Of a stretch of DNA of 35,900 bases, positions 1 through 35,900 are shown piece by piece (positions within the stretch are counted from its first letter, which is position 1; every line of letters begins with the position of its first letter). Source of the stretch: Microcaldota archaeon (lineage in GTDB: Archaea > Micrarchaeota > Micrarchaeia > Micrarchaeales > Micrarchaeaceae); assembly GCA_014874295.1 (NCBI GenBank), contig JACWAL010000029.1, forward strand, positions 1 through 35,900. Direction: 5' to 3'. The notes beneath the pieces are model-generated. The model saw only the letters and a program-made list of their open reading frames with translations. It did not search any database and was not told where the DNA came from. The translations under genes were made by a program, and so were the position numbers.

Positions 1-170
1 GCACCTGGGCCGATCTTGGGCATAAATGCTGACATGTTGAAGACTCCGAGAGAATAGAGGGCGCCCAGCACGACTGCTATGATAAGGATTGCCCAACCAT
101 AGGTCATCAGGTACTCCATGGCGGACTGCAACATTATGTGCGACGTTGCGGTTCTGTCTTCCTTTAGCAT
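1..170 (-). CDS. Class III-signal/pilin-like surface protein, N-terminal part (runs off left edge)
   Basis: Only the first 56 codons are in the window; the 3' part lies beyond base 1. After a short charged N-terminus the frame reads SAMEYLMTYGWAILIIAVVL, then a hydrophobic stretch ending ALYSLGVFN. This resembles the class III (prepilin-like) signal and transmembrane helix that begins many large secreted proteins of Micrarchaeota, often followed by LamG or other beta-rich domains. I chose the ATG at 170 because a TATA-like element on the minus strand (about 196-206) lies some 25-35 bases upstream; an internal ATG at 134 is an alternative. The promoter region is shared with the divergent Lrp-like gene. 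The ectodomain is not visible, so its function is unknown; an anchored surface or pilus-like role is inferred. Confidence 0.65.
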   Translation of the reverse strand, partial: MLKEDRTATSHIMLQSAMEYLMTYGWAILIIAVVLGALYSLGVFNMSAFMPKIGPG

Positions 171-228
171 GGAATCAGACAGATACTACATGTAAAGAAT
201 AAAACGTTTCGCATACAGCGCGACATGG

Positions 229-236
229 TTTAATAT
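229..236 (+). promoter_or_regulatory. TATA-like element of the Lrp-like gene
   Basis: An AT-rich TTTAATAT element lies about 25-30 bases before the ATG at 260. The spacing suggests that transcription starts at or next to the start codon, giving a leaderless mRNA, and supports ATG 260 over TTG 254. Confidence 0.45.
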
Positions 237-259
237 TCCTTGACATCGAATTATTGCTG

Positions 260-1618
260 ATGCCGATAACCCTGCCGACCGCAATCGCACGTGCCTTCGA
301 ATTGATAAGGAAGAGACACCCGCATGCGAGCGTATCGCAGATACGTAACGGGTTCTATGTCGTGGAGAGCGTCGCACGGCACTCTGAGAGCAAGGGCAGG
401 AACGTAACGGTGAGTCTCTATCTTGGCAGGATACTGGATGATGGCAGGTTCGTACCGGCCAGACACAGAAAGGCTAAGAATGAAGTAAGCTCAGTATACA
501 AACTTGCTGAGGTGGAGAGCGAGAGCGACGAGTCCATCTCGTTCGACGATGCCGACCGCAGAATACTGGAGACGCTGAGCAACGACTCGCGTACATCTGC
601 AGCCGGGATCGCCAAGAAACTTGGCATTGGCGTCGGGTCAATCAACTACAGGATAGGCAGGCTCGAGAAGAGGCTCGGTATGAGGTACGAAGCGGAGCTG
701 AACACAACAGAATTTGGTTTCTCGAGGTTCGCCGTCATGGTGAGGTTCCTGTCAGGCAAGCCTACCGAAGATGAGGTGAGAGAGGCATTAGGCCCCGAGC
801 CGCTGCTGCTCTGCGCGTTCTCGACAAAGGGAGCATACGATCTCTTCTTCATCGTGCTGGCCGAAACAACATACGAGCTCGAGAAGTGGATGTACAGGAT
901 AAAGACGCTGCCGCAGTTCAGGAGATTCGCCGCCAAGTGGGTTGTCAGTTATATCACGGTTGAGCAGGGGTACATACCGGTGAGGGAGGAGTTTCTGCAG
1001 ATCCTCAAGGGGAGGGTATGGCACAAGTCGAAGGAAACGCCCGTAAGGGAGTCGTGGCAGCTGCTCGAGAGGGAGTACGCGGTTTTGGAGGAGCTCTGCA
1101 GGAACGGCAATGCGGACTTCGCAGAGATCGACAGGAAGCACGCGTTCGGAAAGGGGGCAGCGCACTACACGTACCATAAGCTCCTGGAGCGCAGGCAAAT
1201 CCTGCGCACCACGATAGGCATGGACAGGCCGCCGATCAGCTACGTCGCGATAATACACGCCGATCAGGACAACATGGACCAGTTTGTGGAGCACAGGGAG
1301 CTGTTCTTCAGGACGACAATCACCGATTCCAGCACCGTGCTCAACAAGTTCACGATGGTCTGCGGGTTCGGCACGCCCTACGGCTTGCTCTTCTTCGCCC
1401 CCGTCTACAGGGGAGGCGCAGTGGAGGGTCTAGAAGCGGAACTGTCCAAAATCAAGGGCTTCAACATCTCATCGCTGATAATAACCTCGACGATCATAGG
1501 GGGGCTGGGCTTCCGCAGGCTCATAAGCATGGACCAGTCGCCGTACAGCAGCCTGATAAAGCACTATGGTTACACAGAGGACAAGCTAGCGCAGCTGATA
1601 CGTGGGGCGCACGATTAA
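260..1618 (+). CDS. Lrp/AsnC-like regulator with duplicated winged-helix halves and an unusual N-terminal domain
   Basis: Protein of 452 aa. Residues about 96-155 form an AsnC-type winged helix (DDADRRILETLSNDSRTSAA, then a GIGVGSINYRIGRLEKR-type recognition helix), followed by a RAM-like alpha/beta segment to about residue 220. A second, more diverged helix-turn-helix-like block at about 266-323 is followed by another RAM-like block, so the protein looks like two Lrp units in tandem. Ordinary Lrp/AsnC proteins have about 150 aa. Residues 1-70 contain NGFYVVESVARHS and SLYLGRILDDGRFVPA, reminiscent of the small N-terminal domain of some IS1634-like archaeal transposases; that likeness is from memory and tentative. 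A DNA-binding regulator is likely. Targets and ligand are unknown, but the next intergenic region holds two inverted repeats that could be operators. Confidence 0.65.
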   Translation: MPITLPTAIARAFELIRKRHPHASVSQIRNGFYVVESVARHSESKGRNVTVSLYLGRILDDGRFVPARHRKAKNEVSSVYKLAEVESESDESISFDDADRRILETLSNDSRTSAAGIAKKLGIGVGSINYRIGRLEKRLGMRYEAELNTTEFGFSRFAVMVRFLSGKPTEDEVREALGPEPLLLCAFSTKGAYDLFFIVLAETTYELEKWMYRIKTLPQFRRFAAKWVVSYITVEQGYIPVREEFLQILKGRVWHKSKETPVRESWQLLEREYAVLEELCRNGNADFAEIDRKHAFGKGAAHYTYHKLLERRQILRTTIGMDRPPISYVAIIHADQDNMDQFVEHRELFFRTTITDSSTVLNKFTMVCGFGTPYGLLFFAPVYRGGAVEGLEAELSKIKGFNISSLIITSTIIGGLGFRRLISMDQSPYSSLIKHYGYTEDKLAQLIRGAHD

Positions 1619-1694
1619 CTTCCGTCTCCTTCTCCAGATCCCTTCATACTCGCACCCGCTAGGCTTTCGTAGTCAAACCTTAAAAGCGTTGCCC

Positions 1695-1726
1695 GCATAT
1701 CTGGTGCCGGCAGTACACCAGATTGC
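1695..1726. repeat. Long inverted repeat upstream of the GT4 gene
   Basis: Arms ATCTGGTG (1699-1706) and CACCAGAT (1716-1723) are perfect complements around a 9-base centre. They extend by three more pairs (GCA 1695-1697 with TGC 1724-1726) if T1698 is bulged. A TATA-like CCTTAAAAG lies just upstream at about 1678-1686, so the repeat sits near a possible transcription start. It could be an operator or the stem of a short RNA. Confidence 0.5.
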
Positions 1727-1739
1727 GCTCAGGCATGCC

Positions 1740-1755
1740 AACCAATTTATTGGTT
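1740..1755. promoter_or_regulatory. 16-bp palindrome over the GT4 promoter
   Basis: AACCAAT and ATTGGTT flank a TT centre as a perfect inverted repeat. Its AT core (AATTTATT) also serves as the best TATA candidate for the GT4 gene, whose ATG is at 1773. A protein bound here would compete with TBP, so a repressor site is plausible. Confidence 0.45.
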
Positions 1756-1772
1756 CGTTCTGATAATCTAGC

Positions 1773-2912
1773 ATGAAGCTCATCATGGCGCAATCGAACC
1801 TCACGCTCATGGGAGGGGACGCGAGGATACTGCTCAAGATAGCACAGCACTATGATGCCAAGATATACACTGCTGAATACGACCCTAAGTCGACGTTCCC
1901 CGCGTTCAGGGATCTTGATGTAGAAGTGATAAGCCGCGGTACTACGAGGCGATTGCTCCCATATGGAAGGGTGGCGCAAGGGTTGGACTATGGCCTCTCG
2001 TTCTACAACTTCCGCGTTCGCGATGATTACGACGTGATAAACGCACACATCTCCCCGAGCCACTGGGTGCGTAACAAGAATCCGCATGTACTCTGGTATT
2101 GCCATACTCCTCCGCGAGACGTGTATGACCTTTACAGGTTCAGGCTGTCGCTCAAGAGGGCACACCAGAGGCCGGTGTACGCGCTTGGTGCCGCGGGGGT
2201 GAGGATACTTGACCAGAGGGTTGTCAAGAGGATAGAGGGCATAATCGCGAACAGTGAGAATACGAACGGGCGTATAAAACAGTACTACGGCAGGAGCGAC
2301 GCGACCGTGCTGCCTGGGGGCATAGAGTACGAGAAGTTCGGTGCTTCAGATGAGAGAAAGTACTTCCTCTATCCCTCGCGATTCTCGCCGAACAAGCGGC
2401 AGGAATACGCTATAAAGGCGTTCCGCGAGTTCAGGAAGATGAAGAAGGGATACAGGCTCGTGTTGTGCGGGCCGGTGTCGAAGGATAGGGCGTTTCGCGA
2501 TTATTATGACAGGATAAGGGCATTGGCAGCGGATGCACACGACGTGATGATACTGGAGAATGTTAGCGAGAACAAGTTTAGGCAGCTTATGGCAAGCTCG
2601 ACTGCCGTACTCTACCCTCCGATGAACGAGGATTACGGCTTGGTGCCGCTCGAGGCGATGGCCAGCCACAAGCCGGTAATTGCTGTAGATGAGGGGGGCC
2701 CGGCGATGACGGTAAATGACGGGAAGACGGGTTTCCTTGTCGAATCGGAAGAGGAAATGGCAAGAAAGATGCTATACGTTGCAGAGCACCCGAAGGTCGC
2801 GGAGCAAATGGGCAAGAGCGGAAGAACAGAGGTCGAAAGGAACTATTCCTGGAAGGCGTTCTTCAGGGTCTTCGACAGGGAGGCGAGAAAGGTAGCTAGT
2901 GCCGACGCTTGA
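1773..2912 (+). CDS. Glycosyltransferase family 4 (GT-B fold)
   Basis: Protein of 379 aa, the usual size for GT4 enzymes. It would transfer a sugar from a nucleotide-sugar donor to a glycan or lipid acceptor at the cytoplasmic face of the membrane. The C-terminal Rossmann domain carries LPGGIEYEKF (about 180-189), YPSRFSPNKRQEYAIKAF (about 200-217) and the retaining GT E-x7-E motif (E286 and E294 in NEDYGLVPLEAMAS), followed by VDEGGP. The N-terminal half holds HISPSHW and WYCHTPPRDVYDLYRF, typical of mannosyl- or glucosyltransferase-like members. Donor and acceptor cannot be read from sequence. Its 3' end overlaps the convergent cytidine deaminase gene by 17 bases. With GT2, AglB and sequon-rich proteins in the window, a role in surface glycan assembly is inferred. 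Confidence 0.88.
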   Translation: MKLIMAQSNLTLMGGDARILLKIAQHYDAKIYTAEYDPKSTFPAFRDLDVEVISRGTTRRLLPYGRVAQGLDYGLSFYNFRVRDDYDVINAHISPSHWVRNKNPHVLWYCHTPPRDVYDLYRFRLSLKRAHQRPVYALGAAGVRILDQRVVKRIEGIIANSENTNGRIKQYYGRSDATVLPGGIEYEKFGASDERKYFLYPSRFSPNKRQEYAIKAFREFRKMKKGYRLVLCGPVSKDRAFRDYYDRIRALAADAHDVMILENVSENKFRQLMASSTAVLYPPMNEDYGLVPLEAMASHKPVIAVDEGGPAMTVNDGKTGFLVESEEEMARKMLYVAEHPKVAEQMGKSGRTEVERNYSWKAFFRVFDREARKVASADA

Positions 2913-3306
2913 AACTCTTCTTCTGCCACTGCTCTGGAAGCAGGTCGCCGAGCTTAGCCTCCCGGCACTTATCGAGTATGACCCCCACTTCCTTGTCGCC
3001 TGTCACCTGATACAAGAACTCCCTGCAGCGGCCGCATGGAGGCAGTATCTTGCCGTTACGCCCATTAACCGCAACGATTTTCCTGATCCCGTGCTCGCCA
3101 TTAGTCAGCATGTTCGCGATTGCGGACGGCTCGGCACAAAAGCCGAGGCCGCACCACGCGTCTATGCTGACGCCTGTGTAAACATGCCCCTTGTCAGTGA
3201 GTATGGCGGCGCCAACATGGCCGAACGTGACGTCGTCCGTGGCCCTACGGAACTTCGCAACCTTCTTTGCGGCGCGCACGAGGTCGCCATTTGATACTGC
3301 TGACAT
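2896..3306 (-). CDS. cdd: Cytidine deaminase family protein
   Basis: Protein of 136 aa, the usual length of small tetrameric cytidine deaminases. The zinc and catalytic signature is present: C57-A-E59 (GFCAEPSAIANM) and P90-C91-G-R-C94 (LPPCGRCREF). Cys57, Cys91 and Cys94 would bind zinc and Glu59 would shuttle the proton. The expected reaction is hydrolytic deamination of cytidine or deoxycytidine to the uracil nucleoside in pyrimidine salvage; blasticidin-S-deaminase-like substrates cannot be excluded. The C-terminus is basic (KKSFKRRH). The ATG lies 23 bases after the stop of the TBP-domain gene, so the two are probably cotranscribed. The 3' end overlaps the convergent GT4 gene. Confidence 0.88.
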   Translation of the reverse strand: MSAVSNGDLVRAAKKVAKFRRATDDVTFGHVGAAILTDKGHVYTGVSIDAWCGLGFCAEPSAIANMLTNGEHGIRKIVAVNGRNGKILPPCGRCREFLYQVTGDKEVGVILDKCREAKLGDLLPEQWQKKSFKRRH

Positions 3307-3329
3307 GGGAACCTACCGCGAAGCGCTAA

Positions 3330-3680
3330 TCACTTCGGCGTCACTTCCAACACGTACTTTGAAACCACATCGGCTACCATGTCGAGCACCTTCCTGACGT
3401 TGGCGATCGTGTTAGTGCCCGTGCAGATCATCTTACCATTCTTGAAGAGTATGATCGTGGCGCTGGGGTTGTTGACCTTGTAAATGGCCCCGGGGAACTG
3501 CTCGGGCTCATAGTCAACCCCCCTAACGTTCTTCGAGAGCGCATAAAGGTCCACGACCGCATGCAGCTCCGCCTTCACGACTATGCAGTTTATGCGTATG
3601 TTCGGCTTCAGAGTGTCGAAATTGATCTTCGCAGAAGCCTTTGCAGGCTGCTGGCTGCTCTTCGGAGTTCGTTGCGGCAT
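3330..3680 (-). CDS. Single-repeat TBP-domain protein
   Basis: Protein of 116 aa. After a Ser/Gln/Lys/Ala-rich N-terminus of about 28 residues there is one complete TBP repeat: INCIVVKAELHAVVDL, DYEPEQFPGAIYKVNNP, ATIILFKNGKMICTGTNT, then a helix VRKVLDMVADVVSKY. The EPEQFPG and LFxxGK elements match archaeal TBP, including the two Phe residues that in TBP intercalate into the TATA minor groove. Archaeal TBP normally has two such repeats (about 180 aa); here no second repeat exists in any frame before the stop or upstream of the start. Proteins made of one TBP domain have been reported in some archaea, so this may be a dimerising TBP variant or a paralogue. The ATG at 3680 lies about 21-30 bases from a TATA-like ATAATAAGG on the minus strand. 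An in-frame open extension to 3902 crosses the divergent promoter and is not credible. Confidence 0.82.
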   Translation of the reverse strand: MPQRTPKSSQQPAKASAKINFDTLKPNIRINCIVVKAELHAVVDLYALSKNVRGVDYEPEQFPGAIYKVNNPSATIILFKNGKMICTGTNTIANVRKVLDMVADVVSKYVLEVTPK

Positions 3681-3726
3681 GTTATACCCCGTGTCGGTAA
3701 ACCTTATTATGGTTTGGATACCAATG

Positions 3727-3734
3727 TTTATAAA
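3727..3734 (+). promoter_or_regulatory. TATA box of the flavoprotein gene
   Basis: TTTATAAA lies about 30 bases upstream of ATG 3763, compatible with a leaderless or very short-leader transcript. It excludes the in-frame ATG at 3724, which would lie within or upstream of the TATA box. The 82-bp region is shared with the divergent TBP-domain gene. Confidence 0.6.
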
Positions 3735-3762
3735 GGGTGTTATCTGCGGTACAGTGACGCTC

Positions 3763-4866
3763 ATGGAAACTGAGGTCGGGATTGTAGGGGGAGGAGTAGT
3801 GGGACTCTCGCTCGCAAGGGAGCTTGGCAACAGGGACATTTCGTGCACCGTATATGAGGCGAGGCAGAAGATAGGTGAGGGGGCCGACAGGGCATCGGGC
3901 ATACTCTCGAAGAGCGGCCTCGAGAGGCACGGCCTGGATTACAGCGATTCCGTAGTCAACGAGCTGTACGGGGCGCACTTCCATGCGGGCAGTGGTACGT
4001 TCACCGTGAGGGCAGCGGAGCCGAAGGCTTACGTCCTCGATAGGATTAGACTCGCGCAGTCGTGCGCGAAGAGCGCGGAGGAGAGCGGCGCGGAGATAAG
4101 GCTTGGGAAGAGACTCGACAGTGAGGGAATAGCGGCCATTGCCAAGCTGCACAGAGTGCTCGTCGGAGCCGACGGGGCGGTATCAAACGTCGCGAGCACG
4201 TTCGGCTTCCCGAAAATCGTGAGGAGGGTGCTTACGTACAAGGCGGTGTACAATGGAGTGGATGTGGAGGACAAGCGCATGGTGGGTCTCTATTTCGATA
4301 ACTCCATAACAAAGGGGTTCTTCGGATGGACTGCTCCCTACTCTGAAACTGGGCTTGAGGTCGCCGTCGGCATAGAGGACAGGGCGAAGGCGAACGGAAA
4401 GAGGGCGTTCGACGCATTCACGCGCCTGGAATCCATAAGAGACATGCTCGAAGGAAAGGAGCCGATAAAGGAGGATGCGAGCCTCATCCCATTGGCCGCA
4501 AGGTCCAGGACCGTCAAGGGCAATGTATTGCTCGTGGGCGATGCGGCTGGTCAGGTCAAGGCAACGACAGGAGGGGGAATAATCTTCGGCGTTGGCTGCG
4601 CGAAGACGGCAGCGGAATCAATAGCCAGCCATGTCAAGAAGGGCAAGAGCCTTGTTTCCTACGAGAGGGATTGGAGAAAGAGATACGGCACCGATTTGGC
4701 GCTGCACAGGCTCCTGCACGGATATTACTCGAGCGTCGGCCAGACAGGCCTCAGCATGGCGTTCAGCTTCATGAAGTCATTGGGAGCGGAACGGCTGCTG
4801 AGTTCCTTCGGCGACATGGACAGTCCGAGCAGGACGTTGAGGGGTGTGGTGTTCAGGCGTACGTGA
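3763..4866 (+). CDS. FAD-dependent geranylgeranyl reductase family protein
   Basis: Protein of 367 aa. It begins with a dinucleotide-binding Rossmann motif (GIVGGGVVGLSLARELG), followed by the E-A-R end of the second strand. It has the mid-protein GADGAVSNVASTFG segment and the C-terminal VGDAAGQVKATTGGGI motif that binds FAD in the geranylgeranyl reductase/p-hydroxybenzoate-hydroxylase superfamily. In archaea, members saturate the isoprenoid chains of membrane lipids, but other flavoprotein oxidoreductases share these motifs, so lipid saturation is the likely but unproven role. The length is slightly short of the roughly 390-400 aa common in the family. It is divergently transcribed from the single-repeat TBP gene and has no downstream partner on its strand. 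Confidence 0.8.
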   Translation: METEVGIVGGGVVGLSLARELGNRDISCTVYEARQKIGEGADRASGILSKSGLERHGLDYSDSVVNELYGAHFHAGSGTFTVRAAEPKAYVLDRIRLAQSCAKSAEESGAEIRLGKRLDSEGIAAIAKLHRVLVGADGAVSNVASTFGFPKIVRRVLTYKAVYNGVDVEDKRMVGLYFDNSITKGFFGWTAPYSETGLEVAVGIEDRAKANGKRAFDAFTRLESIRDMLEGKEPIKEDASLIPLAARSRTVKGNVLLVGDAAGQVKATTGGGIIFGVGCAKTAAESIASHVKKGKSLVSYERDWRKRYGTDLALHRLLHGYYSSVGQTGLSMAFSFMKSLGAERLLSSFGDMDSPSRTLRGVVFRRT

Positions 4867-4891
4867 GCGCTATTCGCTCCTTGCATCTTTC

Positions 4892-5044
4892 TCACTTCTC
4901 AGGCATGTGGCGCGCCTTTCGGTCGTGGACTAAGTACCTTGATGCTTCGAAGAGCGCGGCAGTCTTCCGAAGGCCCCACCGCCTCTGCATCACTCTCGCT
5001 ACGTAGCCGATATCTTCTTTTCTCATTCGCCTTATGAGTAGCAT
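4892..5044 (-). pseudogene. Possible GNAT acetyltransferase N-terminal fragment downstream of tRNA-Glu
   Basis: A 50-codon frame begins MLLIRRMRKEDIGYVARVMQ. This resembles the first strand and helix of GNAT N-acetyltransferases (I-R-x-M-x-x-E-D-I pattern), but the frame stops before the acetyl-CoA-binding R/Q-x-x-G-x-G/A motif could occur. No continuation is visible in the other minus-strand frames before the convergent flavoprotein gene. It starts 48 bases downstream of the tRNA-Glu 3' end on the same strand. It may be a decayed gene remnant, a genuine microprotein or chance; the family resemblance is short. Confidence 0.3.
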
Positions 5045-5060
5045 CCAGACATTCCTTGTG

Positions 5061-5081
5061 GGGGTTGTGTATAGAAACCCC
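5061..5081 (-). repeat. Hairpin just downstream of tRNA-Glu
   Basis: GGGGTT and AACCCC form 6-bp arms around a 9-base loop, starting 11 bases beyond the tRNA 3' end in the direction of transcription. The AT-rich loop could also act as a TATA element for the downstream fragment. A tRNA-processing or termination role is only a guess. Confidence 0.35.
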
Positions 5082-5091
5082 TCTAAACACC

Positions 5092-5166
5092 TGCTCCCAT
5101 CGGGATTTGAACCCGAGTTGCAGGGTTGAAAGCCCCGCGTCCTTGGCCGGACTAGACGATGGGAGC
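5092..5166 (-). tRNA. tRNA-Glu (UUC)
   Basis: The reverse complement folds as a complete 75-nt cloverleaf without an intron. The acceptor stem GCTCCCA pairs with TGGGAGC, followed by discriminator A. The D arm contains GTCTAGTCCGG. The anticodon stem CGGGG/CCCTG, with one G-U pair, holds the loop CTTTCAA, giving anticodon TTC. The T arm TCGGG-TTCAAAT-CCCGA is perfect. CCA is not encoded. A TATA-like TTTATATC (about 5213-5220 on the minus strand) lies roughly 50 bases upstream, suggesting a 5' leader of about 20 nt; that leader region contains a 7-bp inverted repeat (CTGCTTT 5186-5192, AAAGCAG 5205-5211). Confidence 0.96.
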
Positions 5167-5234
5167 ACATTGCTGTGTCTATCTCCTGCTTTACAAGATA
5201 TGAGAAAGCAGAGATATAAAGGGGTTGAGGCATC

Positions 5235-5711
5235 TCACTGCCACATTCCTTTGTAGAGCATTATTGCGTACGTAGCATAATTAACTATGTCTATCAGCGT
5301 GCCGCGTAGCTTCTCGTCCCTTACCTCGGGATGCACACCCTTCATGAGATTTTGCACCCTCATGAACTTGTCGTTCAGCCTGACTGTTATGCCTATCACG
5401 CCGTACTTCGGTATGTTGTCCATCCCGTAGTCGTGATTCTTGGCGACGCCTATATCATACGCCATCACAAGCGACTTGTTGGTGTCCTGCCGCAGCTTGG
5501 CCGCGAGTATTGCCAACGCCGCGTTCTTGACCACGTAGAAGATCTTAGTGTCATCCTGCGACGGCTTCCTCTTGCCGGATATGAGTCGCGTGAAGTAGCC
5601 GTGCAAGAGCGAGACCGCCTGGCCAGCAGTGCAGCCACGCTCTATGTCCACGCCGTCCTGCAACGCGAGCGCAAAGTTCTTCTGCCAAACGTCGAACCGC
5701 GACCTAGTCAA
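5235..5711 (-). CDS. DUF1599-like (nucleotide-modification-associated) protein
   Basis: Protein of 158 aa. Residues about 91-150 (KNHDYG, then GVIGITVRLNDKFMRVQNLM, then RDEKLRGTLIDIVNYA) match the pattern I recall for the DUF1599/PF07659 family, in which a conserved R-x-x-D-K-x-x-R and a C-terminal D-x-x-N-Y-A helix recur. The family is best known from phages and bacteria and has been proposed, from comparative genomics, to be linked to nucleotide modification; its reaction is not known to me. The start is a TTG at 5711: an in-frame stop lies 24 bases upstream, no ATG precedes the conserved region, and a TATA-like TAATAGG sits about 30 bases before it. It is downstream of the PRC-barrel gene (59-base gap) but seems to have its own promoter. 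Confidence 0.55.
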   Translation of the reverse strand: MTRSRFDVWQKNFALALQDGVDIERGCTAGQAVSLLHGYFTRLISGKRKPSQDDTKIFYVVKNAALAILAAKLRQDTNKSLVMAYDIGVAKNHDYGMDNIPKYGVIGITVRLNDKFMRVQNLMKGVHPEVRDEKLRGTLIDIVNYATYAIMLYKGMWQ

Positions 5712-5770
5712 GACAGCACCGATATCGTCCGCTACCTATTAGCATGGGCAAATGCGGCTGACAGCAGATG

Positions 5771-6058
5771 TCATCTATTGATCAGGTCCGATGTCTCGGA
5801 AGCGCTCGGCTCCTGCCTCACGGCCTGGCCTGAAGTGGACACGAGGACAACGTCGCCTATGTTCTTTATATTCTTGAAGAGCACGCTCTTGCCCTGCAAC
5901 ATGCGCTTGACGTCGTCCCTGCTTGGGCTCCTCCATTCCTCCATAAGAAGCCTGCTTACCTCTCCCTTCTCGAGGTCTATTATCGCGTCCCTCACCTCTC
6001 CCAGGTACTGCCCCGAGTCGGTGTACACGTCCTTGCTGTAAATCTCGGATATCTCCAT
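5771..6058 (-). CDS. PRC-barrel domain protein
   Basis: Protein of 95 aa that is essentially one PRC-barrel: KDVYTDSGQYLGEVRDAIID, an EVSRLL strand, and a KNIKNIGDVVLV final strand before a polar tail. PRC-barrels are small beta-barrels found in photosynthetic reaction-centre H subunits, RimM and many stand-alone archaeal proteins, where they probably mediate protein or RNA contacts; the specific partner is unknown. The start is well supported: an AGGTGA Shine-Dalgarno (about 6063-6068) precedes the ATG by about four bases, and a TATA box CTATTTAAAA lies at 6091-6100. Confidence 0.85.
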   Translation of the reverse strand: MEISEIYSKDVYTDSGQYLGEVRDAIIDLEKGEVSRLLMEEWRSPSRDDVKRMLQGKSVLFKNIKNIGDVVLVSTSGQAVRQEPSASETSDLINR

Positions 6059-6161
6059 CTAGTCACCTGCTAGAGAGTATGCAACCGCGTTTTTAAATAG
6101 TTTCTCTTTTAGCGGAAGCGGGGGTAGGCATATGCCGAGACATCGGACTGGGGCCGCAACT

Positions 6162-6932
6162 TCATTTCCCGTCGGTTGTCTGCAGCGTCTTCGCTAGGCC
6201 CTTCAGGAACTCGAAGTCCTCCTTCCCAATCCTATACGTGCCGCAGTTGATTCCTTCCCCGTTTTCCATCCGCGCGACGAATTCCTCCAACTCCATCGAA
6301 TCCTTGCGGAGGAGGTGTGTGCGCTCTATGCCGGCCTGCGATTCGTAGGATGCTACTCCAAGCGCCCACTCGTTGCCGATAGTGGCATAGACCGTGCGCC
6401 TCCCGTCATATAGGTCATTGAAGCCACGGGCCAGCGCCCCTATGTAGGGACCGTCTTTGAAGTATCCGACAAGCGCATCCGCAGTGTTGTACGGGACGGA
6501 CTGCCCCTGCGGTATGCCGGTTTCCAAGTCGGGCATCCTCCATTCCTCGTCGCGATGGACCGTAAGTACCTTCACGACCTTTCCTTTTATCATCAGGTCT
6601 GGCCCTGCATCGAAGCCCTCGTCCAGGACGAGCAGCGTATCTTTCTTCCCTCCATACTCTCTCAGCACGTCGTCTGGAATGGGGAACGTCGCGCCGCCGA
6701 AGCATATCGTCTCACCCAGCCCTTCTCCCTGCTTGGGATAGGCGACGAACGGTAGGACCCATCCGGGGAAAATCCCACCGGCCTTGTACTTCTCCCTCAA
6801 TGGATATGACTTGAGTATCGCATCCACCACGTTGTTGTGTGTCATGCTCTTCCTAAGTTCCTTGTTCGTGATAGTCTCAGTCCAGCTGACCTTGCGCGTC
6901 ACGATCTCGGCGTCGATCTTTCGAGCTTCCAT
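6162..6932 (-). CDS. Hypothetical protein, 256 aa
   Basis: I do not recognise this protein. It has 256 aa, is acidic to neutral, shows no signal peptide or membrane segment, and is rich in Gly in the middle (KQGEGLGETICFGGATFPIP). Recurrent charged loops include LVLDEGFDAGPDLMIKGKVV and LTVHRDEEWRMPDLETG. The C-terminus is helical (KEDFEFLKGLAKTL). It looks like a soluble cytoplasmic mixed alpha/beta protein. The ATG is preceded by a purine-rich GTGAGGGG that can serve as Shine-Dalgarno. A TATA-like ATATTTAAAC (7001-7010) puts the predicted transcription start near a perfect palindrome at 6968-6979. It is divergent from tfb. Codon usage resembles that of its neighbours. Confidence 0.7.
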   Translation of the reverse strand: MEARKIDAEIVTRKVSWTETITNKELRKSMTHNNVVDAILKSYPLREKYKAGGIFPGWVLPFVAYPKQGEGLGETICFGGATFPIPDDVLREYGGKKDTLLVLDEGFDAGPDLMIKGKVVKVLTVHRDEEWRMPDLETGIPQGQSVPYNTADALVGYFKDGPYIGALARGFNDLYDGRRTVYATIGNEWALGVASYESQAGIERTHLLRKDSMELEEFVARMENGEGINCGTYRIGKEDFEFLKGLAKTLQTTDGK

Positions 6933-6967
6933 CCCCTCACTTAGGCGGGATATCCGGCCTTCTCATA

Positions 6968-6979
6968 GATAAGCTTATC
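6968..6979. promoter_or_regulatory. Perfect 12-bp palindrome in the divergent tfb promoter region
   Basis: GATAAG/CTTATC is an uninterrupted palindrome. It lies 36-47 bases upstream of the 256-aa gene's ATG, about 25-30 bases beyond its TATA element, where transcription should begin. It may be an operator. Confidence 0.35.
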
Positions 6980-7047
6980 GACGTTGTACTACATAGAAAG
7001 GTTTAAATATCTTTTGCTTCATAAATGCATTAACTTGTTTTAGAAAG

Positions 7048-7060
7048 GCTTAAAAATATT
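7048..7060 (+). promoter_or_regulatory. TATA region of tfb
   Basis: GGCTTAAAAATATT lies 43-55 bases upstream of the tfb ATG at 7103. This gives a short leader that carries a GGTGA Shine-Dalgarno (7094-7098). Confidence 0.5.
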
Positions 7061-7102
7061 TCCCAGATTTTAGCACGCTTTACGTTTCGAAAAGGTGAAG
7101 AG

Positions 7103-8230
7103 ATGGCTTCAAACAAGAAGAGCAAGGATGTAAAGAAGGCTGGAAGTAGCCAGGCACATCCGCGCGCGGCCACGCACGCCGCCATGGCTGGTTCCAGCAA
7201 GATTGTAGTGGACAGAAACAATAGACTCAACGTCGTCAACGATGAGACGAAGAAGAGGGGCAGACCAAGGATGTCTGCCGATGAGGACGCGAAGGAAAAG
7301 GCATCTTACACGGGCAGGGACGTCCAGGAGAAGAGCTGCCCGAGCTGCGGCAGCACTGATATAATCTTTGATACAGAGAAGGGAGAGCGCGTCTGCAACA
7401 ACTGCGGGCTCATAATAGAGGAGAACACCACGGACAGCGGGCCGGAATGGAGGGCATTCGACCCTGAGCAGAAGGCGGCAAGGGCAAGGACCGGCGCTCC
7501 CGTGCAGTTCAGGAAGCTAAACAGGGGTCTCGTGACAGAGATAGACCTCTACAACAAGGATATAAGGGGTGTTCGCATACCATCGAAGAGGCAGGCGCAG
7601 CTCTACAGGATGAGGAAGTGGCACAAGCGCGCGAGCATAGCGAGCTCAAGCGAGCGCAACTACCTCATAGCACTGCCAGAGCTGAACAGGGTATCGAGCT
7701 ATCTTGGACTGCCAGACAACATACGCGAGACTGCCGCGCTTCTCTACAGGAAGTGCGTCCAGAACAACCTCATACGCGGACGTCCGATAGAGATAATCGT
7801 GCAGGCCGCGATCTATGCGGCATGCAGGGAGTCAGGCATGCCTAGGACTCTCGACGAAATAGCGAGCATATCTGGAGTGGCGAAGAAGGACGTTGGGCGC
7901 GCCTATAGGATCATAGCGCACGAGCTCGACCTCAAGATACCGCTGACCGATCCGGTATCGTACGTACCCAGGTACGTCAACGCGCTCAAGCTGAGCGGCG
8001 AGGCGCAGGAGAAGGCCATAGAGCTGCTCAAGGTGGCGATGAAGAAGGGCCTGCTCTCCGGCAGGAGCCCTACTGGAGTCAGCGCCGCCGCCGTGTATAT
8101 AGCCGGCGCACTGGCCGGCGAGCGCAGGACGCAGAAGGAGGTCGCTGACGTGGCGGGCGTGACCGAGGTAACAATCAGGAACAGGTACAGGGAGCTAAAG
8201 GAGCAGCTCAACCTGGATGTGAACCTGTAG
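7103..8230 (+). CDS. tfb: Transcription initiation factor B (TFB/TFIIB) with N-terminal extension
   Basis: Protein of 375 aa. TFB bridges TBP-TATA DNA and RNA polymerase and sets the start site. The zinc ribbon is C79-x2-C82-x15-C98-x2-C101 (CPSCGSTD and CNNCG), followed by a B-reader/linker (GPEWRAFDPEQ) and two cyclin repeats: about residues 180-270 (ALPELNRVSSYLGLP, then VQAAIYAACRESGMPRTLDE) and about 275-370 (YVNALKLSG, then GVSAAAVYIAGAL). The last repeat ends with a recognition helix (VADVAGVTEVTIRNRYRELK). Archaeal TFBs usually start close to the zinc ribbon; here about 78 extra residues precede it, rich in Lys/Ser/Ala and containing KKRGRPRM, an AT-hook-like core. The start is fixed by a GGTGA Shine-Dalgarno four bases upstream. 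A strong hairpin plus T-tracts follows the stop. Confidence 0.97.
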   Translation: MASNKKSKDVKKAGSSQAHPRAATHAAMAGSSKIVVDRNNRLNVVNDETKKRGRPRMSADEDAKEKASYTGRDVQEKSCPSCGSTDIIFDTEKGERVCNNCGLIIEENTTDSGPEWRAFDPEQKAARARTGAPVQFRKLNRGLVTEIDLYNKDIRGVRIPSKRQAQLYRMRKWHKRASIASSSERNYLIALPELNRVSSYLGLPDNIRETAALLYRKCVQNNLIRGRPIEIIVQAAIYAACRESGMPRTLDEIASISGVAKKDVGRAYRIIAHELDLKIPLTDPVSYVPRYVNALKLSGEAQEKAIELLKVAMKKGLLSGRSPTGVSAAAVYIAGALAGERRTQKEVADVAGVTEVTIRNRYRELKEQLNLDVNL

Positions 8231-8235
8231 ATGGC

Positions 8236-8658
8236 ATGATCGCCATGAAGGTGGCCGCCGTTGCGGCCACCTTTGCCTTTTTGTTTTTGTACGCGACAGT
8301 CGTAGGTGCCTCGTCCAACGGCAGTGGCATGGGTGCTGCAATAAGCCATACCGCTGAGGTATTGCAGACCGCGAACCAGAGCGCCTACCTCATATTCTAC
8401 CCCAACCTCACAGGAGCATATGCAGATTACTATGAGGCCGTTAACCTGAGCAGGAACACCTCAGACCATGCACGCGCGTATGCACTGCTCAACAGTTCCG
8501 AGAGAATCGCCGCTTCAGAAGAGGTGAGGATGCAGTCTTATGCGGACTATTCGCTTGCCGCCCTGGCGATAGCAGGCATCGCCGTTGGCGCCGTGCTGTA
8601 CAGGCTCATGATCGAGGAAAGCAATGTGGAAATGCGCATTGGCGAGAAGCGGAACTGA
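8236..8658 (+). CDS. Small secreted/membrane protein with six N-glycosylation sequons
   Basis: No family is recognised. Protein of 140 aa (137 if ATG 8245 is used). It has an N-terminal signal or anchor (KVAAVAATFAFLFLYATVVG), an extracytoplasmic segment of about 80 residues and a C-terminal transmembrane helix (YSLAALAIAGIAVGAVLYRL) with a charged tail. The middle contains six N-x-S/T sequons (N28, N47, N57, N70, N74, N86), a high density for 140 residues. It is therefore a plausible substrate of the AglB encoded at 24128-27181. It begins five bases after the tfb stop, so it could be translationally coupled, yet the terminator-like hairpin at 8248-8289 overlaps its signal-peptide codons. Confidence 0.65.
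   Translation: MIAMKVAAVAATFAFLFLYATVVGASSNGSGMGAAISHTAEVLQTANQSAYLIFYPNLTGAYADYYEAVNLSRNTSDHARAYALLNSSERIAASEEVRMQSYADYSLAALAIAGIAVGAVLYRLMIEESNVEMRIGEKRN
8248..8289 (+). terminator. Hairpin plus T-tracts after tfb
   Basis: AAGGTGGCCGC (8248-8258) and GCGGCCACCTT (8263-8273) are perfectly complementary 11-base arms around a CGTT loop. They are followed by TGCCTTTTTGTTTTTG. This has the form of an intrinsic terminator; in archaea the T-rich run alone can terminate, and FttA also acts at U-rich RNA. It lies inside the first codons of the next gene, so it may attenuate that gene rather than end the operon. Confidence 0.6.
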
Positions 8659-8703
8659 GCTTTTCATGTAATAATCTTGCCGTTCGGTTCGGCATTTGTG
8701 CAA

Positions 8704-8739
8704 CTTTTAGTGGAATTGGCTCTTTTAGTAGAATAGGCT
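8704..8739 (+). repeat. Two tandem 18-bp repeats at the TRAM gene promoter
   Basis: CTTTTAGTGGAATTGGCT (8704-8721) and CTTTTAGTAGAATAGGCT (8722-8739) are adjacent and match at 16 of 18 positions. The second copy runs into the TATA element GGCTTAAAAGG (about 8736-8746). Placement immediately upstream of TATA suggests an activator or repressor site in two copies, or a duplicated promoter element. Confidence 0.5.
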
Positions 8740-8791
8740 TAAAAGGCTGCATTGCGGAAAGCTACTTGAGAATGGGAAATAAGGTGGGAAA

Positions 8792-9031
8792 ATGATGGAA
8801 GACGAAGAGGAGATAGCGGAAGGGTTGGAATACGACGTCAGAATAGACGCGAAGGACGCGCGCGGAGGAGGAATCGGTCGCGTGGGTAACTTCGTGGTTC
8901 TGATACGCAACGCGAAGACCAGAATAGGCAACAGCTACCGTGTGCGAATCACGAAAGTCCACAGGACGTTCGCGTACGGCGAGCTGAAGGGAGCCATACA
9001 GCTGGTGGGAGGGAGTAGGGTAGTGCTTTGA
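8792..9031 (+). CDS. TRAM domain protein
   Basis: Protein of 79 aa consisting almost entirely of one TRAM domain: GLEYDVRIDAKDARGGGIGR, VGNFVVLIRNAKTRIGNSYR, VRITKVHRTFAYGEL. TRAM is an OB-like RNA-binding barrel. Free-standing archaeal TRAM proteins have been proposed to act as RNA chaperones, notably in cold response of methanogens; that role is family knowledge, not shown here. An acidic N-terminus (MEDEEEIAE) precedes the domain. A GGTGGG Shine-Dalgarno (about 8783-8788) is better spaced to the second ATG (8795) than to the first (8792), so the true protein may be one residue shorter. The promoter carries the tandem 18-bp repeat. Confidence 0.85.
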   Translation: MMEDEEEIAEGLEYDVRIDAKDARGGGIGRVGNFVVLIRNAKTRIGNSYRVRITKVHRTFAYGELKGAIQLVGGSRVVL

Positions 9032-9084
9032 GCACTACCTACAATTCCGCGGGCGGCCAGGCCAGCGAGCGCGCTCGGTTACTA

Positions 9085-9094
9085 AAGCTTTAAA
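9085..9094 (+). promoter_or_regulatory. TATA-like element of the proteasome beta gene
   Basis: AAGCTTTAAATAA around this position is the strongest TATA candidate between the TRAM gene and psmB. It would give a leader of roughly 60 bases containing AGGGTG just before ATG 9181. Confidence 0.4.
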
Positions 9095-9180
9095 TAAATG
9101 CATTGCGCAAGGAAAAGCAGGGTGGCATTCTTTCTTTAAGGCATCCATTCCTTGTCGTTCCTATTTCAAGGGTGTTATTC

Positions 9181-9825
9181 ATGAAGTCAGATGCGGAGAA
9201 CTACGATAGGTTCATGAAGGGAACCACTACGATAGGCCTCGTATGCAGCGACGGCGTCGTACTGGGCGCGGATTCCAGGGCTACTATGGATACATTCATA
9301 GCCAGCAGCGAGACCAGGAAGGTTTTCAGGGTGGACAGCAACCTCGCGATGACAGTGGCAGGCGCGGTTGGGGACGCACAGGAGCTTATAAGGATACTCA
9401 AGGCGCAGAACGAGATTTACAAGATGAACGAGGGCAGACCGCTCTCGCCAAAGTCAGCGACCTCGCTGCTCTCGATAATACTTCAGGAGAACAAGATGAT
9501 GCCATTCTACGTGCAGCTAGTGGTTGGGGGCGTGAACAATGGAGAGGGGCAGCTCTACAGCCTCGACCCCCTTGGAGGGTTCAGTGAGGAGAGCAAGTTC
9601 ACCGCGACGGGAAGCGGCTCCCTTACAGCGTTGGGGTACATAGAAGACTCGTACAGGAAGGGCATGTCCACGAAGGACGGCGTCAAGCTCGCCGCGAAGG
9701 CACTCTCGATAGCGATGAAGAGAGACTCGGCGACAGGAGACCACATGACCATCGCCGTCATAACCAAGTCCGGCTATACGGAATACGGCGACAAGGAGCT
9801 GGATAAGGTAATCTCGGGCAAGTGA
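9181..9825 (+). CDS. psmB: Proteasome subunit beta
   Basis: Protein of 214 aa. It forms the catalytic rings of the 20S proteasome. A 14-residue propeptide ends in MKG, followed by TTTIGLVCSDGVVLGADSRA; autocleavage before the first Thr leaves the N-terminal nucleophile. In mature numbering Thr1, Asp17 (GAD) and Lys33 (SSETRK) are all present, so the subunit should be active. SGSLTALGYIED and the late GDHMTIAVIT segment are also typical. ATG 9181 is chosen because an AGGGTG Shine-Dalgarno (9168-9173) precedes it and because a longer frame from TTG 9103 would start almost at the TATA box. It lies 62 bases upstream of fttA and one gene before an F3-like aminopeptidase that would trim proteasome products. 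Confidence 0.97.
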   Translation: MKSDAENYDRFMKGTTTIGLVCSDGVVLGADSRATMDTFIASSETRKVFRVDSNLAMTVAGAVGDAQELIRILKAQNEIYKMNEGRPLSPKSATSLLSIILQENKMMPFYVQLVVGGVNNGEGQLYSLDPLGGFSEESKFTATGSGSLTALGYIEDSYRKGMSTKDGVKLAAKALSIAMKRDSATGDHMTIAVITKSGYTEYGDKELDKVISGK

Positions 9826-9887
9826 CGGCCCAAACCCCACAGGCCCGGCACTCACGATTCACAGCATTGCATTAGCAAAGTGTATTC

Positions 9888-11840
9888 ATGGACGAAAAAT
9901 CAGAAGGCACGACGCACGAGCGCATGAACGTTTTCAAGAGCATAGAGGAGATGCTTCCTCCAGAGGCCGGGTTCGTCAAGGCGGACTACGAGGGACCTGA
10001 CATAGCCGTGTACCTGAAGAATCCTGCGGCTGCCTACCAGAATGAGAACATAATCAGGAACATAGCCTCTGCCATAAAGCGCAAGATAATCCTCAGGGGG
10101 GACAGCCAGGCACTGATGGACCCGAAGGAGGCCGTGGAGGAGATAAAGGTGCTCGTGCCCGAGGAAGCAAAGATTAGCAACATAAGGTTCGTGCCGGAGT
10201 TCGGCGAGGTCTACATAGAGGCACTCAAGCCCGGGCTGGTAATAGGCAAGAACGGCTCCGTGCTGAAGAGCATAGCGATAAAGACGGGCTGGCTTGCCAA
10301 GACGCTGCGCATGCCGACGATGAACAGCGACACGATAAACGGCGTGCGCAACCTGATGTTCACCGAAAGCCCATTCAGGAAGAAGTTCATGCTCGGCATA
10401 GGCAAGAAGATAAACGCACCGATAGTCAAGAGCGAATGGCTCAAGGCGACCGCCTTGGGAGGGTTCCGCGAGGTCGGGAGGAGCAGCCTGCTTCTTGAAA
10501 CCCCGCACTCGAAGATAATGATAGATTGCGGTATCAGCCCCGAACCCGGGATAAAGGGCCTGGACGCGAACGCCAGCGGCGATGTCAACAAGGCGTTCCC
10601 TTACCTTGACAGCGCCAACCTCTCGATAAATGAGCTTGATGCGGTAGTGCTCACGCACGCGCATATGGACCATGCTGGGTTCATACCGTACCTTTTCAAG
10701 TATGGATATGATGGGCCAGTGTACTGTACCCCACCTACGAGGGACCTGATGGCGCTGCTGCTCAACGATTACACAAAGCTTGTCGCAAGGAGCGGAGGCA
10801 CTCCGCTGTATGACGAGAAGGACGTCAAGAAGATGCTGATGCACACTATAACTAGGGACTACGGTGAGGTCACCAACATAACGGACGAGCTCAAGCTCAC
10901 GTACCACAATGCGGGGCACATACTGGGAAGCGCCACCGTGCACCTGCACGTCGGTGAGGGTATGTACAACGTAGTGCACACTGGCGACATGAAGTATGGA
11001 TTCACGAGGCTGTTCGACCCGGCGAGGAATCGCTACCCCAGGATAGACTCGCTCTTCATAGAGAGCACGTATGGAGGCAATGGCGATATAACGCCGAACA
11101 GACATGATGCCGAGAAGAGCCTCATGGACACGATACAGCACACCATTCAGAATGGGGGCAAGGTGCTCATACCACTTTTTGCTGTGGGGAGGAGCCAGGA
11201 GGTACAGCTCGTGCTCGAGAATTATATGGCGAACACAGGGCAGTACAGGATAGAGGCACCAGTCTTCCTCGACGGGATGATACTCGAGGCCAGCGCAATC
11301 CACACAGCCTATCCAGAGTATCTCAAGGAGAGCCTCAAGAACAGGATACTCAACAACCGCTCCCCATTCGAGAGCGAAATCTTCGAGGTCGTGAAGGGCG
11401 AGCGCGAAGAGGTCCTTGATGGAGGGCCTGCGATAATACTCGCGAGCGGCGGGATGATGAACGGGGGCGCGAGCGTCGAATACTTTAAGCACCTGGCGGA
11501 GGATCCGAAGAACCTGCTGGTGTTCGTCGGATACAACAGCTCGAACTCGCTCGGGCGCAGAATACAGAGCGGGACGAGGGAAGTGCCGCTGCCGGATGAG
11601 GACGGCAGACTTAGGCCCGTGAAGATCAACATGGAGGTGAAGACAGTGGAGGGTTTCTCGGGACACAGCGACCGGAGGCAGCTGATCAGCTTCATGCAGG
11701 ACATACGACCGAAGCCGAAGAGCGTGTTCACGATGCACGGTGAGGAGCACAAGTGCGAGGACCTCGCAAGGGGTGCGGAGCGCTCGCTGCACATAGACGC
11801 GAGGGCACCGAGGAACCTCGACTCCACGAGGCTGAAGTAG
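9888..11840 (+). CDS. fttA: KH-domain beta-CASP ribonuclease, transcription termination factor FttA (aCPSF1)
   Basis: Protein of 650 aa, the normal length for archaeal aCPSF1. N-terminal KH domains (including KPGLVIGKNGSVLKSIA at about 114-130) bind RNA. The metallo-beta-lactamase domain carries the zinc motif H257-A-H-M-D-H262 and GGFREVGRSS, and a later GHILGSA His. The beta-CASP insertion includes IPLFAVGRSQEVQ, and the return to the MBL domain holds ILASGGMMNGG and the final EGFSGHSD and TMHGEEH histidines. The family cleaves RNA 3' ends at U-rich sites and terminates transcription in archaea. It lies between psmB and the M1 aminopeptidase, seven bases upstream of the latter. Nothing about the active site looks degraded. 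Confidence 0.97.
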   Translation: MDEKSEGTTHERMNVFKSIEEMLPPEAGFVKADYEGPDIAVYLKNPAAAYQNENIIRNIASAIKRKIILRGDSQALMDPKEAVEEIKVLVPEEAKISNIRFVPEFGEVYIEALKPGLVIGKNGSVLKSIAIKTGWLAKTLRMPTMNSDTINGVRNLMFTESPFRKKFMLGIGKKINAPIVKSEWLKATALGGFREVGRSSLLLETPHSKIMIDCGISPEPGIKGLDANASGDVNKAFPYLDSANLSINELDAVVLTHAHMDHAGFIPYLFKYGYDGPVYCTPPTRDLMALLLNDYTKLVARSGGTPLYDEKDVKKMLMHTITRDYGEVTNITDELKLTYHNAGHILGSATVHLHVGEGMYNVVHTGDMKYGFTRLFDPARNRYPRIDSLFIESTYGGNGDITPNRHDAEKSLMDTIQHTIQNGGKVLIPLFAVGRSQEVQLVLENYMANTGQYRIEAPVFLDGMILEASAIHTAYPEYLKESLKNRILNNRSPFESEIFEVVKGEREEVLDGGPAIILASGGMMNGGASVEYFKHLAEDPKNLLVFVGYNSSNSLGRRIQSGTREVPLPDEDGRLRPVKINMEVKTVEGFSGHSDRRQLISFMQDIRPKPKSVFTMHGEEHKCEDLARGAERSLHIDARAPRNLDSTRLK

Positions 11841-11847
11841 TGGTGCG

Positions 11848-14340
11848 ATGGGCCGGAGGCTGCGCACCGACATCAGGCCCCTCAATTACAGGATAGAGAT
11901 AGAAACGGACTTCAGGACCTTCGCCTTCCTTGGAAAAGAGGATATAGAGCTGCAGCTCGGCCGTCCATACAGCGAGATAACGCTGAATGCGAGCGAACTC
12001 ACGATAAGGAACGTCAACGTGACGTACAAGGGAAAGACACAGAAGGCAGTGGTATTGCTCAACAAGAAAGGCGAGCTGGCGACCTTTCGATTTGCAAGCA
12101 AGGTCGACAGCGGCGCGGTCCTGCATATAGAGTTCAGTGGCAAGAACGGCGACGGGATGTACGGCTTCTACAGGAGCAGGTACAGTAATGGTACGGGGAA
12201 GAACGCATATATTTTGTCGTCGCATTTCGAGCCTGCGCATGCGAGGACGGCATTCCCGTGCTTTGACGAGCCGTCGTTCAAGGCGCAGTTCAGGCTGTCG
12301 ATAGTGACTGACAGCGACCTCGAGACGATATCAAACATGCCGGTCGAGTCCGTCAGAAAACTAGGGAGCAGGAAGCGCGTCGCATTCATGCCTACGCCGA
12401 AGATGTCAAGTTACCTGCTCTACATTGGAGTCGGCAGGTTCGGACATGTTTCCCTTACCTACAGGGGGAAGAGGCTGCGCGCGTTCGCCGTGCCGGGAAA
12501 GGTGGATGGATGCAGACTCGCCCTCGATTACGCGAAGAGGTTTCTTGCGTTTTACGAGCGCTACTTCGGCATCGAGTACCCGCTCCCGAAGATGGACCTG
12601 ATAGCAGTACCCGACTTCGCGGCTGGGGCGATGGAGAACTGGGGCGCGATCACGTTCAGGGAACAGGACATGCTATATGGGAAGCATACCTCCACGCGCG
12701 TGCGCACGAGGATTGCAGAAACTGTATCGCACGAGCTAGCGCACCAGTGGTTCGGCGACCTGGTTACGATGAAGTGGTGGGACGACACATGGCTTAATGA
12801 GGCGTTTGCGGAATTCATGAGCTTCAAGGCCGTCGAAGCCGTGTTCCCGGAATGGAAGCGCGGACTTGACTTTTTCGATGAAGAGGTCGACGTGGCGCTT
12901 GGCACCGACGAGTTCAGAAATACGCACCCGATTTACTCGCAGATAAAGTCCGTCGAGGAGATAGACAAGGTATTCGATGACATCAGCTACAGGAAGGGGG
13001 CCGCAGTGCTCAGGATGCTCGAGGATTTCATAGGGGATGCAGACTTCAGGAGAGGGCTGCATGACTACCTCCTGAAGCACGCGCTCTCCAACGCGGAGAA
13101 GGACGACCTTTGGGACGCGCTCAGCGGCGTCTCCGCCAAGGGCAGGGGCGTCAAGGACCTTGTAACGTCATGGATAACGATGGCCGGTTATCCGGCACTG
13201 CACGTGAACGGAAGCTCGGTAACGCAGGAGAGGTTCTTCCTCTCGAAGAGGGAAAGGGCGACTGGAACATGGCCCGTGCCCGTACATTACGTCTGCGGCG
13301 GAGGAAGTCCCGGATTTGTCGTCATGGATGCCAAGAGGGCGAGTCTGCCGCGCTGTGACGGATGGATAAAGTTAAACTGCGATCAAACTGGCGTGTATAG
13401 GGTGTTCTATGATGATGCATCGATGTCGAAGCTTGCTGCGGCCGTAAAATCCGGGAAACTCGGCAACGTCGACGCGTGGGGCCTTGCCAACGACATGTAC
13501 GTGCTTGCGAGATCTGGCAGGATTCGCATCGATGGCTTCCTCAAGCGCATGAAGGCATTCTATGGCTGCGGGTATCCGACAGATCTCGCCCTGCTGAACA
13601 GCCTCACAAGCCTGTATATCCTCTCCTACGGGACTGATTCCGCAGATGCGGTGCTGGAGCATCTGCGAGATTATTCCAACCTGCTCATAAAAAGGCTTGG
13701 CTGGAAAGCAAAGAAGGGCGACCAGGGCTATGTCAAGCGCATGAGGAGCGGCGCGATACTGGCCTCGGGAAGGTGCGGAGAGCGCAGCACGATAACAAAG
13801 TGCGTCTCGATGCTGGATTCCGCACTTTCCGGTAAGCCCGTGGACAACGAGCTGAGGAGGACGGTCTACCAGGTCGCGGCGATAAACCGCGATGGCGCCT
13901 TTGGCAAACTTGTCAGGCTTTACAGGAAGGCCGGCAGCGCAGAGGAGAAGGTAGACGCGCTCATAGGCATGGCGATGTCGGGCAGGGAGCGGTCAATCAA
14001 GGACGCCCTTGCGTTCTCGCTGTCAAAGGAGGTGAGGCTTCAGGACGGATATATCATACCGTACATCATGTCACTCAACCCGCGTGCACCGGAGCTGCTG
14101 TGGAAATGGATGGAGGCGAACTGGAAGTCCCTTAAGGCAAGGTACAAGCCGGGAACGTTGCTGCTGGGCGAGTTCGCCAGCAGCCTATCCTGCGTCAAGG
14201 ACGAGAGACTGCGCGGCCAGATAGGGGCATTCTTCGCCAAGAAGGCCAACATGAGGGAGGACATAAAGTTGAACATCAGGAAAACGCTGGAACTGATAGA
14301 TGTAAATATAGACTGCCTGCAGTTCAACAACGGTAGATGA
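11848..14340 (+). CDS. M1 family zinc aminopeptidase (tricorn-interacting factor F3-like)
   Basis: Protein of 830 aa. It removes N-terminal residues from peptides in the cytoplasm; in Thermoplasma the homologous F2/F3 factors degrade products of the proteasome and tricorn. The exopeptidase motif G260-A-M-E-N and the zinc site H295-E-L-A-H299-x18-E318 are intact, and the following WWDDTWLNEAFAEF is typical. The N-terminal saddle domain includes SSHFEPAHARTAFPCFDEPS. The C-terminal helical superhelix occupies about residues 530-830. No signal peptide is seen. It starts seven bases after the fttA stop and its stop overlaps the GT2 start (ATGA), so it sits in a tight psmB-fttA-pepM1-GT2 run. Confidence 0.95.
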   Translation: MGRRLRTDIRPLNYRIEIETDFRTFAFLGKEDIELQLGRPYSEITLNASELTIRNVNVTYKGKTQKAVVLLNKKGELATFRFASKVDSGAVLHIEFSGKNGDGMYGFYRSRYSNGTGKNAYILSSHFEPAHARTAFPCFDEPSFKAQFRLSIVTDSDLETISNMPVESVRKLGSRKRVAFMPTPKMSSYLLYIGVGRFGHVSLTYRGKRLRAFAVPGKVDGCRLALDYAKRFLAFYERYFGIEYPLPKMDLIAVPDFAAGAMENWGAITFREQDMLYGKHTSTRVRTRIAETVSHELAHQWFGDLVTMKWWDDTWLNEAFAEFMSFKAVEAVFPEWKRGLDFFDEEVDVALGTDEFRNTHPIYSQIKSVEEIDKVFDDISYRKGAAVLRMLEDFIGDADFRRGLHDYLLKHALSNAEKDDLWDALSGVSAKGRGVKDLVTSWITMAGYPALHVNGSSVTQERFFLSKRERATGTWPVPVHYVCGGGSPGFVVMDAKRASLPRCDGWIKLNCDQTGVYRVFYDDASMSKLAAAVKSGKLGNVDAWGLANDMYVLARSGRIRIDGFLKRMKAFYGCGYPTDLALLNSLTSLYILSYGTDSADAVLEHLRDYSNLLIKRLGWKAKKGDQGYVKRMRSGAILASGRCGERSTITKCVSMLDSALSGKPVDNELRRTVYQVAAINRDGAFGKLVRLYRKAGSAEEKVDALIGMAMSGRERSIKDALAFSLSKEVRLQDGYIIPYIMSLNPRAPELLWKWMEANWKSLKARYKPGTLLLGEFASSLSCVKDERLRGQIGAFFAKKANMREDIKLNIRKTLELIDVNIDCLQFNNGR

Positions 14341-15419
14341 TGTTGACATTGCTGATGAACCCATTCATAGCTTTCCTGTCGCTGATATGGATCGGCCTGA
14401 TAGCCATAGGCTTTGCGAAGAGGAAGAGTGGCAACCTAATTGAGAAGAAGGGCTTCAAGCCGCATGTACTCGTGATCGTGCCGTGCAAGGGCGCAGACCT
14501 GATGTTCAGGAAGGGCCTAGAGTCGATAAAGAAGCAGACTTACCCAAGCTATGACATTGTCGCAGTGCCGGACTCGCTTATGGATCCATCAGTCGCAGAG
14601 ATAAAGAAGGCGCACGTGAAATACATTACGAAGAAGGACACTGGGGTTGGCAGCAACAAGGTAATGGCAATCACCACAGCGCTGAAGGCCTTTCAGTACT
14701 ACGGTGTGTACGTCATTGCGGACTCCGACATAATCTGCAACAGGGACTGGCTTTCGGAACTCGTCAGGCCGCTGGGAGACGGCAGCATCGGCGTTTCCAC
14801 AGCTTATCCCTACTTCGCCCCAGTGAAAGGGTCTGGTTTCTGGGCAAGAGTGAAGATGGTCTGGGGATTCGTCGGCAACGGTCTGATGGAGAGCGAGAAC
14901 ACGAGGTTCTCATGGGGAGGGTCGATGGCCTTCAGAAAGGACCTGCTTGACGCAAAGTCGATGCGATTCTTCAGCAGGTCCATATCAGATGATATAGCGA
15001 TAACCAAGATAGCGAAGAGGAAGAAACTGCGCGTCCACTACGTTAACAAGAGCCTGGTCGAGGTGCCATCGGATGATAGCTTCGCGAAGTTCAGCGAATG
15101 GGCCAACAGGCAGACGGCTCTTTCAATACGCGGTTACAGCTCCAACTTCAAGTACGGCCTAATATATTACGCCGCGAACGCGCTGCTCCTCTATTCCGCA
15201 ATCGTGCTCAGCATTTTCTACAGCTATCTCTGTTTGGTCTTTCTGGTGCCGTTCGGGATAAGGCTATGGAAGACTTACAGGAGAGCAAGGAGAAAGAGCC
15301 CCGATATAGCGTTCATCTGCCTGTTCATAGATTTGGTATACGCAATTAATCTTGTATCTGCAAGGATGAAAAATGAGATTGTCTGGAGAGGGGTATCATA
15401 CAGGATTGACACCATTTAG
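14337..15419 (+). CDS. Membrane glycosyltransferase family 2 (ceramide-glucosyltransferase/HpnI-like)
   Basis: Protein of 360 aa. An N-terminal membrane helix (about 8-27) precedes a GT-A domain: VLVIVPCKGAD (about 44-54), the metal-binding D129-S-D131 (VIADSDIICNRDWLSELV), SWGGSMAFRKDLLD and the catalytic-site D218-D219 (SDDIAITKIAKRKKLRVHYV). FSEWANRQTALS stands where Q-x-x-R-W occurs in GT21/HpnI enzymes. Two or three C-terminal membrane helices follow. It probably transfers a sugar from a nucleotide donor to a lipid acceptor at the membrane; donor and acceptor are not readable. The ATG overlaps the aminopeptidase stop by four bases, and the 3' end overlaps the convergent gene by four bases. 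Confidence 0.85.
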   Translation: MMLTLLMNPFIAFLSLIWIGLIAIGFAKRKSGNLIEKKGFKPHVLVIVPCKGADLMFRKGLESIKKQTYPSYDIVAVPDSLMDPSVAEIKKAHVKYITKKDTGVGSNKVMAITTALKAFQYYGVYVIADSDIICNRDWLSELVRPLGDGSIGVSTAYPYFAPVKGSGFWARVKMVWGFVGNGLMESENTRFSWGGSMAFRKDLLDAKSMRFFSRSISDDIAITKIAKRKKLRVHYVNKSLVEVPSDDSFAKFSEWANRQTALSIRGYSSNFKYGLIYYAANALLLYSAIVLSIFYSYLCLVFLVPFGIRLWKTYRRARRKSPDIAFICLFIDLVYAINLVSARMKNEIVWRGVSYRIDTI

Positions 15420-16012
15420 ACGTCGATAACCCTGCGCATAAGGTTGTGGTTGGATATGTCCCCTTCCACAAGGTGCTCCTCCTGTTCCTCCACGTCGCTG
15501 AGCAGTGACTCCGTGGCAGGTCCTGGTTTGACAGTTTCCGAGATTAGCGGTGTCCCAAGCACAACCGAATACTTCAGGAATGGTTCTTCCTGCGCATTGA
15601 GGTTGAAGCGAGCAGCGAAGGCCGCAAGTAGTTCGTCCGGTACTACGTCGAGGAATAGTGGTTTTTCTCCGGCCCAGGTTTGGACACGTAGATTGTGCGG
15701 TATGTACACTTTTCGTATTTCTGCTAATTCTCCTTTATCGTCAACCGTGCATATATCTTCAGCACTACGCAATCCGGTGCCTGCAAGGTAAAATGTCTCT
15801 CCTTTCAGTTCGTCCAGTAGTGACTTGTCTTTCATTAGAATCGGGAGAATCTCTTGATAGGTGTATAAGCGTAGGTTCGCCCTACTCAGAAGCTCCGTGG
15901 ACAGTTGGAGGTCTGCACCGCCTTCAGGTTTCATCATATATATCGTCACTCCAGTCTGCCCAGTAACTGCCTTGAAGTCACCGTACTTGGGCTTTGGCAC
16001 GTGTATATCCAC
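15416..16012 (-). CDS. Hypothetical protein, 198 aa
   Basis: I do not recognise this protein. It has 198 aa, with no membrane segment or signal peptide. The N-terminal half is mixed strand/helix (TGVTIYMMKPEGGADLQLST, then LYTYQEILPILMKDKSLLDE). The centre reads IRKVYIPHNLRVQTWAGEKP and VVPDELLAAFAARFNLN, and the C-terminal 50 residues are acidic and probably disordered (LLSDVEEQEEHLVEGD). The start is GTG 16012, about 30 bases from a TATA box (TATTTATATC, 16041-16050), implying a leaderless mRNA. An ATG two bases upstream lies in another frame. It lies 66 bases downstream of gyrA on the same strand but has this separate promoter. Codon use is slightly more A+T-rich than its neighbours by eye, so recent acquisition is possible. 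Confidence 0.7.
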   Translation of the reverse strand: MDIHVPKPKYGDFKAVTGQTGVTIYMMKPEGGADLQLSTELLSRANLRLYTYQEILPILMKDKSLLDELKGETFYLAGTGLRSAEDICTVDDKGELAEIRKVYIPHNLRVQTWAGEKPLFLDVVPDELLAAFAARFNLNAQEEPFLKYSVVLGTPLISETVKPGPATESLLSDVEEQEEHLVEGDISNHNLMRRVIDV

Positions 16013-16078
16013 ATTATCACTATGTGTAATCTGCTTCCGTGATATAAATAGATACTCTTGCGATTCTTGTCGGGTGAA

Positions 16079-18532
16079 TTATATCTGCGGGCCTGGCCCC
16101 GCTGTTGCTGTCTGGGGCTGCTGAGCATCGCTTATTACCTGCGCGTCGACCACTGCGCTGCCAGGCTCGAGGCGCATCATCCTGACTCCGCTTGCGGCCC
16201 TGCCAGTCTTTCTTACCGACGATACAGGGAACTGTATCGATATTCCTGTAGAGCTTATCAGGAGAATGCTATCGCTGTCCTTGACCCTCAGGGACTTCAC
16301 GACCCTGCCAGTCTTGTCGTTCGCTTTTATATTAAGCACTCCCCCGCCTCCCCTGTGCTGCAGCCTATACAGCCCGAGCTCTGTCACCTTGCCGAACCCC
16401 TTCTCCGTGACGGACATGACGTAATCCGTGCCCGTCACCGGGATGACGTTGGTCACCTTGTCGTTGTGCCTGACGCGGATCCCCCTGACGCCGTGCGCAG
16501 TCCTGCTCGTCGGCCTGAGCTCCTGCTCAGCAAACCTTATCGACTTGCCAGAGGTGGTTGAGATGAACAGCTCTGACCTGCCATCTGACACACAGACATC
16601 CGCAAGGCAGTCGCCCTCGCGGATGGGTATCGCATTAATCCCGTTCACCCTCGGGTGGGAGAACTTCTCGGCGCGCACGCGCTTTATCACTCCTTTCTCG
16701 GTCACGAACACCATGAACGAGTCTAAGAACTCCCTGGTGTTTATGATTGTGTCTATCTTCTCGCCGTCCTGCAGTTTGAACAGGTTGATGGCGGCTTTGC
16801 CGACGCCATATCTGTCTCCCTCAGGTATCCTGTACGCCTTCATCCAGTAGGCCCTTCCCTTGGTCGATATGGCGAGGAGCATGTCCTTCGTCTTGCAGTA
16901 GAGGGTCTGCTTCGCGAAGTCACCCTCCTTGAGTTCTATGGCCCTGATACCCCTGCCTCCCCTCTCCTGCAGCTTATAGCTCTTGGCCGGCAGGCGCTTT
17001 ATGTAGTTGTTTCCGGTGAGTATTATCGTCGTGTCCGTGTCCTCTATTAGGTCCTCCTGCTCGATCTCCACAGGGAGCTCGCTGCGCTCTATCTTCGTAT
17101 GCCTCGGCACTGCATAATGCTGCTTGATGTAGTCCGTCTCGTCCTTTATTATCGCGTATATCAGGTCTGGGTCGGCGAGCGTCTCGGTGTACTGCCTGAC
17201 CTTGGCATTCATGTCGGCCTGCTCCGTCTTCAACGATGAGGCCTCGAGGCTCGTCAGCTTTGATAGCTTCATGTCCAGTATCGCGTTGGCCTGCTTCTCT
17301 GATATTGAGTAGACGGTCATCAGCGAGGACCTTGCCACCTTCGTGTCCTCACTCTTCTTAATGAGCGTCACGACCTCGTTTATGTTCGCCGTGGCTATCA
17401 GCAACCCGTCGACTATGTGCAGCCTGTCCTGGCACGCCATGAGGTCGAACCTTGTCCTGTTGGTCACGACGCCGAACCTGTAGTCCACGAATATCTTTAT
17501 GAACTGCCTCAGGTTGAGCGTGAGCAGCGAATTATCCATGACCGCTATGTTCATAACAGGGACCGTGATCTGCAGTTGTGTGTGCGCATACAGGAGGTTG
17601 AGTATGTAGTCCGCATTGGCATCCTTCCTCAGCTCTATCGCTATGCGGATGCCCTCCTTGCCACTCTCGTCCCTTATGCTCGTCACGCCCTGCAGCTTCT
17701 TGGCCTTTGCAAGCGCAGCTATCTGTTCCATTAGCTGTGATTTGTTGACGTTGTAAGGTATCTCTGTTATGATTATCGCGCTGCCCGACTTGCCCTCCTC
17801 TGTTGTAGAGGTGCCTCTTATCGTTGCGGAACCTCTGCCCGTCAGGTACGCGGAGTACAGCCCGCTGTTGTAGAAGACAGATCCGCCTGTTGGGAAGTCC
17901 GGCCCCTTTATGTATCCCGTAAGCTGCTCAGAGGTTATCTCTTTGTTCGCTATGAAGGCCTTTATCGCATCGCACACCTCGCCAAGGTTGTGCGGGAGTA
18001 TATTCGTGGCGACCCCGACCGCTATGCCGGAGCTGCCGTTGATCAATAGGTTTGGCGCCTTTGATGGCAGGGTGAGTGGCTCATCCTCAGTGTTGTCGAA
18101 GTTTGGTACCATCATGACAGTGTTCTTGTCTATGTCCTCGAGAATCTCCTCGGCCAACTTTGTCAGTCTTGCCTCTGTATAACGCGCAGCAGCTGGCGGA
18201 TCTCCATCAATCGAGCCCGTATTGCCCTGACCGGCGACGAGGGTGTGATTCATCGTAAATGATTGGGCCATCCTCATCAGGGCGTCATATATGGCAGCGT
18301 CTCCGTGCGGGTGATACTTTCCCATCACTTCACCCACAATCCTCGCGCTCTTCTTCGTGGGCTGGCTGTGGACGTTGTTTATCCTGTACATGCCGTAGAG
18401 AATCCTGCGCTGCACAGGTTTGAGTCCATCCCTTGCATCCGGAAGGGCCCTTCCGACTATGACGCTCATGGCATAGTCTATGTAGCTGGTCTGCATCTCC
18501 TTCTCTATCGCGGACTCTATTACCTCTGCCAT
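16079..18532 (-). CDS. gyrA: DNA gyrase subunit A
   Basis: Protein of 817 aa. It is the breakage-reunion subunit of type IIA topoisomerase, which introduces negative supercoils using ATP through GyrB. The catalytic Tyr118 lies in AAARYTEARL. The DNA-gate helix reads KYHPHGDAAIYDALMRMAQS. The C-terminal beta-pinwheel contains the GyrA-box QERGGRGI, the hallmark that separates gyrase from topoisomerase IV, plus several degenerate pinwheel repeats (SRTAHGVRGIRV, HRGGGGVLNI, GRAASGVRMMRL). At the positions equivalent to E. coli Ser83 and Asp87 this protein has Ala79 and Asp83. It starts four bases after the gyrB stop, a classic gyrBA operon. Gyrase in archaea is generally considered bacterial in origin. 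Confidence 0.97.
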   Translation of the reverse strand: MAEVIESAIEKEMQTSYIDYAMSVIVGRALPDARDGLKPVQRRILYGMYRINNVHSQPTKKSARIVGEVMGKYHPHGDAAIYDALMRMAQSFTMNHTLVAGQGNTGSIDGDPPAAARYTEARLTKLAEEILEDIDKNTVMMVPNFDNTEDEPLTLPSKAPNLLINGSSGIAVGVATNILPHNLGEVCDAIKAFIANKEITSEQLTGYIKGPDFPTGGSVFYNSGLYSAYLTGRGSATIRGTSTTEEGKSGSAIIITEIPYNVNKSQLMEQIAALAKAKKLQGVTSIRDESGKEGIRIAIELRKDANADYILNLLYAHTQLQITVPVMNIAVMDNSLLTLNLRQFIKIFVDYRFGVVTNRTRFDLMACQDRLHIVDGLLIATANINEVVTLIKKSEDTKVARSSLMTVYSISEKQANAILDMKLSKLTSLEASSLKTEQADMNAKVRQYTETLADPDLIYAIIKDETDYIKQHYAVPRHTKIERSELPVEIEQEDLIEDTDTTIILTGNNYIKRLPAKSYKLQERGGRGIRAIELKEGDFAKQTLYCKTKDMLLAISTKGRAYWMKAYRIPEGDRYGVGKAAINLFKLQDGEKIDTIINTREFLDSFMVFVTEKGVIKRVRAEKFSHPRVNGINAIPIREGDCLADVCVSDGRSELFISTTSGKSIRFAEQELRPTSRTAHGVRGIRVRHNDKVTNVIPVTGTDYVMSVTEKGFGKVTELGLYRLQHRGGGGVLNIKANDKTGRVVKSLRVKDSDSILLISSTGISIQFPVSSVRKTGRAASGVRMMRLEPGSAVVDAQVISDAQQPQTATAGPGPQI

Positions 18533-18536
18533 GTCC

Positions 18537-20450
18537 TCACACGTCCAGGAAGTTCACGTCCTTCGAGTGCTCCTCCAAAAACTTTCTCCTCTGCTCGACA
18601 TCAAGGCCCATGAGCACCGAGAATATCGAGTTTGCCAGCTCGGCGTCCTTTATCATTATCCTCTTGAGCACCCTCCTCTTCGGATCCATCGTGGTCTCCC
18701 ACAGCTGCTCCGGATTCATTTCCCCAAGACCCTTATAGCGCTGCACTGCCGCATTGCCGTCGAACTGCTTCAGCCGTTCGTTCAGCTCGGCGTCGTTGTA
18801 GGCGTAGTGTACCTCCTTGCCTTTTGAGACCTTGTAGAGCGGCGGCTGCGCTATGTAGACGTAGCCGCGGTCTATCAATGGCCTTAGGTATCTATAGAAA
18901 AACGTCAGCAGAAGCGTGCGTATGTGGCTGCCGTCGACGTCTGCATCGGTGAGGAATATTATCTTGTGGTATCGCGACTTGTTTGCGTCAAACGATTCCT
19001 TTATGCCCGTACCGAACGCCGTGACCATCAGGTGTAGTTCCTTGTTCGAGAATATCTTCTCGTCAGTCGCCTTCTCGACGTTGAGCACCTTGCCGCGTAG
19101 CGGCAGTATCGCCTGGTAGAAGCGATCCCTGCCCGATTTCGAACTGCCTGCCGCGCTGTCCCCCTCCACTATGAATATCTCTGTCTTCTCGGGGTCGTCT
19201 TCCGTGCAGTCCGCCAATTTCCCTGACAGCACGGAGCCCTCGAACATGCCCTTCTTCCTCGCCAGATCCCTCGCCCTTCTGGCCGACTCCCTCGCCTCCG
19301 CTGCATTCTGCACCTTCGCCAGCACCTTCGCGGCCTCTGCGGGGTTCTCCTCCAGGTAGGTGGAGAGCGTGGAATAGACTGTACTGTCGACTATGCTCTT
19401 CACGCTGGCGTTGCCAAGCTTCTCCTTAGTCTGGCCTTCGAACTCCGGGTTCTGCATCAGTATCGAGATTATCGCGACCAGACCCTCACGTGTGTCGTCC
19501 CCTTCGACGGTCGCGCCGCCGTTCCTGCCGTTCCTCTTGTTTGACTGGATATATGAGGTTATGGCGCGCGTCAGGGCCGAATGGAAGCCGGTGACGTGGG
19601 CGCCGCCCTCTCCAGTCTTTATACGGTTGACGAAGGAGACTACTTCCTCGGAATAGTCATCGACGTACTGGAAGACCACCTCGACCTTGATTTCGTCGCT
19701 GACCTGCTTCTGTATCGTTATCGGCCTGGTCAGCTCGTTCTTCTTGCCGCGCACGAATGCGAGGAAATCGATCAGCCCTTTCTCCGAAACGAAGTACTTC
19801 GGGTTGTCCTGCCCTCCCCTAGTATCATGCAGCTCGATTACGAGGCCGGGGTTCAGGAACGCGAGGTCGTGTATTCTCTCCTCCACTGCTATGCTGTCGA
19901 ACTTGCTTACCGAGAATATCTCCTTATCTGGCTTGAACCTTATCATGGTGCCCGTCTGGCTGGTCTCCCCCACTACCTGCAGTTCCGAAGTCGGCACTCC
20001 CCTGCTGAACGTCTGTTTGTACTCCTTTCCGTCTTTCTTCACGGTAACGACAGTATACTCGGACAGGGAATCCACCACCGTGAGGCCCACGCCGTGCAGC
20101 CCCCCAGATACCTTGTAGATCTTGTTGTTGAACTTCGCGCCGGAGTGCAGCGACGTCATTATTACCTCGAGGGCGGACTTGCCGGCCTTGGGTATTATAT
20201 CGACGGGTATGCCCCTGCCATTGTCCGATACCTCGGCGACGTCGATGCCCTCCTCATCAGAGAGCGTAACCGTAATCCTCGTGCAGAAGCCAGCTATCGC
20301 CTCATCAATCGAATTATCGAGCACCTCGTAAAGGAGATGGTTGAAGCCTGCGCTGCTCGTACTGCCTATGTACATCGCGGGCCTCTTCCTGATGCCCTGC
20401 GGCCCGGAAAGCACGATTATGTCCTTTGCGGAATAGCTGTTCTCATCCAT
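18537..20450 (-). CDS. gyrB: DNA gyrase subunit B
   Basis: Protein of 637 aa. It provides the ATPase and TOPRIM parts of gyrase. The GHKL ATPase has EVLDNSIDEAIAGFC, DNGRGIPVDI and GGLHGVGLTVVDSLSE. The transducer follows, then TOPRIM with EGDSAAGSSKSGRDR, LRGKVLNVEKA and the metal-binding DADVDGSHIRTLLLTF. The C-terminal QRYKGLGEMNPEQLWETTMD segment is intact. The length matches the short GyrB form without the proteobacterial insert. I start at ATG 20450 because GGGAGG lies just upstream as Shine-Dalgarno; a TTG six codons earlier would place that element inside the gene. The promoter probably lies around the TTTTAAGCTTAAAA palindrome. Confidence 0.97.
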   Translation of the reverse strand: MDENSYSAKDIIVLSGPQGIRKRPAMYIGSTSSAGFNHLLYEVLDNSIDEAIAGFCTRITVTLSDEEGIDVAEVSDNGRGIPVDIIPKAGKSALEVIMTSLHSGAKFNNKIYKVSGGLHGVGLTVVDSLSEYTVVTVKKDGKEYKQTFSRGVPTSELQVVGETSQTGTMIRFKPDKEIFSVSKFDSIAVEERIHDLAFLNPGLVIELHDTRGGQDNPKYFVSEKGLIDFLAFVRGKKNELTRPITIQKQVSDEIKVEVVFQYVDDYSEEVVSFVNRIKTGEGGAHVTGFHSALTRAITSYIQSNKRNGRNGGATVEGDDTREGLVAIISILMQNPEFEGQTKEKLGNASVKSIVDSTVYSTLSTYLEENPAEAAKVLAKVQNAAEARESARRARDLARKKGMFEGSVLSGKLADCTEDDPEKTEIFIVEGDSAAGSSKSGRDRFYQAILPLRGKVLNVEKATDEKIFSNKELHLMVTAFGTGIKESFDANKSRYHKIIFLTDADVDGSHIRTLLLTFFYRYLRPLIDRGYVYIAQPPLYKVSKGKEVHYAYNDAELNERLKQFDGNAAVQRYKGLGEMNPEQLWETTMDPKRRVLKRIMIKDAELANSIFSVLMGLDVEQRRKFLEEHSKDVNFLDV

Positions 20451-20512
20451 GTAAAAAGGCCCTCCCAAACCAGCGTTTTCCCGTCGGTATATCGGTCAAT
20501 ATTGTATTTGGA

Positions 20513-20526
20513 TTTTAAGCTTAAAA
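20513..20526. promoter_or_regulatory. 14-bp perfect palindrome, probable bidirectional TATA of gyrBA and the radical SAM gene
   Basis: TTTTAAG/CTTAAAA is perfectly symmetric and lies between divergent gyrB (ATG 20450) and the radical SAM gene (ATG 20690). Both strands read a CTTAAAA TATA element. If used rightward, it gives the radical SAM gene a 5' leader of about 130 bases that contains a hairpin (TAGATT 20554-20559, AATCTA 20565-20570) and a GC-rich segment. Confidence 0.45.
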
Positions 20527-20689
20527 GGCTTGCGGTATCGTCCGGAAACCCTCTAGATTTTTGGAATCTAAAGCCGCCTGGCAAGGAGGCAGCCTGGATG
20601 CGTATACGAACGTGGCGGGCGGGCGCGGCAAACATAGAATAACTTAGCCCGTAAATGGCTTGATAAGGCATTGAGAGGGGGTAATCGCG

Positions 20690-21745
20690 ATGAAGGTGCT
20701 TGCAAAGCTATGGAAGCCGCTCGGGAATAATAAGGCAGAGTGCACAGCCTGCGCCAGGCGCTGCAAGATCCCTGATGGGTCTGCAGGCTTCTGTTTCATA
20801 AGGCAGAACAGGAAAGGGAAGCTCTACCTTGCTAATTATGGCAGGTTAGAGGCCCTGCAAATCGACCCTATAGAGAAGAAGCCGTTCAACCACTTCATGC
20901 CCGGAACTAGCGTGCTCGGCATAGGCACGTCGTCATGTAACTTCGGCTGTCTCTTTTGTCAGAACCACAACATATCCAAAGAGCGTGACATAAAGGGCGA
21001 CGAATACTCGCCTGAAAAGATAGTTGGGATGGCGCTCGATTACGGCGTTGACGGGATTGCTTACACTTACAATGAGCCGACAATTTTCACCGAGTATGCC
21101 CTTGACGTTGCGGAGCTGGCAAAGGAGCACGGGCTGTTCAACGTGTTCGTCAGCAATGGTTACATGACGGAAGAGGCCGTCAAGGAAATACAGGGGTTGA
21201 TAGATGCGGTGGTGGTGGACTTCAAGGGCAATGGGGAGGAGAAGTTCGCCAACAGGTTCGAAGCCGTGACTTCGAATGAGCCTGTCAGGAAGGCGCTCCT
21301 AGCAATGAAGAAGTGCGGCATGCACATAGAGATAACCGACCTGGTGATACCAGAAGTTGGAGACTCGCTGGATGCTTGCAATTCCCTGACAAAATGGATT
21401 GCACGCAAGCTTGGCAAGGACACGCCGGTGCACTTCACCCGCTTCTACCCAGATTACAAGATGCTCGACCTGCCGCCTACCCCTATAGAGACGCTGGAGA
21501 GACACCATGACATAGCAGTGAAAAACGGCCTCGAGTATGTCTACGTGGGCAACGTCCCTGGCCACAAGTTCGAGAGCACGTATTGCCCACAGTGCGGCCA
21601 GGTTGTGGTCACGAGGTTCGGCTACTACATAAATGGCTATGATATCCTTGAGGGGAAGTGCAGATTTTGCGGACGCCAAATCAAGATTGTTGACCGTCCC
21701 AAATCAGATACGCTATTAAAAGCTAGAGAAAAATATATTCCTTAA
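20690..21745 (+). CDS. amrS: AmrS-like radical SAM enzyme (AmmeMemoRadiSam/PFL-activating-enzyme-like)
   Basis: Protein of 351 aa. The radical SAM cluster motif is C83-x3-C87-x2-C90 (SSCNFGCLFCQN). It is preceded by the family's N-terminal cysteines (CTACARRCKIPDGSAGFC) and the LEALQIDPIEKKPFNHFMPG segment, and followed by GIAYTYNEPTIF. A C-terminal zinc-ribbon-like CPQC/CRFC pair is present. This architecture matches AmrS, the radical SAM member of the AmmeMemoRadiSam set, named for its association with AMMECR1 and MEMO homologues. Its substrate is not established to my knowledge, and no MEMO or AMMECR1 gene is in the window. A GAGAGGGGGT Shine-Dalgarno precedes ATG 20690. It is followed by the VKOR gene, which has its own TATA box. 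Confidence 0.9.
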   Translation: MKVLAKLWKPLGNNKAECTACARRCKIPDGSAGFCFIRQNRKGKLYLANYGRLEALQIDPIEKKPFNHFMPGTSVLGIGTSSCNFGCLFCQNHNISKERDIKGDEYSPEKIVGMALDYGVDGIAYTYNEPTIFTEYALDVAELAKEHGLFNVFVSNGYMTEEAVKEIQGLIDAVVVDFKGNGEEKFANRFEAVTSNEPVRKALLAMKKCGMHIEITDLVIPEVGDSLDACNSLTKWIARKLGKDTPVHFTRFYPDYKMLDLPPTPIETLERHHDIAVKNGLEYVYVGNVPGHKFESTYCPQCGQVVVTRFGYYINGYDILEGKCRFCGRQIKIVDRPKSDTLLKAREKYIP

Positions 21746-21776
21746 TCAAACAACGACCAGACAAAGCGTGGAATGC

Positions 21777-22172
21777 ATGGAATTCATGGAAAAAATAATA
21801 CTCGCACTGCTAATCATAGGTCTTGCAGATGCCTTATACCTCATGCTCGTACAGGCAGGGGCCGCACCGCTGTATTGCAGCATCTCCAACATCATCAACT
21901 GCCAGAGGGTTGAAACAAGCACTTATTCCAATGTTTTCGGCATGCAGATAGCGTACGGAGGGGTGGTGTGGTTCGTGGCCGCGATAGTGCTGTTCTTTGG
22001 CAGGAGGTCTGCCAAGCTCAGGACGGCCAGCAGGATGTGGTATGTGCTCGGCATAGGGGCAGCGGCGTACTCCCTGCTATCACAGTACGCCATAGGCTCG
22101 ATATGTGAGTACTGCCTAGGTCTAGACGTGATACTGCTGTGCCTCGGGGCAATCGCCATTATCGAGGCTTAG
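21777..22172 (+). CDS. Vitamin K epoxide reductase (VKOR) family membrane protein
   Basis: Protein of 131 aa with about four membrane helices, the size of a stand-alone VKOR domain. The loop cysteines Cys34 and Cys42 occur in LYCSISNIINCQRVETSTYS, where the conserved Ser/Tyr-Ser of VKOR also appears. The redox-active C110-x2-C113 pair is in SICEYCLG. VKOR homologues reoxidise a thioredoxin-like partner by passing electrons to a quinone, driving disulfide formation outside the membrane; no fused or adjacent thioredoxin domain is seen. ATG 21777 is favoured; GTG 21768 would add three residues. A TATA-like AAAATATATT (about 21730-21739) fits a near-leaderless transcript. Confidence 0.92.
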   Translation: MEFMEKIILALLIIGLADALYLMLVQAGAAPLYCSISNIINCQRVETSTYSNVFGMQIAYGGVVWFVAAIVLFFGRRSAKLRTASRMWYVLGIGAAAYSLLSQYAIGSICEYCLGLDVILLCLGAIAIIEA

Positions 22173-22238
22173 CTAGAAAGCCGCACGTTCCCGCAATCGT
22201 TAAATATTTAGACACAGTGAGTGATAAGTAGGTTGGGT

Positions 22239-23201
22239 ATGCACGGCATGCGTCTCTCGGGCAGTTATTTTGACATAGGGTTCAGCTGCGGGAAGGAACT
22301 GAGGGCAGCGGGGTTCGTCGTGCCGCATGCCAATTCCGTCGATGTTAGGTTCGCCAAGGACAGCATGAATGAGGTCAGGCGCGTTTTCCCAGAAGTAATG
22401 GAAGAGATAGACGGATTGGGGCTGGGGCTGAAGGCTAATTACAAGGATGTCATGGCGATGGTGCTCACCAACCATGTCATCCACGATGACCATTCTGTTG
22501 CATTTGCCGCGGGGCCTGGCATTGTTCCTGGAAGGAAGGCGGTGCTTGCCAGGAACTACAACAGGCAACCAAGAAGGGTAGGGCATGACATGTCGATAAA
22601 GACAAGCCCCAAGGGCGCCCTGTCGAGCTTCGCCAATACAGACACTCCTGTGGTAAGGCAGGATGGTATGAATTCTGAGGGGCTCGCGATAGCTGGATCG
22701 TGCGTGCCAAGGGGGGGCGTTGGCGTAGGGATGTCTCCGACGCTGATGATGCGCGCTGTGCTCGACACGTGCAAGGATGTCAGGAGCGCGATGCAGCTGC
22801 TCTCGCAAGCCAAGCATGCAAGGGATTTCAACTTCGTGATAGCGGACAAGTCGGGAACCATAGCGATTGTCGAAGCCGGGCCGAAGCACTTTGACTCGAG
22901 AAGCTTCGCAAAGGGTCTCGTGGTCGCCACGAATCACTTCCAGAGCGTTGGCGGGCAGAAAGGTGCCGATGACGCGATATCTAGACACAACAGGCTGAAG
23001 AGCCTTATCAACGGAAGCAAGTCGCTCAGCGTGGATGCGGCGATATCTGCGCTCTCAGACCACAAGGGGACAATCTGCGAGCATGGCAGCGAATCGGGAT
23101 TCAGCACTGCATGGACAAGCGTCTTCTCTACAGGAAGGGGGAAGGTCGTGCACCTGGATGGCAATCCGTGCACGGTCGAGCGCAAGGAATACGAAGTTTG
23201 A
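22239..23201 (+). CDS. C45/acyl-CoA:6-APA acyltransferase-like Ntn hydrolase
   Basis: Protein of 320 aa with the layout of the C45 (isopenicillin-N acyltransferase-like) Ntn hydrolases: GSYFDIGFSCGKELR near the N-terminus, a helical EEIDGLGLGLKANYKDVMAM segment, then a nucleophile region HDDHSVAFAAGPG, LARNYN, DGMNSEGLAIAG and FVIADKSGTIAIVEAGP. In the family the new N-terminus after self-cleavage is Cys in a GCT-x-F-A pattern; here the aligned residue appears to be Ser86. Whether it is active is therefore open. Substrate is unknown; homologues hydrolyse amide bonds of peptides or acyl-amines. ATG 22239 follows a TATA-like TTAAATATTTA (22200-22210) by about 30 bases; GTG 22221 is an alternative start. 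Confidence 0.78.
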   Translation: MHGMRLSGSYFDIGFSCGKELRAAGFVVPHANSVDVRFAKDSMNEVRRVFPEVMEEIDGLGLGLKANYKDVMAMVLTNHVIHDDHSVAFAAGPGIVPGRKAVLARNYNRQPRRVGHDMSIKTSPKGALSSFANTDTPVVRQDGMNSEGLAIAGSCVPRGGVGVGMSPTLMMRAVLDTCKDVRSAMQLLSQAKHARDFNFVIADKSGTIAIVEAGPKHFDSRSFAKGLVVATNHFQSVGGQKGADDAISRHNRLKSLINGSKSLSVDAAISALSDHKGTICEHGSESGFSTAWTSVFSTGRGKVVHLDGNPCTVERKEYEV

Positions 23202-23225
23202 ATCGCGGTATGAATGCGCTGCCGA

Positions 23226-23780
23226 TCATGCGTACTTGACCGGGTCGCTGCGTGCCAGGAGCTTTTCTAGATGCATGCGTACGGTCTCCTTGATCGCATT
23301 CTGATCGCTTTTGTCCCTAAACGGCCCGCACACCATCCAGTATTCGTCGCAGAACTCTTGCATGCTGACCCCCGTCCTGAGCTTCAGCGCTTCGGGATGG
23401 AGATCCGAAGCGACGACAAAGTAGAACATGCGGCCGTACAGCCTCTTGAAGGACGCAAAATTCGCGAAGTCCTCCTTCGCCTTCGAGATGTGCAGGGACC
23501 CAATTGGGTGAGTCTCTATCATTATCTTCCTTCCGCCGACGGCGAATGGCAGGAGGAAATCCGGGGTGTAAGTTATCAGGGTTTTGCACGATGATATGAT
23601 GTGGAGCCTGAACGGTTCGTACAGCGCCTTTGCGCCCATGTCGACGAGCGCCTCCTTGAAAACCCTCTCGTATCCGCTCTCTGTCCCTGTGTTCCTACGC
23701 AGGATGGCCTCCTCTGAAAATATCCTTACATTCTCGATGGTGTCGCCAGTGCTGTAGAGGGATGCGACTCTCTTCTGCAT
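23226..23780 (-). CDS. Hypothetical protein with possible PD-(D/E)XK nuclease-like core
   Basis: Protein of 184 aa. No family is recognised with certainty. The centre reads YTPDFLLPF, then GGRKIMIETHP, then a helix with AKEDFANFASFKRLYG and a strand RMFYFVVASD. A Pro-Asp followed about 14 residues later by a strand with E-x-H, then helix and strand, is the layout of PD-(D/E)XK nucleases, but the final Lys is His here. The N-terminal part (RRNTGTESGYERVFKEALVD) is helical. A nuclease or DNA/RNA-binding role is a weak inference. A TATA box GATATATATT on the other strand (23801-23810) lies 21-30 bases before ATG 23780, giving a leaderless mRNA. Confidence 0.6.
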   Translation of the reverse strand: MQKRVASLYSTGDTIENVRIFSEEAILRRNTGTESGYERVFKEALVDMGAKALYEPFRLHIISSCKTLITYTPDFLLPFAVGGRKIMIETHPIGSLHISKAKEDFANFASFKRLYGRMFYFVVASDLHPEALKLRTGVSMQEFCDEYWMVCGPFRDKSDQNAIKETVRMHLEKLLARSDPVKYA

Positions 23781-23827
23781 GCTTTTACAGCTGCGGTTTA
23801 GATATATATTGTTTTGCTTGGGCCTCG

Positions 23828-23968
23828 TTAAATGTTGACACTGGGCTTCTTTGCCGCCTTTACATTTCCGAGATTCCTGTCGACCTCGGCTAGCAGTTCA
23901 TTGTACCTGCGAGCCGACCTATTGACCGGCATGATGCCGCCCATGTTAAATACGATGGCCTTTATCAC
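23828..23968 (-). pseudogene. Possible HAD-hydrolase N-terminal fragment directly after tRNA-Ile
   Basis: A 46-codon frame from GTG 23968 reads IKAIVFNMGGIMPVN near its start. This closely resembles HAD-superfamily motif I (I-K-A-I-V-F-D-M-G-G-V), but the nucleophilic Asp is Asn and the frame ends before motifs II-IV. No continuation is seen. The GTG lies 10 bases beyond the tRNA-Ile 3' end on the same strand. It could be a decayed HAD gene or a microprotein. The remaining part of this intergenic stretch contains only the TATA box of the neighbouring 184-aa gene. Confidence 0.35.
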
Positions 23969-23977
23969 AAAATCAGA

Positions 23978-24087
23978 TGGGCCTGGAGAGATTTGAACTC
24001 TCGACCTACGGCTTTCTTCCTGATAAAACTTCTCAATGGGAAGTTTGTTATAAGACCGCCGCTCTAACCAGGCTGAGCTACAAGCCC
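23978..24087 (-). tRNA. tRNA-Ile (UAU) with a 35-nt intron
   Basis: The reverse complement gives acceptor GGGCTTG/CAGGCCC (with one G-U pair) and discriminator A, D arm GCTC-AGCCTGGTTA-GAGC, T arm GAGAG-TTCAAAT-CTCTC, and anticodon stem GCGGT/GCCGT with two G-U pairs. Between the stem halves are 42 nt instead of 7. Removing 35 nt at the canonical 37/38 position (24014-24048) leaves loop CTTATAA with anticodon TAT. The intron can fold into a 7-bp hairpin (AAACTTC/GAAGTTT), and an AAA bulge sits at the 3' splice site as expected for a bulge-helix-bulge substrate, though the helix is imperfect. CCA is not encoded. Most archaea read AUA with an agmatidine-modified CAU anticodon, so a UAU tRNA is unusual. 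Confidence 0.88.
24014..24048 (-). other. Predicted tRNA-Ile intron
   Basis: 35 nt between positions 37 and 38 of the tRNA. It contains the 7-bp stem AAACTTC/GAAGTTT around a CCATTGA loop. Exact boundaries are inferred from keeping a 7-base anticodon loop and a 3-base AAA bulge at the 3' site, to be cut by the archaeal tRNA splicing endonuclease. Confidence 0.7.
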
Positions 24088-24127
24088 ATCAATAGAGTTT
24101 GTATGTTAACGCTTTTATTCTTATCCG

Positions 24128-27100
24128 CTACGTCGTCGTGTAGTTATTCACGATATAGCTCGGCTTCTGCGGTGTTGGAGGTATGGTGCCGGTGAAATTG
24201 TTCAGCGCGAATATGCGCACAGCGTACGTGCCATTGACGTAGTTTATCACGTTGGCCGACCTCGGCGGGTATACAGCAGTCATCCCAGGCAGGTAGCCGA
24301 GGAAGAACCCGCGATAGTAGTTGGATGTGTAGAATCCTGTCGGCGCGTTGGTTATGGTGTCGTTCGGGCCGTTGGGTGTGTAGACTATCAAGTACTGCAG
24401 GTATGTCGGGCCGTTCTGCGAGATCCTTATCGCGCCGAGCGGCTGCTGCCCGAGAGAGATGTACGCGTTCATTGCGGTGCCGTTCGGATAATACAGCCTA
24501 GCTGCGCCGTTGGCATTGGGCTGCAGCGACGCACATACAGTCTGGTTCGACAGGCTGGATCCCACGACCACGTACGAGAGAGCGTACTGGGTAGTATTAC
24601 TAGATATCGAACAATAGTTGCTGAGCGAGGGCTGCTGCAATGATGGCGCGAGTGCCGGCAGCGGTACGAGCGCGAATTCGGGATCGTGCGCCAGCTCACA
24701 GGCAGAAGTGCCGAGCACGAAGGGCTGCTGCGGACTCTGCTGCTTGCCCTGAGATATCGCGAATGCGCGCGACGTGGCGTTTATGTTCACGCACGCCAGG
24801 AAGTCGAGGGCACCCCATTTGCCTATGAGGTCCTGGTCGAACAGCACGTACTTCGTCTGGTTGGTGTTCATGAAGTTAACCAGGGATTCTGGACTGTAGC
24901 TGTCGTTAGACCCTAGCACATAGTGGGCCGCGGTGGCGAAATCTTCCTTTGGCACGGAATTATCTCCCCTGAGCACTGCCCTGCTCTGGCCGAACCAGTT
25001 GATCCAGTCTCCGTAGTCCCACCATGAGAGCACGCGCGGACCTGCAGGTCCGACAGTCCTGTTGATGAACGACATCGCATTGAGCCAGTACTGCGGTATC
25101 TGGTTGCAGAACAGGTTTATGCCTATGCTATTTGTTTGGTTTGATAGGATGCTGCACGCACCTGTCGGGTTGGTGGAGTATGTGGATGCGGCAGATATCG
25201 CCTGTGTTATCGACACGGCTTCTCCTGTTATCATCTGCCCGGCGGCTATGCTCGCTATTTCAATCACGATGAATATGCCGAAGAGGGCCCACATCGCGTT
25301 CCTGCTATGTGGCTTGCCTACGAATATCACGATTACCAGGAAGGCCATCGTGAGGAACGGGGACAGGAAGAACAGCGCCACGGAGAATACACCGTACATC
25401 AGGTCCTTGTGGGTCTCATATGAGCTTCTCAGGTGCATGAAGGTGTCGTGGTGCTCGAACTTGAGCTTGAAGTTGTTGCTCGCGAGCACCCCTATCTCGC
25501 CTATTATTATGCCGAAGAGCATGACGTACGCCGCCGAAAAGTGCGGTATGTACGCAACCTCAGAGAACGCAGCAAGTGCCAGAGGCACTGATATCAGCAG
25601 GTAGAACACACCAGTGTCGCTCCTCCTGCAGAATATGCTGATGAGGAGGAGCGTGATCGCCACCCCCATGACAAGGTATACCATGAACGGGAAGCCGAAG
25701 AAGCTGGCCGCGATCTCGCCCATGCCGGATGCACCGAAGTTGTACAGCAACCCTGTTGGCTCATACTCCTGCACTGTCATGAAGAGCGGGGTAGACGGTG
25801 TTGTGAACTTAGCGCTGAGCGCCACGAGGCCATTTATCGGCTCCCCAAGGGGTGTAAAGAGTATCGCTATGCCAACGATTGCCAGCAGCAGCACTAGCCA
25901 GCCTATCCTTGTCTTCGCATCGACCTTCTTGAACAGTATGCTCCTGCGGTGCAGGAAAGTCGGCAGCATGTCTATTATAGCGATGAATATCAATGCGAGT
26001 GCCGGCAGCGCTATCGTCACCGGGATGCCGAGCACTGACGGCAGTCCCGACCCATATACGGCGCCGTATGGCTCGTATATGGCAAGGAATACTGCTATCA
26101 CTATCAGCACTATGATGTTCATCTTGTAGAAGTCCTTGCTGACGCCTCCCCTCAGTGAGCTTATTATCCCCTGCACGACTATATAGATTGCGAGCACTCC
26201 TGCATCGACCGTGTAGTAGTGCGCGCCGAGGAATGTCGAAGCGAACGCTATTCCTGCGAGTACCGCGAGCCTCTTGCTCTTCATGTCCTTTATCGCGAGC
26301 ATGTACGCCATGAAGAAGAAGAACAGCGTGAATATCCCCCACGGCTGCAACAGCTGCTGGCCGCCTATGAACGTCGTGAAGAGTATTGGGACGGAAGCTG
26401 CAAACGCAGCTCCAACAAGACCGACGTACTCGTCATACTCCCTGTAGAGCAGCACGAATATGACGAAGACTAGCAGCGCTGCCGTTATCGGCGGGTAGAG
26501 GCTGCTGACGTAGCTCATGAGTGTCGTGTTGAACGACGACACCATCCCGTTGAATCCGGCAGTGAGTTCGTACCAGTACGCCTCAAGGTACGGGACTATC
26601 GGCTGCACCCTTGTCACAGTGCCGGCAGAGACCACCGGCCATGCCGAATTTGATAGAAGGGGCTGGTATCCGAGCGTGACGAGCCTCTGTGTATTGAGCA
26701 TGTCGTAATACGAGTCGAATTGGAAGAACGTCGGTGTGACACCTATGTTCTCCACCCTTGTGTAAAGCGTGACGAGTATGAGTATGACGAGCAGCGCCCA
26801 GACCCATGTCTGCACCTTATGCGCATGTCTTGCATCGTGGTGCTCGGGCTCCTGCTGCTGGGCTTCACGCTTCTTCCCTGTTATGATGGGTGCGAGATCG
26901 CCAAACACGCCCTCCTTGTAGCATATGACCGCAGCGACGATCGTGATGAGGAGCGCATTGGCCTCGAAAAGCGTGGCGGAGAACGCGAAGAAGTGGATGT
27001 AGTCCATGAAGTATGACTCGATCCACGTCAGAGTAGCCGGGGCGATGAGCCCGAATATCAGGCCTATGCCTACGATCTCAAAAAGGTGCAGCCTTGTGCC

Positions 27101-27181
27101 CTTGAGGAGCGCGAGTGCGAGAAGCACTCCTGGCACGGCTATCGACAGGAATGCGATTATCGCGGGTAGGAACACGTCCAT
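24128..27181 (-). CDS. aglB: Oligosaccharyltransferase AglB (STT3 family)
   Basis: Protein of 1017 aa. It transfers a lipid-linked glycan to Asn of N-x-S/T sequons on the outer face of the membrane. The first 650 residues carry about a dozen membrane helices. The first external loop has the acidic FDSYYDM motif (D156 and D160, metal binding). The second large loop has T469-V-Q-E472, the T-I-x-E-type motif. The extracytoplasmic C-terminal domain begins with the catalytic WWDYG motif (720-724, VLSWWDYGDWINWFG). The remaining 290 residues are beta-rich and contain many sequons themselves. ATG 27181 lies four bases after the uS3 stop, so aglB is apparently the last gene of the ribosomal operon, where uL29 would be expected. 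Confidence 0.95.
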   Translation of the reverse strand: MDVFLPAIIAFLSIAVPGVLLALALLKGTRLHLFEIVGIGLIFGLIAPATLTWIESYFMDYIHFFAFSATLFEANALLITIVAAVICYKEGVFGDLAPIITGKKREAQQQEPEHHDARHAHKVQTWVWALLVILILVTLYTRVENIGVTPTFFQFDSYYDMLNTQRLVTLGYQPLLSNSAWPVVSAGTVTRVQPIVPYLEAYWYELTAGFNGMVSSFNTTLMSYVSSLYPPITAALLVFVIFVLLYREYDEYVGLVGAAFAASVPILFTTFIGGQQLLQPWGIFTLFFFFMAYMLAIKDMKSKRLAVLAGIAFASTFLGAHYYTVDAGVLAIYIVVQGIISSLRGGVSKDFYKMNIIVLIVIAVFLAIYEPYGAVYGSGLPSVLGIPVTIALPALALIFIAIIDMLPTFLHRRSILFKKVDAKTRIGWLVLLLAIVGIAILFTPLGEPINGLVALSAKFTTPSTPLFMTVQEYEPTGLLYNFGASGMGEIAASFFGFPFMVYLVMGVAITLLLISIFCRRSDTGVFYLLISVPLALAAFSEVAYIPHFSAAYVMLFGIIIGEIGVLASNNFKLKFEHHDTFMHLRSSYETHKDLMYGVFSVALFFLSPFLTMAFLVIVIFVGKPHSRNAMWALFGIFIVIEIASIAAGQMITGEAVSITQAISAASTYSTNPTGACSILSNQTNSIGINLFCNQIPQYWLNAMSFINRTVGPAGPRVLSWWDYGDWINWFGQSRAVLRGDNSVPKEDFATAAHYVLGSNDSYSPESLVNFMNTNQTKYVLFDQDLIGKWGALDFLACVNINATSRAFAISQGKQQSPQQPFVLGTSACELAHDPEFALVPLPALAPSLQQPSLSNYCSISSNTTQYALSYVVVGSSLSNQTVCASLQPNANGAARLYYPNGTAMNAYISLGQQPLGAIRISQNGPTYLQYLIVYTPNGPNDTITNAPTGFYTSNYYRGFFLGYLPGMTAVYPPRSANVINYVNGTYAVRIFALNNFTGTIPPTPQKPSYIVNNYTTT

Positions 27182-27185
27182 TGCA

Positions 27186-27818
27186 TCAGCTGTGCAGTAT
27201 GAGCTTCGGCAGCTCTATCTGCTTGATCTCGCGGTCGGGGAACTTCGTGCCCGGGGGCACTATCCTCACCTTGATGCCTATCGCGCCATACTTCGGCAGT
27301 GCGGTTGCGACTCCGACCCTCACGAGGTTGGTCACGTCGCCCGCCTTCGGTATGTATCCGACGCTTTTCCTGAGGCTCTTGTGGCGCGCGTTCTTCGGCA
27401 CGAGCTTGCCCGCTATTATTATTTCTGCGCCGAGCGCGCCGTTTTCCATTATGCTCTTGAGCGTGCTTTGCAAGATCTTCCTGAAGTTTATGCCCCGCTC
27501 CAGCTTCTGGGCGATGTCCCTCGCCACGAGCAGGGGCTCGAGCATCCTGTTCTCAACCTCGATGATGCTTATCTGGGGGTTCTTCATCTTGAACCTCTCC
27601 TTTGTCTGCTCGGTGAGCATATCAATCGTCTTGCCGCCCTTCCCGATGACCCTTCCGGGATTAAGCACGTAGACCGTTATCCTCGTTATGACGGGTGTCT
27701 TCTGTATCTCCACTCTCGAGAAGCCCGCCTTCGCTATCTCCTTGCTGAGGAACTTGGAGATCTCATACTTAATCATCGCGTCGTCTATGAATGTTCTCTC
27801 TATGGCCATGCTTATCAT
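27186..27818 (-). CDS. rps3: Ribosomal protein uS3
   Basis: Protein of 210 aa. It binds the 30S head and the mRNA entry channel. The N-terminal archaeal S3 signature (FIDDAMIKYEISKFLSKEIA) precedes the KH domain with NPGRVIGKGGKTIDMLT. The C-terminal domain has GAEIIIAGKL, KSVGYIPKAGD and a PKYGAIGIKVRIVPPG ending. The first ATG overlaps the uL22 stop by four bases (ATGA); the alternative ATG three codons later gives MAIERTF. Following uS3 is aglB rather than uL29. Confidence 0.97.
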   Translation of the reverse strand: MISMAIERTFIDDAMIKYEISKFLSKEIAKAGFSRVEIQKTPVITRITVYVLNPGRVIGKGGKTIDMLTEQTKERFKMKNPQISIIEVENRMLEPLLVARDIAQKLERGINFRKILQSTLKSIMENGALGAEIIIAGKLVPKNARHKSLRKSVGYIPKAGDVTNLVRVGVATALPKYGAIGIKVRIVPPGTKFPDREIKQIELPKLILHS

Positions 27819-28474
27819 TCTTTCTTTGCTTCATTCTTTGGCGCTGCCTGCTTTTGCTCCTTCTTCTCGGGCTGCGGCTTCGCTGTTGATTGAGTTGCTG
27901 GTTTCTTTAATGCTTTCTCTTTGTTCTCGTTTACCTTCTGAGTGTGCACCTCGTGTGAGCCGCGCTTGATGCTGTGTTTCATCCTCTCGCTGAGACCCTT
28001 CTCAGTGCCCTTCGCTATCCCAAGCTCGAGCTTCGCGAACTCTAGGTCCGTGTGCCTGCTCGTGGCGTAGCCGTAGCTTCCTCCTATGAAGAGCTTGCCC
28101 TTCGGCGGACCCATCCTCATTATATTGGTCTTGTTCGCGGCCGCGTGCACGACGAACATGACGTCGGGCTCGAAGCCCTTGTTCCTGGAATTCGCCATCG
28201 CATTAAGCAGCGCCTTGCGCACTATGCCGGCGCACTTTATCGGGTACCTTCCCTTCTTGCCGCCGAGGTCGTGCCTTGATCCCATGTGCGCATTGTGCCT
28301 CCTGTAGAGGACGGCGCGACCGTTCTCCTCGCTCTCAAGTATGGAGAGCGCCACCGGCACAGGCTTGTACCTTATGGAGTCGCAGACTGCGCACAGGTCC
28401 TTGAAGCTCGCATTTATGTCTTTCATGTGCGCGAATATTATACCGTCGCGGTCGCGGTTGAATGAGTATTCCAT
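27815..28474 (-). CDS. rpl22: Ribosomal protein uL22 with charged C-terminal tail
   Basis: Protein of 219 aa. It lines the ribosomal exit tunnel of the 50S subunit. The body shows FKDLCAVCDSIRYKPVPVAL, HDLGGKKGRYPIKCAGIVRK, FVVHAAANKTNIMRMGPPKG and the HTDLEF strand near the tunnel loop. A Lys/Gln/Pro/Ala-rich tail of about 45 residues (KPATQSTAKPQPEKKEQKQA) extends beyond the usual archaeal end. ATG 28474 overlaps the uS19 stop by one base (TGATG); a GTG one codon upstream is less likely. Confidence 0.96.
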   Translation of the reverse strand: MEYSFNRDRDGIIFAHMKDINASFKDLCAVCDSIRYKPVPVALSILESEENGRAVLYRRHNAHMGSRHDLGGKKGRYPIKCAGIVRKALLNAMANSRNKGFEPDVMFVVHAAANKTNIMRMGPPKGKLFIGGSYGYATSRHTDLEFAKLELGIAKGTEKGLSERMKHSIKRGSHEVHTQKVNENKEKALKKPATQSTAKPQPEKKEQKQAAPKNEAKKE

Positions 28475-28866
28475 CACTTTTCACCCAGTGCCTTGCTTCC
28501 CTTAGTGGCCCTTATTCCGGGAGCGGAATGCTGCACGCGCTTCGTCGTGAACGCGAAGTCGCCCAGCCTGTACCCTACCATGTTGGCCGTTATAGTCAGG
28601 TTCTGGAACTCCTTCCCGTTGTGCACGGCGAACTTCATGCCTATCCACTGAGGGATTATTACTGCCTCGCGAACGTGCGTCCTTATTGGCTTGTCGTTCT
28701 TGGACTTTCTGTACTCCTCTGCTTTCTTGAACAGCTCCCTGTACCTCAGGAAGTTGCGCTTGACGCTGCGCCTGGCCCTCGAGTTGGCCAGCCTGAGGAA
28801 CTCCTCGCCGCTCAGCTTAGACACCTGGTCGGCCGTCATTCCCTTAAACACTATGCGCTCTACCAT
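28474..28866 (-). CDS. rps19: Ribosomal protein uS19
   Basis: Protein of 130 aa in the 30S head. It shows the archaeal-type N-terminus (VFKGMTADQVSKLSGEEFLR), a helical KKAEEYRKSKNDKPIRTHVR region and the conserved core EAVIIPQWIGMKFAVHNGKE, MVGYRLGDFAFTTKRVQHSA. It starts five bases after the uL2 stop within the S10-type operon. Confidence 0.97.
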   Translation of the reverse strand: MVERIVFKGMTADQVSKLSGEEFLRLANSRARRSVKRNFLRYRELFKKAEEYRKSKNDKPIRTHVREAVIIPQWIGMKFAVHNGKEFQNLTITANMVGYRLGDFAFTTKRVQHSAPGIRATKGSKALGEK

Positions 28867-28870
28867 GCTA

Positions 28871-29578
28871 TCACTTCCTCCTTCCTACGCGCCTCGCCGC
28901 TATGTGGCCGACCTTCCTTCCAGGGGGTGCGTTCCTTGACGTCATACTGCTCTTACCCTTGTGGTGCTGCTTCCCTCCGAATGGGTGGTCTACTGGGTTC
29001 ATTTTCACACCCCTGTTGGTAGGCCACGTCCTGTTAAGCACGTGGTAAATGTAATAGCTCTTACCCGCCTTGACGAGCGGCTGCTCGAGGAATCCCCCAC
29101 CTGAAACAATTCCGAGCTGCGCCCTGCACTCGCTGTCGAGTGAGATGGTAGTCTTGCTGGGCAGCTTGACGAGCACGTTGCCCTCGTTGTGTGCGGTTAT
29201 GAAGGCAGAGGATCCCGCCGTTCTGACCAACCTGCCGCCGTCGCCGGGCCTGAACTCTATGTTGTATATCGGCACTCCTTTTGGTATCTCCGAGAGCTTG
29301 AGCACGCTGCCGAGACCGTACGACTTGTAGCCTATGTAGACCCTGTCGCCGACGCTTATCCCTTCTGGGGCGAGCAGCGTCGATTCGGAGAAGTCATCAT
29401 AGAGCACTGACATAATCGGTGCTGTATGGCCCGTGCTGTTGAAGAATCCTGTCACTTCCCCTACTATCTTGGATCCCCTGTTGGGAGTGTACTTGACGTT
29501 GGCGTCGAAGGTGTGCGGCAGCTTCCTGTACACGTTGCTTCCCTTTCCGCGCCTCTGCTGCCTCAGTTTCCTCGGCAT
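28871..29578 (-). CDS. rpl2: Ribosomal protein uL2
   Basis: Protein of 235 aa near the peptidyl transferase centre of the 50S subunit. It has the archaeal N-terminus (RKLRQQRRGKGSNVYRKL), the GVPIYNIEFRPGDGGRLVRT segment, the SGGGFLEQPLVKAGKSYY motif and the catalytic-site-proximal C-terminus VKMNPVDHPFGGKQHHKGKS including the conserved His. It starts three bases after the uL23 stop. Confidence 0.98.
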   Translation of the reverse strand: MPRKLRQQRRGKGSNVYRKLPHTFDANVKYTPNRGSKIVGEVTGFFNSTGHTAPIMSVLYDDFSESTLLAPEGISVGDRVYIGYKSYGLGSVLKLSEIPKGVPIYNIEFRPGDGGRLVRTAGSSAFITAHNEGNVLVKLPSKTTISLDSECRAQLGIVSGGGFLEQPLVKAGKSYYIYHVLNRTWPTNRGVKMNPVDHPFGGKQHHKGKSSMTSRNAPPGRKVGHIAARRVGRRK

Positions 29579-29581
29579 CTA

Positions 29582-29833
29582 TCACACCAGTTTGAGCTTT
29601 ATCGCTATGTCGCTAGCCTTGTATGGCTGCTTCAGTTTTATGAACGCCTTCTTGACGTTGGAGGGCATATTGACAGTATTGATGCGGTCGACCTTGACGT
29701 TGAAGGTCTCCTCAAACTCCTTGCGTATGTCAGTCTTGCTCGCACGGAAGTCCGTGACGTATATTATTGTGTTAGACTTGTCGACCATCCCAACAGCCTT
29801 TTCCGTTGCCATTGGATACTTGAGCACTCTCAT
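29582..29833 (-). CDS. rpl23: Ribosomal protein uL23
   Basis: Protein of 83 aa, the standard archaeal length. It lies at the tunnel exit, where it docks signal recognition particle and chaperones. Recognisable parts are YPMATEKAVGMVDKSNTIIY, SKTDIRKEFEETFNVKVDRI and the final KKAFIKL/ASDIAIKL strands. The ATG shares its first base with the uL4 stop (TAATG), implying translational coupling. Confidence 0.97.
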   Translation of the reverse strand: MRVLKYPMATEKAVGMVDKSNTIIYVTDFRASKTDIRKEFEETFNVKVDRINTVNMPSNVKKAFIKLKQPYKASDIAIKLKLV

Positions 29834-30618
29834 TATCTCAACTCCTCCGCGTACTTGGCCTGCGAGCCGAGCGACATCTTATGTACTTCCGAATCGACGC
29901 TGTTGAGCGCAGATTCGCTCCACAAGATGGGCCTGCCGGGGTTCCCTCCGGGCGCAAGCGCGTTAACCGTGAGCTTCTCTACAGTGCACGCGTCTATTCC
30001 GGGTATGTTGCGGGCGGCCTTTACCGCGCCCTTGTCATCCTTGACTATCACTAGAAGCGAGCGCTTATAGTGCCTGACACGGGATCCCCTGCGCAGGCCC
30101 TTGCCGAGCCTCTTCTTCCTGCCTTCATCGAGCTGCTTCCCGAGTTTGAGGGCCTCTATTACGATGACCATGTCCTTCGTCTTCTTTATCTGCTCTATGG
30201 AATCGTCGACCACAATGCTCTTCCCTGCAGAGGCCGCTATTGAGCTGATGAGAGCACCCTGGTACTCGCGCCTGTTCATCTCCTCTTTGATGATCTTCTC
30301 GACCATGTGTGGGTGGGCGCGCTTCCCCTTTACCGCGGAAGGTATACGCTTGACCTTGCCCTGCCTGCCTCCGCCGAGCTTTTCTCTAGGCCTTATCGCA
30401 ATTCCCATGTGCCTTCCCGACCTGTACTCGTTCATTGCTCCGTAGTACGTGGCAGTCGTCTGCATGCCAGCGAGCACGAAGTGTCCCTGCGGCTGCAGGT
30501 TAAACGAGTTCTCGGCTATCGCTGCCCTCCTTATCAGCTCTGGCTTCGCTTCCGTGGAGAATGCCTTCGGCACAACGATGTCCTTTTTGCCATTACCCTT
30601 GGTATCATAAACCTGCAT
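29833..30618 (-). CDS. rpl4: Ribosomal protein uL4
   Basis: Protein of 261 aa. It lines the exit tunnel with an extended loop: TTATYYGAMNEYRSGRHMGI, REKLGGGRQGKVKRIPSAVK and GKRAHPHMVEKIIKEEMNRR. The C-terminal Rossmann-like part has KDMVIVIEALKLGKQLDEGR, a RRGSRVRHYKRSLLVIVKDD strand and the archaeal end LTVNALAPGGNPGRPILWSE. It starts one base after the uL3 stop. Confidence 0.98.
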   Translation of the reverse strand: MQVYDTKGNGKKDIVVPKAFSTEAKPELIRRAAIAENSFNLQPQGHFVLAGMQTTATYYGAMNEYRSGRHMGIAIRPREKLGGGRQGKVKRIPSAVKGKRAHPHMVEKIIKEEMNRREYQGALISSIAASAGKSIVVDDSIEQIKKTKDMVIVIEALKLGKQLDEGRKKRLGKGLRRGSRVRHYKRSLLVIVKDDKGAVKAARNIPGIDACTVEKLTVNALAPGGNPGRPILWSESALNSVDSEVHKMSLGSQAKYAEELR

Positions 30619-30619
30619 A

Positions 30620-31585
30620 TCAACCAGCTATCTCTATTACCTTCGGCTCCTTTATTCCCTTCGCGTTCAGGTTGCCGAGGCTTTCCCTGACGCGCACCAG
30701 CCTCCTTGCTGGCCCTGGAATTGATCCATCTATGACCATGAATACGTTCCTCGCGTTGCCGTAGTGCTTGAATCCCGATGTGGGATTTATCGATGAGACG
30801 GCGTCCTTGCCGCCCATCCTTAGTATGCGCTTGTTCCTCTCGGTGCGGTAGTTGTATCCCATCTGGCCGGGCTGTGGCACTGTGTACATGACCTTGGCGA
30901 GACCCATATCCCCGTGCGTTCCTATGTGCCTTATCTTCTGCGTTGACTTGTGTGGCAGCCTCGCGGCGCCATACCTCTTGATTATGCCCTGCCATCCCTT
31001 GCCCTTCGTGACGGACGATATGTCAATGTACTCTCCCTGCTTGAACACGGAATCGGGGCGCACCTCCTTGCCCAGGTTAGACGCAGCGAAGTCGAACTTC
31101 TCCTCTATCGTTTTGCCGTCTATCGATGACTCGAACCTCTCGGGTTTGTTCTGCTCTGCGTTCGTCGTTTTTGGATACGCGACCAGCAGTGCAGTGACAT
31201 CGCTGTATTCCGCTAGCTTGGCCTTGAAGTCGTGGAGCTTGTCCTCGTTGGCCTTCGGGGATATCTTGAGCTTTTGCGCAATCAACTTGTTGTAGAGCTC
31301 TCCAGCCGCGGCCCTGTAGCCTGTCAGCGGGTCTCTCTTGTAGAACCTTATACCGTAAACCTCAGTCGCAGGGACCTCGAGAACGGTGCACGCCCTGCTG
31401 ACCTCCTGCTGCTTGGATGGCGATTCCGAGTCGTCTATCATGACGGCGTTGGACATGCCCGCCTTATAGGCTACGAGGTTGCTCAGCCGTGGCTCTCCCT
31501 TGCGTCCTGGAAGGGAACGCATCCTCGGCAGCAGTCTGGCTGCGCGTCTGTGCGGCCAATATTGGCGTGAGCCTCTGGTGGTCAT
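30620..31585 (-). CDS. rpl3: Ribosomal protein uL3
   Basis: Protein of 321 aa, first gene of the S10-type operon in this organism. It helps form the peptidyl transferase centre. The body has LVAYKAGMSNAVMIDDS, VLEVPATEVYGIRFYKRD and the long loop VTKGKGWQGIIKRYGAARLP, then GTHGDMGLAKVMYTVPQPGQ and NARNVFMVIDGSIPGPARR. A Shine-Dalgarno AAAGGAG lies about 10 bases upstream of ATG 31585. A TATA box (TTATATAAATG, minus strand, about 31652-31662) predicts a leader of some 40 bases. Confidence 0.97.
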   Translation of the reverse strand: MTTRGSRQYWPHRRAARLLPRMRSLPGRKGEPRLSNLVAYKAGMSNAVMIDDSESPSKQQEVSRACTVLEVPATEVYGIRFYKRDPLTGYRAAAGELYNKLIAQKLKISPKANEDKLHDFKAKLAEYSDVTALLVAYPKTTNAEQNKPERFESSIDGKTIEEKFDFAASNLGKEVRPDSVFKQGEYIDISSVTKGKGWQGIIKRYGAARLPHKSTQKIRHIGTHGDMGLAKVMYTVPQPGQMGYNYRTERNKRILRMGGKDAVSSINPTSGFKHYGNARNVFMVIDGSIPGPARRLVRVRESLGNLNAKGIKEPKVIEIAG

Positions 31586-31650
31586 TGAAAAGCACTCCTT
31601 TGAAAGAAGAGCAGGAGACCCTCTTTAAAACTTCTTACTCTTATAATCTG

Positions 31651-31664
31651 CACATTTATATAAT
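31651..31664 (-). promoter_or_regulatory. TATA box of the S10-type ribosomal operon
   Basis: TTATATAAATG on the minus strand, in an AT-rich stretch between the pcc1 stop and uL3, is the only strong promoter candidate for the uL3-to-aglB run. Confidence 0.6.
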
Positions 31665-31665
31665 T

Positions 31666-31914
31666 TCACTTTTTGCGCTTTTGCGGAATTGGAGCTGTCG
31701 CCGCTCCCTCGACAACCTTTATATCCCGGAGCACTGAGTTGATGCTCGCGCGGAGTGCGGTGACGTCGGCAGCCGTGACGGTAAAGGTGACACCGCCTTT
31801 GGATTCCTTCACTTCTATAGAACTCCTCTTGTAGGAGCGTGGGCTCGCTAGCAGCTCCTTGTAGCTCAGCGACGTGTCCTTCTTTGATAAGTGAAGTATG
31901 GCAGAGCAGCTCAT
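31666..31914 (-). CDS. pcc1: KEOPS complex subunit Pcc1
   Basis: Protein of 82 aa, the typical length of Pcc1. In KEOPS (Kae1-Bud32-Cgi121-Pcc1) it dimerises and supports threonylcarbamoyl-adenosine (t6A) formation at tRNA position 37. The diagnostic C-terminal pattern is VTFTVTAADVTALRASINSV (D-x-x-x-L-R-A-x-x-N-S), followed by LRDIKVVE. The ATG overlaps the eL15 stop by four bases (ATGA), so the two are translationally coupled. Confidence 0.88.
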   Translation of the reverse strand: MSCSAILHLSKKDTSLSYKELLASPRSYKRSSIEVKESKGGVTFTVTAADVTALRASINSVLRDIKVVEGAATAPIPQKRKK

Positions 31915-32420
31915 GCTATGCCCCTGTGCTTCCTTCCCTTGCTCGTCAGGCCGCGGAATGCCCTGCCCTTCCTTGAGGCAGCATTGGCATATGTTGGGTC
32001 GTTCGCTATTGACGCGTCGCTCGGATTAACCATAATGACCTCGTAGAAGGTGTCGGAGCCTGACTTGCCCACGAAGTACGAGTTCAGCACTTCGTAGTTG
32101 TCGAACTTCCTCGCGGCCCTCTCCTCTGCGATCGTCTGCATTGACTTGGCGCGGGTGTAGAACCTTCCAGACTTAGATGGCTTCCTGCCGCCGTCAAAGT
32201 GCCTCCTCTTCTTTGCGCCTCCAATCACCTTGACGCGCGCGACGATGACGCCCTGCTTGGCCTTGTAGCCGAGTTCCCTGGCCCTCGGTATGTTGGTCGG
32301 CCTTTCGACCCTGACTAGCGGTGCTTGCGAGCGCCATTCCAGCATGCGGTGCGAATACAGATCTGAACGTTCCTTGTATCCCTGCACTATCGAATTCTTG
32401 ATTTCCTTGTAAGCTCCCAT
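31911..32420 (-). CDS. rpl15e: Ribosomal protein eL15
   Basis: Protein of 169 aa, an archaeal/eukaryotic-specific 50S protein. It shows YSHRMLEWRSQAPLVRVERP, ARELGYKAKQGVIVARVKVI, GGRKPSKSGRFYTRAKSMQT and the C-terminal KGRAFRGLTSKGRKHRG. ATG 32420 is favoured because a GTGAGTGAT purine-rich element sits just upstream; a GTG four codons earlier would swallow it. A TATA box (GATTTAAATACG, about 32511-32522) predicts a leader near 65 bases. It is cotranscribed with pcc1 and divergent from the Cys-repeat protein gene. Confidence 0.95.
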   Translation of the reverse strand: MGAYKEIKNSIVQGYKERSDLYSHRMLEWRSQAPLVRVERPTNIPRARELGYKAKQGVIVARVKVIGGAKKRRHFDGGRKPSKSGRFYTRAKSMQTIAEERAARKFDNYEVLNSYFVGKSGSDTFYEVIMVNPSDASIANDPTYANAASRKGRAFRGLTSKGRKHRGIA

Positions 32421-32509
32421 AGGATCACTCACTGATTATGCGTCCACGACACTGCAGGGATAGAAGAGCACCTGCGGATCCTGACACGTAATACTATATT
32501 TGCCCGCTA

Positions 32510-32521
32510 ACGTATTTAAAT
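32510..32521. promoter_or_regulatory. Shared bidirectional TATA (eL15 leftward, Cys-repeat protein rightward)
   Basis: GTATTTAAATC has a near-symmetric TTTAAA core that reads as TATA on both strands. It lies 37-48 bases before the rightward ATG 32558 and about 90-100 bases before the leftward ATG 32420. No other strong TATA is seen in this 137-bp gap. Confidence 0.5.
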
Positions 32522-32557
32522 CTGAACGCTGTGTCGTTTTACACCAAGGTGTGATAA

Positions 32558-32845
32558 ATGATGATTAGGCTCAGATCAGGGCTGCTAGTGATCACAGGCA
32601 GGAAGAGGGAGAAAAAGGCTGCAGGCGCAGAGACGAAAATGGAGGAGGCGCAGAGGACAATGCAGACGGAGGTGCAAAGCCAGGTGACGGCCATGGACGT
32701 TGCAGCGGCGCAGCTCGGAGGATGTGGGTGCGGCGACGACTGCGGTTGCGAGGAGGAAGTCCATCAGGAATTTGTAGTGCAGGACGGCACGCTACGCTCT
32801 GGAGGATGTGGGTGCGGCGACGACTGCGGTTGCGAGAGCCACTGA
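32558..32845 (+). CDS. Small protein with two identical Cys4 (CGCGDDCGC) metal-binding-like motifs
   Basis: No family is recognised. Protein of 95 aa (94 from the second ATG). A basic N-terminus (MIRLRSGLLVITGRKREKK) and a helical Glu/Gln/Met-rich middle lead to GGCGCGDDCGCE at about residues 54-65, a 16-residue acidic/polar linker, and a second exact GGCGCGDDCGCE near the C-terminus. Four closely spaced Cys per motif suggest a zinc, iron or copper site, as in metallothionein- or zinc-finger-like peptides. The two motifs are encoded by an exact 36-base repeat. An AAGGTGTGAT Shine-Dalgarno precedes the start. The gene ends 69 bases before CysRS on the same strand. Confidence 0.72.
   Translation: MMIRLRSGLLVITGRKREKKAAGAETKMEEAQRTMQTEVQSQVTAMDVAAAQLGGCGCGDDCGCEEEVHQEFVVQDGTLRSGGCGCGDDCGCESH
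32717..32752 (+). repeat. Exact 36-bp direct repeat, copy 1
   Basis: Encodes the first Cys4 motif. It is identical at every base, including synonymous positions, to 32801-32836, 84 bases (28 codons) downstream. Confidence 0.95.
32801..32836 (+). repeat. Exact 36-bp direct repeat, copy 2
   Basis: Encodes the second Cys4 motif, identical in DNA to 32717-32752. Identity at silent sites implies recent duplication, gene conversion or selection on the nucleic acid itself. Confidence 0.95.
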
Positions 32846-32860
32846 CTCCCCTCAGGCATG

Positions 32861-32893
32861 GTATATAACCCTTATTAATACTCTTTTGAGTAT
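32861..32893 (+). promoter_or_regulatory. CysRS promoter with 16-bp inverted repeat at the predicted start
   Basis: A TATA box GTATATAACC (32861-32870) is followed by ATACTC-TTTT-GAGTAT (32878-32893). This perfect inverted repeat lies where transcription should begin, 22-37 bases before GTG 32915. It may be an operator or a small leader hairpin. Confidence 0.45.
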
Positions 32894-32914
32894 ACACCAT
32901 GACTCGGTGTAGTA

Positions 32915-34372
32915 GTGCTACTTTACAATACGCTTACCAAGAGCGAGGAGGAATTCAAGCCTATTAGCAACAGTAAGGTCGGGCTGTACACGTGCGGCCC
33001 CACTGTCTACAGCTTCGCCCACATAGGGAATATGGTCTCGTACATATACTGGGATGTGCTGAAGAGGGCGCTGAGGCACGACGGCTTCACAGTGGAGCAC
33101 GTGATGAACATAACGGACGTCGGGCATCTCTTCGGAGACATGGATTATGGAGAGGATAAGGTGAGGTTCGTTGCTGCAAGTCAGCACAAGACCCTCAAAG
33201 AAGTGGCAGAGTTCTATATGAGGCAGTTCCTCGCTGATGAGAAAAGGCTGAATATAATCGCGCCTGACGTAGTAAGGAACGCGTCCGATGAGGTGAAGAG
33301 AGTGCTTGAGCTCATCGACGTGCTTGATAGCAAGGGATACCTGTACAAGCTGGACGATGGGGTTTACTTCGACACGTCCAAGTTCAAGGGTTATGGCGCG
33401 CTGACCGGCATGGACTTCGAGACCCTGAAGGAATCGCTCAAGGCGGGAGCAAGAGTGGATAGGCCAAAGGGTATGAGGAATGTAACCGACTTTGCAGTCT
33501 GGAGGCTTGCAAAGTCTGGAGAGACAGACATGGTGTGGGACTCCAAGTATGGGAGAGGGTTCCCTGGATGGCACATGGAGTGCAGTGCAATAAGCACGAA
33601 ATATCTTGGCGCCCACTTCGACATCCACTGTGGGGGCATAGACCACATACAGGTGCACCATACGAATGAGATTGCGCAATCTGAGGCAGCTACTGGTGAG
33701 AAGTTTGTCAACTACTGGCTACACAACGGATTCATGACAGTGGATGGAAGAAAGATGTCGAAATCGGTGGGTAACATTTATACACTGCAGGAGCTGGTGG
33801 ACAAGGGTTATTCCCCGCTTGCATACAGATATCTTGTCGTAAGCAGCCACTACAGGAGCGGAATCAACTTCACGTTTGAGGCACTAGACAACGCAGAGAA
33901 CACGCTAAAGAGGCTCTACTCGCTCGTTGAGAACCTTTTCGACATGGACAAGGAAGGCGCAGCAGATGGTGAATTCAGAAATAGGATGCATGGATTCTTG
34001 ACATCCTTCTACAAAAACCTTGATGATGATCTTGGAACTCCAGAGGCGCTCAAGAGTTTTCATGAGATAGCCAACGCGGCAAACCAAAGGATGGGTGAGA
34101 GCAAGATGACGAAGGCCGATGCACAGGCAACCTTGGATGCACTGCTGGAGATAGATAGGAGCGTGCTCGCGATTGGACTTTCTGAAAGGACTTATACAGT
34201 GACTGCAACGCCCGAAGTGGAGGCTTTAGTAAATGAGAGGGAAAGACTGCGGAAGGTGAGGGATTTTACGGCTGCAGATGCGATAAGGGAAAGGATACGT
34301 GAGGAGTTTGGCGTCGAGCTCGTGGACTCAAAGGAGGGTGTGAAGCTCAGGAAGGCAAGGCCAATAGATTGA
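32915..34372 (+). CDS. cysS: Cysteinyl-tRNA synthetase
   Basis: Protein of 485 aa, a class I aminoacyl-tRNA synthetase that charges tRNA-Cys. The zinc-binding YTCGPTVYSFAHIGNM contains the HIGH-like HIGN. Further zinc ligands occur in FPGWHMECSAIS and FDIHCGGIDHIQVHHTNEIA, and the KMSKS loop reads GRKMSKSVGN. The C-terminal helical domain (LDDDLGTPEAL, then RKVRDFTAADAIRERIREEFG) is typical of the bacterial-type enzyme also found in many archaea. The start is GTG 32915; no in-frame ATG precedes the conserved region. It is downstream of the Cys-repeat protein and nine bases upstream of the alkaline-phosphatase-superfamily gene. Confidence 0.97.
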   Translation: MLLYNTLTKSEEEFKPISNSKVGLYTCGPTVYSFAHIGNMVSYIYWDVLKRALRHDGFTVEHVMNITDVGHLFGDMDYGEDKVRFVAASQHKTLKEVAEFYMRQFLADEKRLNIIAPDVVRNASDEVKRVLELIDVLDSKGYLYKLDDGVYFDTSKFKGYGALTGMDFETLKESLKAGARVDRPKGMRNVTDFAVWRLAKSGETDMVWDSKYGRGFPGWHMECSAISTKYLGAHFDIHCGGIDHIQVHHTNEIAQSEAATGEKFVNYWLHNGFMTVDGRKMSKSVGNIYTLQELVDKGYSPLAYRYLVVSSHYRSGINFTFEALDNAENTLKRLYSLVENLFDMDKEGAADGEFRNRMHGFLTSFYKNLDDDLGTPEALKSFHEIANAANQRMGESKMTKADAQATLDALLEIDRSVLAIGLSERTYTVTATPEVEALVNERERLRKVRDFTAADAIRERIREEFGVELVDSKEGVKLRKARPID

Positions 34373-34381
34373 GGGACAGAG

Positions 34382-35572
34382 ATGAAGAACATAATGATAA
34401 TAGTCATGGACACGATGAGGCTGGACTTTTTCCAGAAACTCGAGAAGAAGCACAAGAGGTTTGAGAAGATGGGCTTCGTAGGACTGAACAACTGCATCGC
34501 GCCATCGCCATGGACGCTGCCATCGCATGCGTCGATGTTTACCGGCTTATACCCAAAGGATCACATGGCACACGAGACAAAGGCAATAAAGGACCTAGAC
34601 ATCGACAGGATAATGCTCAGGGTGCCCACGTTCGTCGAAGATCTCAACAGGTTCGGATATACCACATATGGAGTCTCGGCGAACCCATTCGTACATCCAA
34701 TATATGGGTTTAGCAGTTTCAAGCACTTCGTTACTGAATCGTACTTTACGGACATAATAGGGAGCGTGGTTGAGATCGCGGACAAGACGAAGAAGAGGGT
34801 CGCCAAGTACAAGAACATATACGGCTCCAACACCCTTAGGCTGGCGGCAAAGATACTCACAGAGGACCCGAACCTGTTCATGGAGGCGTTCGGGGGTGCA
34901 TTGATGCGCACTCCGAGGTCAGCGCTCAAGAAGTTCAAGGCGCGGTTCCTCGAGGGATGGCCGCTGGAGAAGGGAGGAATGAACACCGTGAAATATGTTA
35001 AGAATGAACAGCTGCGCAGGCCGTACTTCCTGTTTATCAACCTGATGGAGGCACACGAGCCTTACACTGGAAAGAAAGAAACAGACTTGAGCGGAGAGAC
35101 GTCGTTCCTTAAAAAACAGCCGAGTGATGCCGACGTAGAAAGGTGGAAGGTACTGTATTCAAAGGCGGCAACAAGGGCTTACTCTTACGCAGCCGACATC
35201 GCAAAGGCGATCATAGAAAGATATGGGAAGGACCAACTCATAATCGTAACCAGTGACCACGGCCAAGCGTTCGGCGAGCACGGATTCGTTGGCCACGGTG
35301 TGTTCCTCTACGACGAGATAGTGAGGGTACCAATGCTGGCCTTCGGCATTAAAGGTAGTAAGACGGTGAAGAAGGGATTCTCGTCGCTCGTTGGCATAAA
35401 GAACTTCGTGCTAGAGTACGCGGAGCGCGGAAGCGCGGACTTGGATAGCCTTATTGGCAAGTCTGTCTATTCGGAGTGCTTCGGCATACAGCACAACATG
35501 AGCGTTGTCAAGAACATAGACAGGAAGAAGGTGCAACGCAATGAAAGACACAGGAAGCGCATATTCAGGTAG
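34382..35572 (+). CDS. Sulfatase-like alkaline-phosphatase-superfamily hydrolase/phosphotransferase
   Basis: Protein of 396 aa. The superfamily metal and nucleophile layout is clear: IMIIVMDTMRLD (D10), APSPWTLPSHASMFTGLYP with Thr45 at the nucleophile position, and the late metal site TSDHGQAFGEHGFVGHG. True sulfatases need Cys or Ser in C/S-x-P-x-R for formylglycine; here T-L-P-S-H implies a Thr nucleophile, as in phosphoglyceromutase- or phosphoethanolamine-transferase-like members, so 'sulfatase' would be misleading. No signal peptide or membrane domain is evident, so a cytoplasmic enzyme is likely. Substrate is unknown. GAGGGACAGAG before the ATG can serve as Shine-Dalgarno; the nine-base gap suggests cotranscription with cysS. 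Confidence 0.85.
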   Translation: MKNIMIIVMDTMRLDFFQKLEKKHKRFEKMGFVGLNNCIAPSPWTLPSHASMFTGLYPKDHMAHETKAIKDLDIDRIMLRVPTFVEDLNRFGYTTYGVSANPFVHPIYGFSSFKHFVTESYFTDIIGSVVEIADKTKKRVAKYKNIYGSNTLRLAAKILTEDPNLFMEAFGGALMRTPRSALKKFKARFLEGWPLEKGGMNTVKYVKNEQLRRPYFLFINLMEAHEPYTGKKETDLSGETSFLKKQPSDADVERWKVLYSKAATRAYSYAADIAKAIIERYGKDQLIIVTSDHGQAFGEHGFVGHGVFLYDEIVRVPMLAFGIKGSKTVKKGFSSLVGIKNFVLEYAERGSADLDSLIGKSVYSECFGIQHNMSVVKNIDRKKVQRNERHRKRIFR

Positions 35573-35602
35573 GGTGTTATGCTTCGCTAGTTGTGGCTTA
35601 AT

Positions 35603-35900
35603 CTAATGGAAATATCCAGAGACCCAAGAGCCGTTGTAGGCGATTGCTGTAGGTGCACCATTATTGTTATTGCCACTGTAGTCGAGCGTGTCGCCGTTGA
35701 GGGGCCACCACCCCATGAGATTCTGCAGTGTTATTGGGGCACCTCCGATGCCCTCATTGTAGAGATATGCAATCTGATTGGAGGTCAAGGCTGTGTTGTA
35801 AATTTGGACGTTGGCGATGGAGCCGTTCCAATATCCTGGCATTCCAATATAGTTGGTATTGCTTAATACCACGTTTTGCTGCAATATTGTAAATGTATCA
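35603..35900 (-). CDS. LamG/concanavalin-like surface protein, C-terminal part (runs off right edge)
   Basis: The last 98 codons of a larger protein whose 5' part lies beyond base 35900; the frame is still open at the edge. IGMPGYWNGSIANVQIYNTA followed by LTSNQIAYLYNEG is the characteristic final strand and helix of LamG-like domains. A partial unit follows (LMGWWPLNGDTLDYSGNNNN, then GAPTAIAYNGSW), matching the first strand of another LamG domain. Asn-rich stretches and NGS sequons fit an exported, possibly glycosylated protein. Such LamG domains are commonly preceded by the class III signal seen in the gene at the left edge. Binding target is unknown. Confidence 0.75.
   Translation of the reverse strand, partial: DTFTILQQNVVLSNTNYIGMPGYWNGSIANVQIYNTALTSNQIAYLYNEGIGGAPITLQNLMGWWPLNGDTLDYSGNNNNGAPTAIAYNGSWVSGYFH

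Follow-up and report, generated by a model that had tools for sequence, protein, structure and literature searches.

The TATA-binding protein (TBP) is described as a two-repeat protein that all promoters of archaea and eukaryotes require. That it arose when a one-repeat ancestor was duplicated is inferred, and we know of no living example of such an ancestor at work. In a review, the archaeal TBP is given two repeats (PMC7289017); a DPANN survey only ticks TBP as present (PMC8407392). Single-lobe or monopartite TBP-domain proteins of some archaea have been noted by Ravarani et al. 2020 (PMC7221094), citing Brindefalk et al. 2013. A single TBP fold is also found at the N-terminus of bacterial RNase HIII, but there it is fused to a nuclease, and its sequence match is negligible (12 bits). 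Our searches of the literature found no account of archaea with a one-repeat TBP only.

Here we analyse a 35,900-nt stretch of DNA (the window), which is contig C26 of an 824 kb archaeal draft genome (42 contigs, 94.5% complete) and carries a gene for one TBP repeat. The features of the window that bear on this gene are as follows.

3330..3680, minus strand: one-repeat TBP, type B paralogue (TBP-B); ATG at 3680, 116 aa, PF00352 in a single stretch
3585..3587, minus strand: codon 32 of TBP-B, Cys for Asn in a column table of TBP groups
3727..3734: TATA box TTTATAAA, a perfect palindrome, in the intergenic region of the divergent genes for TBP-B and the flavoprotein
3763..4866, plus strand: FAD-dependent flavoprotein (PF01494), divergent conserved neighbour of TBP-B
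7103..8230, plus strand: TFB with two cyclin repeats and a Zn ribbon; no other TFB was found in the genome, and it is the expected TBP partner
9888-11840: aCPSF1/FttA

The TBP-B protein runs MPQRTPKSS...VLEVTPK, with a short basic N-terminus ahead of a TBP repeat at residues 28-109. PF00352 matches it once (71.4-71.6 bits, E 5.6e-20, residues 28-109 against profile positions 2-85 of 85; curated cut-off 22.9 bits), and no second TBP repeat was found in the longer open frame of 202 codons around the gene. The claim of the first-pass annotation, that a complete gene encodes one full repeat and no second, is thus borne out. In a phmmer search of solved structures, TBP-B matched both the one and the other lobe of archaeal TBPs (1mp9, E 3e-32), and the NCBIfam TBP models were matched over half their length, far below their cut-offs. 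An AF2 model based on an alignment from 12 relatives had a mean pLDDT of 92, and Foldseek aligned it with a single lobe of the TBP of M. jannaschii (2z8u) at an rmsd of 1.0 A over 84 residues. According to this model, the fold of TBP-B is that of one TBP lobe. TBP-B does not have the two repeats in one chain of a canonical archaeal general TBP; as a 116-aa protein with one domain, it falls among the stand-alone single-TBP-domain proteins of archaea, as do the single-lobe proteins noted in PMC7221094.

Half of a normal TBP gene could be produced by misassembly or by a gap in the sequence, and the genome is a draft of 42 contigs. However, the gene is whole and lies 3.3 kb from the contig end, it is intact in two further species of the genus (loci L078 and L080), and genes of this kind are conserved in single-contig genomes. 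The assembly error that had been named as a possible refutation is thereby excluded, and we give an artefact of either kind practically no credence. The named homologues of TBP-B are nearly all from Candidatus Micrarchaeota, the closest being 97% identical (isolate DBS2-1.bin97).

Like canonical archaeal TBPs (S. acidocaldarius 1mp9, M. jannaschii 2z8u, P. woesei 1pcz/1ais), TBP-B has the repeat fold, the intercalating Phe and the YEPEQFPG stirrup. In contrast to these proteins, it has one repeat rather than two, and the micrarchaeal one-repeat subunits nearly all carry a stirrup of the C-lobe type. In the column table, TBP-B keeps Val34, Phe62, Phe79, Ile85 and Thr87 along with the YEPEQF stirrup. 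Phe62 (in YEPEQF) and Phe79 (in IILF), which we take from their role in TBP structures to be the intercalating pair, are both present, as had been claimed, so that the Phe pair and the TFB-contact stirrup expected of each lobe of a general TBP are in place. The base-contacting Asn of a canonical general TBP is not: residue 32 is Cys, also in L078 and L080, whereas it is an invariant Asn in all other TBP groups compared, and Asn in type A of the same genome. Position 32 is equivalent to Asn69/Asn159 of yeast TBP, which contact bases near the dyad, and the Asn missing from TBP-B of this genus is probably base-contacting. The YEPEQF signature occurs in nearly all one-repeat proteins, while P. woesei and S. 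acidocaldarius carry it in the C lobe and not in the N lobe; we infer that a subunit would need it if it may face TFB from either position. Genome G090 has, beside a normal one-repeat TBP, a TBP-domain protein that is strongly diverged and without YEPEQF (L224, G090:C12:19300-19539; 42 bits).

A profile search of the whole genome gave exactly two PF00352 matches, both one-repeat and on different contigs. The match outside the window is of a second type.

C20:18506-18754: one-repeat TBP, type A; 117-aa protein, PF00352 86.9 bits

No two-repeat TBP was found in this 94.5% complete genome. Among 60 relatives of the order searched, 57 had TBP matches and none had a convincing native two-repeat TBP. 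Exactly two single repeats were found in 31 of the 37 genomes of family f1, and exactly one in 15 of the 23 genomes of family f2. Most of these genomes are draft MAGs. The single-contig genomes agree with this pattern, with two one-repeat TBPs each in G010, G011, G026 and G032 and one in G039; G037, in three contigs, has one. The genome search for a two-repeat TBP that the first-pass annotation had proposed has therefore found none, either in the organism itself or in closed relatives, which makes it likely that dimers of one-repeat TBPs are the general factor.

Adjacent double TBP matches were seen in only two of the 60 relatives, at G012:C43 and G059:C39. The two-repeat TBP of G012, with canonical lobes that are 43% identical, was set aside as a probable contaminant; its contig is 8.4 kb long with a GC content of 0.41, and other ORFs on it read like an MFS transporter, a transposase and cytochrome b (names by reading alone). 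At G059:C39 (L103, family f2), the contig ends inside an in-frame tandem copy of TBP-A (residues 1-33 against 104-136), in which 98 of 99 nucleotides are identical. This tandem is possibly a new fusion toward a two-repeat TBP, or else an assembly effect.

Beyond the order, most families of the class within Candidatus Micrarchaeota have the one-repeat TBP as their usual form. The statement that monopartite TBP-domain proteins are known in some archaea, with unclear function, agrees with the literature on single-lobe TBPs, but it understates how widely this form prevails in the class. In family f7, genomes G073, G079 and G082 (L233, L198, L213) hold two or three one-repeat TBPs each, and the pair in G079 is 1.3 kb apart.

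In a tree of TBP lobes, types A and B each form one clade (support 97/87 and 100/99, respectively). Family f1 has both types, family f2 has A and sometimes B (L097-L102), and only B was seen in G127 and G244, which are 92% and 88% complete (L211, L210). Type A shares a common neighbourhood, eL21 - Rpo4 - DUF655, with the one-repeat TBPs of other families and with two-repeat TBPs; one neighbour cluster of this kind holds 13 type A, 21 other one-repeat and 13 two-repeat loci. Since the two-repeat TBPs of sister families share this neighbourhood, we regard type A as orthologous to the general TBP. It is also the only TBP of the closed genome G039. The type B gene of the window does not occupy the eL21 - Rpo4 - DUF655 position, and type B loci have a different neighbourhood, in which a homologue of the FAD flavoprotein lies beside 19 of 22. 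A homodimer had been proposed as the general factor should the genome lack a normal TBP. No such TBP was found, but the general orthologue is type A and not the window gene; the latter is a derived paralogue and more plausibly a further TBP or a partner of A. In sister micrarchaeal families, two-repeat TBPs (for example L105, L106, L108) sit at the orthologous locus but have two lobes per chain. The literature consulted reports only the existence of single-lobe archaeal TBPs, without function; the micrarchaeal one-repeat form is the sole TBP, lies at the general locus and comes as two paralogues. The A/B pair and the synteny with the general locus were likewise absent from the literature searched.

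Since both types are present in nearly all f1 genomes and both keep the intercalating Phe, we considered that A and B might be the halves of a split TBP, equivalent to its N and C lobes, and act as an obligate A:B heterodimer. This is improbable, because neither type sorts with the N or C lobes of other archaea, the two being paralogues inside the micrarchaeal group; moreover, many f2 genomes, closed G039 among them, carry A without B, and the A and B genes lie at unrelated loci. The specific assignment of A to the N lobe and B to the C lobe was rejected on the lobe tree and the A-only genomes.

The first-pass annotation was also correct in placing the gene near TFB and FttA and in giving it a promoter region in common with a flavoprotein, which is transcribed divergently. 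A TFB with two cyclin repeats was present in all 13 genomes checked and was the single TFB in 12 of them, including G000 and G039. In G037 (f2), which has a single one-repeat TBP, we found five TFIIB-repeat matches, which amount to an extra TFB-like protein in a 480-codon frame. The window also contains adjoining genes for bacterial-type DNA gyrase A and B (16079-20468, minus strand), in an archaeal genome.

The palindromic box TTTATAAA lies about 50 nt from the TBP-B ATG and 32 nt from the flavoprotein ATG. It is found at the same place in L078 and L080, and most other B loci have TATA-like elements. A recurrent TA-TTTAWA-SCTTTC was seen in the B-locus promoters of L066, L068, L071, L082, L088 and L089; read in the flavoprotein direction, this is GAAAGS followed by TATA, a pair resembling BRE-TATA. 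TTTAWA is enriched at -52 to -23 of predicted genes in G039, which has A only (12 against 2.4 expected, z 6.5), in G073 (35 against 6.1, z 9.6) and in G010 (34 against 11.8, z 6.4), indicating that one-repeat-only genomes use TATA boxes at the usual place. An EM motif search recovered TATA only in G039 and G073, and the motif from G073, AnnTTTATAAAT, had a reverse-complement correlation of 0.92. Greater TATA symmetry would be expected in one-repeat genomes, but we do not claim it, since forward and reverse TTTATA counts of 46:40, compared to 54:33 in two-repeat genomes, did not differ significantly (Fisher p 0.28). A symmetry difference first seen in G142 (13:4) did not replicate in further two-repeat genomes.

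Could the window gene be a non-general regulator, acting as a competitor or in a dominant-negative way by titrating A or TFB, for instance by autoregulation through the TTTATAAA box in common with the flavoprotein gene? B is dispensable in much of f2, it has lost the dyad Asn in this genus and its own promoter carries the palindromic TATA. Nevertheless, every other position of B that contacts DNA or TFB is kept, and nearly all f1 genomes retain the gene, beyond what would be expected of an accessory repressor. We regard such a role as rather unlikely.

A half-TBP has one of the two lobes of the saddle, so that contact with DNA in the canonical way would take two of them, and a monomer would span just half of a TATA box. 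In G039, with a single type A and one TFB, one repeat must suffice, most simply as a homodimer. We therefore think it quite likely, judging from sequence, that one-repeat TBPs pair to form the saddle, with A:A serving as general factor and B supplying a second kind of subunit. Type A would most likely act as an A:A homodimer on near-palindromic TATA boxes, to which each subunit would bring an intercalating Phe pair and a YEPEQF stirrup. Of these two identical stirrups, one would be bound by the single ordinary TFB, and direction would be given by the BRE. Type B probably arose by duplication of A before f1 and f2 split. It would most likely pair with A as a heterodimer (A:B), or else form an alternative B:B TBP whose contacts with bases at the dyad differ (Cys for Asn32 in this genus), and would not itself be the housekeeping factor. 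A monomer acting with TFB, or an unrecognised second lobe, could conceivably take the place of the dimer; the case for B alone binding TATA normally is weakened by Asn32Cys.

To place the one-repeat form in the history of the group, we used trees of RNA polymerase (RNAP), built from B' and A' and then from all four large-subunit pieces, with Pyrococcus and Sulfolobales from PDB alignments as outgroups; this outgroup is two rows only, one of them a composite of Sulfolobales chains. In the rooted trees, all 15 two-repeat rows formed one clade (support 100) nested inside the one-repeat rows, an arrangement also seen in the unrooted tree and again absent from the literature searched. In the lobe tree, which has 87 columns only, the micrarchaeal lobes all fell into one group, separate from both the N and the C lobes of other archaea (100/95), and placing micrarchaeal N with N or C with C was rejected (AU p 0.0035 and 0.0082). 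The two-repeat TBPs of most sister families have lobes that are 63-73% identical to each other, and probably come from a second, later duplication. These comparisons suggest that the two-repeat TBP was lost to one repeat in an ancestor and then re-made by a second duplication in the sister families, a direction that is favoured, not proven.

The two-repeat TBP may instead be ancestral in Micrarchaeota; gene conversion would then have made its lobes alike, and the one-repeat genes would derive from it by loss of one lobe, on one or more occasions. In L106 (G104) and L110 (G174), the lobe tree places the two lobes of a single protein next to each other, by either gene conversion or very recent duplication, which indicates that conversion probably happens. 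Moreover, the tests do not strongly reject a single clade of one-repeat families (AU p 0.041 for two RNAP subunits and 0.084 for four). On the other hand, with the outgroup included, the two-repeat clade is nested at several supported nodes inside the one-repeat families, and about four parallel losses would be needed, compared to one loss and one regain. An ancestral two-repeat TBP is a tentative alternative, which we would not favour. That the last common ancestor of Micrarchaeota had a homodimeric one-repeat general TBP, and that one sub-lineage re-invented the two-repeat form by duplication and fusion, is to us an evenly balanced proposition. Its stronger form, that no two-repeat state ever preceded the one-repeat state in the micrarchaeal lineage, has little support.

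A lineage with one-repeat TBPs only, beside sisters with seemingly re-fused, near-identical lobes, makes the duplication model of TBP testable in the tube. Whether a half-TBP can dimerise and bend TATA DNA, and whether polarity is left to TFB and the BRE, become questions for experiment. Our results suggest that the core initiation machinery of an organism can consist of one TFB and two interchangeable half-TBPs. If the last common ancestor did rely on a one-repeat homodimer and one sub-lineage later re-made the two-repeat form, Micrarchaeota would present a living before-and-after of the event that is assumed to have created TBP.
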